A stretch of DNA of 59,021 nt, from the NCBI RefSeq assembly GCF_000495475.1, contig NZ_ASGZ01000035.1:1-59021 (forward strand), in the 5' to 3' direction. This DNA is from Candidatus Halobonum tyrrellensis G22. GTDB taxonomy: Archaea > Halobacteriota > Halobacteria > Halobacteriales > Haloferacaceae. Under the pieces are notes generated by a model, which had not been told where the DNA came from, made no database searches, and saw nothing but the letters and a program-made list of their open reading frames with translations. Numbering within the stretch: position 1 is the first letter of the stretch; each line of letters opens with the position of its first letter. The position numbers and the translations under genes were made by a program. Below, in pieces: positions 1 through 59,021 of this stretch.

Positions 1-1358
1 GACACGCCGTGAGTGTACGTGCCCGCCGCGAGACCGTCCGTGGGCACGTCGAACGAGACCATCTCGCTCGCGCCGGCCGCGAGCGTCACGCTCTCGTTGA
101 TCCCGAGCGGGTCGAGCGTCCCGTCGGCGTCGGTGTCGAGACCGAACTCGACCGTCTGGGTCGCCTCGGTGCCGCCCGTGTTGGTGACGTTCGCGGTCAC
201 GGTCACGGTGTCGCCGACGGTGGCGTTGGCGGGCGCCGAGAGCTCCGAGACCGAGAAGTTCGCCGGCTCGGGCTCGGGTTCGCTCCCGCCGTCGGTCGCG
301 TTCCGGCCGACGGCCGAGAGGAAGATCACGCCGTTGGTGGTGAACTCGACCGGGCTAGTGACCGTGTTCGCGTCGGCGTCGACGACGCTCGACGGGGACG
401 CCGACCACTCGCTCGCGTCGGTGTCGTACTGTCGGAGTTCGACCGACGACTCGTTCACCCCGTCGTCGTCGTAGTGGGCCGAGAGGTTCAGCACCGAGTC
501 GGCGCTACCGCCCGCGGTGGACGCCCGCAGGGGCGGGCTGACCGCCTGGCCGTTCTCGGGGGCCGCGGGCAGCGAGTCGGCGCCTTCGAGGACGACGTTC
601 TGGCTCGCCACGACGTCGACCACCGCGTCACCGAGCGTCAGGTTGGTCGCCGTGACGTTCGCGGGTCCGGAGCCGCTGTACCCGCGCATGTAGTAGCCCC
701 AGTTGTTGTTGCCGCTGATCTCCGAGTCGACGATGCGGATGTCGCGGGCGTCGTTGTCGACGTGGATGCCGTAGTCGTTGTCCACGGACGTGACGTTGTC
801 CAGGACCATGTCGGTCGACCGGATGATCGACACCCCCTCGCCCTCGGAGCGGGTGTGGTCGCGCGCGACGGCGTCCTCGATGTCGACGCCGTCGGAGGTG
901 ACCACCCAGTAGCCGTAGAATCGGTCGTCGACCGCGGTGGTGTCGGCGATAGTCACGTCGCTCGCGCCGCGGACGTGGTAGCCGATGAACCACCGGTTCA
1001 CCGATACGTCCGTGACAGTGACGTTCGACACGGACGCCTCCGTCCCGTTGACGAACACGCCGAACGCCCGCTCGGAGCCGCCAGCGCCGGTCACGGTGTA
1101 ACCGTTACCGTCGAGCGTCACGTCGCTCGCCCGGATGTCGAAACAGGTCTCGCCGCCCGCGTCGACGTCCGAGGTGAGTTCGTACGTCCCCGACTCGTCG
1201 ATGGTCGTACACGACGAGACCGACTGGGTCGCCGCGGCCGCCTGACCGGTGAACGCGACACCGGCGGTCAGGACGGACCCCACCATCACCGCCGTGAGTA
1301 CGACCGCGAGAACCGCTCGACGAGGACCACCCGCCGTCCGCTCGTTCGTTCCTGTCAT
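1..1358 (-). CDS. Secreted right-handed beta-helix (NosD-like) protein with CARDB domain, 3' end cut by window
   Basis: The frame opens at an ATG (1358-1356) and stays open to the left edge, so the C-terminus is missing (452 codons visible). Residues 1-45 form an export signal: a basic start with consecutive arginines, then a hydrophobic stretch ending in AAAA. A cysteine-containing segment follows, and residues ~60-250 carry the repetitive Asn/Asp/Val turns of a parallel beta-helix (for example VTLDGNGYTVTG). A linker rich in Glu-Pro precedes a CARDB-like fold (NVTNTGGTEATQTVEF). The protein is probably a cell-surface or extracellular carbohydrate-binding or adhesive protein. It is divergent from the MFS gene across an AT-rich 180-bp gap. 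Function beyond the fold is not established. Confidence 0.8.
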   Translation of the reverse strand, partial: MTGTNERTAGGPRRAVLAVVLTAVMVGSVLTAGVAFTGQAAAATQSVSSCTTIDESGTYELTSDVDAGGETCFDIRASDVTLDGNGYTVTGAGGSERAFGVFVNGTEASVSNVTVTDVSVNRWFIGYHVRGASDVTIADTTAVDDRFYGYWVVTSDGVDIEDAVARDHTRSEGEGVSIIRSTDMVLDNVTSVDNDYGIHVDNDARDIRIVDSEISGNNNWGYYMRGYSGSGPANVTATNLTLGDAVVDVVASQNVVLEGADSLPAAPENGQAVSPPLRASTAGGSADSVLNLSAHYDDDGVNESSVELRQYDTDASEWSASPSSVVDADANTVTSPVEFTTNGVIFLSAVGRNATDGGSEPEPEPANFSVSELSAPANATVGDTVTVTANVTNTGGTEATQTVEFGLDTDADGTLDPLGINESVTLAAGASEMVSFDVPTDGLAAGTYTHGV

Positions 1359-1397
1359 GGTTCGCTCCGCGCACCGCTCCGGCCGAGATCTGGTGGC

Positions 1398-1472
1398 ATG
1401 ATGCAGGTTATGACGTATCGTGATTCGGACTTCATCGTATTTGACATAACATTACGGAAAGGTTGATCTAAC
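1398..1472. promoter_or_regulatory. AT-rich divergent promoter region
   Basis: This is the only markedly AT-rich patch between the divergent beta-helix gene (start 1358) and the MFS gene (start 1542). It contains several TATA-like strings and an imperfect inverted repeat around ATCGTGA / TCATCGTAT (about 1418-1440). Promoters for the left gene are expected here. No operator can be assigned with certainty. Confidence 0.35.
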
Positions 1473-1541
1473 CACCGAGGAACTGGCCAGCCGCCGCCGC
1501 CGTCACGGAATCCTCTTGCGGCCGGCCGCCGGTGGACACGT

Positions 1542-2777
1542 GTGGACCTCCGAACGCTCGTCGGCGCGGACGCCGCGGTGCTCGCCGACCGCGACTTCCG
1601 GGTGATACTGCTCGCGAGCGTCTGCTCGCCGCTGGGGGCGTCGGTGGTCTCGCCGCTGCTCAACACGCTGACCGGCCCGTTCGGCGTGAGCGGCGCGCGC
1701 GTGGGCCTGCTGATGTCGGCGTTCACCGCGCCCGCCGTCGTCTGCATCCCCCTCGTGGGCGCCGTCTCCGACCGGTACGGCAGAAAGCCGGTCCTAACCG
1801 CGGGGTTAGCGCTGTTCGGACTGACGGGGATGGCGGTCGGACTGACGACCGACTTCCGGGTGGCGCTGGCGTTGCGACTGCTCCAGGGGATCGGCTACAC
1901 CGGCATCGGCCCGGTGCTCGTCACGATAACCGGCGACCTGTTCGACGGGCCGGCGGAGGCGACCGCCCAGGGTCTCCGCTTCACGACGGTGGGCGTCTCG
2001 CTCACCGTCTTCCCGCTGGTGTCGGGCGCGCTGGTCGCGCTCGCGTGGCAGTTCCCGTTCGCGCTGTACGCCGTGACGCTCCCGACGGCGCTCGCGGTGT
2101 GGCTGTTGTTCCACGAGTCGGGCGAACCCGGGAGCGCCGACGAGGGTGCCGACGTTCGCGCGCTCCTCACGCTCGCGTCCCGACCGCGGGTGGCCGCGAC
2201 GCTCGCCGGCCGCGCGGTGCCGTCGTTCCTCTGGTACGCCTTTCTGACGTACAACTCGTTCGTCGTCGTCGAGGTGCTCGGCGGGTCGCCCGGCGAGGCT
2301 GGCGCGCTGGTCGCCGTCGCCAGCGTCGCCTCGGCCGTCGCGACGACCCAGACGGGGCGGGCGACGGCCGCACTCGGGACGCGGGTGCCGCTGGTGGGTG
2401 CGCTCGCCGCCGGGGGGGTCGGCCTCGCCGGCGTCGCGCTCGCCCCCTCGCTCCCCGTCGCGTTCGCCGCGGGCGCGCTGGTCGGGATGGGTTTTTCGGT
2501 CAGTCTCACGCTGTACCGGTCGGCCATCACCGGACAGGCCGACGCCGAACTCCGGGGCGGGCTGGTCAGCCTCGGCGAGACGGCCGGCCGCGCGGGCAGC
2601 ACCGTCGCCCCCGCGGCGATGGGTGCGGCCGTCGCCCTCCTGAGCACCGGCGGGACGGACGCCGGCGCCGTCCGGGTCGTGGTCGTCGCCGTCGCCGTCG
2701 GCGCGGCGGTCGCCGGAGGGCTGTTGCTCCTCGTCGGCGGCGGCCCGGACGGCGGGGGCGAGCGGAGCGACGGCTGA
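1542..2777 (+). CDS. Major facilitator superfamily transporter
   Basis: A 411-residue integral membrane protein with about twelve hydrophobic segments. The MFS motif A appears between TM2 and TM3 as GAVSDRYGRKPVL (residues ~71-83), and the loop between the two halves is short and acidic (HESGEPGSADEG, ~residue 192). The architecture is that of proton-coupled drug or metabolite exporters, but the substrate cannot be read from the sequence. The start is a GTG. The 3' end converges on a remnant on the other strand. Membrane segments are rich in Ala, Val and Leu, and the C-terminal tail is short and polar. Confidence 0.9.
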   Translation: MDLRTLVGADAAVLADRDFRVILLASVCSPLGASVVSPLLNTLTGPFGVSGARVGLLMSAFTAPAVVCIPLVGAVSDRYGRKPVLTAGLALFGLTGMAVGLTTDFRVALALRLLQGIGYTGIGPVLVTITGDLFDGPAEATAQGLRFTTVGVSLTVFPLVSGALVALAWQFPFALYAVTLPTALAVWLLFHESGEPGSADEGADVRALLTLASRPRVAATLAGRAVPSFLWYAFLTYNSFVVVEVLGGSPGEAGALVAVASVASAVATTQTGRATAALGTRVPLVGALAAGGVGLAGVALAPSLPVAFAAGALVGMGFSVSLTLYRSAITGQADAELRGGLVSLGETAGRAGSTVAPAAMGAAVALLSTGGTDAGAVRVVVVAVAVGAAVAGGLLLLVGGGPDGGGERSDG

Positions 2778-2786
2778 GCGGCGTGT

Positions 2787-3167
2787 AGCGGCGAAAGAAG
2801 GGGAGGGCCGGTCCGCACCGCGTTCGCGGCGGGCCATCAGGGCGCGGGCGCCGACCGCCTCGGCGTCGGTCGAGGCGTCGGTCGCGTTCCCGGTCGGCAG
2901 CGCGACGGTGAGCGTGTGCTCGTCCGGCCCGAACGTCTCGGTGGTCGCGTCGAACAGTTCCTGCTGGTCGGCGGTCTCGCGGCTGAAGCCCGCGGTGGGC
3001 TTCGTGTACGAGACGAGCGAGAGGGGCACCTCCTCACAACTCTCGTCGACCGTGAACGTGACCGTCGCCGTGTCGCCCTCGCGGTCGACGTTGGGCGCGT
3101 CGACGCACTCGCGGACGCTCGCGCTCGCCCACGCGGTCCCGCGGTCGGTGACGCCCTCGCCCCTCAT
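2787..3167 (-). pseudogene. Remnant of a haloarchaeal exported-protein domain, no proper stop
   Basis: From ATG 3167 the frame encodes a protein-like segment of about 85 residues (WASASVRECVDAP, TATVTFTVDESCEEVPLSL, SRETADQQELFDATTETF, EHTLTVALP). It has two cysteines and beta-sandwich-like patterning. It then degenerates into low-complexity residues and stays open deep into the antisense of the MFS gene, with no stop before 1806. No signal peptide is visible. An AT-rich promoter-like patch lies at ~3218-3240. I recognise the segment only as resembling a conserved haloarchaeal secreted domain whose C-terminal half seems lost, so this is probably a truncated gene. The left boundary is approximate. 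Confidence 0.45.
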
Positions 3168-3405
3168 CGGGTCGGCCCCCCTACCGGCGGTCTACTCCGT
3201 CCTGCCGGGGCGAATGTATGAAATGCTGATATTTTGATGGAGTCCACTCGGTCGTAGTCGATAAATGTCCGTTCTCTCGTCTGTTCGGCGTTGTTACCGT
3301 CTGATGTGGTACGTTGACTCACCCCACGGTAGCGGGCCGGCGTGATGGCGGAGCGGGGGCGCCGCGCGGGGAACGCCTAAGCGACGCCCGCGACACCCGA
3401 CGGGT

Positions 3406-4722
3406 ATGGACGACCCCGACGCGGTCGACCGTGCGGACGCCGAGCGACGCGACGCGGCCGACCCGCTCGCGGGCTTCCGCGACCGGTTCGCGACCCCCGA
3501 CGGCGAGCGCTACATGGACGGCAACTCGCTGGGGCTCGCCCCCGCGGCGGCCGAGGCGAGCGTCGAGCGGGTGGTCGACGAGTGGCGCGACCTGGCGATA
3601 CGCGGGTGGGAGGCGGCCGACCCCGACTGGTTCTCGTACGCCGAGCAACTGAGCGACCGCCTCGCGCCCCTCGTCGGCGCGCGCGAGGGCGAGGTGGCGG
3701 TGGCCAACTCAACGACGGTGAACGTCCACACGCTGGTCGGGAGCTTCCTCGACCAGTTGCCCGGAACGCCCGCCGGCTCGGACCCCGCGGGGGAGGCGCC
3801 CGCGGTGGTGGTGAACGAACTCGACTTCCCGACCGACCACTACGCGGTCCGCGCGCAGTTGCGCCAGCGGGGCATCGACCCCGAGGGGAAACTCGCGGTC
3901 GTGGAGTCGCGCGACGGCCGGACGGTCCGCGCCGCGGACGTGGAGGCGACGCTCGACGAGCGCGACGACGCCGGCATCGTGTTCATGCCCTCGGTGCTGT
4001 ACCGCTCGGGGCAACTCCTCGACGTCGAGCGGATCGCGGCGGCCGCACACGAGGCGGGCGCGCTCGCGGGGTTCGACTGCGCCCACTCGGTGGGCGTCGT
4101 CGACCACGACCTACACGGTGCGGGCGTCGACTTCGCGGTCTGGTGTTCGTACAAGTACCTCAACGCCGGCCCGGGCGCGACTGCGGGGCTGTACGTCCAC
4201 GAGCGACACCACGACGTGACGCCCGCGCTCGCGGGCTGGTGGGGCCACGAGAAGGCGACCCAGTTCGAGATGCGCGGCGAGTACACCCCCGCGGCCGACG
4301 CCGGCCGCTGGCAGGTCGGGACGCCGCCGCTGCTGTCGACGGCGCCGCTGTCGGGCGCGCTCGACGTGTTGGAGGAGGCGGGCGTGGACCGAGTGCGCCG
4401 GAAGTCGGTCGCGCTCACCGACTACCTGATCGACCTGGTCGACGAGCGTCTCCCCGACGCGTTCGCGGTGGGGACGCCTCGCGACCCCGACCGCCGGGGC
4501 GGACACGTCGCGGTCGAACACCCCGACGGCTACCGGCTCAGCGAGGCGCTCCGCGACCGCGGCGTGGTGGTCGACTTCCGCCCGCCGAACGTCGTCCGGG
4601 TGTGTCCGTCGCCGCTGTACACGCGGTTCGTCGACGTGTGGGACGTAGTCGAGACGGTCCGGAAGGTGGTCGAGACGGACGCCCACCTCGACTACGAGAC
4701 GCGCGGCGGCGGCGTGACGTAG
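3406..4722 (+). CDS. kynU: Kynureninase
   Basis: A 438-residue PLP enzyme that cleaves kynurenine to anthranilate and alanine in cytosolic tryptophan catabolism. Diagnostic segments are YMDGNSLGLAP (residues 36-46), the PLP-lysine motif WCSYKYLNAGPGA (~246-258) and GWWGHEKATQFEM (~278-290). The length matches the family. The start ATG lies about 27 nt after a TATA-like CCTAAG (3376-3381), which fits a leaderless transcript. No other kynurenine-pathway gene is adjacent, so it is probably transcribed alone. Confidence 0.95.
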   Translation: MDDPDAVDRADAERRDAADPLAGFRDRFATPDGERYMDGNSLGLAPAAAEASVERVVDEWRDLAIRGWEAADPDWFSYAEQLSDRLAPLVGAREGEVAVANSTTVNVHTLVGSFLDQLPGTPAGSDPAGEAPAVVVNELDFPTDHYAVRAQLRQRGIDPEGKLAVVESRDGRTVRAADVEATLDERDDAGIVFMPSVLYRSGQLLDVERIAAAAHEAGALAGFDCAHSVGVVDHDLHGAGVDFAVWCSYKYLNAGPGATAGLYVHERHHDVTPALAGWWGHEKATQFEMRGEYTPAADAGRWQVGTPPLLSTAPLSGALDVLEEAGVDRVRRKSVALTDYLIDLVDERLPDAFAVGTPRDPDRRGGHVAVEHPDGYRLSEALRDRGVVVDFRPPNVVRVCPSPLYTRFVDVWDVVETVRKVVETDAHLDYETRGGGVT

Positions 4723-4763
4723 CCGGCGGCCGCCGACCGGTCCTGCGACCTCGCGTCAGCCGC

Positions 4764-4895
4764 TCACTCCACGAGGAACCGGTATGCGAGACCGACGACG
4801 ACGAGCAACAGTCCGAGTATCGACGCGCCGGGAATCGGGAGCAGGAGCACGGCCATGAGCAGTCCGACGACGACGGCGATGGTGGAGAGGCGCAC
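4764..4895 (-). CDS. Small two-TM membrane protein
   Basis: A 43-codon frame starts at GTG 4895-4893 and stops at 4766-4764. The product is almost entirely hydrophobic: residues 5-20 and 25-40 form two short membrane segments separated by a PIPGAS turn, ending in RFLVE. Its codon use matches neighbouring genes. It lies between convergent kynureninase and the lipid kinase. Such mini-proteins are common in haloarchaea, but I cannot assign a function. Support is coding-like composition only. Confidence 0.45.
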   Translation of the reverse strand: MRLSTIAVVVGLLMAVLLLPIPGASILGLLLVVVGLAYRFLVE

Positions 4896-5008
4896 ACCTC
4901 ACGCGAGGGGCGCCCGCCGAAAGCCGATGGTGGCAGGTCGGTTACCGGCTACCCACTGGTCGGCTCGTTCCGGGCTCGCGTCGGCCGTGACACCGCCTCC
5001 GTCGCCGC

Positions 5009-5920
5009 TCACTGCGGCGCCGGGTCGTACGACTCGCCCACGCGGATGTCGAGTTCGGCCCGGAGCAGCGTCATGTCGAGGTCGTCGTGGGTGCTCACCT
5101 CGCCGTCGCGGCTGAACGTGATCGGCTCGCCGTCGCTCTCGATGGACACCTCGCGGGCGCGGATGTGGTGGACGCCGTCGGTGTCGTCGTGACCTAACAG
5201 CCGCTGTTCGACCGCCTCCGCGACCAGGCTGCTCGCGTCCATCCGCTCGACGATGACCACGTCGAACCGGCCGTCCTCCATGTTCGCCCGCTCGTCGTCG
5301 TCGACGAACTTGCGGGCGTTGCCGACGAGGGCGCAGAGCGCCTCGCCTTCCCAACTCGACTCGTCGCCCGGGAGCGTCTCCTCGGTCTCGACCCGGATGT
5401 CGAGCCCGTCGAACTCGATGGTCTCCTCGATGGCGGTGACGACGAACGCGAGCGTGCCGAGCCGCTCTTTCAACTCGCCGGAGGCGGACGTACTCACGTC
5501 GGCGGGGAGACCCGCGATACAGGAGACGACGAACGGTTCGTCCTCCGCCAGCCCCACGTCGACCGAGCGGACCTCCCCCTCGGCGGCCACCTCGATCCCC
5601 TCGTCGACCGTCGAGATGCCGAGGTTGCGCGCGAGCAGGTTCGCCGTCCCCACGGGGACGATGGCGAACGTCACCTCCGAGAGCGCGTCGGCGTCGTACA
5701 GCCCGCAGAGCACGTCGTTTATCGTCCCGTCGCCGCCCGCGGCCGCGACCGTCTCGACGCCCGCCTCGCCCGCCTCGCGGGCCAACTCGACGGCGTGGTC
5801 GGCGCTCTCCGTCTCGCGAACCTCGAACCCGTTCGCCTCCATCCCCTCGGTGACGGACTCGACGTGGTCGGCCGCGCCGCTCATCGGGTTGAGGATACAG
5901 AGGCGAGAGACGGTCTGCAT
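5009..5920 (-). CDS. Diacylglycerol/lipid kinase family protein (YegS/DagK-like)
   Basis: A 303-residue protein with the DAGK catalytic fold. The N-terminus has the NPMSG phosphate-loop motif (residues 11-15), followed by the nucleotide motif AAGGDGTINDVL (~59-70) and VPVGTANLLARNLGI (~89-103). The C-terminal beta-sandwich domain carries the usual GNARKF segment. It probably phosphorylates a lipid alcohol at the inner membrane face using ATP. The TATA-like GTAAGTAGG (about 28 nt upstream) supports the ATG at 5920. It could also be a sphingosine-kinase-like or NAD-kinase-fold relative. Confidence 0.9.
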   Translation of the reverse strand: MQTVSRLCILNPMSGAADHVESVTEGMEANGFEVRETESADHAVELAREAGEAGVETVAAAGGDGTINDVLCGLYDADALSEVTFAIVPVGTANLLARNLGISTVDEGIEVAAEGEVRSVDVGLAEDEPFVVSCIAGLPADVSTSASGELKERLGTLAFVVTAIEETIEFDGLDIRVETEETLPGDESSWEGEALCALVGNARKFVDDDERANMEDGRFDVVIVERMDASSLVAEAVEQRLLGHDDTDGVHHIRAREVSIESDGEPITFSRDGEVSTHDDLDMTLLRAELDIRVGESYDPAPQ

Positions 5921-6071
5921 GTCGCTACGGACGAGACCACCCTACTTACCCCCGACGGCCGCGAGTGCGTGCTCGGCCCGTCGTCAGCCCCGCGGTGGGC
6001 GCCCCGACGTTTCCGGCGGCCGCCCCGGGGGACCGAAAGAGGCAGGGTGGCGCGGACCGAACGAACTGGGA

Positions 6072-6401
6072 ATGACACCGGTGCCGTTGCACCTCTCGGC
6101 GGCGGGGACGGGCGGGGTGTGGTACCCCCTCGTGCTGGCGCTGGCGGCGCTCGGCGGGGCGGTCCTCCTCGGCGGCGGGCTGGCGGCGTTCCTCCGACGC
6201 GGGTCGCGGTCGTACCTGCTGGTCGCGCTCGCGCTCGGGACGCTGCTCGCGCGGACGGGCGTCGCCGTGGCGGCCGAACTCGGACTGCTCGGCGCGGGGG
6301 TCCACCACGTCGCGGAACACGGACTCGACGTGGTGATGGCGGGTCTCGTCATCGCCGCGGTGTACTACGCCCGCGGCGCGACCGGGGGGGCCTCGACGTG
6401 A
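6072..6401 (+). CDS. Conserved haloarchaeal membrane protein paired with wHTH regulator (DUF7471-like)
   Basis: A 109-residue protein with three strong hydrophobic segments (about residues 14-38, 44-66 and 78-100). A His-rich turn, GVHHVAEHG, precedes the last segment. It lies 87 bp upstream of a two-winged-helix regulator on the same strand, a common arrangement in haloarchaea. The histidines could bind metal, but this is inference. The assignment to DUF7471 is from memory and uncertain. Confidence 0.7.
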   Translation: MTPVPLHLSAAGTGGVWYPLVLALAALGGAVLLGGGLAAFLRRGSRSYLLVALALGTLLARTGVAVAAELGLLGAGVHHVAEHGLDVVMAGLVIAAVYYARGATGGAST

Positions 6402-6488
6402 CCCCACGCTCGCCACCGGAGGGGTTCGCGTGATGTACCTCGCACAGGTCGTGTGTTCGGAACGCACGCTCACCCCAAGGGGGTTCGC

Positions 6489-7001
6489 GTGAGCAACGAG
6501 ACTCGCGAGCGCATCGCCCGGTTCGTCGACGACCACCCCGGCCTCCACTTCAACGAACTCGTCCGACGGCTCGACCTGGCACCGGGGCAGGCCCAGTACC
6601 ACCTGCGGCGCCTGTGCGGCGACGACCGGGTGGTCAGCGAGGCGGTGTCGGGGCGGACCCACTACTTCACCCCGGAGTACGACCCGGTCGAGCGCCGTCG
6701 GGTCGCGCTGTTCCGCCGGGAGGTCGCCCGCGACATTTGTCTCGAACTCCTCGACGGCGGACCGGCCCGGCCCGCCGACGTGGCCGACCGGGTGGGCGTC
6801 GCCCGGAGCACGCTGGAGTGGCACCTCGACGGACTCGTCGCCGAGGACGTGGTGTGCAAGCGGCGCGACGACCGCAACCGCGTCACGCTCGAACTCGCCG
6901 ACGAGGCGGCGACCGCCCGGACGCTCCGCGCCATCCGCCCGTCGATCCCCGACCGCTTCCTCGACCGGTTCACCCGGCTGGTCGACTCGCTGTTGGAGTG
7001 A
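6489..7001 (+). CDS. Winged helix-turn-helix transcriptional regulator (two wHTH domains)
   Basis: A 170-residue protein beginning with GTG as VSNETRERIARFV. The frame is open 36 nt further upstream, but that extension does not resemble a protein. Residues ~4-55 are a first winged helix (HFNELVRRLDLAPGQAQYHLRRL) and ~85-140 a second (ARPADVADRVGVARSTLEWHLDGLV). The tandem arrangement is typical of haloarchaeal MarR/ArsR-like regulators. It probably regulates the membrane protein upstream or the metal-uptake genes downstream. No ligand-binding domain is visible. Confidence 0.85.
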   Translation: MSNETRERIARFVDDHPGLHFNELVRRLDLAPGQAQYHLRRLCGDDRVVSEAVSGRTHYFTPEYDPVERRRVALFRREVARDICLELLDGGPARPADVADRVGVARSTLEWHLDGLVAEDVVCKRRDDRNRVTLELADEAATARTLRAIRPSIPDRFLDRFTRLVDSLLE

Positions 7002-7091
7002 GCGGCGTCGGGCGGGCGGACCCTCCTCCGGGTGCGGTCGGCGGCGGGACCGAACGGCCGCCCGCCCCCGACTCCCGGATTCGAGAGGCGC

Positions 7092-7108
7092 ACCACAACC
7101 GCCTTTCG
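7092..7108 (+). promoter_or_regulatory. Promoter motif shared with 8868-8884
   Basis: ACCACAACCGCCTTTCG begins 39 nt before the GTG start of the Dyp-peroxidase-like gene. A 15/17-identical copy begins 38 nt before the lipoprotein gene at 8906. The position fits a BRE/TATA region plus an upstream half, so it may be a promoter with an embedded operator shared by the two genes. Confidence 0.5.
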
Positions 7109-7130
7109 TCCGGACCGGCTACCTCCGCCC

Positions 7131-8435
7131 GTGACAGCCTTCGACGACGCGCTGCCGCGCCGGGCGTTCCTGAAGGCGGCCGTCGCCGCGGGGGGGACGG
7201 CGGCGCTGTCGGCGTGTCTCGACCGACTCGGGGGGGGCGAGCCGGTGCCGGCGGGCGAGGGGGCCGCCGCCCACCCCGACCGCCAACACGCGTGGAACGA
7301 CCACGTCCGGACCGACGAGTACGGCAACCACCTGCTGCCGAGCCACCAGGTGCTGCTGTACCTGTCGCTGCCCGGCGACGGCCCGCCGTCGGCCGACGCG
7401 CGCGAGACGGTCGCGGCGGCGCTCGACACGCTGGACGAGGCGTACGCGTGGAGCCACGAGGCGCTGCTCCACTCGGCGGGCTACTCGCCCGCCTACTTCG
7501 ACCGGTTCGACGCGGCGCTACCCGACTCGGTCGACCTGCCGCACCCGACGCGGCTGTCGAACTTCGAGACGCCCGACTTCGACGAGCAGGACGTGCTGGT
7601 CCACCTCGCGTCGGACCGCGCGGACGTGGTGCTCGAAGCGGACGCCGCGCTCCGCGGCGAACGCGCGGGGGCGAACGGCGTCGAGATGCCCGCGCCGCTG
7701 ACCGACGCGCTCGAACTCGACTCCCGGCGGACGGGGTTCGTCGGCCGGGGACTCCCCCGCGAGAAGGCCGACAGTCTGGAGGGTATCCCCCAGCCCAACC
7801 CGGTGCCCGAGTCGTCGCCGCTGTTCATGGGGTTCGCCGCCGGCTTCCGGAAGAACCAGGCGAGCGAGTCGTACGTCTCGCTCGATACGGGCCCGTTCGC
7901 CGGCGGGACGACCAAGTCGGTGGGCAACTGGCGACAGCGGCTCGACGACTGGTACGGCGAACAGGACCACGACGAGCGGGTGATGGAGATGTTCTCGCCC
8001 GGCCACGCCGCCGAGAACCTCGTCGAGGAGGCGGGGACGAACCTCGGGGCGACCAGCCAGGTGGACCGGTTCCTCGACGACATCACGGAGCAGGCGACGG
8101 AGTACGGCCGGGTGGGCCACGCCCAGAAGAGCGCCCGCGCCAACCGCGACTCCGAGGGGAACGTCCGGCTGTTGCGCCGACACTTCGAGTCGACCGACGG
8201 TGACGTGGCGAGCCTGCACTTCCCGTCGCTCCAGCGCTCCATCGCCGACTTCGAGGCGGTCCGCCGCGCGATGAACGGCACCGACGTCACCGAGGCGACG
8301 CCCGCGGTCCGCCAGCGGGTGAACAACGGCATCCTCGAGTACATCTTCGTCCGGAGTCGCGGCTACTTCCTCGTGCCGCCGCGGTCGCTCCGCGCGCTCC
8401 CGACCCCGACCGGGCCGGCCGACGCCGACGGCTGA
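7131..8435 (+). CDS. Tat-exported Dyp-type peroxidase-like protein (DUF7405-like)
   Basis: A 434-residue protein starting at GTG. The N-terminus is a Tat signal: PRRAFLKAAVA (residues 9-19), then a hydrophobic run ending at LSAC, a possible lipobox. The C-terminal part shows the dye-decolorising peroxidase pattern: a candidate proximal histidine in VGHAQKSARA (His ~330), then LLRRHF and LHFPSLQRSIADF. The usual GxxDG motif is replaced by FAGGTTKS (~257-264), so peroxidase chemistry may be altered. Exported Dyp homologues (EfeB) act in iron or haem acquisition. The context, with a P19-like lipoprotein 470 bp downstream, supports a metal-uptake role, which is inference. Confidence 0.75.
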   Translation: MTAFDDALPRRAFLKAAVAAGGTAALSACLDRLGGGEPVPAGEGAAAHPDRQHAWNDHVRTDEYGNHLLPSHQVLLYLSLPGDGPPSADARETVAAALDTLDEAYAWSHEALLHSAGYSPAYFDRFDAALPDSVDLPHPTRLSNFETPDFDEQDVLVHLASDRADVVLEADAALRGERAGANGVEMPAPLTDALELDSRRTGFVGRGLPREKADSLEGIPQPNPVPESSPLFMGFAAGFRKNQASESYVSLDTGPFAGGTTKSVGNWRQRLDDWYGEQDHDERVMEMFSPGHAAENLVEEAGTNLGATSQVDRFLDDITEQATEYGRVGHAQKSARANRDSEGNVRLLRRHFESTDGDVASLHFPSLQRSIADFEAVRRAMNGTDVTEATPAVRQRVNNGILEYIFVRSRGYFLVPPRSLRALPTPTGPADADG

Positions 8436-8474
8436 GCCGGACGGGTCGAAGCTCGGACCGAGCGGCCGCGCCGG

Positions 8475-8780
8475 TCAGAGGAGTCCGGCGAACGCGCCGA
8501 CGCCGGCGGCGAGACAGAGCGCGCCCGCCGCCCCGCCGACGGCGGCCGCCCGGCCGGAGACGACCCCCTCGGTCCGGAGACCCACCGCACCGACCCCGAC
8601 CGCGGCGCCCGCACAGACCGCCAGCGGCGCGAACCAGCCGACGGCCGCCCCGGAGTCGTGTGCCGCGTGGCCGGGGTGGGCGACCGCTGACGGCCCGGCG
8701 ACGGCGAGCGCGAGCGTCGCGGCCGCGACGAGCAGCGACGCCGGACGGGGTCGTGACACGGCCGACGGTAGCCGCTGCAC
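8475..8780 (-). CDS. Small exported membrane protein with His-rich N-terminus
   Basis: A 101-residue protein with a signal-like segment (residues ~15-35), a His-containing mature start (AHPGHAAHDSG, ~34-44) and two further hydrophobic segments to the C-terminus. A GTG at 8759 would give a tighter signal peptide and is an alternative start. The His cluster at the outer face suggests metal binding. The gene lies between the Dyp-like and P19-like genes but is transcribed on the opposite strand. No family is recognised with certainty. Confidence 0.6.
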   Translation of the reverse strand: MQRLPSAVSRPRPASLLVAAATLALAVAGPSAVAHPGHAAHDSGAAVGWFAPLAVCAGAAVGVGAVGLRTEGVVSGRAAAVGGAAGALCLAAGVGAFAGLL

Positions 8781-8867
8781 GACCGAGACGGTTTCGCTCG
8801 TTCGCCCCTCGTCGCTCGACGCCTCCCCCCTAGTCGCCGGCCGCGGCCGGGGGCGTTCGACGGGTGT

Positions 8868-8884
8868 ACCACAACCCCCTTTTG
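8868..8884 (+). promoter_or_regulatory. Promoter motif shared with 7092-7108
   Basis: ACCACAACCCCCTTTTG starts 38 nt before the ATG at 8906. It differs from the copy upstream of the Dyp-like gene at two of 17 positions and sits at nearly the same distance from the start codon, suggesting co-regulation. Confidence 0.5.
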
Positions 8885-8905
8885 TACCAGATGCGTACGT
8901 TCGGT

Positions 8906-10009
8906 ATGGACAGGCGCGCGTACCTCCGGGCGGCGGGAGCGGTCGGCGCGGTCGGACTCCCGGGGCTCTCGGGGTGTCTCGGGTTCGAACTCCAGTCGGG
9001 GGGGAGCGGGGGCGAGGGGAACGGGCTGGTCATTCCGGCGGTGCCGGCGGACCGCCCCGACGCGGTGTACTACCCCAGCCACGTCGAGGAGGTGGCGATG
9101 GTCGACACGGGGTCGGGCGGCGACTACGAGGTGGGGCTGATGTACTCGTACGCCCACCGCTTCTGGAACGTCAACGGCGAGGACGTCGAGCGGACGGACC
9201 CGGTGGGCGACGTCCACCTGATGGCGAGCGTCTGGGACGCCGAGACGAGACAGGTGCTCCCCGAGACGGGGCTGTCGCTGGAGATCGCGAAGGGAGGGGA
9301 GTTGGTCTCCCAGGAGGTCATCTACCCGATGCTCTCACAGCCGATGGGGTTCCACTACGGCGCGAACTTCGGACTCGACGGCGACGGGACGTACGACGTG
9401 ACGCTCGAAGTCGGCGGCGTGAACACGCGACGGACGGGCGCGTTCGAGACGCGGTTCGGCGACCCCGCCGACGTGACCGTTGAGTTCGAGTACAGACAGT
9501 CGGAACGGGACGAACTCGGGTTGGAGGTGCTCGACGACGCGGGCGACCCCGGCGCGGTCGACCCCCACGAGATGGAGATGATGCCGGACTCGTACGCGCC
9601 CGAGACGGGCGCGCTCCCGGGGACGGTCGTCGGCGAGACGACGAGCAACGACGCGGTCCTCGTGGCGACCGTCCTCGATAGCCCGCCCGCCGGCGTGGAG
9701 AGGGACGGGGAGTACCTCGCGGTGTCGGCGCGGACGCCGTACAACCGGATGCTCGTCCCCGCAATGTCGCTCGAAGCGACGCTGACGCGCGACGGCTCGG
9801 CGGTGTTCTCGGGCGAACTCGTCCGGACGCTCGACCCCGACCTCTCGTACCACTACGGCGCGGTCGTCGACGGCGTCGAGTCGGGCGACGAACTCGCGCT
9901 CTCGCCGACGGTGTGGCCCCAGACCGCGCGCCACGAGGGGTACGAGACGGCGTTCGGCGGGCTGTTGGGCGGGATGCCCGAGACCCGTATCGACGTGTCG
10001 GGGCTGTAG
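8906..10009 (+). CDS. Tat lipoprotein with P19/Tpd-like iron-transport domain (DUF7350-like)
   Basis: A 367-residue protein. The chosen ATG gives MDRRAYLRAAG, a twin-arginine signal, followed by the lipobox LSGC (Cys ~25); an ATG 15 nt upstream is also in frame. Residues ~50-200 resemble the P19/Tpd high-affinity iron-transport fold: conserved MYSYAHRFWNV, then QPMGFHYGANFGLDG, where P19 proteins bind metal with Met, His and Glu. A second beta-rich domain with HEMEMMPDSYAP (~213-224) follows. It is probably anchored outside the membrane and binds Fe or Cu. No permease gene is adjacent. Confidence 0.7.
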   Translation: MDRRAYLRAAGAVGAVGLPGLSGCLGFELQSGGSGGEGNGLVIPAVPADRPDAVYYPSHVEEVAMVDTGSGGDYEVGLMYSYAHRFWNVNGEDVERTDPVGDVHLMASVWDAETRQVLPETGLSLEIAKGGELVSQEVIYPMLSQPMGFHYGANFGLDGDGTYDVTLEVGGVNTRRTGAFETRFGDPADVTVEFEYRQSERDELGLEVLDDAGDPGAVDPHEMEMMPDSYAPETGALPGTVVGETTSNDAVLVATVLDSPPAGVERDGEYLAVSARTPYNRMLVPAMSLEATLTRDGSAVFSGELVRTLDPDLSYHYGAVVDGVESGDELALSPTVWPQTARHEGYETAFGGLLGGMPETRIDVSGL

Positions 10010-10072
10010 GCACCGACCGGGACGACTCCCGTAACGTATTTCGGACCGAACGACCGGAACCGAGACGACGCG

Positions 10073-10579
10073 ATGAGTCCCCGCGTGCCCCCGCCGTCCG
10101 CGCTCGTCCCCCCGGTCGCCCTGGCGCTGCTCGTCGTCGCGGCCGGCTGTGCCGGCCCACTGCTGGGCGGCCCGCCCGAGACCACCGTCGAGAACAGCGC
10201 GAGCGACGAGTACCGGGTCGACGTGTACACGGTGCCGGTCGACGACCCGGCCGCCCTGGAGTTCTCGCGGGCGACCGACGGGGGAAGACGACCGCTCGAC
10301 GCTCGCGACGTCCAGTTCCCGAGCGGCGAGCGGAACGTGACGCTCGACAACGAAGGCGCGACGCTCCAGCGGCGGGTCGTGCTCGCGCCCGGCGAGAACG
10401 TCACCGCCACCCTCGACGGGTGGAATCGCGGGGAGACGACCGTCTACCTCGTGGAGACGGCGGACGAGCGGCTGGTGTACACGCGGGTGGTCGACTGCGG
10501 GAGCGGCGACCAGTCGCACACGCTCACCGTCGAGTCGAACGAGTCGTTCCGCGCGAGTTCGACCTGCGGCGGGTTCTGA
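10073..10579 (+). CDS. Secreted lipoprotein of unknown function
   Basis: A 168-residue protein. Residues 10-26 are a hydrophobic signal ending in the lipobox VAAGC (Cys ~26). The mature part is beta-rich with a paired cysteine arrangement (VVDCGSG near residue 142, STCGGF at the very end) that could form a disulphide. A TATA-like GTATTTCGG lies about 33 nt upstream. The gene follows the P19-like lipoprotein by 63 bp but seems to have its own promoter. No family is recognised. Confidence 0.75.
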   Translation: MSPRVPPPSALVPPVALALLVVAAGCAGPLLGGPPETTVENSASDEYRVDVYTVPVDDPAALEFSRATDGGRRPLDARDVQFPSGERNVTLDNEGATLQRRVVLAPGENVTATLDGWNRGETTVYLVETADERLVYTRVVDCGSGDQSHTLTVESNESFRASSTCGGF

Positions 10580-10637
10580 GAAGTCGGGCGTAGTCGGGTC
10601 CCGAACGGCCGAGGGTCGGCGGGGCTCGCGCCGCGAG

Positions 10638-11378
10638 TCAGTCGGTCGCCTGCGCCCGTTCGAACCGGTCGGCGGGGAGGCGGAGTTCGTCGAGATCCGG
10701 GAGGTGTTTGACGTTGTACACCACTTTCAGCTCCGCCGACTGGGGCGCGCTGATGCACGACAGCCGGATGCCGTGGGCGACCATCTCCTCGGAGAGGATG
10801 TGGTTGCCGGGCGTCTCCATCTCCCCCTCGACGACGGCGACGGCGCAGTTCGCGCACGCGCCGCCCCGGCAGGCGTACGGCCACGCGAACCCGCGGTTCT
10901 CGGCCGCCTCCAGCAGCGACTCGCCGGGTTCGACGAGGAACATCCCGTAGTCGGCGGGGTCGAGGTCCGCGTCGGACGCCTTCTCGAACAGGTCGGGGTC
11001 GCCGAGCCCCCAGCCGCGGTCGTCGAGCACCTCGTAGTTGAGGTACTCGACCCGCGACTCGTCGGGTTCGTCTGAGTCGTCCGACGCCTCGCCGGGTCCG
11101 CGACCGGCCCTCCCGGTCGACCGGCCCGCGGGGTCCCTCGCCCCCGGGCCGGGGTCCGGCGGATCGCCCGCACCCGCGCCGTTGCCGCGTTCGCTCCCCG
11201 CGTCGTCGGGTTCGTACCCCGCCTCGATCCGCTCGTAGGCCGCCCGCACCCGCTGGAACTCCCTGGGCGACCCGCCGTGGTCCGGGTGCGCCTCCAACAC
11301 CCGTCGTCTGTACGCCCGGTCGACCTCGTCGTCGTCGGCGTCGGGGTCGATCCGGAGGACGTCGAAGGGCGACTCCAC
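10638..11378 (-). CDS. J-domain/[2Fe-2S] ferredoxin fusion protein
   Basis: A 246-residue protein. The GTG start at 11378 lies 28 nt after a TATA-like GCTTTACGTC. Residues 1-55 are a DnaJ domain with the HPD motif at 31-33 (LEAHPDHGG). A Gly/Pro/Asp-rich linker follows (~62-105), then a plant-type ferredoxin. Cluster ligands are visible as CRGGACANC, giving C-x4-C-x2-C, and a fourth cysteine in RLSCISAP. An acidic N-terminal insertion in the ferredoxin part is typical of halophiles. It probably carries electrons in the cytosol; the J domain could couple it to DnaK or to Fe-S assembly. Confidence 0.88.
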   Translation of the reverse strand: MESPFDVLRIDPDADDDEVDRAYRRRVLEAHPDHGGSPREFQRVRAAYERIEAGYEPDDAGSERGNGAGAGDPPDPGPGARDPAGRSTGRAGRGPGEASDDSDEPDESRVEYLNYEVLDDRGWGLGDPDLFEKASDADLDPADYGMFLVEPGESLLEAAENRGFAWPYACRGGACANCAVAVVEGEMETPGNHILSEEMVAHGIRLSCISAPQSAELKVVYNVKHLPDLDELRLPADRFERAQATD

Positions 11379-11578
11379 GCCAGTGGCTAGGCAACCGAGA
11401 CGTAAAGCCCCCCGCTTCCGCGCCGCTGTCGCCGGGCCGACGGCGGCCGAGTCACCGGTGCCGACGGCGCGAGCGCCGGCGGGCCACCCGGGTCGGAGAC
11501 GACCGGGGACGCTCCCGGGAGCCGGCAATCCGGTCGACCGACGCGGGGAGTTTTGCGCGTGGAGAGTGACCGTCGACC

Positions 11579-12550
11579 ATGGAGTACACAACGCTCGGTG
11601 ACACCGGCGTGACCGTGAGCCAGGTCTGTCTCGGCTGCATGAGCTTCGGCACCGGCCGGGAGTGGATGATGGACCCCGAGGAGGGCCAGGAGATGATCGA
11701 CCGGGCGATCGAACTCGGTGTCAACTTCTTCGACACCGCGAACGTCTACTCGAACGGCGAGAGCGAGGAGATTCTCGGCGACGCCCTCTCGGAGTACGAC
11801 CGCGACGAGCAGGTGGTCGCGACGAAGGTGTTCGGACAGATGCGCGAGGACGACCCCAACTCGGGGGGTCTCTCGCGGAAGACCATCGAGCAGGAACTCG
11901 ACGCCAGCCTCGAACGGCTGGGGATGGACACGGTCGACCTGTACCAGATCCACCGCTGGGACCCCGACACGCCCGTCGAGACGACGATGCGCGCGCTCGA
12001 CGACGCCGTCCGCCGCGGGAAGGTCCGCTATCTCGGCGCGAGTTCGATGTGGGCTCACCAGTTCGCGGAGGCGCTCCACACCAGCGACCGTCTGGGCCTG
12101 GAGCGGTTCGCCACCATGCAGAACCACTACAACGTGCTGTACCGCGAGGAGGAGCGCGAGATGCTTCCGCTGTGTGAGCGGGAGGGCATCGGCGTCATCC
12201 CGTGGAGTCCGCTCGCGCGCGGCGTCGCCGCCCGGCCGCACGACGAGGTGGACGCGACCACGCGCGGCGAGACCGACGAGTTCCTCGACGGGATGCCGTA
12301 CCTCGACGGCGGCGGCGAGGAAGTGAACGAACGGGTGGCGGAACTCGCCGACGAGGAGGGCGTCTCGATGGGGCAGATAGCGCTGGCGTGGCTGCTCGAG
12401 AAGGACTGGGTCGACGCGCCCATCGTCGGGACCACGAGCGTCGAACACCTCGAAGACGCGGTGGAGGCGACCGAACTCGACCTCTCCGAGAGCGACGTGG
12501 AGTACCTCGAAGAGCCGTACGAACCGCTCCCGGTCGCGGGCCACGAGTAG
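11579..12550 (+). CDS. Aldo/keto reductase
   Basis: A 323-residue NAD(P)H-dependent oxidoreductase with a TIM-barrel fold. The catalytic tetrad is visible: Asp and Tyr in FFDTANVYSNG (~46-56), Lys in VATKVFG (~79-85) and His in LYQIHRWD (~121-128). The C-terminal cofactor segment APIVGTTSVEHLEDAV (~280-295) is present. A TATA-like GTTTTGC lies about 27 nt upstream of the ATG. The substrate is unknown. It is divergent from the ferredoxin gene across 200 bp. Confidence 0.92.
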   Translation: MEYTTLGDTGVTVSQVCLGCMSFGTGREWMMDPEEGQEMIDRAIELGVNFFDTANVYSNGESEEILGDALSEYDRDEQVVATKVFGQMREDDPNSGGLSRKTIEQELDASLERLGMDTVDLYQIHRWDPDTPVETTMRALDDAVRRGKVRYLGASSMWAHQFAEALHTSDRLGLERFATMQNHYNVLYREEEREMLPLCEREGIGVIPWSPLARGVAARPHDEVDATTRGETDEFLDGMPYLDGGGEEVNERVAELADEEGVSMGQIALAWLLEKDWVDAPIVGTTSVEHLEDAVEATELDLSESDVEYLEEPYEPLPVAGHE

Positions 12551-12625
12551 CGACGGGGAGAGCCGGGGGCGTAGCGGTCGAGGCCGCGCGAAAGGCTTGT
12601 AGGCAGCCCGCGCGCACCCCGACCC

Positions 12626-13609
12626 ATGAGCGACGAGCGCACGGACGAGGGGGCACCCTGCTGTGGCGCGTCGCGGCCCGGACGCGACGCGGACGGACCG
12701 GGGAGCGAGGGCGCGCCGGCGGTGCCCGACACGTCGGCCGCGGACGTGGACACGAGTCGGATGACGCGGGTGCCCGCGGGGACGTTCACGATGGGCACCG
12801 ACTCGGACGCCGGCTTCCCCGCCGACGGCGAGGGACCCGCCCACGAGGTGGACCTCGACGCCTTCCACGTCGACAGACACGCGGTGACGAACGCGGAGTT
12901 CTACGAGTTCGTCGACGAGACGGGCTACACCACCGAGGCCGAGGAGTTCGGCTGGTCGTTCGTGTTCGAGAAGTTCCTCCCCGCGGAGAACCGGCGGTAC
13001 GTCCGCGGGAGCGTCCCCGAGGCGTCGTGGTGGGCGGGCGTCGAGGGCGCCAACTGGGCGCACCCCGAGGGCCCGGGCACGTCGATACGCGAGCGCCTCG
13101 ACCACCCGGTCGTCCACGTCTCCCACCGCGACGCCGCGGCGTACGCCGACTGGGCGGGCAAGCGACTGCCGACGGAGGCGGAGTGGGAGAAGGCCGCCCG
13201 CGGCGGCGTCGCGGGCGCGACGTACCCGTGGGGCGACGACCTCACGCCCGACGGCGAGTGGCGGTGTAACATCTGGCAGGGGTCGTTCCCCGAACGGAAC
13301 ACGGTCCAGGACGGCTACCGCGGGACGGCGCCGGTCGACGCGTTCAGACAGAACGACTACGGCCTGTACAACCCCGCGGGCAACGTCTGGGAGTGGTGTC
13401 ACGACCGGTTCGCGGCCGACTGGTACGAGCAGACCCCACGCGAGAACCCGGCCGGTCCCGCCGAGGGGGACGAGCGGGTGATGCGCGGCGGGTCGTACCT
13501 CTGTCACCGGTCGTGGTGTAACCGCTACCGGGTGGCCGCGCGGTCGTCGAACGCGCCGGATTCGAGCACGGGCAATCTCGGCTTCCGGTGTGTCGTCGAC
13601 GCGGCGTGA
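12626..13609 (+). CDS. Formylglycine-generating enzyme (sulfatase-activating)
   Basis: A 327-residue enzyme that oxidises a sulfatase cysteine to formylglycine using O2 and copper. The C-terminal region GGSYLCHRSWCNRYR (~291-305) holds the two active-site cysteines five residues apart, followed by SSNAPDSSTGNLGFRC, closely matching the eukaryotic SUMF1 active region as I remember it. Residues ~45-70 have the usual RVPAGTFTMGTDS start. The N-terminus carries an extra segment with CCGASRPGRD. It lies 84 bp upstream of its likely client sulfatase. Confidence 0.93.
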   Translation: MSDERTDEGAPCCGASRPGRDADGPGSEGAPAVPDTSAADVDTSRMTRVPAGTFTMGTDSDAGFPADGEGPAHEVDLDAFHVDRHAVTNAEFYEFVDETGYTTEAEEFGWSFVFEKFLPAENRRYVRGSVPEASWWAGVEGANWAHPEGPGTSIRERLDHPVVHVSHRDAAAYADWAGKRLPTEAEWEKAARGGVAGATYPWGDDLTPDGEWRCNIWQGSFPERNTVQDGYRGTAPVDAFRQNDYGLYNPAGNVWEWCHDRFAADWYEQTPRENPAGPAEGDERVMRGGSYLCHRSWCNRYRVAARSSNAPDSSTGNLGFRCVVDAA

Positions 13610-13693
13610 GGGAGGCGGCGACCGTCGGCAGTGTCGGTAGTATCGATGCTGATGTGAAAACCGTTATTCCGCTGGTTGTCGGAGCGACGAGGC

Positions 13694-15034
13694 ATGGACT
13701 CGGACCCCGCGTTCGAGCGTCGGCCGAACGTCCTCCTCGTCCACCCGCACGACCTGGGGCGCCGGCTCGGCTGTTACGGGGCGGCGGTCGAGACGCCCGC
13801 CATAGACTCGCTCGCGGCCGACGGCGTCAGGTTCGACCAACACGTCTGCACCGCACCGCAGTGTTCGCCGAGTCGGGGGAGCATGGTCAGCGGGCGCTAC
13901 CCACACGACGTCGGGCTGTTGGGCCTCGCACACCTCGGGTGGGGGCTCGACGACGAGGTGGAGACGCTGCCCGAACTCCTCGGCGACGCGGGCTACGAGA
14001 CCCGGCTGTTCGGCGTCCAACACGAGGTGGTCGACCCCGAGCGACTGGGCTACGACGACCACTGGACCGAGAGCGAACTCGCGGCCGACGTGGCCGAGGC
14101 GACGGTCGACTTCCTCGACGACCCGCCGGACGACCCGTTCTTCGCGTCGGTCGGCTTCTTCGAGCCACACCGGCTGAGCCGGTATCAGGGGTTCCGGTTC
14201 GACGACCCGCGGTACGACGCGCCCGCCCCCGACGCGGTCGACCCCCCCGACTACCTCCCGGACGTGCGGGCGGTCAGGGAGGAACTCGCCGCCTTCTACG
14301 GGATGGTGCGTGCGGTCGACGACGCCGTCGGCCGGATCCTCGACCGCCTGGAGGCCGCGGGACTGCGCGAGGAGACGCTCGTCGTCTTCACCACCGACCA
14401 CGGTCCCGCCTTCCCGCGGGCGAAGGGGACGCTCTACGAGGCGGGCGTCGGCACGGCGCTGTTAGCCGCCCACCCGGCGCTCCCCGACGGCGCCGTCCGC
14501 GACGAACTCCTGAGCAACGTCGACCTGCTCCCGACGCTCCTCGACGTGGCGGGCGGGGACGTGCCCCCGGAGGTGGACGGGCAGTCGTTCGCCCCGCTGT
14601 TGTGGGGCGACGGCGAAGGGAAGGGGGACGGAGAGGCGTACGACGGACGCGATGAGGCGTTCCTCGAGATGACGTTCCACGACAAGTACAACCCGACGCG
14701 GGGGGTCCGGACGGAGCGGTACAAGTACGTCCGCAGCTTCGGCGACCTGCCCCTCGTCTACCTCCCGATGGACGTCCTCCAGTCGCCCTCGGGGCGGGCG
14801 CTGTACGAACGCTTCTACACGTCGGCACGGCCCGCCGAGGAACTGTACGACCTCGACGCGGACCCGCTGGAGCAGGAGAACCTGATCGACGACCCCGAAC
14901 ACGCCGAGGTCGCAGACCGCCTCCGCGCCCGCGTCGACGCGTGGATGGAGCGGACGGACGACCCGCTGTTGGACGGCGACGTGCCCGTCCCGCCCGAACA
15001 CGTCGAGCGGATGAAGACGTACCCGTGGGGGTGA
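13694..15034 (+). CDS. Type I sulfatase
   Basis: A 446-residue alkaline-phosphatase-superfamily hydrolase. The formylglycine site is C-S-P-S-R in APQCSPSRGSMVSGRYPHD (Cys ~57), to be modified by the enzyme encoded just upstream. The N-terminal metal motif reads HPHDLGRRLGCYG (~17-29), so one of the usual two aspartates is replaced by His. FTTDHGPAFPRAKGTLYE (~233-250) supplies the second metal-binding site. No signal peptide is seen, suggesting cytosolic action on sulfated sugars or esters. A TATA-like GTTATTCC lies ~30 nt upstream of the ATG. Confidence 0.92.
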   Translation: MDSDPAFERRPNVLLVHPHDLGRRLGCYGAAVETPAIDSLAADGVRFDQHVCTAPQCSPSRGSMVSGRYPHDVGLLGLAHLGWGLDDEVETLPELLGDAGYETRLFGVQHEVVDPERLGYDDHWTESELAADVAEATVDFLDDPPDDPFFASVGFFEPHRLSRYQGFRFDDPRYDAPAPDAVDPPDYLPDVRAVREELAAFYGMVRAVDDAVGRILDRLEAAGLREETLVVFTTDHGPAFPRAKGTLYEAGVGTALLAAHPALPDGAVRDELLSNVDLLPTLLDVAGGDVPPEVDGQSFAPLLWGDGEGKGDGEAYDGRDEAFLEMTFHDKYNPTRGVRTERYKYVRSFGDLPLVYLPMDVLQSPSGRALYERFYTSARPAEELYDLDADPLEQENLIDDPEHAEVADRLRARVDAWMERTDDPLLDGDVPVPPEHVERMKTYPWG

Positions 15035-15134
15035 GCCGGTAGGGCGGCCGACCCGACGGCGGCGCGGACTCGGGCGGTCGGAGCGGCCGACCGATGTCGG
15101 GTCGCTTTTGACCGGGTGGAGAGCACGTCGAGGC

Positions 15135-16682
15135 GTGAGCGACATCGAGACCGACACCGACCCCCCGGATCCGGAGCTGAAGTTCCGCGGCGGGCCGGCG
15201 GCGAGCGCGATTCCGGTCGCCGTCTTCGTCGTCTGGGCGGTCGTCCAGTCGGGACTGTTCGGCATCGGCGACACGACGGGACTCGTCGTCGGGATGCTGG
15301 TCGGACTGATCGCCGGAATGCTGTTCGTCCGCGGCGACTGGAAGACGTACGCGGACGTGGTGTTCGACGGCATGACCGAACGGGTCGCCGCCACCGCCAT
15401 CGTGGCGTGGCTCTGGGCGGGGATGTTCGCCCAGACCATCCAGACCGGCGGCTTCGTCGACGGGTTGGTGTGGGCCGCCGAGGCGCTGAGCGTCGGCCCG
15501 GCGCTGTTCCCCGCGGTGACGTTCCTGCTCGCGGGGCTGCTCGCGACGGGGATCGGCACCGGGTACGGCACCGCCATCGCGTTCACGTCGCTCGTCTTCC
15601 CCGCGGGGCTGCTCGTGGGCGCGAACCCCGCGCTGCTGTTCGGCGCCATCCTCTCGGGGGCGGTGTTCGGCGACAACCTCGCGCCCGTCTCCGACACCAC
15701 CATCGTGAGCGCCGTGACCCAGAACGCCGACATCGGGGGCGTCGTCGCCTCCCGATTCAAGTACGCGGTCGTCGCCGCCGTCCTCGCGTTCGTCGCCTAC
15801 CTCGTCGCCGGCAGTACGCTCCCCGGAGTGGACGTGACCGGCGACGCCGTCGGCGGGGCGACCGTCTGGGGGCTGGTCCACCTGCTCGACATCGCCGTCG
15901 TCATCGTGCTCGCGGTCGGGGGGCGGCACATCATCGAGGCCGTCTCGTGGGGGCTGATCGTCGCGGTGGCGCTCAACCTCGCGCTCGGTGCGGCCGACGC
16001 GCTGTCGGTCACCCCCGCGGACATGCTGGTGTTCCGCGTGCCCGAGACCGCGCCACTCGACGGGCTAGCGTCCGCGCCGGTCGTCGGCGCGGTCGTGGAG
16101 ACGGCGCCGTCGGCCGACGCCGCGGTCGGCGGCAGCCTCTACGTCGGGGCGTCGGGGTTCTTCCCGCTCATCGTGTTGACCCTGCTCATCGTCGCGGGCG
16201 CGAAGGTGATGCAGCGCGGCGGCGGCTTCGACGCCGTCCTCACCCTCCTGCTCGACCGGGTCGCCACCACCGTCCGGCGCGCGGAGTTGACGATGGTGCT
16301 CGGGACGGCGCTGGTGAACGCGATGGTCACGATCAACACCGCCGCCGAAATCGCCATCGCGCCGTACGTCCGCACGCTCGGGCGGCGGTTCAACGTCAAC
16401 GGCTACCGGCGGGCGAACATTCTCGACGCCAACACCTCCGCGCTCGGCTACATCTTCCCGTGGGGCGGGGGCGTCCTCGCGGGCTACGGCGCGATGCAGG
16501 GGCTCGTCGGCGCGGAGGCGACGCCGTGGTTCACGTCCGCGATGGTGGTCAACCCGGTCACCGTGTGGCCGTACGTGTTCCACGGCTGGCTCCTCGTCGC
16601 CGTGTTCGTCGTCGCGGCGTGGACGGGCTACGGCCGCGAGTACGTCGCCGACCGTCGGAGCGACGAGGTGAGCCGGGTGTGA
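15135..16682 (+). CDS. nhaC: Na+/H+ antiporter, NhaC family
   Basis: A 515-residue membrane protein with about twelve hydrophobic segments. The conserved NhaC-type stretch GAVFGDNLAPVSDTTIVSA (~171-189) and the repeat-like LGYIFPWGGGVLAGYG (~438-453) are visible. The N-terminus is an acidic cytoplasmic tail (DIETDTDPPDPE). It probably exchanges Na+ for H+ at the cell membrane, an expected need in a halophile. The GTG start lies 28 nt after a TATA-like CTTTTGACC. The stop overlaps the start of the next gene (GTGTGA). Confidence 0.9.
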   Translation: MSDIETDTDPPDPELKFRGGPAASAIPVAVFVVWAVVQSGLFGIGDTTGLVVGMLVGLIAGMLFVRGDWKTYADVVFDGMTERVAATAIVAWLWAGMFAQTIQTGGFVDGLVWAAEALSVGPALFPAVTFLLAGLLATGIGTGYGTAIAFTSLVFPAGLLVGANPALLFGAILSGAVFGDNLAPVSDTTIVSAVTQNADIGGVVASRFKYAVVAAVLAFVAYLVAGSTLPGVDVTGDAVGGATVWGLVHLLDIAVVIVLAVGGRHIIEAVSWGLIVAVALNLALGAADALSVTPADMLVFRVPETAPLDGLASAPVVGAVVETAPSADAAVGGSLYVGASGFFPLIVLTLLIVAGAKVMQRGGGFDAVLTLLLDRVATTVRRAELTMVLGTALVNAMVTINTAAEIAIAPYVRTLGRRFNVNGYRRANILDANTSALGYIFPWGGGVLAGYGAMQGLVGAEATPWFTSAMVVNPVTVWPYVFHGWLLVAVFVVAAWTGYGREYVADRRSDEVSRV

Positions 16683-16945
16683 GCCGGTTCGGCGCGTTTC
16701 TCGCGGGGCTCCGGTTCCGGACCGCCACCCCCGCCTACGAGGCGGGCGAGACGCTCGACGCGTACGTCACCGGCCGCGACGGGAGCGGGGTCCGCGCCCG
16801 CATCGGCGACACCGTGTTGCGACTGCCCGACGCGGACCCGGCGCTGGTCGACGCGCTGGTTCGACTCCGGGTGACCTCGTTCGACCCCGAGACGCACGAG
16901 GGGGTCGCGGACGTGGTCGAGGTGGTGGTCGAAGCGGAGCAGTGA
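16679..16945 (+). CDS. Small TRAM-like domain protein (DUF7513-like)
   Basis: An 88-residue acidic protein whose GTG start overlaps the antiporter stop by 4 nt, so translation is probably coupled. Residues ~20-85 (YEAGETLDAYVTGRDG, RIGDTVLRLPDA, VTSFDPETHEGVADV) look like a small beta-barrel of the TRAM/OB type. TRAM domains usually bind RNA, but here the link to the antiporter suggests only co-expression. The DUF number is from memory. Confidence 0.7.
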   Translation: MSRFGAFLAGLRFRTATPAYEAGETLDAYVTGRDGSGVRARIGDTVLRLPDADPALVDALVRLRVTSFDPETHEGVADVVEVVVEAEQ

Positions 16946-17026
16946 GCGTCGAGGCCCCCCGTCGGAACGGCGTCGCGTCGGGCGGCGACGCTGGAGCGTG
17001 AGGCTACCCGGAGTCGGACGGCGGCT

Positions 17027-17362
17027 TCAGTCGAACGAGCGATCCCGAACCCGTTCGACCAGGTCGGCCTCGAACGTCTCGCCCTCCCGTCCGTGGTGAA
17101 CTCGCCGGTGGCAGTTCGGACAGAGCGCGACGACGTTGTCCGGGTCGTCGGCGCCGCCGTCGCTCCGTCGATGGAGGTGGTGCACTTCGAGGAAGGGCTC
17201 GCCGCTCCCGTCGACGAACGGGGCGTCCTCGCCACAGCCCCGACAGACCCCGTCGGCGACGCGCCGGGCGAACCGCCTCGGCAGTTCCGCTCGTGAGTAG
17301 GTCGTTCTCGCGGTCGGGGAGCCGTGACAGAAGCGACTTGTCGAATATCGGGGAACGAGGTA
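17027..17362 (-). pseudogene. 5'-truncated HNH endonuclease fragment
   Basis: The frame from 17362 to the TGA at 17029-17027 encodes a clear HNH nuclease domain: VCRGCGED, then LEVHHLHRRSDGGADDPDNV and ALCPNCHRRVHHG. It has both CxxC zinc pairs and the catalytic HH...N...H pattern. Upstream there is an in-frame TGA (17365-17363) and no ATG/GTG/TTG before the HNH core itself, so the N-terminal part is missing or frameshifted. It marks the left edge of the less GC-rich island. A frameshift joining it to the overlapping -1 frame is an alternative explanation. Confidence 0.6.
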
Positions 17363-17377
17363 TCATCTCGGGACGTA

Positions 17378-17399
17378 TTCTACCGGCTATCTGGTAGAA
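17378..17399. repeat. Perfect inverted repeat (7-bp arms, 8-nt loop)
   Basis: TTCTACC and GGTAGAA flank an 8-nt spacer. The element lies between the HNH fragment and the amphi-Trp gene, downstream of the latter (minus strand). It could be an RNA hairpin or a protein-binding palindrome. Confidence 0.45.
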
Positions 17400-17496
17400 C
17401 CATCGCGCGAGAGACAGGGAGTGAAGTCAGCAAGCACCTGGTGTTCGTTCCGCGTATTGAGTTGTATAACGGCCGACAGACGGGTGTGCGGAGCGA

Positions 17497-17784
17497 CTAC
17501 TCGATTTCCAACTGGCCGCTTCCGCTGGTCTCCCCATCGTCGTTCTCGTCCCATTCGAGTTCGAACTCGACACTTAATTCAGTCATATTGCCAGCCGGGC
17601 CTTCGCGTTCAGCCTTGACCTCGAAGGTTGGTCGGGCAGGGGGAGTCAGTGTGACGGACTCGGAGCCTGCTTTCAGGCTGATAGCGTTTCCGCTGTCGAG
17701 ATTATCCGCGACTTTCCGAAGGTACGCTGCGATCTCTTCTCGACTCTGGTCGCTCTCCGATTCGAACAGGACTTCTTCAGGCAT
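17497..17784 (-). CDS. Amphi-Trp domain-containing protein
   Basis: A 95-residue acidic protein matching the small amphi-Trp family: EEVLFESE at the start, SREEIAAYLRKVADNL (~14-29), a Leu/Lys-rich SLKAGSESVTL strand and a C-terminal LSVEFELEWDEND containing the family tryptophan. The role of this family is unknown; members are often found near stress or redox genes. The TATA-like CTTATCGG lies ~26 nt upstream of the ATG. It is the first intact gene of the island. Confidence 0.85.
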   Translation of the reverse strand: MPEEVLFESESDQSREEIAAYLRKVADNLDSGNAISLKAGSESVTLTPPARPTFEVKAEREGPAGNMTELSVEFELEWDENDDGETSGSGQLEIE

Positions 17785-17928
17785 ACTGAACGATACGCTG
17801 CCCGCACCGATAAGTGAACTCCCTGTACGTAGCGATTCGACCTCCTGACCGATAGGCGCTCTGTATCGACCGCAGCCGAGTCACGACCCATCAACTGCTG
17901 ATAATTTCGATAGAGCCCGATAGCTGTA

Positions 17929-18516
17929 CTACTCGCACAAGAGACGCTTCATCGACTCTCCGGTAACGAACCGCGGTGTCTGCTCGCAATACTCCTCGTA
18001 TTCGTCGCCGTAGTGTTCACGCAGCCAGGGCTCTTCGGCGAACGGGAAGAGGATGTAGACGAGGGCGGTCAGGAAACCGTGCACCGCTAGTTTCGACGAG
18101 TTCACCGCGAGAATCGTCCCGACGATGAAGGTGATGAACCCGACGCTTTGGGGGTTCCGCGTGTACTCGTAGATGCCGTCGGTTCGGAGTTCCCCTTCCC
18201 GACCACTACTCTCCATCCACCCGAGCTCGAACAGCGCCGAGAGTGAAAACGCCATACCGAACACCGAGAGGAGCGCCCCTCCAATCCGAAGGGGTGTACT
18301 TGTGAGGCGGACTGAGTCCCAATCACGGGAGGCTAGTACGGGGAACCCACTGAAGACAACCGAGAGGAGCGACCAGTTGAACCACCAGCGCCAGCGGCTG
18401 TCGCCAATCGGCCAGAGGCGACGAGCGGGAACGAGCGCGCTGACGAGGTACCCGATAATCAGGACAGCATCAGCGACGATCGTGATAGGGAGAGCACGGT
18501 CTGATCGAGAGACCAT
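17929..18516 (-). CDS. Isoprenylcysteine carboxyl methyltransferase/PEMT-like membrane methyltransferase
   Basis: A 195-residue protein with about five hydrophobic segments. The C-terminal half has the family signature LRTDGIYEYTRNPQSVGF (~113-130), followed by a membrane segment and EEPWLREHYGDEYEEYC (~164-180), in which Glu/His/Arg residues bind S-adenosylmethionine. It probably methylates a lipid or membrane-associated small molecule, since archaea lack the CaaX substrates of eukaryotic enzymes. It precedes two further membrane-protein genes on the same strand and may be co-transcribed with them. Confidence 0.8.
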   Translation of the reverse strand: MVSRSDRALPITIVADAVLIIGYLVSALVPARRLWPIGDSRWRWWFNWSLLSVVFSGFPVLASRDWDSVRLTSTPLRIGGALLSVFGMAFSLSALFELGWMESSGREGELRTDGIYEYTRNPQSVGFITFIVGTILAVNSSKLAVHGFLTALVYILFPFAEEPWLREHYGDEYEEYCEQTPRFVTGESMKRLLCE

Positions 18517-18576
18517 AGAAAGGTTTGGTACCTGTCAGAACAAAACCGTTACTACCCGAACGACGAGTACGACGGG

Positions 18577-19221
18577 TCAGGTGACCGTTTGCGTCGTTCG
18601 TCGGTACCCCTCGTACACAGCTGGCAGTCCCAGGGGAAGTGCGAGGAGCCCAAACCCGAGAAGGACGTAACCGGCCCCCTTTCGTCGCCGTACTGCGAGA
18701 ATCGTTCCGACGATACCGAACAGGGCAACCACGTAGGCGGTATTACTCCAGGTCACGTCGTACGAGGAGCAGTACAGCCAGCAGACGAACGTATAGGAGG
18801 GGGCGTTCCACGTCGGCGGCCGGAGTTTCGGCCAGAGGAACCGACAGTACGTCGTCCAGCCACCCATCGCCAACGTGGGGAGACCAGCGAGCCACAGCGT
18901 CGAGCCGAATGGCGTCCGCGTTCCGTATCGCCGGTACCCAGCGAGGAACAACGATGGAAACCCGATGATCCACAGCCAGATACCGATGGTGTAGCTAACT
19001 GGCCAGTGCTCGATCCGGGGCTGCTCGAACGGGAGTCGGACCGACTCGGGCAGCGTCGCCCACGGGAACGAGGGGTCCGGCACCGGATTCGTGATGAGTG
19101 CGAGGAGGCAGAGTCCCGTTCCAACGAGCAGGCCGTAGAGACCCAGCGTCGTGTATCGACCGAGCCAGGCTGGGAGCGACGGGTGAGCAGTCCCGTAACG
19201 GTGGTCGAGTGTCCGCGTCAT
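18577..19221 (-). CDS. Polytopic membrane protein of unknown function
   Basis: A 214-residue protein with about six hydrophobic segments, rich in Trp and Tyr. A Trp-rich loop (WTTYCRFLWPKLRPPTWNAP, ~121-140) is followed by CWLYCSSYD. The ATG overlaps the stop of the upstream SHOCT gene (ATGA), so the two are translationally coupled. No family is recognised. Its GC content and codon use look lower than in the flanking core genes, in keeping with the island. Confidence 0.75.
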   Translation of the reverse strand: MTRTLDHRYGTAHPSLPAWLGRYTTLGLYGLLVGTGLCLLALITNPVPDPSFPWATLPESVRLPFEQPRIEHWPVSYTIGIWLWIIGFPSLFLAGYRRYGTRTPFGSTLWLAGLPTLAMGGWTTYCRFLWPKLRPPTWNAPSYTFVCWLYCSSYDVTWSNTAYVVALFGIVGTILAVRRRKGAGYVLLGFGLLALPLGLPAVYEGYRRTTQTVT

Positions 19222-19616
19222 CCGTCAGGCCTCTCCTGGCGTGAGTCGGTGTCGCGTTGGAGCGCCTCCCGTCGCTGTTCGTACTCCTCGTCGGTCAGTT
19301 CTCCGCGAGCGTACGCGAGACGAAGCTCTTCGAGTGCCGGGTCTGAGTCACTTTTCGTACCCGTGACAGCCCGATAGACGAGGTAGCCACCACCAACGAG
19401 GGCAGCGAAGAACAGCAGTCGCATCACGATTCCGACGACGAATAGCCACCCCGGCATCGTACCGTCACCCCACATTCCTCCACCCCACATACCACCCATC
19501 ATCGACCCGTATCCCATCATCCCGACGCCCATGAAGAGCAGCGGGAAGATGACAAACGCGCCGATGACGATGAGGAGAATCGTGACCAGCCGTCTGTTGT
19601 CAGTATTTTCAGGCAT
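19218..19616 (-). CDS. SHOCT domain membrane protein
   Basis: A 132-residue protein from ATG 19616 (an in-frame ATG lies 12 nt upstream). Residues ~10-32 are a membrane segment, followed by a Met/Gly-rich stretch (GMMGYGSMMGGMWGGGMWG) that could bind metal such as copper. A second membrane segment (~57-82) and the SHOCT motif DPALEELRLAYARGELTDEEY (~94-114) follow. SHOCT domains act as oligomerisation tails. It forms an overlapping operon with the next membrane-protein gene. Confidence 0.85.
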   Translation of the reverse strand: MPENTDNRRLVTILLIVIGAFVIFPLLFMGVGMMGYGSMMGGMWGGGMWGDGTMPGWLFVVGIVMRLLFFAALVGGGYLVYRAVTGTKSDSDPALEELRLAYARGELTDEEYEQRREALQRDTDSRQERPDG

Positions 19617-19805
19617 AGTTGTCCCCACGTGAGTTCGTCTCTAGTATCAAGTAGAGGTCCGTGGTTCAATGCGATTGCGACTTCGAATCCTCTGCAATCC
19701 AACTGTGATGGTTTCGAATCCATGGTTGAGAAGCCTCTGAACAGTGGAGTGTTAAGTGAAACTGCGATAGAGGATACGTACGTTGCTAGAACCAGATGAG
19801 CGACG

Positions 19806-19961
19806 ATGATCGATGGCGTGCTTGAAACCCTTCGTATCGGTGGGGACTTTCTGTGGACCGCGGCGTGGGCGATCATCATGGGGTTCACGATCACGAGTCT
19901 CGTCCGGGTCTACGTCTCCAAGGAGCGAATTGCCGAGGGACTGGGCGACGGTGGCCTGAGC
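19806..19961 (+). pseudogene. N-terminal fragment of ArsP-type permease (DUF318)
   Basis: The first 52 codons encode the start of a permease of the ArsP/DUF318 family: a short lead, a membrane segment (DFLWTAAWAIIMGFTI) and VYVSKERIAEGLGDGGLS. The similarity then stops abruptly at ~19962 and the frame runs on in unrelated sequence to a stop at 20034-20036. A complete permease would have about 300 or more residues. The break is a junction with unrelated DNA rather than a simple frameshift. Confidence 0.6.
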
Positions 19962-19989
19962 TTCCGCGAGAACGTGTCCCAGAACGAAT

Positions 19990-20342
19990 CGGCCTGCCCC
20001 CTTCGAGTTGTTGGAGGGAGACGTAGAGACTGTTGAACGACGCTGGTGGTTCGTGGACGCCTTTCTGACCGACTTCCTTCGGGTGAGAGCCGAGACGACC
20101 GTTGACGAACTTGAGACTCTCCGCATCGGTTTCGTAAAGCGGTTCGACGCGGAAGCGAGAGTCGCCGGCGAACAGCGGTGCGTCAGCGGGGAAAGAGAGT
20201 GTCGTTCCGTCGAAGGGGACGTTACCGACGTGCTGGGCGAATTCAACGGCGTCCTCGACACGAGCGGATGCTGACGGCGCCTCTTTGGCTGCGCTTCCGA
20301 CTAGAAGTCGCCGTCGTCTAGTTCAAATCCTTCGCGGTCCAG
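19990..20342 (-). pseudogene. Unidentified minus-strand coding remnants
   Basis: On the minus strand, about 20301 to 19990 gives an uninterrupted, protein-like frame (EDAVEFAQHVGNVPFDG, LSFPADAPLFAGDSRFRVE, NGRLGSHPKEVGQKGVHEPP) without a clear start. Just upstream, 20342-20298 encodes a short tail (REGFELDDGDF then TAG) in another frame, which looks like the end of a different gene. I do not recognise either. Together with the broken permease they suggest DNA assembled from gene fragments. Confidence 0.3.
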
Positions 20343-20376
20343 TTTTCACTCCTCACCTCGTTCGTCGGAAAAACAC

Positions 20377-20388
20377 GGGCGCTGCAGG
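20377..20388 (+). repeat. 12-bp direct copy of the tRNA-Arg 3' end (att-like)
   Basis: GGGCGCTGCAGG is identical to 21890-21901, which forms the acceptor stem and start of the T-arm of tRNA-Arg, and has the same orientation. The two copies bracket 1.5 kb holding the vapBC genes and the broken DUF4336 gene. This arrangement fits the attL/attR of an element integrated at the tRNA 3' end. Similarity ends after 12 bp. Confidence 0.5.
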
Positions 20389-20465
20389 CTCCAGTTCGAG
20401 TGTCGAACGAATCGACCTCTGAGGCGTGTGACAGCGAAAGTTAGCAGATCTGAGATGCACCGGAA

Positions 20466-20483
20466 GACACAGTATTCTGTGTC
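20466..20483. promoter_or_regulatory. Palindromic operator upstream of vapB
   Basis: GACACAG-TATT-CTGTGTC is a perfect 7-bp inverted repeat with a 4-nt spacer, 15 nt before the vapB ATG. Ribbon-helix-helix antitoxins usually bind such palindromes over their own promoter, so autoregulation is likely. Confidence 0.6.
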
Positions 20484-20498
20484 CACATAGTTTTGTGT

Positions 20499-20711
20499 AT
20501 GCCGAGTATCACGGTCAACGTGGACGATGACCTCAAAGAGCGCATGAACAACCATCCCGAGATTAACTGGAGTGAGGTCACGCGGCAGGCCATCGAGGAG
20601 AAGATCGAGGCGCTCGAAGTAATGGACGACCTCACCGAGAGTGACGTCCAGGAACTCGCCGACAAGATAAACGAGAGTGGACGCAAGCGCGTTGACGAGG
20701 AGTCGACCTGA
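20499..20711 (+). CDS. vapB: VapB-type ribbon-helix-helix antitoxin
   Basis: A 70-residue protein starting MPSITVNVDDDLKERM. The N-terminal beta-strand and two helices (HPEINWSEVTRQAIEEKIEAL) make a ribbon-helix-helix DNA-binding domain, and the C-terminal ~25 residues (DLTESDVQELADKI) would wrap the toxin. It is followed 8 bp downstream by a PIN-domain toxin gene that carries a frameshift. An in-frame ATG 6 nt upstream is less likely as start. The antitoxin itself shows no damage. Confidence 0.88.
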   Translation: MPSITVNVDDDLKERMNNHPEINWSEVTRQAIEEKIEALEVMDDLTESDVQELADKINESGRKRVDEEST

Positions 20712-20719
20712 GCCGCCGA

Positions 20720-21135
20720 ATGAAGCTCGTCATCGACGCTAACGTCGTCATCTCTGCGCTCATCGCGGACTCGAAAACCCGTGAACTCATCGTCACGCTC
20801 GAACCCACCTCTTGACGCCCGCGTTCGTCCACGAGGAACTAGGGAACTACGAGGAGTTGATCGTGGAGAAGTCCGGAATGGAGCCCGCCCGCGTGAAACA
20901 GTTCGTCGACCTCCTGTTCCAGTACATCGACGTCGTCCCCGCAGACGAGTTCTATTCGGCTATCGAGAACGCAGACGACGCGATCGGCGATACCGACCCG
21001 AACGACGTCCTCTACCTGGCGTGTGCGATCGCCAGTGATGCGGCCATCTGGAGTGACGACTCCGACTTCGACGAACAGAGTTTGGTCGAGACGTACACGA
21101 CGGCTGACGTACTCAACTCGTTCGACACGCTCTAA
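20720..21135 (+). pseudogene. vapC: VapC-type PIN-domain toxin, frameshifted
   Basis: The ATG at 20720 starts MKLVIDANVVISALIADSK, the PIN-domain N-terminus with its first catalytic Asp. The reading frame reaches TGA at 20813-20815 after LEPTS. The rest of the toxin (TPAFVHEELGNYEEL, DTDPNDVLYLACAIA, IWSDDSDF) lies in the next frame from 20812. Restoring one base in CCCACCTC (as CCCGACCTC) would give LEPDLLTPAF and a continuous ~139-residue toxin. So a single-base deletion near 20806 inactivates it, unless it is a sequencing error. Confidence 0.82.
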
Positions 21136-21145
21136 CGAGAACCCC

Positions 21146-21798
21146 TTACGTGAGGATCCACTGGAACCCGTCTCGGACTGCGTCTTTCCCGCCGGATTCG
21201 ATGAGTTCGCCGTGGCCGGGGATGACACGGTCGAACTCCCACTCAAGCACGCGAGTGACCGCGTCGCGGAACGTCTCCGTGTTCTTCACGGTGAGCTTGT
21301 ATTCGAGGGGTTACCCGATCCGGTTGTAGATCCCACCGATGCGCCCGAGAATCCGCATCTCGATTGAACTCTCGCTGGTGATATGGTAGCCGAGGTTTCC
21401 GAGGATGACCGTACCGCTCTGACGGTGGTAGCAGGAGAGTTCGGTAATCCACCAGTTCCCATGAGCGCGACCTGATCGATGTCCGCGCTCCACCGCGGGT
21501 CCGGCGTACTCCCGAGGAGTCCGTCGAAGCGTACGTCCAGGTGTCGTGCGGGGAGGCCGGGCGCGGCGAACAACTTCACGTCCGGGTACGCGTCTCTGTA
21601 TTGCTCCATGTAGAGGTGGCCGTGGAGTTTGCTCGTCGGCACGACGAATTTGACTGGGCCCAGTTCGTCGAGGGCCTTCTTGACGGCCGGCGTGAGTTCT
21701 GCGGGCGATTGCGCGAACAGACTCCCGTCCGTCAATCGAATGACCGTCATGAGTCGGTTGATCCGCGTTCCGAAAAACCGCAGTGGTTCCTCGTACAC
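21146..21798 (-). pseudogene. DUF4336 (metallo-beta-lactamase-fold) protein with frameshift and nonsense codon
   Basis: Three consecutive pieces form one DUF4336 protein. Piece one (21798 to ~21460) encodes NRLMTVIRLTDGSLFAQSP through DPRWSADIDQVALMG. Piece two, in another frame, encodes NWWITELSCYHRQSGTVILG to GGIYNRIG and stops at TAA 21313-21311. Piece three, in the same frame as two, encodes EYKLTVKNTETFRDAV to PGHGELIESGG and ends at TAA 21148-21146. A one-base deletion in the G-run at 21458-21460 and one nonsense codon explain this. The N-terminus may extend upstream of 21798 (AANLWVYEEP) without a clear start. Confidence 0.8.
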
Positions 21799-21888
21799 CC
21801 AGAGGTTCGCCGCGAGTACGAAAGCAAAATCAGGCTTGTTCGATCGATAATCGCCACGCTGTATGGCGAGTATCGTACACCAAATGTA

Positions 21889-21963
21889 TGGGCGCTGCAG
21901 GATTTGAACCCGCGGCAGCTTGGTCCGAAGCCAAGTACTCTGTCCAGGCTGAGCTAAGCGCCC
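21889..21963 (-). tRNA. tRNA-Arg (anticodon TCG)
   Basis: Read on the minus strand, it begins with acceptor GGGCGCT, D-arm GCTCAGCCTGGACAGAGT, anticodon stem CTTGG/CCAAG enclosing loop CTTCGGA (anticodon TCG, decoding CGA) and T-arm GCGGGTTCAAATCCTGC, then AGCGCCC and discriminator A. CCA is not encoded. No intron is seen. Its 3' end is duplicated at 20377-20388, so it probably served as an integration site. Confidence 0.95.
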
Positions 21964-22013
21964 TCGACCGTGTTTCTCGTGCGCCGTTTATGACGCTTTC
22001 CTTTCGCGTCGAC

Positions 22014-23012
22014 TCACGCCAGCACCGACTCGGGCAGGTACGCGGTCACCGTCCAGTTGGGTGCGTCGACCACCTCGCTTATCTTGAGGTCGACCGCCGC
22101 CGAGCAGAGCACGTACGCGTCCTCGCGGGCGAACCCCCGGCGGTCGTGGAGGTGTGCGATCATCCGTCGGACCGCCTCCTTCGTCGCCTCCATCAGGTCG
22201 GGGGCGATACCGGTCGTCGCGTACATCGGCTCGTCCCGTCCGGTGGGGGTGAACGGGCCGGTCGTCTCGAACTCCGGAGCCGTCACCGCGCGGTCGCCGA
22301 GGACGTCGAACCGGGCGGTGACGGACATCGGGGCTTCGATACCCGTGATGCACACCTCGCCGTCGCCCTGTGCGGCGTGGCAGTCGCCGACGGAGAACAG
22401 CGCGCCTTCGGTCTCGACCGGGAGGTACAGCGTCGCGCCCGCGGTGAGGTGCTTGACGTCCACGTTGCCGCCGACCGCCCGCGGCGGCATCGTGTCGTGC
22501 GGCCCGTCGGCGGCGGGCGCCACGCCCAGATTGCCCGGAAACGGCGCGAGCGGGACGGCCACGTCGGGCGCGTCCTCGTCGGCGAACCGGGCGACCGGGG
22601 TACCGTCCGCCTCGCAGTCGAGGTCCCACGCCCGGACGTGCGGGTCGGGGAACTCCTCGGGGAGGAGCCCGCCGCCACGCTCACCCGGCGGGACGGCCGA
22701 GACGCCCCAGCCCTCGTGTTCGAACCCGAGCAGGTCGACCCGCAGGGTGTCACCCGGTTCGGCCCCCTCGATAGCGACGGGGCCGGTGAGCGGGTGGCCG
22801 TCCGTCTCGACGGCGCGCACGTCGTCGACCGTCGGCTCCCGCGGGAGTTGTCGGTCGTACGCGTCCCGACAGCCGAACTCGACGACGTCGCCCGGCGCGA
22901 CGGTCAAAGCCGGGTCGAGTCCGTTGTCCCACGCGTAGTGGAGGCTCGCGTCGTCGTCGAGGGCGTGGTCGGGGGCGGGCGGGTCGGCGACGGAGAAGCG
23001 GCGGTCGGGCAC
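22014..23012 (-). CDS. Acetamidase/formamidase family protein
   Basis: A 332-residue hydrolase of the FmdA/AmdA family, which releases ammonia from short amides. Family segments include HYAWDNGLDPALTVAPGDVVEF (~25-46, quoted in part), GNVDVKHLTAGATLYLPV (~179-196), FSVGDCHAAQGDGEVC (~203-218) and APMSVTARFDV. The GTG start lies 27 nt after a TATA-like CGTTAAGCC. Length matches the family. It stands alone, so its physiological substrate is open; nitrogen scavenging is plausible. Confidence 0.9.
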   Translation of the reverse strand: MPDRRFSVADPPAPDHALDDDASLHYAWDNGLDPALTVAPGDVVEFGCRDAYDRQLPREPTVDDVRAVETDGHPLTGPVAIEGAEPGDTLRVDLLGFEHEGWGVSAVPPGERGGGLLPEEFPDPHVRAWDLDCEADGTPVARFADEDAPDVAVPLAPFPGNLGVAPAADGPHDTMPPRAVGGNVDVKHLTAGATLYLPVETEGALFSVGDCHAAQGDGEVCITGIEAPMSVTARFDVLGDRAVTAPEFETTGPFTPTGRDEPMYATTGIAPDLMEATKEAVRRMIAHLHDRRGFAREDAYVLCSAAVDLKISEVVDAPNWTVTAYLPESVLA

Positions 23013-23483
23013 GCGAGCGAGTCACACCCCGGACGGCTTAACGGTGCGGGCGAGGGCGACCCGAACGGGTGGTCGGCGGGAGGGAGGACGGCGAGTGGCG
23101 CGGGGCACCGGGAACGGCGACGGGGAGCGGCCGGTACCGGCCTCGAACGTTCGAACACCGGTCTCGATCCGCACCGAGTGGCGACGACGGCCAGAACTGT
23201 CGGGGTGGTGGGCCCGCAGGTCGAAAGTCGGTTCGAGCGGGGTGGCCACCCGGTGGTCGGGCTGTCCGCGCGACGGTCACGTCGCTCCACTGGCGGACAC
23301 GTGGCGCCGGGTGTCGTTCCGCGGGGGTCGCCCCGCGTGAGCGGGGTTCGACGTTCGACCCCCGGTCCGGTAGCTCGGTCGTCGGCCGCCGCGGTCGCGC
23401 CCCCGCAGGGACTCACCCACGACCAGCGGGCCGCTCGGCGCGTGTCGCGCCCTTTATCCCGGACGACGCGGGAGTCGCTGGTG
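23013..23483. other. Intergenic region, no gene seen
   Basis: This 471-bp gap holds the acetamidase promoter at its left end and a TATA-like CCTTTATCCC (23451-23460) about 29 nt before the DGGGP synthase start at its right end. Frames crossing it are open only because of high GC and do not look like protein. The middle ~400 bp show nothing I can name. Confidence 0.5.
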
Positions 23484-24332
23484 ATGACGGACGCCAGCGC
23501 GCGCGTCGGCGGGTACCTCGAACTCACCCGTCCGGGGAACGCGGTCGCCGCAGCCGTCCTCACCGCCATCGGCGCGTTCGTCGCGGTGGGGACGAGCCGA
23601 CCGGTGCCGCTGGCGCTCGCGGCCGTCGCGACGGCGTTCGCGACCGGCGCGGGCAACGCGGTCAACGACTACTTCGACCGGGAGATCGACCGGCTGAACC
23701 GTCCCGACCGGCCGATCCCCAGCGGCCGGGTGAGTCCGCGCGGCGCGCTCGCGTTCTCGCTCGCGCTGTTCGTCGCGGCGGTGGTCGCGGCGGCCGCGCT
23801 CCCCCGCCTCGCGCTCGCCATCGCGGTGGTGAACCTGCTCGCGCTGCTCGCGTACACGGAACTGTTCAAGGGACTGCCCGGCGTGGGGAACGCCGTCGTC
23901 GGCTACCTCACCGGGAGCACGTTCCTCTTCGGCGCGGCGGCGGTCGAGGGGTTGGGGTCGGCGGTGTGGACGCTGTTCGCGCTCGCGGCGGTGGCGACGT
24001 TCGCGCGCGAACTCGTCAAGGACGTCGAGGACGTGGCGGGCGACCGCGAGGAGGGACTGCGAACCCTCCCCGTCGTCGCGGGCGAGCGGGCGACGGTGAC
24101 GCTCGCCGTGGTGGCGATGACGGCGGCGGTCGCCGCGAGCGGGTTTCCCTACGCCCGTGGGACGCTCGGAGCGGCGTACCTCGCGTTGGTCGTCCCCGCC
24201 GACGCGGTGATGCTCGGGGCGACGGCGTGGGCGTTCCGCGACCCCGGTACCGCCCAGCGCTGGCTCAAGCGGGGGACGTTCCTCGCCGCCGCGGCGTTCG
24301 CCGCCGGCCGACTGGTTACGGTCGTCGGGTGA
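23484..24332 (+). CDS. Geranylgeranylglycerol-phosphate geranylgeranyltransferase (DGGGP synthase, UbiA family)
   Basis: A 282-residue membrane prenyltransferase that adds the second geranylgeranyl chain in archaeal ether-lipid synthesis. The first Asp-rich motif is NDYFDREIDRLNRPDRPIP (~58-76) and the second is DVEDVAGDREEGLRTLP (~180-196). Eight or nine hydrophobic segments are visible. The start ATG fits the upstream TATA-like element at 23451-23460. Other UbiA enzymes (menaquinone or haem synthesis) are alternatives, but length and motif spacing favour DGGGP synthase. Confidence 0.88.
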   Translation: MTDASARVGGYLELTRPGNAVAAAVLTAIGAFVAVGTSRPVPLALAAVATAFATGAGNAVNDYFDREIDRLNRPDRPIPSGRVSPRGALAFSLALFVAAVVAAAALPRLALAIAVVNLLALLAYTELFKGLPGVGNAVVGYLTGSTFLFGAAAVEGLGSAVWTLFALAAVATFARELVKDVEDVAGDREEGLRTLPVVAGERATVTLAVVAMTAAVAASGFPYARGTLGAAYLALVVPADAVMLGATAWAFRDPGTAQRWLKRGTFLAAAAFAAGRLVTVVG

Positions 24333-24466
24333 ACGATTGCGTAATCACAAAGAATAATACCTGCTCACGGTATGTACCAGTAACTCGATGACCGTGAGTC
24401 GTCCGAACCCCCGAGCGGACCGACGAGACCGGCGGGTCGGGGCGGGTACCCCCGCAGGGGACGTGC

Positions 24467-25072
24467 ATGTATGAGGTCGAGGCGCTCGGGGCGGAGATCG
24501 ACCCGGGGTCGAACGTCCTGTTCACGGGCGCGCCGCTGACTGGCAAGCGTGAACTGGCGTTGGACGTACTCGCCGAGGGGACCCGCAACGGCGAGGGGGC
24601 CATCATGGTCACCACGAAGGACAACGCCGAGCGACTGCTCGACCGGTTCGGCCGCCGGGTCGACTACGAGGGCAAGCCGGTCGGCGTCGTCGACACGGTC
24701 ACCCACCAGCACGGCGTCGGTGACGAACTCGACGAGGGGGTGAAGTACACCTCCTCGCCGGTCGACCTCACCGGCATCGGGATCAAGTTCTCGGAGTTCT
24801 TAGAGGAGTTCCACAACGATCGTGGGATCGAGCGGAACCGCGTGATGCTCCACTCGCTGTCGACGCTGTTGATGTACACCGACCTCCAGACGGTGTTCCG
24901 CTTCCTCCACGTGTTCACCGGCCGCGTCCAGAGCGTCAACGGGCTTGGGCTGTACTGCATCGACTCGACCGCCCACGACGACCAGACGATCAACACGCTC
25001 AAACAGTTGTTCGACGGCGTGGTCGAGACCCGCGAGGACGACGAACCGAAGATCCGGCTCGCGGGCGTCTGA
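24467..25072 (+). CDS. RecA-superfamily (RAD55/KaiC-like) ATPase domain protein
   Basis: A 201-residue single-domain ATPase. A loose Walker A is seen as TGAPLTGKREL (~20-30), a GAIMVTTKDNAERLL strand follows, and NRVMLHSLSTLLMYTD (~123-138) is the Walker B region, where the usual Asp is replaced by His. It ends with GLYCIDSTAHDDQTINTL. These haloarchaeal HTR-like proteins resemble KaiC or RadA fragments and are thought to be regulatory. An AT-rich patch at 24340-24380 is the nearest promoter candidate. Confidence 0.8.
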   Translation: MYEVEALGAEIDPGSNVLFTGAPLTGKRELALDVLAEGTRNGEGAIMVTTKDNAERLLDRFGRRVDYEGKPVGVVDTVTHQHGVGDELDEGVKYTSSPVDLTGIGIKFSEFLEEFHNDRGIERNRVMLHSLSTLLMYTDLQTVFRFLHVFTGRVQSVNGLGLYCIDSTAHDDQTINTLKQLFDGVVETREDDEPKIRLAGV

Positions 25073-25223
25073 ACGTCACGCTCCCCGTTCCCCGCTCGCC
25101 GCTCACCCGAGTCTGAGCGCCACGCTCCAGCCCTTTACTCGCCCGCCGCGGGGCGCCGCCGGCCCGACCGACCCGGCCGGCGCCGACCGCACGCTTATCG
25201 ACCGCGCGCCCCTACCGGCGACC

Positions 25224-25646
25224 ATGCCCGTCACCGACGACGAGGGACTCCGCGAACTGCTCTTGCTCGACCCCGTGGCCGTCATCGGCTGTTCGAGCAC
25301 GCCCGGGAAGGCGGCCCACGACATCCCCGCGTACCTCGCCGACCACGGCTACGAGGTGGTCCCGGTGAACCCGTACGCCGACGAGATACTCGGCGAGGAG
25401 GCGTACGACTCGCTCGCGGACGTCGAGGAGGACGTGCGACTCGTCGACGTGTTCCGCCCCGACGAGGAGGTGGCGGGCATCGTCGAGGAGGTCGTCGAAC
25501 GCAGGGAGGCGCGCGGCGACGTGGAGGGCGTCTGGCTCCAACTCGGCATCACCGACGACGGCGCGCTCGCGCGCGCCGAGGACGCCGGGCTGACGACGAC
25601 GCAGGACCGGTGTATGAAGGTGGAACACGGCCGGCTGCTGGGATGA
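25224..25646 (+). CDS. CoA-binding protein (YccU-like)
   Basis: A 140-residue Rossmann-fold protein. VAVIGCSSTPGKAAHDIPAYL (~18-38, quoted in part) is the nucleotide-binding glycine region, GYEVVPVNPYADEILGE (~43-59) follows, and the C-terminus has GVWLQLGITDD and TTQDRCMKVEH. It probably binds CoA or a CoA thioester in the cytosol; the physiological role is not known. A TATA-like CTTATC lies ~31 nt before the ATG. Confidence 0.9.
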   Translation: MPVTDDEGLRELLLLDPVAVIGCSSTPGKAAHDIPAYLADHGYEVVPVNPYADEILGEEAYDSLADVEEDVRLVDVFRPDEEVAGIVEEVVERREARGDVEGVWLQLGITDDGALARAEDAGLTTTQDRCMKVEHGRLLG

Positions 25647-25686
25647 CGACGAGACCCCGCTCCTCGCCCGGCCCGACGGACCAGCC

Positions 25687-25842
25687 GTGAGCGGGTCCGC
25701 CGACGCACCCCGCGTCTGCCCCGAGTGCGGCGCCGAAGAGCCGTGGACCGAGCGGTACACGACGGGCGGCGGGTGGCGGGCCGAACGCCGGTGTTCGAAC
25801 TGCGGCTACCGGCTCGGTCCCGGGACCGACGGGGCGGAGTAG
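25687..25842 (+). CDS. Small zinc-ribbon protein
   Basis: A 51-residue protein from GTG 25687 to TAG 25842. It has two CxxC knuckles, RVCPECGAEEP (~9-19) and RRCSNCGYRLG (~34-44), separated by a Trp-rich segment (WTERYTTGGGWRAE). Such small zinc fingers are common in haloarchaea and may mediate protein or nucleic-acid contacts. It follows the CoA-binding protein by 40 bp on the same strand and may share its transcript. Confidence 0.75.
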   Translation: MSGSADAPRVCPECGAEEPWTERYTTGGGWRAERRCSNCGYRLGPGTDGAE

Positions 25843-25930
25843 TCGCGACCCGGACCGGAGACGGGCCGCCGACCCCGAACGGGGGAGTTCCCCGAGGCCG
25901 GGACGATAGACGCCGCCCGGGCGACGACCG

Positions 25931-26911
25931 CTACCCCTCCCACTCCTCGAACGAGCGGTACACCCCTTTCGAGAGGTAGCGCTCGCTCGAATCGGGAAAC
26001 ACCGTCACCACGGCGTCGTACGGCGCGTCGACCGCGCCGTCGCGTATCTCGCGGGCCACCTCGCAGGCGGCGAGGGAGTTGGCGGCGGAACTCGACGCCA
26101 CCAGCTGTCCCTCCTCGGCGGCGATTCGACCCATCTCGGCGTGCGTCTCGCGGTCGGGCACCGTCTTGAGGTCGTCCACCGCCTCGGGGTCGAACAGCCG
26201 GTTGGTGGAGACGTCGTGGGTGCCGATGCCCTCGGTCTTGTACTCGTCGCCCTCCGTCTCCTCGCCGAACAGGTCGCCGTACGTCGACCCCTCGGGCTGG
26301 ACCGCGACGACGTGCGTCTCGGGGTCCCGTTCGAGTCCGTAGTCGGCCATCCCCATCAGCGTCCCGCCGGTGCCACAGCCCGCGACCAGCGCGCCCACCT
26401 CGCCGTCGAGCGCGTCGTACACCTCGGGCGCGGTGGTCTCGTAGTGCGCCTCGGCGTTGAGCGGGTTGGAGAACTGCTGGGGGACGACGGCGTCGTCGAG
26501 TTCCTCGGCGAGTTCGTGCGCGCGGTCGATGGCGCCGCCCATCCCGTCGTCGCTGGGGGTGTTGATCACCTCCGCGCCGAGCGCGCGCATCAACTGCTGT
26601 TTCTCGACGCTGAACCGCTCGGGGACGACGAACACCGCGTCGACGCCGAGTTGTCCCGCCGCCACCGCGAAGCCGATGCCCGTGTTGCCCGCGGTGGGTT
26701 CGACCACCGTCCCGCCGGGCGGGAGCGTCCCCTCCTCGAGCATCCGTTCGAGCATGTACGCCCCGATGCGGTCCTTGACCGACGCGCCGGGGTTGAACGA
26801 CTCCAGTTTGGCGTAGACGGGCACCTCGTCGGGGGCGGCGTGGACCCGGACCAGCGGCGTCTCCCCGACGGCGTCGAGGACGGAGTCGAGGGGCTCGCGG
26901 TGTGTCGTCAC
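25931..26911 (-). CDS. PLP-dependent cysteine synthase family protein
   Basis: A 326-residue enzyme from GTG 26911, chosen because a TATA-like GATACGTAA (26935-26943) lies 24-32 nt upstream; an ATG at 26950 is the alternative. The PLP lysine is in NPGASVKDRIG (~39-49), the phosphate loop in EPTAGNTGIGFA (~71-82) and a glycine cup in AGCGTGGTLMG (~178-188). It converts O-acetyl- or O-phosphoserine and sulfide to cysteine; cystathionine beta-synthase activity cannot be excluded. It is divergent from no close partner and appears monocistronic. Confidence 0.9.
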   Translation of the reverse strand: MTTHREPLDSVLDAVGETPLVRVHAAPDEVPVYAKLESFNPGASVKDRIGAYMLERMLEEGTLPPGGTVVEPTAGNTGIGFAVAAGQLGVDAVFVVPERFSVEKQQLMRALGAEVINTPSDDGMGGAIDRAHELAEELDDAVVPQQFSNPLNAEAHYETTAPEVYDALDGEVGALVAGCGTGGTLMGMADYGLERDPETHVVAVQPEGSTYGDLFGEETEGDEYKTEGIGTHDVSTNRLFDPEAVDDLKTVPDRETHAEMGRIAAEEGQLVASSSAANSLAACEVAREIRDGAVDAPYDAVVTVFPDSSERYLSKGVYRSFEEWEG

Positions 26912-27010
26912 GTGCTCGCAAATGTTGCCCCCGGTTACGTATCTTACCATCCGCGGGACGGCGGGTCGACCGGCCCGAGGCCGAGGGGTGGCTACCGCCG
27001 GGGTGTCGGC

Positions 27011-27376
27011 TCAGTCCCCGTTCGGTCCGGTGCCCGCGCCCGCGTCGCCGGCGTTCGCGTCGCCCGTGCCGTCGGTGCGGTCGGCCGTCCCGGCGCCGGG
27101 ACCGGTGGCGCCGGGGTCGGCGTCCGCGCCCGCTTCGGCGGGGTCGACGTCGGCCGTCGCCTCCCCGGGGTCGATGCCCCGTTCGCGCGCGAGCGCCTCG
27201 ACCAGCGCGCGCTGTTCGGCGAGTTCCGTCTCCAGTTCGCCGACGCGTGCGTCGGTCGCGGACACCGTCTCGCGCATCTCGTTCACCTCGGCGCGCATCT
27301 CGTTCACCTTCGTGTACAACTGTTCGGCCAGGTCGGCGAGTTTCTGGACCCGCTTGGCGGTGCTACCGAGTCCCAT
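27011..27376 (-). CDS. DUF5798-like coiled-coil protein
   Basis: A 121-residue protein beginning MGLGSTAKRVQKLADLAEQL. Residues ~5-65 form a continuous coiled coil (KVNEMRAEVNEMRETVSATD, ELETELAEQRALVEAL). The C-terminal 50 residues are low-complexity Asp/Gly/Ala. No catalytic motif is present. The family is conserved in haloarchaea without known function; the DUF number is from memory. It is divergent from surE across 170 bp. Confidence 0.75.
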   Translation of the reverse strand: MGLGSTAKRVQKLADLAEQLYTKVNEMRAEVNEMRETVSATDARVGELETELAEQRALVEALARERGIDPGEATADVDPAEAGADADPGATGPGAGTADRTDGTGDANAGDAGAGTGPNGD

Positions 27377-27546
27377 GTGTGGGACTACTCGCGTGCCCCC
27401 GTGTGTCTTGCGGTGGGACCGCCCGCTACTCGGGACCGTTCCGAGTCGGGCGGCGCGACCCCGGAGACGCTCGTCACCGACGCGACGGGCGACGGCGCGC
27501 CCCGCCACCCGACGCGCTTTTGCTCGCCCGCCGAAACCGCCCACCC

Positions 27547-28383
27547 ATGGGAACGAGCGCGCGCGGGGAGCCACGCTACCTCCTGACGAACGACGACGGC
27601 ATCGACAGCCCGGGCTTTCGCGCGCTGTACGACGCGCTGAGCGACGTGGGCGAGGTGGTCGCCGTCGCACCCGCCGACGACCGCAGCGCGGTCGGACGGA
27701 CGCTCTCGACGGAGGTGAACGTCCGCGAGCACGAACTCGGCTACGCCGTCGAGGGGACGCCCGCCGACTGCGCCGTCGCGGGGCTGGAGTCGCTGTGTCC
27801 CGACGCGGACATGGTTGTCGCGGGCTGTAACAAGGGCGCGAACATCGGCGCGTACGTCCTCGGCCGCTCCGGTACCGTGAGCGCCGCCGTCGAGGCCGCG
27901 TTCTTCGACGTGCCCGCGATGGCGGTGTCGCTGTACGTCCCCGCGGGGAGCGACACCGACTGGCGCGAACTGGCGACCGAGGAGGCCGACTACCGGGGAG
28001 CGGTGACGGCGGCGCGCTACCTCGCCGACCGGACGCTCGACGCCGGCGTGTTCGAGCGGACCGACTACCTCAACGTGAACGCGCCGTGGGCGGACGCCGA
28101 GGGGATGGAGATAACCCGGCCGTCGACGGTGTACGACATGACCGCCGAACGCGACGGCGACAGCGTCGTCCTCCACGACCGGACGTGGGACCGGATGGTC
28201 GACGGCAGCCTGCCCGACCCCGAGGGCACCGACCGGCGCGCGGTCGCGGAGGGACGGGTGTCGGTGTCGCCGCTCACCGCGCCCCACACCACCCGACACC
28301 ACGAGGCGCTCGACGGTCTCGCCACCGAGTACGACCGAGCGGTCGGCGAGGAGCGCGAACGGGGGTCGAAGCCGGGCGAGTAG
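27547..28383 (+). CDS. surE: 5'-nucleotidase SurE
   Basis: A 278-residue metal-dependent phosphatase that dephosphorylates nucleoside monophosphates. The metal-binding motif LLTNDDGIDSPG (~12-23) and the downstream VAVAPADDRSAVGRTLS (~38-54), GTPADCA and GCNKGANIG (~96-104) are all present. An acidic tail with REGSKPGE-like residues ends the protein. A TATA-like CTTTTGC lies about 28 nt upstream of the ATG. Length is typical of the family. Confidence 0.95.
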   Translation: MGTSARGEPRYLLTNDDGIDSPGFRALYDALSDVGEVVAVAPADDRSAVGRTLSTEVNVREHELGYAVEGTPADCAVAGLESLCPDADMVVAGCNKGANIGAYVLGRSGTVSAAVEAAFFDVPAMAVSLYVPAGSDTDWRELATEEADYRGAVTAARYLADRTLDAGVFERTDYLNVNAPWADAEGMEITRPSTVYDMTAERDGDSVVLHDRTWDRMVDGSLPDPEGTDRRAVAEGRVSVSPLTAPHTTRHHEALDGLATEYDRAVGEERERGSKPGE

Positions 28384-28478
28384 CTCCGAGCGGACGGCCC
28401 GAGCGACTCGGGCGGCGATGGCCGCCGGCGCCCCGTTTGGACACGCTTATGTCGGCCCCACCGGTAGCCCCGAGTCAG

Positions 28479-28616
28479 ATGAACACCGCGCTGTTCCTGC
28501 TGCAGTCGGCCGAGGGCGAGGCCGCGGCGGCGCTCCCCGTGGCGCCGACGGCCGCCGTCGTGCTGGTCGCCAGCCTGCTGATCACGGTCGGCTGGCTCGC
28601 ACACCTGTACAGCTGA
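28479..28616 (+). CDS. Small single-TM membrane protein
   Basis: A 45-residue protein, MNTALFLLQSAEGE and then a membrane helix (~20-42) ending in HLYS. I placed the start at 28479 because the GCTTATG at 28446-28452 sits where a TATA box should be (about 30 nt upstream); an in-frame ATG at 28449 would add ten residues. No family is recognised. It is convergent with the CinA-like gene. Confidence 0.6.
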   Translation: MNTALFLLQSAEGEAAAALPVAPTAAVVLVASLLITVGWLAHLYS

Positions 28617-28640
28617 CGCCGGCCGACGCGCCCGGCCGTC

Positions 28641-29333
28641 TCACTCTCCGACCGGGTCGACCCGCTCGCGGAGCCACGCGGCCGCCCGCTCGACCTCCGC
28701 GGGGTCGGTGCCGGCGAGTTTCACGCGGACGCCGTCGCCGGGGTACGAGCCGACCGTCACGTCGAACTCCGCGCGCAGCGTCTCGAACCGGTCGAGCAGC
28801 GTCGACTCCGGCTCGCTCGTCTCGACGTGTTCCGCGTAGCGCCGCTCGCCCGAGAACTCGCCCGCGACCCCCTCGAACATCGCCTCCATCTCGGCGGGGA
28901 CGCCCGGGAACACGTACACCGACTCGATAACACAGCCCGGCGCGACGCCCGCCTCGTTGTGGAGCGGGCGCGCGCCCGCCGGGAGGTGGGTGGTGCCCTC
29001 GTCGAGGTCGTCGCCCGCGTAGCCGCCGTGGTCGGCGAGCCACGCGAGCGCCTCCTCGTCGGCGGCCAACTCGACGCCGAACGCGGCCGCGACCCCGTCC
29101 ATGGTCACGTCGTCGTGGGTCGGGCCGACCCCGCCGGTGACGAGCACCGCGTCGTACGCGCCGCGGTACTCCGCGACGGCGGCGGCGATGTCGTCGACCC
29201 GGTCGGGGACGGTGGTGACGCGCTCGACGTCGACCCCCCGCTCCGCGAGGCGGGCGGCGAGCCACGAGGCGTTGGTGTCGACCGTCTCTCCCGAGAGGAG
29301 TTCGTCGCCGACGGTGACGATTGCGGCGTCCAT
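28641..29333 (-). CDS. Competence/damage-inducible protein A (CinA)-like molybdopterin-binding protein
   Basis: A 230-residue protein with the MoCF-biosynth fold. AIVTVGDELLSGETVDTNA (~4-22) and LVTGGVGPTHDDVTMDGVA (~64-82) are the signature nucleotide/pterin-binding loops. It matches the N-terminal domain of CinA and lacks the C-terminal amidase domain. In related proteins this domain hydrolyses ADP-ribose or similar pyrophosphates; which holds here is open. A TATA-like CTTATTC is ~33 nt upstream. Confidence 0.9.
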   Translation of the reverse strand: MDAAIVTVGDELLSGETVDTNASWLAARLAERGVDVERVTTVPDRVDDIAAAVAEYRGAYDAVLVTGGVGPTHDDVTMDGVAAAFGVELAADEEALAWLADHGGYAGDDLDEGTTHLPAGARPLHNEAGVAPGCVIESVYVFPGVPAEMEAMFEGVAGEFSGERRYAEHVETSEPESTLLDRFETLRAEFDVTVGSYPGDGVRVKLAGTDPAEVERAAAWLRERVDPVGE

Positions 29334-29439
29334 GTCTCTACCCCGTCCGTGGGTCGCCGCGAGAATAAGTCCGCGGGCGCGCCCCGCTCCCGGCCGCGGA
29401 CGGGTCGGGGCGGCTCCGCGTCGACGCCCCGTGTTCCGC

Positions 29440-30240
29440 TCAGCCCATCCCCGGCGGCGGCCCCTGCCGGTCGTCGTCGTCGGTGTCGACGTCGAGTCCG
29501 TGCTCCTCCCGGAGCCGTCTGAGCCGCTCGATCTGCCGCCGGTAGTACAGCAGTCCGCCGACGCCGACGACGCCCGCGAGCGCGACCAGCCCCCCGAGGA
29601 TCCGGAGGTCGCCGGGCTGGTAGAACTGCACCGTCACGGAGTCGGCGGTCACGTCGCCCCAGGTGATGTGGACGCGGTCCCGGTCGTCGGTCCGGACGGG
29701 CGTGTCGTAGTCGCCGGGCGATATCTGCCCGAAGACGGGGAGGCTGACGTCCCGACCCGGCGGGAGCACCACCTCGTAGGAGCCGTCGACGTACGTCGGG
29801 AGGCTGAACCGCTTGGGGGTGCTCCCCGCGGTGAAGGCGAGGCGGCCGCCCTCAACGTCCGCGGGCAGGGTGACCGTCACCTCGTCGCGGTTCTGCGTGA
29901 CCCCGCCGCGGGCGGCGAGCGTCGACCCGTTGATGACCGTCCCGTTGGGGTACTGGTAGCGGACCGCGCGCACGTCGAGGGGGGTCCGTCCACCCAGCCC
30001 GTCGGGCCGGTAGAGCGTGGCCTCCGAGCCGTTGACCCGGTAGACCGCCTCGAACGTGGCGTCGCTCAGGACGGTGATGTGTGCGTCGACGCTCGCGTTC
30101 CACGCGTAGTCGTCGCCGGCTGGCGCACGGTCGAGGCGGTCGTCGCCGACGCTGCCGCCGCCGAACAGGCCGAGACAGCCCGACAGCCCGAGCAGGCCGA
30201 CGAGCGCGACGACCGCGAGGACGCGGTTGCGTCGGCTCAC
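29440..30240 (-). CDS. DUF5803-like membrane-anchored lipoprotein
   Basis: A 266-residue protein. The N-terminus is a signal with lipobox GLSGC (Cys ~22). The exported domain is beta-rich with ARGGVTQNRDEVTVTLPADV and a long extracellular portion. A C-terminal membrane helix (LVALAGVVGVGGLLYY, ~217-232) is followed by a charged cytoplasmic tail ending in QGPPPGMG. The start overlaps the stop of the DUF2110 gene by 4 nt. The DUF5803-DUF2110-TFE order is a recurrent haloarchaeal block as I recall it. Function unknown. Confidence 0.8.
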   Translation of the reverse strand: MSRRNRVLAVVALVGLLGLSGCLGLFGGGSVGDDRLDRAPAGDDYAWNASVDAHITVLSDATFEAVYRVNGSEATLYRPDGLGGRTPLDVRAVRYQYPNGTVINGSTLAARGGVTQNRDEVTVTLPADVEGGRLAFTAGSTPKRFSLPTYVDGSYEVVLPPGRDVSLPVFGQISPGDYDTPVRTDDRDRVHITWGDVTADSVTVQFYQPGDLRILGGLVALAGVVGVGGLLYYRRQIERLRRLREEHGLDVDTDDDDRQGPPPGMG

Positions 30241-30908
30241 GGAATGACGGCTTTCAGCTCCGCGGGGAGGTAGCCGCCGATGGCCGACAGCAGGCCCGGC
30301 GGGTCCGTCCCCTCCTTACAGACGATGCTCTGTTCGAGCAGGCCGAGTCGCTCGACCGTCACGATGTCGCGGGCGTGGCCCGCGCGGTTCACCGTCGCGC
30401 GCACCTCGCCGCGGGTCGCGCTGTTGACGTTGACGCGGCCGGTGCCGCGGGTCCAGTCGTACAGCCGGTCGCGCTCGGCGTCGGCGAGTTCGTTCGGTCC
30501 CTCCTCGCGGTAGACGAACCGGAGCGGGAGGTGTTGGACCAGTCCGAACCGGTCGCGGACCTGCGAGGGGGAGCCGGCGCCCAACCCGAGTTCCGACGAG
30601 GGGACCCGGAGTTCGCGGCCGGCGTCGAGGGTGATACCCTCGTCGTCCCACCGCTCGAGCGTTCCACGGTACACCTCGCCGTCGTCGAAGTGGTCGGTCA
30701 CCTCGCCCCAGCGCTCGCGGAGGACGTTGCGGGCGACGGTCTCGTCGGCACCCTCGACGGTCACGGAGACGAAGTCGTCGCGGCGGACGCCAACATCGGC
30801 GTCGACGTCGAGTTCGCCGACGTCGTTCGCGACCAACGAGGTCATCCCGTCGAGCGCGCGCTCGCGGGCCTCGCCGGAGACGTAGCACTTGGTGGCGAGT
30901 ACGACCAT
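30237..30908 (-). CDS. DUF2110 family protein
   Basis: A 223-residue soluble acidic protein beginning MVVLATKCYVSGEARERALD. The middle part (GTLERWDDEGITLDAGRELRVP) looks like a small beta-barrel, and the C-terminus contains RVNVNSATRGEVRATVNRAG. It sits between tfe (1-bp gap upstream) and the DUF5803 gene (ATGA overlap), so the three are one transcription unit. The link to TFE suggests a role around transcription or nucleic acids, which is inference. No catalytic residues are evident. Confidence 0.85.
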   Translation of the reverse strand: MVVLATKCYVSGEARERALDGMTSLVANDVGELDVDADVGVRRDDFVSVTVEGADETVARNVLRERWGEVTDHFDDGEVYRGTLERWDDEGITLDAGRELRVPSSELGLGAGSPSQVRDRFGLVQHLPLRFVYREEGPNELADAERDRLYDWTRGTGRVNVNSATRGEVRATVNRAGHARDIVTVERLGLLEQSIVCKEGTDPPGLLSAIGGYLPAELKAVIP

Positions 30909-31448
30909 CTACGCCTGTGCCTCGGGCTCCTCGGAGTCGACGTTGAGCTCCTCGCGCAACTGGTCGATCCGCCACTCCATCGCCTCGACGAGCCGGCTGT
31001 TCTCCATCGACTCCAGCGGCGACCCGCACTCGGGACACTCGAAGCCGAACTCCATCGCCTCCTCGAACTCGAAGCGGATCGAGTCGACCTCACAGAGGTA
31101 GAACTGGTGGTCAGACTCGTACTCCTCGCGCTGTTCGATCCCCTCGAGGAGGCGGTACATCTCCTCTTCGAGGTTCTCCGGGATGTTGTCGTACTGGAAC
31201 GTCCACAGGTAGGTGAGCCACCCCGAGTCCTCGTCGCGGACCCGCCGGTAGGAGGCGAGGTCGTTCTCGTAGAGAATGAACAGCGCGCGCCGGACGTCGT
31301 TGAGTTCCAACCCCAGTTCCTCCGCGAGTTCCTCGTCGGTGACCTCCCCGTCCGGCGGCGCGGCCGCCACCGGCATCCCCGTCGGGCCGACGAGTTCGTG
31401 GAGGTACTTCTGGATCACCGGGTCCTCCAGGAGTTCCTCAAAAGCCAT
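30909..31448 (-). CDS. tfe: Transcription factor E (TFE alpha)
   Basis: A 179-residue basal transcription factor that stabilises the open complex with RNA polymerase. Residues ~1-100 are the extended winged helix (LNDVRRALFILYENDLASYRR, quoted in part), followed by a coiled linker and a zinc ribbon (FYLCEVDSIRFEFEEAM, GFECPECGSPL). The first zinc knuckle keeps only one cysteine (C-E-V-D). A TATA-like TTTTAAACG lies ~26 nt upstream of the ATG. It leads the tfe-DUF2110-DUF5803 operon. Confidence 0.95.
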   Translation of the reverse strand: MAFEELLEDPVIQKYLHELVGPTGMPVAAAPPDGEVTDEELAEELGLELNDVRRALFILYENDLASYRRVRDEDSGWLTYLWTFQYDNIPENLEEEMYRLLEGIEQREEYESDHQFYLCEVDSIRFEFEEAMEFGFECPECGSPLESMENSRLVEAMEWRIDQLREELNVDSEEPEAQA

Positions 31449-31598
31449 TGTAGAGCCTGGGGCGCCGAGTCGTTTAAAATCACCGAACCAGCCGGCGCGG
31501 CGGGCCGACCGGCCGTACGAGCGCGGCCACCCGCGCGAGCGCGCGACCGGGGGTCGGCAGCCCCCCGAGTTATGCGCCCCGCGGCCGTCGATCGGTCG

Positions 31599-32228
31599 AT
31601 GGCGCCCAGCCCGCCGCCGGTGCCGACGGACGCGCTCGACAGCGGCGGCTGGCGAGAGATCGAACGCGCCGACGGGGTCGCGTTCGACGCCGGCTTCGTA
31701 CGCGTCGAGACGGCCACGCTCGTCTTCGAGGACGGGTCGCTCCGCGAGCGGCTGCTCTCGGCGACCGGGCTGGACTACCCGTGGCGCTTCTTCGTCGCCA
31801 GCCGGCTGGAACTCCGGCCGGCACCGCCGGTCTCGCGCGCGCTGACCGCGCTGGTCGCCGACCGCGCCCGCGCCGGGTTCGCCGACCGACTGGCCGACCG
31901 GGGCCTCTCGGCGGTGCGGCGGGCCGACGACCGGTCGGCCGACGGCGCGTTCGACGGGGCGACGCGAGCGTCGTCGTACGACGCGGTCTGTCGGCTCGGC
32001 GGCGCGAGCGCGCGCGTCCGCGGCTGGGTCGCGGTCCGCCCGGACGGGAGCGACGGGTCGTACACGCTCGCGGGCGGGGCGTTCCCGACCGCCGTCCGGG
32101 ACGCCGCCGACCCCGAGACGGCGGACCGACTCGCCGCCGCGTTCGACGCCGACGCGTTCGAGGCGGAGCTGTTCGACCTGATTCGCGCGACGGTAGCGCC
32201 GGCGGAGCGGACGGGCGAAGGGGAGTAG
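31599..32228 (+). CDS. Conserved haloarchaeal protein of unknown function
   Basis: A 209-residue soluble alpha/beta protein. The start at ATG 31599 is preferred because GTTATG at 31570-31575 is placed as a TATA box; ATG 31572 is the alternative. Recognisable features are GGWREIERADGVAFDAGFVRVETAT (~15-39, quoted in part), YPWRFFVASRLELRP (~60-74) and a C-terminal ADAFEAELFDLIRATV. No signal, membrane segment or catalytic motif is seen. It is divergent from tfe. Confidence 0.7.
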   Translation: MAPSPPPVPTDALDSGGWREIERADGVAFDAGFVRVETATLVFEDGSLRERLLSATGLDYPWRFFVASRLELRPAPPVSRALTALVADRARAGFADRLADRGLSAVRRADDRSADGAFDGATRASSYDAVCRLGGASARVRGWVAVRPDGSDGSYTLAGGAFPTAVRDAADPETADRLAAAFDADAFEAELFDLIRATVAPAERTGEGE

Positions 32229-32265
32229 GAGCGGGGTGGAGAGCGAGCCGGGCCGGTCGCGCCCG

Positions 32266-33096
32266 TCAGCCGCGTCGCTCCGAACCGGCGTCCACGTGGT
32301 CCTCGCCCGCGAGGCGGGCGCGCGCGGCCGCCACGAACTCCGCGGGCGGGAGCTCCGTGAGCGCGTCCGCGGCGAGCACCAGCCGCTGGCGCGGCCGGCC
32401 GACGCCCTGCGGGACGCGCTGGGTCTCGACCAGCCCCGCGTCCACGAGGCGATTCTTCGCGCGGGCTATCTCGGTCCGGCTGGAGAAGTCGACGTCGCCC
32501 GCCCACTCGCCGAGGTCCATCGACAGCATGCCGTGGCGGGCGCCGACGAGCGTACACAGCAGGACGGGGTCGAGCGGGTCGTCGCCGCGGAGCGTCTCGA
32601 CGGCGTCGAGCGCGCCCGCGAGCGTCGCGCCCGCGTCGGGCCGCTCCGCGCGGAGCGAGTCGACCAGCCGCGAGCGCGGCGGGGCGTCGAGCGGGAACGG
32701 CGCGCCGGCCGCCCACCGCTCCTCGTTGGCCCGGCGGACGGCGTCGACCGTCTCGCCGTCCGCGACGGTGACCGTCTCGATGCGGTCGCCGACGCGGACG
32801 TGGGCGTACGCCGCCCCCGCGCCGACGGTGAGGCTCTCGTCGAGCCCCGCGAGCGTCCGGAGTTCGAGCCGGCCGTCCGCGACGGTCTCGGCCGCACCGC
32901 TCGCCGTGAGGAACTCCGCGAACGCCTCCGCGGCCGTCGCGTCCGCGAGGAGGAGCCGCGCCGACGCCTCGGAGTCGTACAGCGCGTCGACGAGCGTCCG
33001 GACGAGGTCAGCGGGCGGGCCGACGACGAGCGGGTCACCCCCCCGGAGGAGTCGCTCGGCGAGCGGTCGGTCGCGGGTCGACGGGGGGGTCGTCAC
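32266..33096 (-). CDS. TbsP-like transcriptional regulator (DUF5821)
   Basis: A 276-residue protein. Residues ~20-110 form an alpha/beta domain (GGDPLVVGPPADLVRTLVDALY), and ~195-250 a winged helix (SRTEIARAKNRLVDAGLVETQRVPQGVGRPRQRLVL). This matches the haloarchaeal TbsP family, linked to glucose/gluconeogenesis control with TrmB, as I remember it. The GTG start lies ~29 nt after an excellent BRE/TATA element (33121-33134). It may act on its own promoter. Confidence 0.78.
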   Translation of the reverse strand: MTTPPSTRDRPLAERLLRGGDPLVVGPPADLVRTLVDALYDSEASARLLLADATAAEAFAEFLTASGAAETVADGRLELRTLAGLDESLTVGAGAAYAHVRVGDRIETVTVADGETVDAVRRANEERWAAGAPFPLDAPPRSRLVDSLRAERPDAGATLAGALDAVETLRGDDPLDPVLLCTLVGARHGMLSMDLGEWAGDVDFSSRTEIARAKNRLVDAGLVETQRVPQGVGRPRQRLVLAADALTELPPAEFVAAARARLAGEDHVDAGSERRG

Positions 33097-33120
33097 ACCC
33101 CTTCTGGGTCACGATCCGCC

Positions 33121-33134
33121 TTTAATTTTCGCTA
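33121..33134 (-). promoter_or_regulatory. BRE/TATA promoter for the TbsP-like gene
   Basis: On the minus strand the sequence AGCGAAAATTAAAGG combines a purine-rich BRE and an AT-rich TATA box, centred ~29 nt upstream of the GTG at 33096. It abuts the stop codon of the trmI gene, so termination and initiation are packed into ~30 bp. Confidence 0.7.
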
Positions 33135-33995
33135 TTCTACCCGTCCAAAAGTCAGGTAGCCCGTGTGTCCCACGCCCGCGGTGGAGGGGCGGGTGCCGCG
33201 CTCGTCCACGTTGAGTTCCCGCTGGATGGTCTCGAGCGTCTCCACGCCGGCGAGACCGGCCGCGCGCGCCGCCTCCTCGGCCGCGCGCGCGTCCTCGACG
33301 AACGGGGCGTACACCGCGCAGTACCCCCCCGAGACCAGGAGGTCGGGCGCCCGCTCGACCACGGCGGCCGCGTCGGCGGTGTCGAGCGTCAGGAGGTCGA
33401 ACCCGGAGCCGGAGTCGGGGTCGGACTCGGTGTCGGCGTCGGCGTCGCTCCCCGCGAGGGCGTCGAGGTCGTCGCGTACGTCGCCCGTCCGAACGTCCAC
33501 GCGGTCGGCGACGCCCGCGAGTTCCATGTTGCCGCGGGCGACGGCGGCGAAGTCGGCGTCCTGCTCGTACGTGGTGACGCGGGCGCCGAGGCGGCCGAGG
33601 TAGCCCGCGAGCACGCCGGTCCCGGTGCCGGCGTCGAGAACCCGGTCGCCGGACTGCGCGCCGACGTGGCCCACCACGAGGCCGATGTCGCGGGGCATCA
33701 TCGGCGCGCCGGTGCGCTCGAAGTGGTTGAACAGGTCCGGCCCGCGGAGCCGTCGGGCGCGGAACGGTTCGCCGAGGTGCGTCTCCAGCAGGTCGCCCGA
33801 CTCGACGTCCGCCGGCACCGTGAGCACGCCGAGGTCGGTCTGGAGTTCCTCGCCGGGCGCGCGGACGTACTCGCGGCTGGAGTCGGGGTGGACGAGGAGG
33901 ACTGCGGCGAGGCTCGTCCCGGCCGTGTCGGGGTCGCGCTCGTCGCGTCCGTCCGTCCCGTCGGTCGCGCCGTCGGAACTGCCCGGGCCGCTCAC
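33132..33995 (-). CDS. trmI: tRNA (adenine-N1)-methyltransferase TrmI
   Basis: A 287-residue SAM-dependent methyltransferase of the TrmI family, which makes m1A in the tRNA T-loop (position 58) and in archaea often position 57. The SAM motif [22 protein letters not shown] (~120-141, quoted in part) follows [16 protein letters not shown]. An acidic insert of Asp/Ser repeats lies near residues ~185-205 ([16 protein letters not shown]). The GTG start overlaps the NAC stop (GTGA), so both are co-translated. Confidence 0.9.
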
Positions 33996-34435
33996 TCCAG
34001 TCGCGAGATGGCGGCCGCGAGGTCGCCGTCCTCGGCTTCGAGCGCCTCGCGCGCCTCGTCGCGGCTCACGCCCGCCCGCGTGGCGACGAGTTCCACGTCG
34101 TCGTCGGGAATCTCGTCGGCCGACTCGACCGCCTCGGCGTCGGCGTCGGACTCGGCGCTCGCGTCGTCCGCGCCGGACTCGGCGCTCGCGTCGTCCGCGC
34201 CGGCCTCGGCGCTCGCGCCGCCCTCGCCGCGGGGGCGCGACTCGGGGTCGCCGACGACCTGGTAGGTCTGTTGACCCTGCGCGTCCATCCGGGTGACCTC
34301 CGCGCCGTCGAAGACGAGTTCCTCGTCGGCCGTCCGGATGACGACCTCCTCGGCGTCGATGTCGGTCACGTCGATCCCCATCTGCTTCATCATCTGTTCC
34401 ATCTTCCGCGGGTTCATGCCGCCTCCACCGAACAT
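33992..34435 (-). CDS. nac: Nascent polypeptide-associated complex protein
   Basis: A 147-residue ribosome-associated chaperone. It starts [21 protein letters not shown], a typical archaeal NAC N-terminus; the NAC domain (~22-70) forms a beta-barrel, and the C-terminal UBA domain includes [22 protein letters not shown] (quoted in part). The linker carries a tandem nine-residue Asp/Ser/Ala repeat. A TATA-like CCTTTTGC lies ~29 nt upstream of ATG 34435, excluding the longer frame. It overlaps trmI. Confidence 0.93.
34152..34218. repeat. 27-bp tandem repeat (about 2.5 copies) inside nac
   Basis: Copies occupy 34152-34178 and 34179-34205 (one mismatch), with a partial third copy at 34206-34218. 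Each codes for nine residues, Asp/Ala/Ser/Glu-rich, in the linker between NAC and UBA domains. Copy number is likely variable between strains. Confidence 0.85.
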
Positions 34436-34644
34436 GGCCCGGAAGTGGGGGGCGCGGAGCAAAAGGGTGGCGAACTCCCCGAACACCCCGAACGCGCTGA
34501 GCGCCCCCGAACTCCCCGGATTCCGCGGAGTGCGGGGAGCCCGTGGCTCGGCGGCGCCTGCGGACGCCGCCGACGCCGGCGGCGCGCCCCACGCCGCCGG
34601 GCCGGTGTCGACGCCGCGAGCGACTGACCGCTTCCCGCGGCTTC

Positions 34645-35469
34645 ATGCGTCGGCTCTCACTGGGGGTGGACGTGTACCTCTCGGAGCAGACCTGGCCCGA
34701 GTTGGGCGAGTACGTCGCGGAGGAGTCGCTCGCGGTCGTCCCGCTCGGGTCGACCGAACAGCACGGCCCGCACCTGCCGCTGGCGACCGACTACCTCATC
34801 GGGGAGGCGCTCGCGCGCGCGGCGACCGACCGGACGGGCCACCTCTGCACCCCGCCGGTCCGGATCGCCGTCTCGGAGCACCACCGCCAGTTCCACGGCA
34901 CGATGTGGGTCGAGCCCGAGGTGTTCCGCGACTACGTCGAGAGCTTCACCCGGAACCTGACGTACCACGGGATAGACCGCGTCGTCTACGTCAACGCCCA
35001 CGGCGGGAACGTCCAGCACCTCCGCGAGGTGGGGCGGCGGCTCCGCCGCGACGAGACCGCTTACGCCGTCGAGTGGATGTGGGACGAGTCGATCCCCGAC
35101 CTCGTCGACGAGGCGTTCGAGACCAACGGTCCCCACGGCGGTCCGAAGGAGACGGCGATGGTCATGCACATCGCCGAGGACCTCGTCCGCGAGGGAGAAC
35201 TCGACGCGGCCCACGAGGGCGGGCGGGCGACGCTCGCGCCCGAGGAACTCCGAACCGCGGGGTCGCGGACGTTCTACGACAGCATCGACAACTCGGAGAA
35301 CGGCGTGTTCGGCGACCAGACCGACGCCACGCCCGAGAAGGGCGCGGAACTGTTCGAGGCGGCGACCGACCAGTTGGTCCAGTTGGTCGAGTGGATCGAC
35401 GACCAGCCGTTCGCGGACCTGATGCCCGACCCGCACGTCGACCCCCAGCCCGGCAGCCGGCGGGAGTAG
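34645..35469 (+). CDS. Creatininase family hydrolase (possible ArfB)
   Basis: A 274-residue metal-dependent amidohydrolase. Metal-binding segments are VPLGSTEQHGPHLPLATDYL (~32-51), VSEHHRQFHGTMW and VVYVNAHGGNVQHLREV (~113-129), followed by a glutamate region near PHGGPKETAMVM. The archaeal creatininase homologue ArfB deformylates an early intermediate of F420 and riboflavin synthesis, which is the likely role, but creatininase-like proteins act on several substrates. No promoter element is obvious, and the start could also be a downstream GTG near residue 8. Confidence 0.8.
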   Translation: MRRLSLGVDVYLSEQTWPELGEYVAEESLAVVPLGSTEQHGPHLPLATDYLIGEALARAATDRTGHLCTPPVRIAVSEHHRQFHGTMWVEPEVFRDYVESFTRNLTYHGIDRVVYVNAHGGNVQHLREVGRRLRRDETAYAVEWMWDESIPDLVDEAFETNGPHGGPKETAMVMHIAEDLVREGELDAAHEGGRATLAPEELRTAGSRTFYDSIDNSENGVFGDQTDATPEKGAELFEAATDQLVQLVEWIDDQPFADLMPDPHVDPQPGSRRE

Positions 35470-35612
35470 CGACTCCCAACGAGTGGCGAACCGGCGACAC
35501 GGCTCCGTCCACCCCCGGCGGCGTGTCGCGCGGCCGCGAGCGCCGGGGGGCCACCGTCAGCGCACGCGGTCGGTGGTCGCCCGACCCGACGTGAACCTTC
35601 GGACCCGCCCCG

Positions 35613-36272
35613 CTACGCCACCTTCGTGGAGACGGCAAGCCCCGACCCCACCGGGAGCGCGACCGTCTCGAAGCGGTCGTCGTGACACACCGTATCGAGG
35701 TAGTCGGCGATGGCGCGCGACGGCTCGTCGTCGGCGTCGATGGCTTCCGGCTCGCCCTCGAGGTGGGCGAGAACCGCGTCGAAGTCGATGGGGCCGCGCA
35801 TCACGTTGTCCGCGACGACGACGCCCCCCTCGCGGAGCTTCGGCGTCGCGGCCTCCAGCGCGTCGCAGTACCCCTCCTTGTGGTGGTCGACGAGCACCAC
35901 GTCGAACGGGCCGTCGTACCGGTCGACGGTGTCGAGGGCGTCGCCACCCTCGAACGAACAGCGGTCCGCCAGCCCCGCGTCGGCGAGGAACTCCCGACCC
36001 TGGTCGAGTTCGTCGTCGTCGAGTTCGGTGAGCACCACGTGGTCGGCGCCGCCGCGGAGGAACCACGACGCGGAGTAGCCGAACCCGGAGCCGAACTCGA
36101 ACACCGTCCCCGCGCCGGTCAGCCGCGCGAGCGTGCGGAGTACGCCCCCCGCCTCCGGGCCGATGTTCGGGAACCGGTGTTCGGCCGCGAACTCCGCCAT
36201 CCGCTCTTGGACGGGCGTGTGTTCCGGGCCGGCCGCGCGCACGAACCGCCTGACGTCGTCGGGAACGTTCAC
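35613..36272 (-). CDS. O-methyltransferase (class I SAM, catechol-type)
   Basis: A 219-residue methyltransferase. GTVFEFGSGFGYSASWFLRGG (~54-74, quoted in part) is the SAM-binding motif I, VVLTELDDDELDQGREFL the motif II region, and DVVLVDHHKEGYCDAL (~122-137) the metal and substrate region of caffeoyl-CoA/catechol O-methyltransferases. The GTG start lies ~27 nt after a TATA-like GCTAAGTGC. The substrate is unknown. It is convergent with the creatininase gene. Confidence 0.88.
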   Translation of the reverse strand: MNVPDDVRRFVRAAGPEHTPVQERMAEFAAEHRFPNIGPEAGGVLRTLARLTGAGTVFEFGSGFGYSASWFLRGGADHVVLTELDDDELDQGREFLADAGLADRCSFEGGDALDTVDRYDGPFDVVLVDHHKEGYCDALEAATPKLREGGVVVADNVMRGPIDFDAVLAHLEGEPEAIDADDEPSRAIADYLDTVCHDDRFETVALPVGSGLAVSTKVA

Positions 36273-36613
36273 GCGAGGGGGTACCGAGGCTCGGCACTTA
36301 GCGTTCCGGGTGGGGCGGGGACGGCGGTCGCTCCGGCCGGTCCGCAGGCCACGTCGCCGTCGGGGAACGTCTACGTCGCCGACAGCCTCCCCCGGGAGGG
36401 CGACGCGTGTCGTCTCGCGGGGGCGGGCGGCCGTCTCGTCGGCAACGTCCCCCGCGCGCGCCGCGGGTCCGTCCGCGACGGTCGGACGGCCGACGGAACC
36501 GCGTCGCCGTCGTTCGACCGGCCGCACGCGGAGAAGCCGCCGCTCGACGTGAGCGCGGAGGGTCGGCGGACGGGAACGAGGAGAGACGGACGAGTCGCCG
36601 GGTCGGTCGGCGG
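36273..36613. other. Intergenic region, no gene seen
   Basis: This 341-bp gap lies between two minus-strand genes. The right-gene stop (36614) and the left-gene promoter (TATA-like at ~36296-36303) frame it. The remainder is GC-rich with no frame that looks like protein on either strand. Confidence 0.5.
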
Positions 36614-37069
36614 TTACAGCGGCGGCGCGACGAGGTAGCCGCCGATACAGAGCAGGACGACGCCGACGCCGGCGGCGGCCGTGAGCAGCGTGCCGGCCTC
36701 GCGTGCGCCGGTGCGCACCTTGTTCTCGGCGGTCGCGTCGTCGATCCGACTCGTCGCGACCTCGACGAGGCCGGTCATCACTATCCAGAGACCGAGCATC
36801 GTGAGCACGAGGTGGCCGCGCGGGGGGGCGAACAGCCCCTCGCTCCCGTACACCGTCGCGGCCATGTAGCCGCCGGTGGCGAGGAACAACAGCGCGGCGA
36901 CGCGCGTCAGCGTCGAGAGGCCGCCCGCGACGGCGGCGAGCGACTCGGGCGTGGCGTCGCCCGCCTTCGCCGCCGGGACGACTTTCCACGCGGTGAACGC
37001 GACGGCGCCGACCCACAGGCCCGCGAACAGCGTGTGGAGCACGTACGCCAGGGTGAGTGCGAGCGGCAT
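36614..37069 (-). CDS. Four-TM membrane protein (CopD/DUF2269-like)
   Basis: A 151-residue protein with four hydrophobic segments. The N-terminal [20 protein letters not shown] (~9-28), with a His near the membrane face, resembles CopD-type or DUF2269 proteins. A second helix pair includes [20 protein letters not shown] (~62-81) and [24 protein letters not shown]-like GGATTTATCCC lies ~28 nt upstream of the ATG. A role in metal or haem handling is possible but unproven. It is divergent from the mutase gene. Confidence 0.75.
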
Positions 37070-37235
37070 GCCCGGGGGGTGGGTCGGGGGCGGGATAAAT
37101 CCACGACTCCGCGGCCGTCGTGCGGTCCGCGGGGCGGTCGCCCCCCGCGCGGTGGTCGCGCGCCCTCGCGGCAGTCGGCGGGGTCGAGACGACCGGCGTC
37201 GAACGCTTAAGGCCCGAGGGGCCGACCCCCGAGGT

Positions 37236-38912
37236 ATGTTCGACCCCGACGACCTGGAGGCGATCCGCGAGGGGAAAGCGCGGTGGGAGTCGGAGACCCG
37301 CGCGCCGACGCTCGAGCGGTTCGGCGAGCGGAAGGAGTCGTTCACGACGGACACGGGCGGGCCGGAGGTGGACGCGCTGTACACGCCCGCCGACGTGGCG
37401 GACCTCGACTACGAGGAGGATCTGGGGTTCCCGGGCGAGGAGCCGTACACCCGGGGCGTCTACTCCACGATGCACCGCGGGCGGCTGTGGACCATGCGGC
37501 AGTACGCCGGGATGGGGACGGCGAGCGAGACGAACGAGCGGTTCCGCTACCTCCGCGAGCAGGGGTCGTCGGGGCTGTCGATGGCGTTCGACCTGCCGAC
37601 CCAGATGGGGTACGACTCCGACGCCGCGATGGCGGCGGGCGAGGTGGGCAAGTCGGGCGTCGCCATCGACTCGCTGCGGGACATGGAGCGGGTGTTCGAC
37701 GGCATCCCCCTCGACGAGGTGTCCACGTCGATGACGATCAACGCCCCCGCCGCGGTCCTGCTCGCGATGTACGTCGCGGTCGGCGACCGGCAGGGCGTCG
37801 ACCGCTCGGAACTGCGGGGCACCGTCCAGAACGACATCATGAAGGAGTACATCGCGCGCAACCTGTACATCTACCCGCCCGAGCCGTCCATGCGGCTGAT
37901 CACCGACATCTTCGAGTTCTGTGCGGCCGAGACGCCCAACTTCAACACCATCTCCATCTCGGGGTACCACATCCGCGAGGCCGGGTCGACCGCCGCCCAG
38001 GAGATAGCGTTCACGCTCGGCGACGGCATCGAGTACGTCCGGGCGGCGGTCGAGGCGGGACTCGACGTCGACGAGTTCGCCCCCCAGTTGTCGTTCTTCT
38101 TCAACGCCCACAACAACGTGTTCGAGGAGGCGGCGAAGTTCCGCGCCGCCCGGCGGATGTGGGCGCAGATCATGGACGAGCGGTTCGGCGCGGAGGAACC
38201 GGCCTCGAAACAGCTCCGCTTTCACGCCCAGACCGCGGGGTCGATGCTCACCGCCCAGCAGGTGGAGAACAACGTCGCCCGCGTCGCCTACCAGGCGCTC
38301 GCGGCGGTGCTCGGCGGCACCCAGTCGCTCCACACCAACGGGAAGGACGAGGCGCTGTCGCTGCCCACCGAGCGGTCGGTGCGGACCGCGCTCCGAACCC
38401 AGCAGATCCTCGCCCACGAGTCGGGCGCGGCCGACACCATCGACCCGCTGGCGGGGAGCTACTACGTCGAGAGCCTGACGGACGAACTGGAGGAGCGCGC
38501 GTTCGACATCATCGACGACGTGGACGACCGCGGCGGGATGCTCGACGCCGTCCGCGACCAGTGGGTCCAGCGACAGATCCAGGACGTCTCCTTCGAGCGC
38601 CAACGCGAGATAGAGGAGGGCGAGCGGGTCATCGTCGGCGTCAACGAGTACCGGGTCGAGGAGGAGCCGGAAGTCGACATCGAGGAGGTGTCCGAGGAGG
38701 AGGAGCGCGCGCAGGTCGAACGCACGGAGGCGGTTCGCGCGGAGCGCGACGACGAGGCGGTGGAGGCGGCGCTCTCCGGCCTGGCCGACGCCGCCGCGGG
38801 CGACGAGAACGTGATGCCGTACGTCGTCGACGCGGTGAAGGCGTACGCGACGGTCGGCGAGATATCCGACACCTTCCGCGACGAGTTCGGCGAGTGGCAG
38901 CCCGGCCGCTGA
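37236..38912 (+). CDS. mcmA: Methylmalonyl-CoA mutase large (catalytic) subunit
   Basis: A 558-residue catalytic subunit with the CoA-binding TIM barrel ([20 protein letters not shown] ~72-91; [17 protein letters not shown] ~112-128; [17 protein letters not shown] ~238-254). It catalyses interconversion of methylmalonyl-CoA and succinyl-CoA with adenosylcobalamin. The cobalamin-binding domain is absent, as in archaeal two-subunit mutases, and no small-subunit gene is seen in this window. Residues ~475-510 are highly acidic. A TATA-like CGCTTAAGG lies ~28 nt before the ATG. The epimerase follows. Confidence 0.95.
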
Positions 38913-39024
38913 CCGGGCGGGCCGCGACGCGCGAACGAGTGAGGTGGTCGGGTCCCGGGGGCCGCGCGAGCGGCGGCCCGCGGGTCACACCCCGCTTTAG
39001 GTGACCGCCGGCCGTCGAGCCGGT

Positions 39025-39408
39025 ATGGAACTCCACCACGCGGGCGTCGCAACCGACGACGCGGCCGCGCTCGCCGACCTGTTCGTGAACGTGCTCGGCT
39101 GTGAGGTGGCCCACGAGGAGACGTTCGACGGGATGGACGTCGTCTTCCTCGACTGCTCGAACGGCTACCTCGAACTGCTCGAACCACACGAGGGCGGGAC
39201 TATCGCGCGCTATCTCGACCGGGAGGGACCGGGCATCCACCACCTCGCGTTCGCCACCGACGGCGTCGGGCGAGCGCTCGACCGGGCGCGCGAGTCGGGC
39301 GTCGAACTCGTCGACGAGACCCCCCGGCCGGGCGCGTGGGGGCACGACGTGGCGTTCCTCCACCCCGGCTCCACGGGCGGCGTGCTCGTGGAGTTCGTCG
39401 AGGCCTGA
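39025..39408 (+). CDS. mce: Methylmalonyl-CoA epimerase
   Basis: A 127-residue glyoxalase/VOC-fold enzyme that interconverts (R)- and (S)-methylmalonyl-CoA. Metal ligands are recognisable: His in MELHHAGVATDD (~3-6), Glu in GYLELLEPHEG (~49-59), His in GIHHLAFATDG (~72-82) and Glu in GGVLVEFVEA at the end. It lies 112 bp downstream of the mutase large subunit with its own TATA-like CTTTAGG (~28 nt upstream). Together they serve propionate/methylmalonyl metabolism. Confidence 0.93.
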   Translation: MELHHAGVATDDAAALADLFVNVLGCEVAHEETFDGMDVVFLDCSNGYLELLEPHEGGTIARYLDREGPGIHHLAFATDGVGRALDRARESGVELVDETPRPGAWGHDVAFLHPGSTGGVLVEFVEA

Positions 39409-39537
39409 CCCGCCGCGCGTCGACCGGTCGGGAGGGGAATGGTCGATAGACACCTGCCGAGGGACACCCGGTCGAGGAGCGACTGCGGGCCGACGGCGAG
39501 ACGGAAGAGTAGTAAGGCTGCCGTCCCCGGACCGGGT

Positions 39538-41538
39538 ATGCGCGACTGGCTCGCCCACCGGGTCGCCGCGACGCCCGACGCGGAGGCGCTCGTCGCCGCC
39601 CGCTCGGGGCGGACGTGGACCTACGCGGAGTTGCACGACGCCGCCGACGCGATGGCGGGCCGCCTCGCCGGGCTGGGGGTCGAAGCCGGCGACCACGTCT
39701 GCGTCGCCATGCGCAACCGCCCCCAGTACGTCACCCTCCTCCACGCGTCGATGCGGCTGGGTACGCGGCTGGTCCCGGTGTCGGCGGACCTGACGCCGGC
39801 CGAACTCGCCCCGGCGCTCGACCGGGCCGACGCGACCGTCCTGGTCTGTGACGCCGACACCGAACGGACCGCCGTCGAAGCGACGGGCGCGGCGGAGGCG
39901 GACGCCATGACCGCGGCCGCCGAGGCGGCCGACCGCCCCGACCCGGGGACGGAGCCGCACCCGAACCCGGACCGCGCGGCGGACGCGGCGAACGCCGACG
40001 AGACCACCGAGACCGACGACGAGGACGCGACGAACGCCGACGAGGACAACGAGACCGACGACCCGACCCGGCGTGACACCGCACGCGACGAACCGGGCGC
40101 CGACGCGGCCGTCGAGTCGCCGGAGCACGCCGAGCCGAGCGTGCCGCTCGTCTCCGTGGACGAACCCCAGTGGGAGCGGGTCGCCTACCTCAAGTCGGCG
40201 CCCGACGGCGCCGTCGACCCGGCGACGTGGGAGCGGTCGGACCCGCTCGCGATCCTGTTCACCTCGGGGTCGACCGGCGCGCCCAAGCCCGTCGTGCTCA
40301 CGATGGGGAACGTGCTCTCGTCGGCGGTGGCGTCGGCGTTCCGGCTGGGGGTCACGCCCGACGACCGTTACCTGGCGACGCTGTCGCTCCACCACACCGG
40401 CGGGATCATGCCGCTGTACCGCGCGACGCTGTACGGGACGAGCGTCGTCCTCCGGCGGTCGTTCGACCCCGGCGACGCGGCGGACGACCTCCGGAAGTAC
40501 GACGTGACGGGCGTCTCGCTCGTCCCGACGATGCTCCGGCGGATGCTCGACGCCCGGGGGACGCTCTCGGACTCGCTCCGGGTGGTCCTCTTGGGCGGCG
40601 CGCCCGCGCCCGACGAACTGGTCGAGCGGTGTCACGACTACTCGGTGCCGGTCCACCCCACCTACGGGATGACCGAGACGGCGTCGCAGGTCACCACCGC
40701 CAGCCCCGACGAGGCCGCCGCCGACCCGGGGACGGTCGGCCGGCCGCAGTTCTGGACCGACCTCACCGTCCGCGACGAGGAGGGGGCGGTCGTCCCGGCG
40801 GGCGAGACGGGCGAACTCGTCGTCGACGGCCCGACGGTGACGCCCGGCTACTACGGCGACCGGGAGGCGACCGACGCGGCGTTCGGTCCCGGCGGTCTCT
40901 ACACCGGCGACGTGGGCTACCGCGACGAGGACGGCTACCTCCACGTGCTCAACCGGGTCGACGACCGGATCATCACCGGCGGGGAGAACGTCGACCCCGG
41001 CGAGGTGGTGTCGACCCTGCGCGACCACCCCGGCGTCGTCGACGCCGCCGTCGCGGGCGTCCCCGACGACGAGTGGGGCGAACGCGTCGCGGCGCTCGTC
41101 GTCCCCGTCGACGGCGAGGCCGCCCCGACCGCCGACGAACTGGAGTCGTTCTGCCGCGACCGTCTCGCACCGTTCAAACTCCCGCGGACGGTCCGCTTCC
41201 GTGATGCGCTCCCGCGGACCGACACCGGGACCGTCGAGCGCCCCGCGGTCCGCGACCTGCTCGCGGCGGCGAGCGAGGACGACGACGAAACGGAGGATGA
41301 GAGCCCCGACCCCGAGACCGAGACCGGGGCGGAGGCGGAGACGGACCCCGCGGAGTCCGGAACCGACGGGGCGGACGGCCGCGCGTCGAGCGACCCGGAG
41401 ACGGACGAGCGGGGAGCGGACGGCGGGACGAACGATCGCACGACCGACGGCGACGCGGACGACTCCGGGGACGCGAGCGACGAGGGGAGCGCGACCGACG
41501 GGACAGCCCCGACGGACGCGGACGACGACGAGGAGTGA
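39538..41538 (+). CDS. AMP-forming acyl-CoA synthetase/ligase (MenE-like) with acidic insertions
   Basis: A 666-residue adenylate-forming enzyme. The P-loop-like ILFTSGSTGAPKPVVL (~239-254), YGMTETASQVT (~375-385), and YTGDVGYRDEDGYLHVLNRVDD (~455-476, quoted in part) place it in the acyl-CoA ligase family; overall it resembles o-succinylbenzoate-CoA ligase. Two oddities are visible: an acidic Asp/Glu/Thr/Asn-rich insert (~120-197) and an acidic tail of ~88 residues (~579-666). The A10 lysine motif reads PRTDTGTVERP, with no Lys. A TATA-like element lies ~26 nt before the ATG. Confidence 0.85.
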   Translation: MRDWLAHRVAATPDAEALVAARSGRTWTYAELHDAADAMAGRLAGLGVEAGDHVCVAMRNRPQYVTLLHASMRLGTRLVPVSADLTPAELAPALDRADATVLVCDADTERTAVEATGAAEADAMTAAAEAADRPDPGTEPHPNPDRAADAANADETTETDDEDATNADEDNETDDPTRRDTARDEPGADAAVESPEHAEPSVPLVSVDEPQWERVAYLKSAPDGAVDPATWERSDPLAILFTSGSTGAPKPVVLTMGNVLSSAVASAFRLGVTPDDRYLATLSLHHTGGIMPLYRATLYGTSVVLRRSFDPGDAADDLRKYDVTGVSLVPTMLRRMLDARGTLSDSLRVVLLGGAPAPDELVERCHDYSVPVHPTYGMTETASQVTTASPDEAAADPGTVGRPQFWTDLTVRDEEGAVVPAGETGELVVDGPTVTPGYYGDREATDAAFGPGGLYTGDVGYRDEDGYLHVLNRVDDRIITGGENVDPGEVVSTLRDHPGVVDAAVAGVPDDEWGERVAALVVPVDGEAAPTADELESFCRDRLAPFKLPRTVRFRDALPRTDTGTVERPAVRDLLAAASEDDDETEDESPDPETETGAEAETDPAESGTDGADGRASSDPETDERGADGGTNDRTTDGDADDSGDASDEGSATDGTAPTDADDDEE

Positions 41539-41688
41539 GGCGGGCGACGTCCGCCGCCGCGACGCTCGACGCGACCCGGGAGTGACGCCCGGCCCGGACG
41601 CGGGAGCGGCGCCTCGCGGGCGCGTAAACCCGCTCCCACCGGTCGGGGGTTTCACGACCGTTATGGTTTCGGGGGTCGATGAGCGGGT

Positions 41689-42849
41689 ATGGGCACGAAC
41701 CTCGGTCTGCTCGACGAGTCGGTGGTTCCCGACCACGCGCGCGACGTGAAACGGGAGGCGCGGGAGTTCGCCGACGACCATATCGCGCCGGTCGCGGAGG
41801 AGTACTTCCGGGCGGGCGAGTACCCGTGGGAGGTCCTCGAAGCCGGCCAGGAGGCGGGGCTGGTCGGGCAGGACATCCCCGAGGAGTACGGCGGCCGCGA
41901 GTTCGACCTCCACCAGATGCTCGCGATGGCCGAGGAGTTCTACCGCGCGGACGCGGGCATCGGGCTCACGCTGATGCTCGCGTCGTTCGGCAACGAACTC
42001 GTCTACACGTACGGCTCCGACGACCAGAAGGAGGAGTACCTCCCGCCGGTCGCCGCGGGCGAGCAGATATCCGGGCTGGCGGTGTCGGAACCGCAGACCG
42101 GCTCCGACCTCGCGGGGATGACCACCTCCGCCGAGAAAGTCGACGGCGGCTACGAGTTGACCGGCGAGAAGTACTGGGTGGGCAACGCCGTCGAGGCCGA
42201 CTGGCTGACCGTGTACGCCAAGACCGCCGACCGCGACGACCGCTACGGCAACTACTCGCTGTTCATCGTCGAGACGGACGCCGACGGGTACGAGGCGGAG
42301 CACATCCCCGAGAAGATGGGGATGCGCGCGTCGAAGCAGGGCCACATCGTCTTCGACGACTGCTTCGTCCCCGAGGAGAACCTGGTGGGCGCGGAGGGCG
42401 GCGGCTTCTACGCGCTCGCGGACTTCTTCAACCACGGCAGGGTCGTCGTCGGCGGTCACGGACTCGGGATGGCCGCCGCGGCCATCGAGGAGGCGTGGGA
42501 GTTCGTCCACGACCGCGAGGGGTTCGGCCGGAACATCTCGGAGTTCCAGTCGGTCCAACACGACCTCGCGAACATGCGCACCGAGTTCGAGGCGGCGCGC
42601 GCGCTCAACTGGCGCGCCGCCGAGAAGGTCGAGGAGGGCGACGACGCGGGGCTGTGGGCCGCGATGGCGAAGCTGAAGTCGACCGAGACGGCGGTCGACT
42701 GCGCCGAACGCGGGATGCAACTCCACGGCGGGCGCTCCGTCCTCGCCGACCGCCGCATCGCGCGCGTCTACCGCGACGTGCGCATCCCGGTCATCTACGA
42801 GGGCGCCAGCGAGATACAGCGCAACCTGGTGTACCGCCAGTCGGCGTAG
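41689..42849 (+). CDS. Acyl-CoA dehydrogenase
   Basis: A 386-residue FAD flavoprotein. LAVSEPQTGSDLAGMTT (~130-146), a WVGNAVEADWLTVYAKT flavin-contact region, and the C-terminal YEGASEIQRNLVYR (~370-383) with its catalytic-region Glu are all present. It oxidises acyl-CoA to enoyl-CoA, feeding electron-transfer flavoprotein. It probably belongs to branched-chain or short-chain acyl-CoA catabolism, fitting the nearby mutase/epimerase. A TATA-like GTTATGG is ~26 nt upstream of the ATG. Confidence 0.95.
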   Translation: MGTNLGLLDESVVPDHARDVKREAREFADDHIAPVAEEYFRAGEYPWEVLEAGQEAGLVGQDIPEEYGGREFDLHQMLAMAEEFYRADAGIGLTLMLASFGNELVYTYGSDDQKEEYLPPVAAGEQISGLAVSEPQTGSDLAGMTTSAEKVDGGYELTGEKYWVGNAVEADWLTVYAKTADRDDRYGNYSLFIVETDADGYEAEHIPEKMGMRASKQGHIVFDDCFVPEENLVGAEGGGFYALADFFNHGRVVVGGHGLGMAAAAIEEAWEFVHDREGFGRNISEFQSVQHDLANMRTEFEAARALNWRAAEKVEEGDDAGLWAAMAKLKSTETAVDCAERGMQLHGGRSVLADRRIARVYRDVRIPVIYEGASEIQRNLVYRQSA

Positions 42850-42871
42850 GCCGGTCGCCCGGACGGACGCG

Positions 42872-42903
42872 TCCGGCGCGCATCCGGCGCACATCCGGCG
42901 CGC
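42872..42903. repeat. 11-bp tandem repeat (about three copies)
   Basis: Copies of TCCGGCGC(G/A)CA lie end to end in the gap downstream of the acyl-CoA dehydrogenase stop. The repeat is short and GC-rich, with no obvious function. Confidence 0.5.
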
Positions 42904-43014
42904 GGCCGACGGTCGCCGCGGACTGCCGGGTTCCGTTCGTCACGCCGACACGTAGACAATCGCCCGTGATATTTGCGGCGTTTCCGTTAAGCCGGGAGTC
43001 GTGGTGATGGGATC

Positions 43015-43380
43015 ATGGCACTGGATCTCGCTGCACTCGACGCCAAGGAACTCGTGTTGGTCGTGGTCGCGCTCTTGGGGCTGATCCCGGTGGTCACCCA
43101 GCGCACCGAGCGGTCAGGGCTGTTCACGCTGGGGTACGTGCTGCTGTTCTTCGGGGCGGTCGCCACCAACGTCGAACACGTCGTGCTCGGGGGCGTGTTC
43201 GGCTTCCTCGAACACGCGGTCGGGATCGGCGCCGCGGGCGCGGTGTTCCTGCTCGCCGCCTACCGACGGCGACAGCGGATCCTCGCGGGCGACGAACGGG
43301 CCGTCGCGGCGGCCGACGCGGACGGGACCGATGAGGCGGACGAACCAGCCGCGGTCGCCGACGGCGGGGAGGCGGTCTGA
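43015..43380 (+). CDS. Three-TM membrane protein with two Glu-His pairs, partner of the downstream transducer
   Basis: A 121-residue protein. Hydrophobic segments lie at ~12-28, ~36-61 and ~66-83. Two acidic/His pairs, NVEHVV (Glu54-His55) and FLEHAV (Glu66-His67), sit 12 residues apart at the ends of TM2 and TM3, a pattern that could bind haem or metal. A cytoplasmic acidic tail follows (~92-121). Its TGA is immediately followed by the GTG of the transducer gene, implying coupled translation. It may be the sensing subunit of a two-protein taxis receptor; no family was recognised. A TATA-like GTTAAG lies ~24 nt upstream. Confidence 0.7.
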   Translation: MALDLAALDAKELVLVVVALLGLIPVVTQRTERSGLFTLGYVLLFFGAVATNVEHVVLGGVFGFLEHAVGIGAAGAVFLLAAYRRRQRILAGDERAVAAADADGTDEADEPAAVADGGEAV

Positions 43381-44979
43381 GTGGTCAACGTCGCCGCGGT
43401 GTTCGACCTGATCGGGTTCGTCGGGTTCGCCGGCGCGGCGGGGTACGCCGCGTTGAACTACCGCGACGCCGAGGTGGAGTCGGGGTTCTGGGCCAACTAC
43501 CTGCTCGCGGCGATACTCGGAGCGGCGTGGACTGGGGTCGTGCTCGCCGAGCACGCGGGGCTGGCGTGGGCGGTGCTCGACACGCTGAGCGTCTCGCTTC
43601 TGACCGCGACGGTCGCCGCGTTCGCGGTCGGCACCTCCGGGACGCTGTCGGTGGTCGACGACTCGAAGGCCGCCCGCGCCGACGCCGAACGCGAGGCCGA
43701 ACGCGCGCGGACCGCGCAGGCGTCCGCCGAGACCGCCCGCGAGGAGGCCGAGCGCGCGCGCTCGGAGACGGCGGAGCTGAACGAGGCCATCGAGTCCGAG
43801 GCGTCGTCGTTCGGCGCGTCGATGGGGCGGGCGGCCGACGGCGACCTGACGGTCCGGCTGGACGCCGACGGGCGGAGCGAGGCGCTCGCGTCGATCGCGA
43901 CGGCGTTCAACGGGATGATGGACGACATCGAGGAACTCGTCGCGGGCGTCGAGGGCGCGGCGGACCGCGTCGCCGACGCCTCGGGCGAGGTGGCCGAGGG
44001 GGCCGACCAGATCCGCGAGAGCACCGTGACGGTCAGCGGCGACGTGGAGACGGTGTCGTCGGAGACCGAACGGCAGGGCGAGCGGCTGCGCGAGGCGGCA
44101 AACGAGATGGGGCAGCTGTCGGCGACCGTCGAGGAGGTGGCTTCCTCGGCCGACGAGGTGGCGAGCGTCTCGCGGGAGGCGGCCGAGCGCGGCGAGGCGG
44201 GCGGGGAGTACGCCGCCGACGCGCTGTCGGAACTCGACGCGGTCGAACGGCGGGCGACCGAGGCGATCGGGCAGGTCGAACAGCTCGAACGCGAGGTCGA
44301 CGAGGTGGGCGAGATCGTCGAGGTGATCGGCGGGATCGCCGCCGAGACCAACCTGCTCGCGCTCAACGCGAGCATCGAGGCGGCGCGCGCGGACACGTCG
44401 GGCGACGGGTTCGCGGTGGTCGCAGAGGAGATCAAGGTGCTCGCCGAGGAGGCGTCGACGGCGGCGGGCGACATCGAGGCGCTCGTCGGCGACATCCAGG
44501 CGGCGACCGACGAGGCCGCTGACAACATGCGCGCGACCGGCGAGCGGGTGCGCGAGGGCCGTGACACCATCGACGGCGCGCTGGGCGCGCTCGACGACGT
44601 GAGCGACCGGATCGAGGCGGCCGACGCGGGCGTCCAGGAGATCAACCGCGCGACCGACTCGCAGGCCGCCTCCACCGAGGAGGTGGTGTCGATGGTCGAG
44701 GAGGCCGCCGCCTCCGGCGAGTCCGCGGTCGACACCGTCGACGGGGTCGCCGCGGCGGCAGAACAGACCGCCGCCTCGACCGCCCAGATCTCCGAGCGCG
44801 CCGAGGGGCTGTCCGACCTGGCGACGGACCTGTCGGCCGCGCTCGCGCGCTTCGAGACCGGAGTCGACGGGGAGATGGGCGACGGAGCGGGCGGCCGCGA
44901 CGCGGCGGGCGTCGGTCCCCGCGGGTCGGGCGCCGACGGCCCGGCGGTCGCCGACGGGGGCCGCGACCACGAGGAGTGA
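43381..44979 (+). CDS. Methyl-accepting chemotaxis transducer (Htr family)
   Basis: A 532-residue transducer starting at GTG with zero spacing from the upstream stop. Residues ~1-80 hold three membrane segments and no extracellular sensor domain. HAMP-like coiled coil and long adaptation region follow, with the signalling tip [27 protein letters not shown] (~316-342, quoted in part) that contacts CheW/CheA. A low-complexity tail ends the protein. Lacking its own sensing domain, it most likely takes its signal from the adjacent three-TM protein or from membrane potential/proton flux. Confidence 0.9.
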
Positions 44980-45089
44980 CGCGGCCCGCACGGAACCGCG
45001 GACCGGACCGACCGAACCCGAGCGCCCGGGCGGACCCGGCCGAATCCGGTCGGGACCCCGGCTGAACCGGAGCGGGGCGACGCTCCGTC

Positions 45090-45422
45090 CTACACCGTCA
45101 CCCGCATCTCCGCTTCGGCGTCGGCCTCGCGGGCGACGAGCCAGCCGCGGACGACGTACTCGCCGCTCTCCGCACCCTCCCACGTCGCCTCGAACTCGCG
45201 AGTCTCGCCGGGCCGTAGCTCCTCGTTGCCGAGCGCCATCGTGAACGACCGGCCCTCGCTCCAGCGCCACACCTCCCCACCGTCGGGTCGTTCGACGACG
45301 AACTCCGCGCGCTGGCCGTCCGAGAACGACAGCGACACCGGGCCGTCGCCGGTGTTCTCCACCGTCAGCCGCAGCGCGAGTCCCGCCTCGCCGGGTTCGA
45401 CCGTCAGCGTCGCGTCGAGCAC
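45090..45422 (-). CDS. BsuPI-related putative proteinase inhibitor domain protein
   Basis: A 110-residue beta-sandwich protein from GTG 45422, 28 nt after a TATA-like GAGTAGCTTC. LTVENTGDGPVSLSFSDGQRAEFVV (~19-43, quoted in part) and VWRWSEGRSFTMAL match the BsuPI family, and a final GEYVVRGWLVAREADAEAEMRV closes it. The Bacillus member inhibits an intracellular protease; whether this one does is unknown. No signal peptide is seen. Confidence 0.85.
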   Translation of the reverse strand: MLDATLTVEPGEAGLALRLTVENTGDGPVSLSFSDGQRAEFVVERPDGGEVWRWSEGRSFTMALGNEELRPGETREFEATWEGAESGEYVVRGWLVAREADAEAEMRVTV

Positions 45423-45593
45423 GGCCGTCCATCGACACCGCGGGTGAAGCTACTCCCGGACTCGGGAACCACGCGGTATGTACCGCTCGCGCTCGCCGCG
45501 TCCACGACGACACCGGCGTCGAGGGGCGGAGACGAAGCCGCCGGGGCGGCCGGGATGGACACGCCTAAAGCCGCGCGCCGACTACCCGACGGC

Positions 45594-46346
45594 GTGCAGA
45601 TCGTCGGGTACGAGACGCCGGGCGGCGCGCTGTTCGTCAGCGACGGCCCCGGCGCGGCGGTCGACCGGGTTCCGCTCGACCCCGGCGACCGACTCGACTG
45701 GGCGCTCGCCGACCGCCACTGCGCGGGGACGGTCCACGAGGGTGACCACGTCGCGTGCGACGCCGAGGGCGCCCCCTACTGCCGCGACCACCGCTCGACG
45801 TGGGTGTGCGCGCGGTGTACCGGCACGTGTCTCAAAGACGAGATGGACTGTTTCGACGACCACGCGGTGTACCTCGCGGCGTTCGCCCCCGACACGTTCA
45901 AGGTCGGGGTGACCCGGGAGTGGCGCCTCGACACCCGCCTCCGCGAACAGGGCGCCGACCGGGCGGCGCACCTACGGACGGTGGAGAACGGTCGGGTCGC
46001 CCGCGAGCGAGAGGCGGGCATCGCCGAGGAGATACCCGACCGCGTGCGCGTCCCGACCAAGATAGCGGGCCTGGGTGCGACGCTCGACGCCGAGGCGTGG
46101 GACGACCTGCTCGCGGGGTTCGACCCCCTGGAGACGTTCGAGTTCGACTACGGTCTCGACCTGTCCGGGCGGCCGGTCGCGGAGACGCTCGCCGCCGGCG
46201 AGGTGGTCGGGACGAAGGGGCGCGTGCTCGTCCTCCGGAACGCGGGGACGACGTACGCGGTGGACATGCGCTCGCTCGTCGGCTACGAGGTGGAGTCCGG
46301 CGGGAGTCGGCGGGAGTTGCAGTCGAGTCTGGGCGCGTTCGGGTGA
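45594..46346 (+). CDS. DUF2797 domain-containing protein
   Basis: A 250-residue protein. I chose GTG 45594 because the TATA-like CGCCTAAAG (45562-45570) lies ~27 nt upstream; an in-frame ATG at 45555 would put that element inside the gene. Residues ~40-80 have paired Cys/His (RHCAGTVHEGDHVACDAEG, YCRDHRSTWVCARCTGTCL) suggesting zinc binding. The C-terminal part (TFKVGVTREWRLDTRLREQGADRA) contains a GIY-YIG-like fold signature. The family is widespread in haloarchaea without known function. Confidence 0.82.
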   Translation: MQIVGYETPGGALFVSDGPGAAVDRVPLDPGDRLDWALADRHCAGTVHEGDHVACDAEGAPYCRDHRSTWVCARCTGTCLKDEMDCFDDHAVYLAAFAPDTFKVGVTREWRLDTRLREQGADRAAHLRTVENGRVAREREAGIAEEIPDRVRVPTKIAGLGATLDAEAWDDLLAGFDPLETFEFDYGLDLSGRPVAETLAAGEVVGTKGRVLVLRNAGTTYAVDMRSLVGYEVESGGSRRELQSSLGAFG

Positions 46347-46362
46347 GACGGGGCTAGCGCCC

Positions 46363-46941
46363 TCACGCCTCGTCGACGGGTGCGGCTCCGCCCGCCCGGA
46401 TGACCCCGAGCGCCACCAGGTACCCCGCGGCCGTACCGAGTAACACGCCCGGAACGACGATAGCGACCGCGATGGCGACCGCGAAAACGCCGAATATCAG
46501 CGCCCACACGGTGATCGCAACGGACCCGACGAGGGCGTCGCCCGGGGCACCGCCGGACGAGAGCCCCATCGCGGCGCCGACGCCCACCGCGGTCACGGCG
46601 TACGCGAGGACGATGGCGAGAAGCGGCGTCAGGACGATACCGCCCGCGAGTTCGAGCAGCGGACCCCGCCCGGTGAGACCCCACCGCCGGAGGAGGAGCG
46701 TGCCCGCCGCCGAGGCGACGAACGACGGCAACACCACCACGAGGCCGTGATACGCGAGCGGACGCCCGGCCATGTCGAACCCGGCGCTCGCGGCCCCCTC
46801 GACGAGGGAGGGGTGGTCGCCCGCGACGACCGGGACGCCGACGTACCCCACCAGCCCCGCGACCGACACCAGCGTCCCGCAGAGGAGACCCAAGAGAAAC
46901 GCCCGGTCGCGGCGGAGTCGGGAGACGACTCTGAGTGGCAC
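46363..46941 (-). CDS. Polytopic membrane protein of unknown function
   Basis: A 192-residue protein from GTG 46941 with about five hydrophobic segments. The stretch DMAGRPLAYHGLVVVLPSFVA (~70-90) and a Gly/Ala-rich C-terminus (VPGVLLGTAAGYLVALGVI) are notable. The frame is open further upstream to 47046, but the added residues look unlike a protein; a promoter-like CCTACCCAAG ~33 nt upstream supports the shorter form. It converges with the DUF2797 gene. No family recognised. Confidence 0.6.
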   Translation of the reverse strand: MPLRVVSRLRRDRAFLLGLLCGTLVSVAGLVGYVGVPVVAGDHPSLVEGAASAGFDMAGRPLAYHGLVVVLPSFVASAAGTLLLRRWGLTGRGPLLELAGGIVLTPLLAIVLAYAVTAVGVGAAMGLSSGGAPGDALVGSVAITVWALIFGVFAVAIAVAIVVPGVLLGTAAGYLVALGVIRAGGAAPVDEA

Positions 46942-47091
46942 GGTCGATGTGGGTACGTCCCGCACGGGCTTGGGTAGGCGGGGCGTACCGCCGCCGTACG
47001 CCAGCGCGGGACCGTCGATGTCGAGGGTCGCGTACGGGCCGGCCACGAGCGCGGCCGCGGGAACCGCGGTGGCTGCGGACCCTGGCCGGGG

Positions 47092-49371
47092 TCACTCCCC
47101 CGACGCGACCCCGGTGAACTCGAAGCGCGCGCCGCCCGCGGGGCCGTCGGTCGTGTGCACCTGCCAGCCGTGGGCGTCGACCACCTCGCGGACGATCGAC
47201 AGCCCGAATCCGGTGCCCTGGCTCGCCGTCGAGAAGCCCGCCTCGAACACCGCCTCGCGGTCGTCTGCGGGGATACCCGCCCCGTCGTCCGCGACGTAGA
47301 ACCCGTCGTCCAGGCCGCCGACCGTCACCGTGACCCCCGTACCGCCGTGTTCGACCGCGTTGCGGAACAGGTTCTCGAACAGCTGTTCGAGTCGAGTGCC
47401 GTCCGCGCGAACCGTCCGGTCGGTCTCGACGCGGAGCCGCGCGTCGCCCGTCGGGACGTTCGCCCACGACCGCTCGGCGGTCGCCCCGAGATCGAACGTC
47501 GACGGGTCGTCGACCGCGACCCCGGACCGCGCGAGCACCAGCAGGTCGTCGATCAGCGCGGTCATCCGGTCGAGCGCACGCCGCGCGTCCGCGAGCCGGT
47601 CGAGGTCGCCCGTTTCCTCGGCCAGTTCGATCGACCCCTGGGCGACGTTGAGCGGGTTCCGGAGGTCGTGTGAGACGATCGACGCGAACCGGTCGAGCCG
47701 GTCGTTCGTCTGCTGGCGCTGTAGCTCGTAGCTCACCCACCGGCTCATGAGTTCGACCAGCGTCACCTCCCACTCGGAGAACCCCTCGGCGCGCGGCTCG
47801 CTCCCGTAGAAACAGAACGTCCCGTAGACGTCCTCGTCGTCGAACACCGGCGCACCGAGGTAACAGGTGATCCCCCACTCCGAGAACCCGGCGCGGTCGG
47901 TCTCCTCGGGCGCGTCGCGTTCGACGTCACCGATGGCGAGCGTCTCCCGGCGCTCGACGGCGATCTCGCAGTTGGTCGCCGACACCGGCACCACGTCGCC
48001 CTCGTCGATACCCCCGCCGTCGGCGTCGACCACCTCGAAGACGTACTCGTCGCCGCGGACCCGCGAGAGCGTCCCGTAGTCGACTCCGAGCTGTTGGCGC
48101 CCGAGTTCCAGCAGCGCGCGAACCTGCTCGTCGAACGACCGGTCGCGGTCGGCGATCACCTCGTACATCTCCCGGAGGACGCGCTCGCGCCCCCGCCGGT
48201 CGGTGATGTCCTGGTCGGAGACCACGATCTCGGTCACCTCCCCCTCGTCGTCCGTCACCGGCCTGAACACGCCGCTCACGACGCGTCGCCCGTCGGAGCT
48301 GACGACCTCCGTCTCGAACGGGACGTACTCGCCCGCGGCGGCGCGCTCGACCCACTCCTCGACGTCCCGTTCGAGCGCGTCGTCGTCGCCCCACCACGGG
48401 GTCTCGCTGAACGGCCGACCGACGATGGCGTCGAAGTCGGCGTCGATGTACTCCATCGCGGTCCGGTTGACGTCGCGCACCGTCCCGTCGGGGGCGAGCA
48501 CGGCCGCGAGGATGTTGGGGTCCTCGAACATCGCCTCGTACTGGCGCTGTGCGCTCGCGAGTTCGAACTCGCGCGCCTTCCGGTCGGTCACGTCGCGGGT
48601 GAACCCGCCGATGTGCGTGACCGACCCCGCCGCGTCGGTGATCGGGTCGGCTTTGACCCAGACGTGGCGTCCGTACTCCTCGCTCTCGTTGACCCGGTAC
48701 TCGATGTCGATCGACTCGCCGGCCGAGAGCCTCGCCATCGCCCGCCGGACCCGCTCGCGGTCGTCGGGGTGGATCGCGTCGAGGAACGCGCTCGCGTCGT
48801 CGTGGAGCGTCGACCGCGGCTCGCCGTACACCTCCTCGTAGGACTCGGACATGAACACGACGTCCTCCCAGTCGTGCGAGAACAGCCACAGCACGTCGTC
48901 GGCGCTGTTGGCGAGTTCGGAGAACAGCCGCTGGGTCTCGTCCACCGAACTCCGGGCGCGTTCCCGTTCGACCACGTTCACGATCCGGTTCGCGAGGACG
49001 GCGTAGTGGTCGGTCCCGGTCTCCTTCTGGAGGTAGTCGGTCGCGCCGGCCGTGATCGCCTCGCTCGCGACCTCCTCGGACCCCTTGCCGGTGTAGAGGA
49101 TGAACGGCAGGTCGGGCCACTCGGCGCGGATCGCCTCGAGGAAGTCGATGCCGTTCCGACCCGCCATGTCGTAGTCGGAGACGACGCAGTCGAACTCCGC
49201 GTCCGCGAGCAGGTCCAGCCCCTCGCCCGCGCTCGCCACCGTCTCGACGGCGAGTCGGTCGTTCGTCCGTTCGAGGAACGTCGCGACCAGGTCGCCGAGA
49301 CCCGGTTCGTCGTCGACGTGGAGGACCCTGATCGTCCCCGTCGCCGGCGGCGCGGCCGCGACCCCGCTCAT
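47092..49371 (-). CDS. Hybrid sensor histidine kinase (REC-PAS-PAS-GAF-HisKA-HATPase)
   Basis: A 759-residue cytoplasmic kinase. Residues ~14-130 are a receiver with phospho-acceptor Asp in CVVSDYDMAGRNG. Two PAS domains follow (~145-265, ~270-390), then a GAF domain (~400-545) with SATNCEIAVERRETLAIGD, the HisKA box FASIVSHDLRNPLNV (phospho-His) and the HATPase N/G boxes FRNAVEHGG, DDGAGIP and GTGFGLSIV. Start ATG 49371 gives MSGVAAAPPATGTIRVLHVDDEP. It has no membrane segment. It is divergent from the rhodopsin/transducer operon and may share its light or redox context, which is inference. Confidence 0.92.
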   Translation of the reverse strand: MSGVAAAPPATGTIRVLHVDDEPGLGDLVATFLERTNDRLAVETVASAGEGLDLLADAEFDCVVSDYDMAGRNGIDFLEAIRAEWPDLPFILYTGKGSEEVASEAITAGATDYLQKETGTDHYAVLANRIVNVVERERARSSVDETQRLFSELANSADDVLWLFSHDWEDVVFMSESYEEVYGEPRSTLHDDASAFLDAIHPDDRERVRRAMARLSAGESIDIEYRVNESEEYGRHVWVKADPITDAAGSVTHIGGFTRDVTDRKAREFELASAQRQYEAMFEDPNILAAVLAPDGTVRDVNRTAMEYIDADFDAIVGRPFSETPWWGDDDALERDVEEWVERAAAGEYVPFETEVVSSDGRRVVSGVFRPVTDDEGEVTEIVVSDQDITDRRGRERVLREMYEVIADRDRSFDEQVRALLELGRQQLGVDYGTLSRVRGDEYVFEVVDADGGGIDEGDVVPVSATNCEIAVERRETLAIGDVERDAPEETDRAGFSEWGITCYLGAPVFDDEDVYGTFCFYGSEPRAEGFSEWEVTLVELMSRWVSYELQRQQTNDRLDRFASIVSHDLRNPLNVAQGSIELAEETGDLDRLADARRALDRMTALIDDLLVLARSGVAVDDPSTFDLGATAERSWANVPTGDARLRVETDRTVRADGTRLEQLFENLFRNAVEHGGTGVTVTVGGLDDGFYVADDGAGIPADDREAVFEAGFSTASQGTGFGLSIVREVVDAHGWQVHTTDGPAGGARFEFTGVASGE

Positions 49372-49988
49372 GCGACCGTCGCCCGCGGGGGGGCGGTGCC
49401 GACGCTCAACGAGGCGCCGTCCGCGCCCGCAGTTCCGGACGACGACACCGACCCGCGAGCGGACGCTCGCCGGGGGGTGCGGAACTGGGCGACGACGGCG
49501 CCGGGCGTGTAACCCCGGCTGGAGTGCGTCGGTGTCATAGGCGTACTGTCCCGTGCGCTCGGACGGTTCGGGGGTCGTCGGGTCCCGGTGAGGGGGGGTG
49601 CCGGGTCCGCGTTCGACCGACGGAACCGCGACCACGTCGTGACACGGCTGCGGATACTTTACGAAACGGACTCAGCGATAAATATGTGGTGGATACGCGT
49701 CGGTCGGCGGGGCGGCGAGCGGTCCGTCGGTGTCGGAACCGTCGGATCCGGTCGCTCGGGCGGGTCGTGCCCGCCCCCGGCTGACCGGGGAACGACCCCG
49801 TTCGCGGCGGTCCGCGCCGTCGTCGCCCGCCCGAACGGGACGACCGACGGGTGGGAGACGCCGACGCGCCGTCCGTCACCCGACGGACTCCGTCCGCGGA
49901 GGCTCGGTCCCTAGGAGGCGGCCCGAGACTCAGAACCGATATTTGACGACGAGGGTTGATGGGGGGGCGAGCCGTCGGACCGCGCAAG
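49372..49988. other. Intergenic region between divergent histidine kinase and htrI-sopI
   Basis: This 617-bp gap has two AT-rich patches. One is at ~49655-49690 (CTTTACGAAACGG, GATAAATATG), suitable as a divergent promoter area. The other is CGATATTTGACG at 49938-49949, about 45 nt upstream of the transducer start. No convincing protein frame crosses it. Regulatory sites for light- or oxygen-responsive control could lie here, but none can be defined. Confidence 0.5.
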
Positions 49989-51599
49989 ATGGTACGACTA
50001 CTCCGACGGAGCTTCGCGGCGAAGCTCCTCGTCGGCTTCGCGCTGACGACGGCCGCGACCGTCGGCTACGGACTCGTGACGGGGAACGTCGTCGGGACGA
50101 TACTGATGTCGACCGCCGGGCAGGTGGTGCTCGGGGCGTACCTCGGGACGAACACGGTCGTCTCGATGCGGACGCTCGAAGCACAGACCGAGGCGATCGC
50201 CGACGGCGACCTCGACGTGCGCGTGCGGGCCTCGCGGGTCGACGAACTGGGTCGGGTGTACAACTCCGTCGACCGGATGCGCGGGTCGCTCGCGGCGCGG
50301 ATCGCCGACGCCGACGAGGCGCGGGCGGAGGCCGAGGCGGCCGAGGAGCGCGCGCAGTCGATGGCGGCCGACTACCGGCTGACGGCGAGCGACTACGCCG
50401 AGACGATGCGCGCGGTCGCCGCCGGCGACCTGGGGCGGCGGGTCGACGTCGACCGCGACCACGAGGCGATGGAGACGGTCGGCGAGGCGTTCAACGACAC
50501 CGTCGACGAACTGGAGGCGGCGCTCGCGCGGGTCAACGCGTTCGCGGCCGACATCGCCGACGGCGCCGTCGACGTGCGCAGCGCCGCCGAGCGGATCGAC
50601 GACCGCACCGACGACGTGCTCGCGGCGACCGACGACATCGACGCCGCGACCGACGAACAGCGGGCGACCGCCCGCGAGGGTGCCGACGAGACGGCCGACC
50701 TCTCGGCGACCGCCGAGGAGGTGGCCGCCACGACCGAGTCGCTCGTCGAGACCACCGACGAGGCGGCCGACGCCTCCGCGGACGCGCGGGTGGCCGCCGG
50801 CGACGCGATCGAGACGATGGACGACGTGGACAGTACGATGAGCGACGCGGTCGACCGGATCGAGACGCTCGACGATGCGACCGCCGAGATCACCGAGGCG
50901 GCCGAACTGATCCGCGAGATCGCCGAACAGACCAACATGCTCGCGCTCAACGCGAGCATCGAGGCCGCCCGCGCCGGCGGCGGGGGCGACGCCGGCGCCG
51001 ACGGCGAGGGGTTCGCGGTCGTCGCCGAGGAGGTCAAGCGGCTGGCGGAGGACACCGGCGACCGCGCGGACGCCATCGCGGGGATGATCGACGAGGTGCG
51101 CACCGAGACCGAGCGCGCGGTCGAGTCGATCCGCGCGACCAGCGAGCGGGTGAGCGACGGGTCGGCGACCGTCGCGGAGGCGGTCGACCGCCTCGACGAT
51201 ATCGCCACCGCCGTCGAGGACCTCGACCAGGGGGTCCGCGAGATCAGCGACGCGACCGCCCAGCAGGCGTCGGCGGCCGCGGGCGTCTCCGAGACGATCG
51301 ACACCCTCGCGGCCAACAGCGACCGGACGGCCGAGCGCGCGGCCGCCGCCAACACCGCCGCCAGCGAGCAGTCGCCCGCGGTCGACGCGGTGGTCGAGGA
51401 GTCGGAGGCGTTCCGCGAGCGGTCGGCCGACTTACTCGACGCGCTCTCGACGTTCGAGGTGCGCGAGTCGGCCGCCGACGGGCCGGCGGGCGGGGCTTCG
51501 GCGGGCGGCACCGCGGGACCGTCGGGGTCGACCCCGCGGGCGGTGGGTGACGGCGGCGTCGAGACCGACGGCGGCCGCGAGGGAGGTGACGGGCGATGA
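49989..51599 (+). CDS. htrI: Sensory rhodopsin transducer, HtrI-like
   Basis: A 536-residue transducer, the same length as the Halobacterium salinarum HtrI I remember. ATG 49989 is chosen over ATG 49959 because the latter would lie upstream of the expected transcript start. Two membrane helices (~12-32 and ~34-58) with almost no external loop lack a ligand-binding domain. The HAMP region includes [20 protein letters not shown] and [19 protein letters not shown], closely matching HtrI. The signalling tip is [20 protein letters not shown]. The stop overlaps the rhodopsin start (ATGA). TM2 has Asn55 where HtrI has Glu56. Confidence 0.9.
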
Positions 51600-52360
51600 T
51601 CGGCGGTCTCGACGCCGCGACGCTCGAACCGCTGGTGTACGCGACCGGGACGCTCGGCATGCTCGTCGGCGTCGCGGTGGTGGCGTCGCTGCTGCGGGAC
51701 GACTCGCTCGACGCCGACGCGGGCGAGTTCCGCCGCCTGCTCGTCGTCCCGGCGTTCGCCGCGCTGGCGTACCTGTCGATGACGATCGGGCTGGGGGCGG
51801 TGGTCGGCGGCGGCACGGAGGCGCAGGCCGCCCGCTACCTCGACTGGTTCGTCACGACCGCGGTGATGGTGTGGTACGTCGGCCACGTGGTCGGCGTCGA
51901 CCGCAAGTGGCTGGCGACGGCCGCCGGACTCGACGCGCTGTTCATCTCGGGCGGCTGGGTCGCGACGACGACGACCGGCGCGGTCAAGTGGGCGGCGTTC
52001 GGCGTGAGCTGTCTCGCGTTCGCCGCGACGATGGTCGTCCTCTTCCGGGTGTACCCCGCGAACGCGGGCGAGACGACGCCCGAGCGGCGTCGGCTGTTCC
52101 TCCGGCTGCGCAACCAGAGCAGCGTCGTCTGGCTGGTGTACCCGGTCGTCTGGCTCGCCAGCCCCGCCGGCTTCGACGCCGTCTCGACGCTCGGGACCGC
52201 GATGCTGGTGACGTTCCTCGACGTGGCCGCGAAGGTGCCGTACACGTGGGTCGTCTACGAGCACCGCGGCGTGTTCGGCCGCGACCGGGACGACCCGACC
52301 GTCGCCGACGCCGACGACGACCCCGCGACGGCCGACGCGCCGCCCGCGACGGCCGACTGA
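51596..52360 (+). CDS. sopI: Sensory rhodopsin, SRI-like, with unusual residues
   Basis: A 254-residue seven-helix retinal protein. Lys213 ([10 protein letters not shown]) is the retinal Schiff-base lysine, with counter-ions Asp209 and Asp83 ([10 protein letters not shown], bacteriorhodopsin Asp85). Arg80, Trp84, Thr87, Trp179, Tyr182 and Trp186 match pocket residues. Tyr94 replaces the proton-donor Asp96, so it is a sensor rather than a pump. Unusually, Ala89 replaces the near-invariant helix-C proline, and Gln174 replaces SRI His166. It overlaps the transducer gene by 4 nt. Assignment to the SRI branch rests on helix E-G similarity ([17 protein letters not shown]); the C-terminal tail is acidic. 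Confidence 0.88.
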
Positions 52361-52397
52361 GCCCCGGCGATACCGGCCCGTCCGCGCTCCGCTCTTG

Positions 52398-54131
52398 TTA
52401 CTCCTCGGTCCACTCGACGTCCGAGAGCGTCCGCTGGACCGCCTCCTCGCCGACCGCGGCCGCGAGCCGCTCGAACCCCGCGCGCTCGGCGCGGTCGCCC
52501 GCGTTGGCGACCAGCCGCGAGACGATGAACTCCGGGGTGGAGCGGCCGACGGTGCCGAACCGGGGCTGGTAGTCGACCTCCAACTCCAGACCCTCGGTCA
52601 GCCCCTCCGCGAAGATGCCGTCGATCCGCGCGGCGTCGGGCAGCGGCGAGAGGTCGTCGGCGAGGTGGGTGACGTACACCCCGAGCGCGCCCCGCTCGAC
52701 GGTGAGTTCCACCAGCCCGTTGAGCAGGTCCGCCGCCCGCCCGGGTTCGGTGATCGCCTCGAACTCGTCGACGAGCATCAGCGTCCGGCCCTCCCCCGAC
52801 AGCGGCGGCACGATCGACTTGAGCGTCGACTCCAGCACGCCGGCGTTGAACGAGGCGTGCCGACGGTGGAAGACGACCGCGTCGAACCCGCCGACCGCGG
52901 CCTCCTCGGCGGGGACGGGCAGCCCCATCGACGCGAGCACCACCACCGCCGCGAGCGTCTCGAGTAACGTCGTCTTCCCGCCGGAGTTCGCACCCGTCAA
53001 CACCGCGACCCGGTCGTCAGACGGCGCGGCGTCGCCGAGCGGGTGGGCGCCGACCGCGTAGGTGACGGGTTGGACCTCCCCGTCGACGAAGAGGTTGCGC
53101 GCCTCCCGGACCGCGATGCCGTCGTCGGCGGGGTCGGGCCGCGTGAGGTCGTACTCGACAGCGAACCGCGCGAGCGACAGCAGGAACGCGATGTCGCCGG
53201 CCGCCTCGACCGCCCGCTCGACGTCGTCGCCGGCCGCCTCGACGGCCGCCTCCAGTTCCGCGCGGACCGTCTCCTCGCGCTCGGTCACGTCCGCGTCGAG
53301 CGCCGACGACAGCTCCCGGAGCGTCCCGCTGACGAAGTCGGCGGAGTCGACCGCGCCGTCGGGCGACGCCGAGCGGACCCGTCCGCGGGTGAGGTCGGTC
53401 TCGTCGGCGACGTACTCCACGACCGCCGACTCGAACGCGTCGGCGTCGCGCACCCCCCGCTCGCGCACCGTGTCGATCACGTCGAACGCGGAGTCGGCGA
53501 GCGCCTCGACCGCGTCGCGTCGCTCGCGCAGGCGGTCGAGCTCCTCGTCGGCGCCCGCCGCCACCCCTTCGTCGGTCAGCGCGCCGAGCGCGTCGGCCGC
53601 CCCCGCGAGCGCGTCCTCGTCGACGCCGTCGAGCGCCGCGAACGTGCCGCCGCGCAGGCCCGCCGCCCGGAGCGCGAGCGCCGTCTCGACCGCCGCGCGG
53701 TCGGTGCCGCCCGCCTCGTCGTACCGGTCGAACGCCGCGAGCACGGCCGCGCGGGCGTCGTCGTCGAGCCCCGCCCACGCGTCGCGGGCTTCGAGCACGT
53801 CGTCGAGCCGCGCCGCCCGCTCGGCCTCGTCGGGCAGCGGCGTGAGCACGCGCACCCGGTCTGCGGCGTGGTCGGTGACCGCGAACTCCGCCGCGAGCGA
53901 CAGCAGCCGGTCGTACACCTCGCGGGCGTCCTTCGTGGCGAACAGGTCCATCCCGCCCCCGCCGTTCGCCCGGCGGAGCACCCGCGTCGCGCGGCCGCGC
54001 GTCACCCCGGCGTCGACGAGCGCGCGCACGTCGGCCGACTCGATGGCCGCGACGGCGCGCTCCTCGCCGAGCGCCTCCCGGAGCGTCGCCGCCGTCTTGG
54101 GTCCGATCCCCCAGTAGTCCTCGAGTCTCAT
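52398..54131 (-). CDS. MutS-related ATPase with N-terminal helix-hairpin-helix
   Basis: A 577-residue protein. Residues ~1-55 contain a helix-hairpin-helix (YWGIGPKTAATLREALG), ~80-350 a coiled-coil-rich core, and the C-terminus a MutS-type ABC ATPase: Walker A TGANSGGKTTLLETLA (~383-398), Walker B RTLMLVDEFEAITEPG (~448-463) and a final TPEFIVSRLV. The MutS mismatch-binding domain I is absent, so it resembles MutS2/MutS5-like archaeal ATPases acting on branched DNA or recombination. A TATA-like CCAAAG lies ~26 nt upstream. Confidence 0.88.
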   Translation of the reverse strand: MRLEDYWGIGPKTAATLREALGEERAVAAIESADVRALVDAGVTRGRATRVLRRANGGGGMDLFATKDAREVYDRLLSLAAEFAVTDHAADRVRVLTPLPDEAERAARLDDVLEARDAWAGLDDDARAAVLAAFDRYDEAGGTDRAAVETALALRAAGLRGGTFAALDGVDEDALAGAADALGALTDEGVAAGADEELDRLRERRDAVEALADSAFDVIDTVRERGVRDADAFESAVVEYVADETDLTRGRVRSASPDGAVDSADFVSGTLRELSSALDADVTEREETVRAELEAAVEAAGDDVERAVEAAGDIAFLLSLARFAVEYDLTRPDPADDGIAVREARNLFVDGEVQPVTYAVGAHPLGDAAPSDDRVAVLTGANSGGKTTLLETLAAVVVLASMGLPVPAEEAAVGGFDAVVFHRRHASFNAGVLESTLKSIVPPLSGEGRTLMLVDEFEAITEPGRAADLLNGLVELTVERGALGVYVTHLADDLSPLPDAARIDGIFAEGLTEGLELEVDYQPRFGTVGRSTPEFIVSRLVANAGDRAERAGFERLAAAVGEEAVQRTLSDVEWTEE

Positions 54132-54436
54132 ACCCGCCCCTCCGACCGGGGTGGCTTTGGGGGTACCGATACCGGGCCGGGCGGCCCGCGCGAGACCGAG
54201 CGGGAGTCGGCGCCACCCGGCGGGACCGCGCGAAACCGTGAGAACCAGCGGTCCCGCCCCGCCCGCCGCCGACGGTCCGACGCCGCGCCGACCGGCGGGG
54301 CGACGCCGCCACCGCGGCGTGCGTGCCGCTTTGCGGCTAGTTGGTTTCGACTCCCCGCCCGGCTCCGATCCCGCGTTTTCGCAGCGGGAAGTTCGTCGTC
54401 GGGGGCTATTGGGTTCCCCGGCGACCGGACGACCAC
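54132..54436. other. Intergenic region between divergent genes
   Basis: About 305 bp separate the MutS-like gene from the exoprotein operon. Promoter-like elements are seen at both ends: CCAAAG at ~54150-54158 for the left gene and GGCTATTGG at ~54403-54411 for the right. The centre is GC-rich with nothing else recognised. Confidence 0.5.
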
Positions 54437-55612
54437 ATGCCCCGCAGCCGAACTACAGCGGCCCTCTTGGTAGCGCTCGCCGCGGTCACCGCGACCGCGG
54501 CCGTCCCGGTCGCCGCCGACACGTTCGCGTCGGTGTCGGTCGACCCCTCGACCGACCGGCCGGTGGTCGAACAGTCGTTCCCGATCGACGTCACCGTCTC
54601 GAACGCCGCCGACAGCGACGGCGACTACGTCGTCACCGAACTGCAAGTACTCGAGGGGCCCGCGCCCGACGCTGACGAGATCGAGACGCGCGACTCGGTC
54701 GCCGAGCGGGTCCGCCCCGGCGAGCGCCGGACGGTGCGTATCGAGCCGACGCTGAACGAGACGGGCGAGCGGACCGTCTACGTCCACGTCACCCTCCTCG
54801 ACGACGTGGAGTCGCGCCGCGTCGTCCAGCCGGTCGAGGTGACCGTCCGCGAGCGCCACCCCGACCCGCAGCTCGAACTGTCGGTGGCGGAGGCGGTCGC
54901 GGGCGCCGAGCGGACCGTCAACGTCACGGTCGCCAACGGCCACAACGCGTCGATCCGCCGGCTCGACCTCTCGGTGTCGGCGGCCGACGACGCGGTCGGC
55001 TTCGACACCGAGAGCCGCGTCGACGCCGTCCTCGGCGGCGAAGCGTCGTCGACGTACTCGTTCCCCGCGCGGGTGAACGGAACGGGACGGTATCCGGTCG
55101 ACGTGTCGCTGTCGTACACCGCCGACGGCGAGCGCGAGACCGTCTCGCGGACGTTCACCGGCGACTTCACCGCGCCCGAGAACCCCGGCCGCGTCCGCCT
55201 GACCGGCGTCGACGTCGTCCGCGAGGAGGGCGCGCTCGCGGTGTCGGGGAGCGCGAGCAACGTCGGCGGCGACGCGGTGTCGAGCGTCGTGGTGAGCGTC
55301 GTCGACGGCGAGCGGGTCGGACCCGCACCCCCCCAGCCCGACTACTTCGTCGGCACCGTCGAGTCGAGCGACTTCGTCTCGTTCGACCTCAACGCGCGCG
55401 CCGACGGGAACGCGACCGTCTCGTCGGTGCCCGTCCGCGTCGAGTACGTCGTCGACGGCGTCGAACGCTCCTACCGGACCGACGTCCCGGTCGGCCCGGA
55501 GGCGCAGGCGACGCCCGAACCGGCCCGGCAGGACGGCGGACTCCCGGCGGTGCCGCTTGCGGTCGGCGGGGTCGTCCTGCTCGGCGTGCTCGCGGTCGCG
55601 TGGCGACGATGA
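54437..55612 (+). CDS. Secreted CARDB/COG1361-like protein with C-terminal membrane anchor
   Basis: A 391-residue protein. Residues 1-28 are a signal peptide (TTAALLVALAAVTATAAVPVAA). Three or more immunoglobulin-like repeats follow (FPIDVTVSNAADSDGDYVV, TVNVTVANGHNASIRRL, ALAVSGSASNVGGDAVSSV), then a proline-rich linker and a C-terminal helix (VPLAVGGVVLLGVLAVAW) ending in Arg-Arg. It is the first gene of a three-gene operon; its stop overlaps the ABC ATPase start (ATGA). It may be the substrate-binding or surface component of that transporter. Confidence 0.85.
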   Translation: MPRSRTTAALLVALAAVTATAAVPVAADTFASVSVDPSTDRPVVEQSFPIDVTVSNAADSDGDYVVTELQVLEGPAPDADEIETRDSVAERVRPGERRTVRIEPTLNETGERTVYVHVTLLDDVESRRVVQPVEVTVRERHPDPQLELSVAEAVAGAERTVNVTVANGHNASIRRLDLSVSAADDAVGFDTESRVDAVLGGEASSTYSFPARVNGTGRYPVDVSLSYTADGERETVSRTFTGDFTAPENPGRVRLTGVDVVREEGALAVSGSASNVGGDAVSSVVVSVVDGERVGPAPPQPDYFVGTVESSDFVSFDLNARADGNATVSSVPVRVEYVVDGVERSYRTDVPVGPEAQATPEPARQDGGLPAVPLAVGGVVLLGVLAVAWRR

Positions 55613-56382
55613 CCGCCGAGCCGTCAGCCGGAGTCCCCGACGACGGGACGCGCGCGAGCGACGCGAGCGAGACGGACGGCGCGAGCGAGACGGACGACGG
55701 CCCGGTGATCGTCGGCGAGGGCGTCGTCAAGGAGTACGAGACGGGCGGCGAGACCGTCCGCGCGCTCCGCGGCGTGGAGTTCCGGATCGACCCCGGCGAG
55801 TTCGTCGCCATCGTCGGCCCGTCGGGCAGCGGGAAGTCGACGCTGCTCAACGTGCTCGGCCTGCTCGACGTGCCGACGCGCGGCGACGTCCGCCTCCAGG
55901 GGACCGACGTGTCGACGTTCTCCGACACCGAGCGCACCCGCAGGCGGAAGGAGGTGGTCGGGTTCGTGTTCCAGAGCTTCCACCTCGTCCCGACGCTGAC
56001 GGCGGTCGAGAACGTCGAGATCCCCCGCCTGCTCGACCGGACGCCCGCGGCGACACGCGAGACCGCCTGCGACCTGCTCGACCGGATGGGGCTGGCCGAC
56101 CGCCTCGACCACTACCCCGACGAACTGTCGGGCGGGCAGAAACAGCGGGTCGCCATCGCCCGCTCGCTGGTCAACGACCCCGACCTCCTGCTCGCGGACG
56201 AACCCACCGGCAACCTCGACCGCGAGACGGGCGACCGGATCCTCGCGGAGTTCGAGCGGATCACCGACGAGGGGGTCGGCGTCGTCACCGTCACCCACGA
56301 CGACTACGTCGCGGAGTTCGCCGACCGGACCGTCCACCTGGTCGACGGGGACGTGTTCGCCGACCCCGCGGAGGCTCGGTAG
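55609..56382 (+). CDS. ABC transporter ATP-binding protein (MacB/LolD type)
   Basis: A 257-residue ATPase. Residues ~1-35 are an acidic extension. Walker A is [12 protein letters not shown] (~73-84), the Q-loop is [10 protein letters not shown], the ABC signature [15 protein letters not shown] (~175-189) and Walker [14 protein letters not shown] (~195-207). The closest relatives are LolD/MacB-type ATPases that pair with FtsX permeases. It overlaps the exoprotein gene and precedes the permease by 2 bp. Confidence 0.95.
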
Positions 56383-56384
56383 CG

Positions 56385-57566
56385 ATGCGGCTCCTCGACC
56401 GCCTCTGGGGGGCGTTCCCGACGTTCCTGATCGCCCGGCGGAACATCACCCGCGCGCGCACCCGGTCGGCGCTGGCGGTCGCCTCCATCGTCATCGGCGT
56501 CGTCGCCATCGGCGCCATCGGCGCCGGCGGCGTCGCGTTCAAGGAGGCACAGATGGGCACCCTCGGCACCATCGGCTCGGACATCCAGGTGTACGCCGGC
56601 CCGGACAAGGAGCCGGGGCACCTCACCGCGGCCGACGTCGACACCGTCGACCGCGTCACCGGGACCGCCGACATCGTCCCGCTGAAGCGGGGCGACGGCG
56701 TCCTCGCCGGCCGCGACGGCGACCGCACGGGCGTCACGCTGTACGGCGTCGACGACCCGCGGGAGTTGTACACGGTCGACGAGGGGGACATTCCGGGCAA
56801 CTGGCGCAACGGCGCGCTCGTCGGGCGGACACTCGCGGACGAACGCGGTCTCGAACCCGGGGCCAAACTGACCGTCAACCGGTCGGACGTCCGCGACGGG
56901 GAGGTCGTCACCAGCCTGGAGACGTACCGCGTCGCCGCCGTCCTCGAAGACGAGGGACGCGCACAGGTCGCCCGCCCCAACGGCGCGGTCGTCCTCCCGC
57001 CCGGCGAGTTCGAGGACGACATCTACGCGCAGGTGGTCGTCCGGACGGAGAACACCCGGCAGGCGAACGCGACCGCTCGGGACGTTCGCGCCGCGTTCAA
57101 CGACCGCGAGGAGCGAGTCGACATATTCGAGCGCGGACAGGCCGCAGACCGGATCGACCAGGCGTTCGCGCAGGTCAACCTGTTCCTGGTCGGGATCGGC
57201 GCCATCTCGCTTTTGGTCGCGGGCGTCAGCATCGCCAACGTGATGCTGATGTCGGCCATCGAGCGCCGCGAGGAGATCGGCGTGCTTCGCGCGGTCGGCT
57301 ACGAGAAGTTCGACATCCTCCGGGTCCTGCTGGCCGAGGCGACGCTTCTGGGCGTCGTCGGGTCGTTGCTGGGCGCGCCGCTCGCGCTCGCGATCACGGC
57401 GCTGATCAACGGCGCACTGTTGGACGACCCGCTGGCGTTCACCGCCGGGGCGTTCGGCTACGTCGCCGCCGGCGTCGCGTTCGGCGTCGTCGCGAGCGTG
57501 GTCGGCGGACTCTACCCCGCCTGGAAAGCCGCCCGCGAGCGACCCGTCGAGGCGCTCCGCGGGTGA
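56385..57566 (+). CDS. ABC transporter permease (FtsX/MacB type)
   Basis: A 393-residue permease with one N-terminal membrane helix (~26-50), a large external domain (~51-255) and three C-terminal helices. The FtsX region contains SIANVMLMSAIERREEIGVLRAVGY (~281-305, quoted in part) and ends PAWKAARERPVEALRG. It couples to the adjacent ATPase. These mechanotransmission-type ABC systems act on envelope proteins or export lipoproteins or peptides rather than importing solutes. Confidence 0.93.
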   Translation: MRLLDRLWGAFPTFLIARRNITRARTRSALAVASIVIGVVAIGAIGAGGVAFKEAQMGTLGTIGSDIQVYAGPDKEPGHLTAADVDTVDRVTGTADIVPLKRGDGVLAGRDGDRTGVTLYGVDDPRELYTVDEGDIPGNWRNGALVGRTLADERGLEPGAKLTVNRSDVRDGEVVTSLETYRVAAVLEDEGRAQVARPNGAVVLPPGEFEDDIYAQVVVRTENTRQANATARDVRAAFNDREERVDIFERGQAADRIDQAFAQVNLFLVGIGAISLLVAGVSIANVMLMSAIERREEIGVLRAVGYEKFDILRVLLAEATLLGVVGSLLGAPLALAITALINGALLDDPLAFTAGAFGYVAAGVAFGVVASVVGGLYPAWKAARERPVEALRG

Positions 57567-57610
57567 GGTGATGCGGGGTGAGGGAGAGGAGACTGGTCCC
57601 CCTCCGGCCC

Positions 57611-57681
57611 TCCAGCGGTCGATTCGGTCGATCGGCTCTCCAACGTTCGATTCGGTCCCCCGCTCCTCCTCCAGCGGTCGA
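57611..57681. repeat. Pair of 12-bp direct repeats in intergenic DNA
   Basis: TCCAGCGGTCGA occurs at 57611-57622 and 57670-57681, and GATTCGGTC occurs twice between them. The pair lies in the 219-bp gap after the ABC permease, before the CopG gene stop. Function unknown. Confidence 0.5.
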
Positions 57682-57785
57682 CCCGCCCGCTCGGCTCCCC
57701 CGACGCGCCGCTCCGCGGTCGGCGTCGGTCGGACCGCCCCGTTCGAACCCGCGGATTCGCGGCCCCCAGGCCGGCCCCCAGTCGG

Positions 57786-58199
57786 CTACAGGCCGCTCTG
57801 TGCGCCCGATCCGCCCGTCTCCGCGCGGTCACGGTAGACGCGGAGCAGTTCCTCCAGTACCATGCCGGAGCGGTCGGTCACGTCGTAGTTCTCGTCGATG
57901 AACGTCTCCGCCTCCTCGAACTCGTTGCGGAGCCCGTACTGGCGCACCGTGATCACGGCGTTGAGGAAGTCCCGGCCGCCGTCGGCCCCGAGCAACACCG
58001 GTTCCTCGTCGAGGTCCAACTCGTCGCGGATCTCCGCGTAGTTGAACGTCTCCGGCTCCCAGTCGTCGTCGACGATGGCGAGGACGTACTCCGCGGAGAA
58101 GCGGTAGAACTCCGACTTGCTCTCGAACGTCCCCTCCTCGACCAGTCGGTCTATCTCGTCGACGACCGCGTCGGGGTACCTGACCGTGTCCTTTGCCAT
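57786..58199 (-). CDS. Ribbon-helix-helix (CopG) transcriptional regulator
   Basis: A 137-residue protein. Residues ~1-45 are a ribbon-helix-helix domain (DTVRYPDAVVDEIDRLVEEG, SKSEFYRFSAEYVL), and the rest is a larger acidic C-terminal domain (FNYAEIRDELDLDEEPVLLG, FLNAVITVRQYGLRNEFEEAE). It resembles haloarchaeal CdrL-type regulators by length and start, but this is not certain. ATG 58199 follows a purine-rich ribosome-binding site (AAAGGAG, 58208-58214) and an upstream TATA, so the transcript has a leader. Confidence 0.85.
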   Translation of the reverse strand: MAKDTVRYPDAVVDEIDRLVEEGTFESKSEFYRFSAEYVLAIVDDDWEPETFNYAEIRDELDLDEEPVLLGADGGRDFLNAVITVRQYGLRNEFEEAETFIDENYDVTDRSGMVLEELLRVYRDRAETGGSGAQSGL

Positions 58200-58207
58200 G
58201 CGATACG

Positions 58208-58244
58208 CTCCTTTCGTAGCTCGTACCGGCGGGAGGGTATAGAA
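58208..58244 (-). promoter_or_regulatory. TATA box and Shine-Dalgarno of the CopG gene
   Basis: On the minus strand TTCTATACCC (58235-58244) is the TATA box, ~40 nt upstream of the ATG, and AAAGGAGC (58207-58214) sits 8 nt before it. This leadered layout differs from most other promoters in the window. Confidence 0.6.
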
Positions 58245-58429
58245 CTTTTGGCGCTGACAGGTCACCCGTTCGCGGCGGTCTCAGGGCGTACGAGACGCTA
58301 TCGGCGCCGCTCGACCCGCCAGACCCGTTCCGCGCCGCCGCTCCGAGTATCCGATCTGAGTCTCGGGAGGGGCGTTCTCGGGTCGGACGACCGACAGCTA
58401 CTTGCGGCGTCTCGGTCCCATCGGACCCG

Positions 58430-59021
58430 ATGCCCTCCCGTTCCGAGGCGCCCGCCGACCCGCGGTTCGTCGACCGCTGGGACGGCGGGTTCGGCTGGGT
58501 CGCACACCCCGACGAGACGCTCCGGCGTGCGAGTCACGCGCTCGCGACCGACGACGGCGTCTGGCTGGTCGACCCGCTCGACGCGCCGGGCGTCGACGAC
58601 CGGGTTGCCGAACTCGGCGAGGTGGCCGGCGTCGCCGTCTGTTCGAGTTGGCACGCGCGCGACGCCGGCGCGTTCGCCGACCGGTACGGCGTCCCGGTCT
58701 CCGTCCCCGACCACGTCGGCCGGGTGGACGCGCGCGTCGACGCGCCCGTCGAGCGGGTGTCGGGGCGGCTCCCCGGCACGGAGTACCGGCTCGTCGGGTG
58801 GACGCCGCTGCCGACGTGGCACGAGGCGATGCTGTACCGCGCGTCCGACGGGACGCTGTACGTCCCCGAGGCGCTCGGCACCGCGCCGACGTTCCGCGCC
58901 CGCGGCGAGCGGCTGGGCGTGTCGGCGTACGCGCGCCCGTTCCCGCCGCGCGGGCCGCTCGCGCGCGTCTCGCCCGACCGGGTGCTGGTCGGCCACGGGG
59001 TCGGCGTGTTCGACCGCGCGG
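58430..59021 (+). CDS. Metallo-beta-lactamase-fold-like protein, cut by window end
   Basis: The ATG at 58430 opens a frame that runs to the right edge (197 codons seen). It starts PSRSEAPADPRFVDRWDGGFGW and continues through a degenerate MBL region: GVWLVDPLDAPGVDDRVAEL and VAVCSSWHARDAGAF, where the usual HxHxD metal site is reduced to WHARD. Later LPTWHEAMLYRASDGTLYVPEALG supplies a second His. Metal-dependent catalysis is doubtful. The C-terminus lies outside the window. Confidence 0.75.
   Translation, partial: MPSRSEAPADPRFVDRWDGGFGWVAHPDETLRRASHALATDDGVWLVDPLDAPGVDDRVAELGEVAGVAVCSSWHARDAGAFADRYGVPVSVPDHVGRVDARVDAPVERVSGRLPGTEYRLVGWTPLPTWHEAMLYRASDGTLYVPEALGTAPTFRARGERLGVSAYARPFPPRGPLARVSPDRVLVGHGVGVFDRA

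Follow-up and report, generated by a model that had tools for sequence, protein, structure and literature searches.

A conserved sensory rhodopsin–transducer pair of Candidatus Halobonum tyrrellensis probably represents an SRI-type phototaxis lineage outside the classic SRI–HtrI clade

INTRODUCTION

Classic sensory rhodopsin I (SRI), which signals through the transducer HtrI, absorbs near 585 nm and gives an attractant response to one photon and a repellent response to two. How one receptor sends opposite signals to different colours is a long-standing question, and has been approached mostly through mutants of H. salinarum. The sign of the SRI–HtrI signal follows the side to which the Schiff base faces, i.e. 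cytoplasmic or extracellular; changes of HtrI Glu56 and of SRI Asn165 or His166 favour the outward-facing form and invert the response, and changes of HtrI Asn53 and SRI Arg215 (and 84) restore the attractant response (PMC3274258). The last of these sites is written 'Arg84' in that review, whereas in our alignment H. salinarum SRI has Leu at position 84. SRI has been proposed to bring cells to light that is usable by bacteriorhodopsin (BR) (PMC6450946).

'Candidatus Halobonum tyrrellensis' G22 from Lake Tyrrell has been described as a sister of Halobaculum that carries 'a putative sensory rhodopsin' (PMC3861417). Here, we analysed the receptor–transducer operon found on its contig NZ_ASGZ01000035.1, the whole 59,021 nucleotides of which are referred to as the window. 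We consider, with a probability of about three in four, that the operon encodes a functional, retinal-binding phototaxis sensor with a dedicated transducer, which would belong to a deep SRI-type lineage outside classic SRI–HtrI.

RESULTS

Architecture of the operon and its neighbourhood

The G22 genome comprises 3,675,087 bases in 72 contigs, and the receptor of the operon is the sole rhodopsin found in it. The transducer and receptor genes (Table 1) share an ATGA overlap of stop and start codons, and the transducer tip for CheA/CheW (21 residues) is conserved. An AlphaFold2 model of the receptor had a mean pLDDT of 90, and its top matches among known structures were N. pharaonis SRII entries (Z ~30); in a sequence comparison with the PDB, both the receptor and the transducer matched best to chain 9wxr ('Rhodopsin,Chemotaxis protein'), a fused pair of the classic SRI–HtrI type.

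Table 1. Positions in the window of the operon genes, their key codons and two neighbouring genes
Feature	Position	Strand	Description
Second methyl-accepting transducer-like protein	43381..44976		MCPsignal domain; no HAMP by Pfam
Large receiver-PAS-GAF-histidine kinase	47092..49635	-	just upstream of the operon, oriented away from it
Htr-type phototaxis transducer	49989..51599	+	536 aa, ATG start; two N-terminal TM helices, HAMP, MCP signalling domain
Leu52 codon, transducer	50142..50144	+	HtrI N53, suppressor site
Asn55 codon, transducer	50151..50153	+	HtrI E56
SRI-type sensory rhodopsin	51596..52360	+	254 aa, ATG start; Pfam Bac_rhodopsin, 120 bits
Asp83 codon	51842..51844	+	BR D85 / SRI D76, Schiff-base counter-ion position
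Ala89 codon	51860..51862	+	BR P91 / SRI P82
Met91 codon	51866..51868	+	BR L93 / SRI L84; Leu in 31/31 other SRI-type receptors
Trp93 codon	51872..51874	+	BR L95 / SRI G86; Gly/Ala in 31/31 other SRI-type receptors
Phe116 codon	51941..51943	+	BR M118 / SRI M109; Met in 31/31 other SRI-type receptors
Gln174 codon	52115..52117	+	SRI H166
Asp209 codon	52220..52222	+	BR D212 / SRI D201
Lys213 codon	52232..52234	+	retinal Schiff-base lysine, SRI K205; followed by the SRI-type KVP motif
His223 codon	52262..52264	+	SRI R215, suppressor site of inverting mutations

The second transducer-like protein shares 71% identity with one encoded near the operon of G355, a related genome considered below. With the kinase gene and the small membrane protein gene that precedes it, the spacing is wider than around the seven other operons of the clade described below, and these two genes look like an insertion in the Halobonum lineage.

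Residues of the retinal pocket and of the receptor–transducer interface

SRI numbering follows the H. salinarum sequence, which matched the SRI of one sampled genome (G064) with 100% identity across 239 aa. The receptor residues Lys213, Asp83, Asp209, Ala89 and Gln174, which a first-pass annotation of the window had singled out, are all present and align with the SRI and BR positions it had assigned to them; alignment likewise agrees with its equation of the transducer residues Asn55 and Leu52 with HtrI Glu56 and Asn53, and its naming of His166 and Glu56 as inverting sites matches the review (PMC3274258).

Set against SRII and BR, the G22 receptor groups with SRI. It has the KVP motif, in which Pro215 stands where both SRII and BR carry Gly, and Ala212 precedes the retinal Lys, a position taken by Thr or Ser in SRII; no grouping with SRII appeared in the trees. 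Tyr94 occupies BR position 96, the site of the proton donor Asp in BR, so the cytoplasmic donor is absent as in sensors, and the red-side tuning residues are Ala (BR 215) and Ser (BR 141). SRI Asn165 is kept. At the SRI His166 site, Gln was found in all eight receptors of the G22 clade, His in all 26 other SRI-type receptors and hydrophobic residues in SRII and BR. The HtrI Glu56 site is Asn in the eight transducers of the clade as well as in 9/9 transducers of SRII-side receptors, and Glu there is confined to classic HtrI (11/11). Pro occupies the SRI 82 site of all 31 other SRI-type receptors, with Ala only in G22 and in the related genomes G355 and G399.

The operon is conserved in eight genomes

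A family search over 170 genomes yielded seven close relatives of the receptor (61–73% identity), all belonging to one neighbouring genus, g10, and the next-best receptors beyond these reached at most 46% identity. As Halobaculum is the published sister of Halobonum, g10 is probably Halobaculum. In G22 and the seven g10 genomes, together called clade C, the transducer gene invariably runs straight into the receptor gene, overlapping its start, and the same MutS-family gene adjoins the operon, i.e. its chromosomal position is conserved; over the first 500 aa, the G22 transducer is 83–86% identical to six of its orthologues and 71% to the seventh. Gln174, Asn55 and Leu52 are fixed in 8/8 of these operons, and Ala89 occurs in 3/8. 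Judged from the aligned sequences, Gln174, Asn55 and Leu52 are lineage traits and not drift, and the earlier suggestion of a coherent receptor–transducer pair in place of random drift is borne out by a pair that is conserved in eight genomes and stands outside classic SRI–HtrI.

Trees of receptors, of transducers and of both joined were then computed for 44 receptor–transducer operons, with the trait columns left out and the residue states read by eye from the rooted trees; these trees contain neither Salinibacter SRI nor SRM. The eight genomes formed one clade with support of 99/98 to 100/100.

A receptor subtype with Ala89 and a nearly unchanged transducer

The three Ala89 receptors (G22, G355 and G399) share Ala/Met/Trp/Phe at SRI positions 82/84/86/109, of which 82, 84 and 109 are invariant among the 31 other SRI-type receptors, and also have Ser-Ser at SRI 167/168, adjoining Gln174. 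SRI 109 (Phe116 here) lies at the β-ionone end of the retinal pocket, and BR 91, 93 and 118 (SRI 82, 84 and 109) are taken here to be retinal-pocket positions; counted in this way, the changes of the Ala89 subtype were not significantly enriched in the pocket (3/9 versus 15/75, p 0.40). A DNA pattern encoding RYxDWxxTT[A/S] was found in two (G22 and G355) of 392 genomes searched in the order, and its Pro version in 205; a peptide-pattern scan of the genome contigs gave no hits beyond SRII loci in Haloarcula and its relatives. On the sequence comparison, Ala89 is a third and later event, separate from Gln174 and Asn55 and found in three genomes.

Compared with G210, G158, G260 and G402, the Ala89 genomes have receptors of only 54–61% identity and transducers of 83–93%. 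Between the Ala89 and Pro89 subtypes, receptor dN was 0.29–0.33 and transducer dN 0.05–0.10, a ratio of 3–7, versus mostly 0.9–2 elsewhere (3.2 for the near-identical G091–G083 pair). The receptor tree joined G22 with G355 and G399, and a grouping of the latter two receptors with the rest of their own genus was rejected (AU p 3e-5 and 5e-5); in the transducer tree the three stayed apart (AU p 0.064 for joining them), and their grouping was weakly rejected by the adjacent MutS-family gene (p 0.039). When G355 and G399 were aligned with the Pro89 genomes, identity stayed high up to the variable tail of the transducer and dropped at the receptor start. The tree conflict and the drop in identity would fit a swap in which only the receptor gene was exchanged, between the Halobonum lineage and part of the sister genus, with the transducer and neighbouring genes left in place, and we give this origin slightly less than an even chance: strong selection on the receptor along two branches could look alike, and with synonymous sites near saturation the divergence is not datable. 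Such an exchange would account for the origin of the receptor and is compatible with the sensor function proposed here.

In the reading we propose, the receptor alone would have been re-tuned later in G22 and its two relatives, beside a near-unchanged transducer. Because Ala, Met, Trp and Phe stand at sites next to retinal, the colour or the photocycle of the re-tuned receptor would be expected to differ from those of its sister receptors. In BR, Leu93 and Thr90 contact the C13 methyl group of retinal, and the L93A mutant has a long-lived O state (PMC3411786). The existence of a crystal structure of the BR mutant P91A (1q5j) makes the Pro to Ala change at BR 91 compatible with folding.

Order of residue changes and relation to classic SRI–HtrI

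For comparison, the SRI-type operons were divided into group A, the 11 classic SRI–HtrI pairs; group B, 15 paraphyletic pairs drawn from several families, with subsets B1 to B3; and group C, the G22 clade. All 11 pairs of group A have His166 and Glu56. In group B, His166 is present in 15/15 receptors and Glu56 in none of the 14 readable transducers, which have Asn, Ala, Thr or Ser, with Asn in those of B2; all eight pairs of group C combine Gln at SRI 166 with Asn at HtrI 56. The HtrI 56 site of N. pharaonis HtrII is presumably Asp.

Clade C fell outside classic SRI plus all of B2 and B3 in the receptor, transducer and joint trees alike, and a grouping of C with B2 was rejected by the joint data (AU p 4e-11). 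In the full trees, C branched before all of A and B with 97–99% support. When the long-branched rows were dropped, support for this basal position fell to 67/36. A grouping of C with B1 was not rejected (AU p 0.11 and 0.068, and 0.44 with those rows dropped); at such support we do not claim clade C as the sister of all other SRI.

Read along these trees, Glu56 arose late and only once, on the stem leading to classic HtrI, which is nested within group B. Asn55 is most simply the older state, retained and not lost, because the SRII-side transducers (9/9) and several SRI-type relatives have Asn, and clade C probably never had the Glu56 switch residue. His166 appears older than Glu56, and the two came or went separately, since the intermediates of group B have the former and lack the latter. 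Both loss of His166 in clade C and its never having been present fit, the order of the deepest two branches being variable. The first-pass annotation had taken 'losing both together' as a sign of a differently wired photoreceptor; the distinct lineage stands and lends its suspicion partial support, but we reject the coupled loss of Glu56 and His166, as Glu56 was gained once on the classic stem and Asn is most simply the older state. The G22 pair may be regarded as an old side branch outside the classic SRI–HtrI clade, SRI-type in the broad sense.

Two further loci were noted around these groups. The sensory rhodopsin of L086 (G296b), a long-branched outlier, joins just outside the SRI-type receptors and is without KVP and without His166; its transducer has a large extracellular domain and Ser at the HtrI 56 site. 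L117 (G051) encodes a group B SRI-type receptor at 4617-5330 (- strand), upstream of which the transducer ORF comprises only a C-terminal part that matches its relatives over residues ~320-511; the portion with the TM helices and HAMP was not found at this locus.

An ordinary SRI–HtrI pair with drifted residues, which would keep the orange-light attractant and two-photon repellent responses, is an improbable description of the G22 pair. It would fit the KVP motif, the Ala and Ser at BR positions 215 and 141, and the shared operon order and transducer architecture, and changes at the suppressor sites could offset those at the inverting sites. Against it, the three interface residues are fixed across the clade, which lies outside classic SRI in every tree, and no classic pair (0/11) is without His166 or Glu56; His at SRI 135, which corresponds to the chloride-site His131 in Salinibacter SRI if the numbering is offset by 4 as inferred, is Phe here. 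Nor do close relatives classed as ordinary SRI share the G22 residues, the case that would have told against the original proposal: equivalents of Ala89, Gln174 or Asn55 occur in 0/11 classic SRIs.

Evidence for a working sensor

Purifying selection acts on the receptor, with a dN/dS of ~0.3 between G22 and G355 and of 0.16–0.33 within subtypes. A gene for the retinal-forming enzyme BCD is present in all eight genomes of clade C, compared with 3/23 rhodopsin-less genomes of the family and 0/2 of those in g10. CheA, CheB, CheR and CheW genes are present in G22, as are those of archaellin, ArlH, ArlI and ArlJ, the last three above the NCBIfam equivalog cut-offs; the che and archaellum genes (archaellin, FlaC/D/E, ArlH, ArlI and ArlJ) lie on contig C8 (loci L138–L141). 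The genome announcement states that flagellar-system genes are absent in Ca. Halobonum tyrrellensis (PMC3861417), which the archaellum and che genes on C8 contradict. The gene content argues that the organism is motile and phototactic. The BCD gene is also carried by three genomes of another genus, g4 (G076, G153 and G222), with no match to a type-1 rhodopsin.

That the Ala89 receptor is relaxed or decaying and no real photosensor is very improbable: dN/dS is raised to 0.4–0.6 between the Ala89 and Pro89 subtypes and Pro was lost at a site universal in the sampled rhodopsins, but within the Ala89 subtype dN/dS is 0.16 (G355–G399) and 0.30 (G22–G355), no catalytic residue has been lost, conservation of the transducer is high, and G22 retains the retinal-forming gene with this receptor as its sole rhodopsin.

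DISCUSSION

A candidate mechanism follows the general scheme of known sensory rhodopsin–Htr systems. Light would isomerise retinal, receptor helices F and G would shift against TM2 of the transducer, and the signal would run through HAMP to CheA/CheW and on to the archaellum. Since the Glu56 and His166 side chains, which keep the Schiff base of classic SRI facing the cytoplasm, are absent, the resting state is probably SRII-like with the Schiff base facing outward, and the pair would act as a one-photon sensor without the attractant/repellent colour switch of SRI.

The sign of the response is, in our analysis, much less certain than the identity and placement of the sensor. We put the odds slightly in favour of a repellent over an attractant response (about 55:45 to 60:40), because two of the inverting sites lack the classic residue, Asn55 is HtrII-like, and G22 has no pump that would make an attractant response useful, which argues against a role in bringing cells to BR-usable light. 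The pump argument covers G22 only, as its seven relatives in clade C have additional rhodopsins that may be pumps. Compared with classic SRI, the G22 pair differs at Glu56, His166, Asn53, Arg215 and 84 together, and since the suppressor sites have changed as well (Asn53 to Leu, Arg215 to His), the sign is not readable from these residues; the SRI mutants inform on the H. salinarum background and not on a wholly different interface. A fuller account, which we advance tentatively and hold to be rather less likely than its alternatives taken together, would make the pair a separate class, i.e. a living branch from before the switch, with a Gln174/Asn55 interface, an outward Schiff base, a one-photon repellent response and an Ala89/Met91/Trp93/Phe116 subtype that was re-tuned or exchanged.

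The SRI-type operons examined form a natural series: KVP is common to every one of them, His166 is missing only from the receptors of clade C, and the series continues with His135 in B2, B3 and classic SRI, and Glu56 and Asn53 in classic HtrI only. This series predicts which natural pairs switch sign and which do not, and within it the G22 pair can show how the colour-sensitive SRI switch was built. In addition, a near-constant transducer working with two very different receptor subtypes amounts to a natural receptor-swap experiment.

Among the known systems, classic SRI–HtrI (H. salinarum; 9wxr) shares with G22 the transducer–receptor order and overlapping genes, the Lys and both Asp, KVP, Asn165 and a two-TM/HAMP/MCP transducer without a large extracellular domain. 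It is about 36–40% identical in the receptor, and the G22 pair differs from it in having Gln for His166, Asn for Glu56, Leu for Asn53, His for Arg215, Phe for His135, Trp for Tyr210 and Val for Phe211, and, as traits of its subtype, Ala82/Met84/Trp86/Phe109 (SRI numbering). The SRI-type pairs without Glu56 (B1–B3; 15 genomes of at least three families) have the same operon type and KVP, but keep His166, Tyr143 and Phe211, and their receptors are 38–46% identical to that of G22. SRII–HtrII of N. pharaonis and others resembles the G22 pair in Asn at the Glu56 site (9/9), in fold (Z ~30) and in Phe or Tyr at SRI 135 (Phe in G22), and differs in Thr/Ser and Gly at the positions one before and two after the Lys, a receptor identity of ~25–30% and a separate clade. 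SRM of Haloarcula marismortui, a further type of sensory rhodopsin besides SRI and SRII, also has a transducer of its own, HtrM; this is without the methyl-accepting and CheA/CheW tip regions (PMC6450946), whereas the G22 transducer has both the MCPsignal domain and the tip motif.
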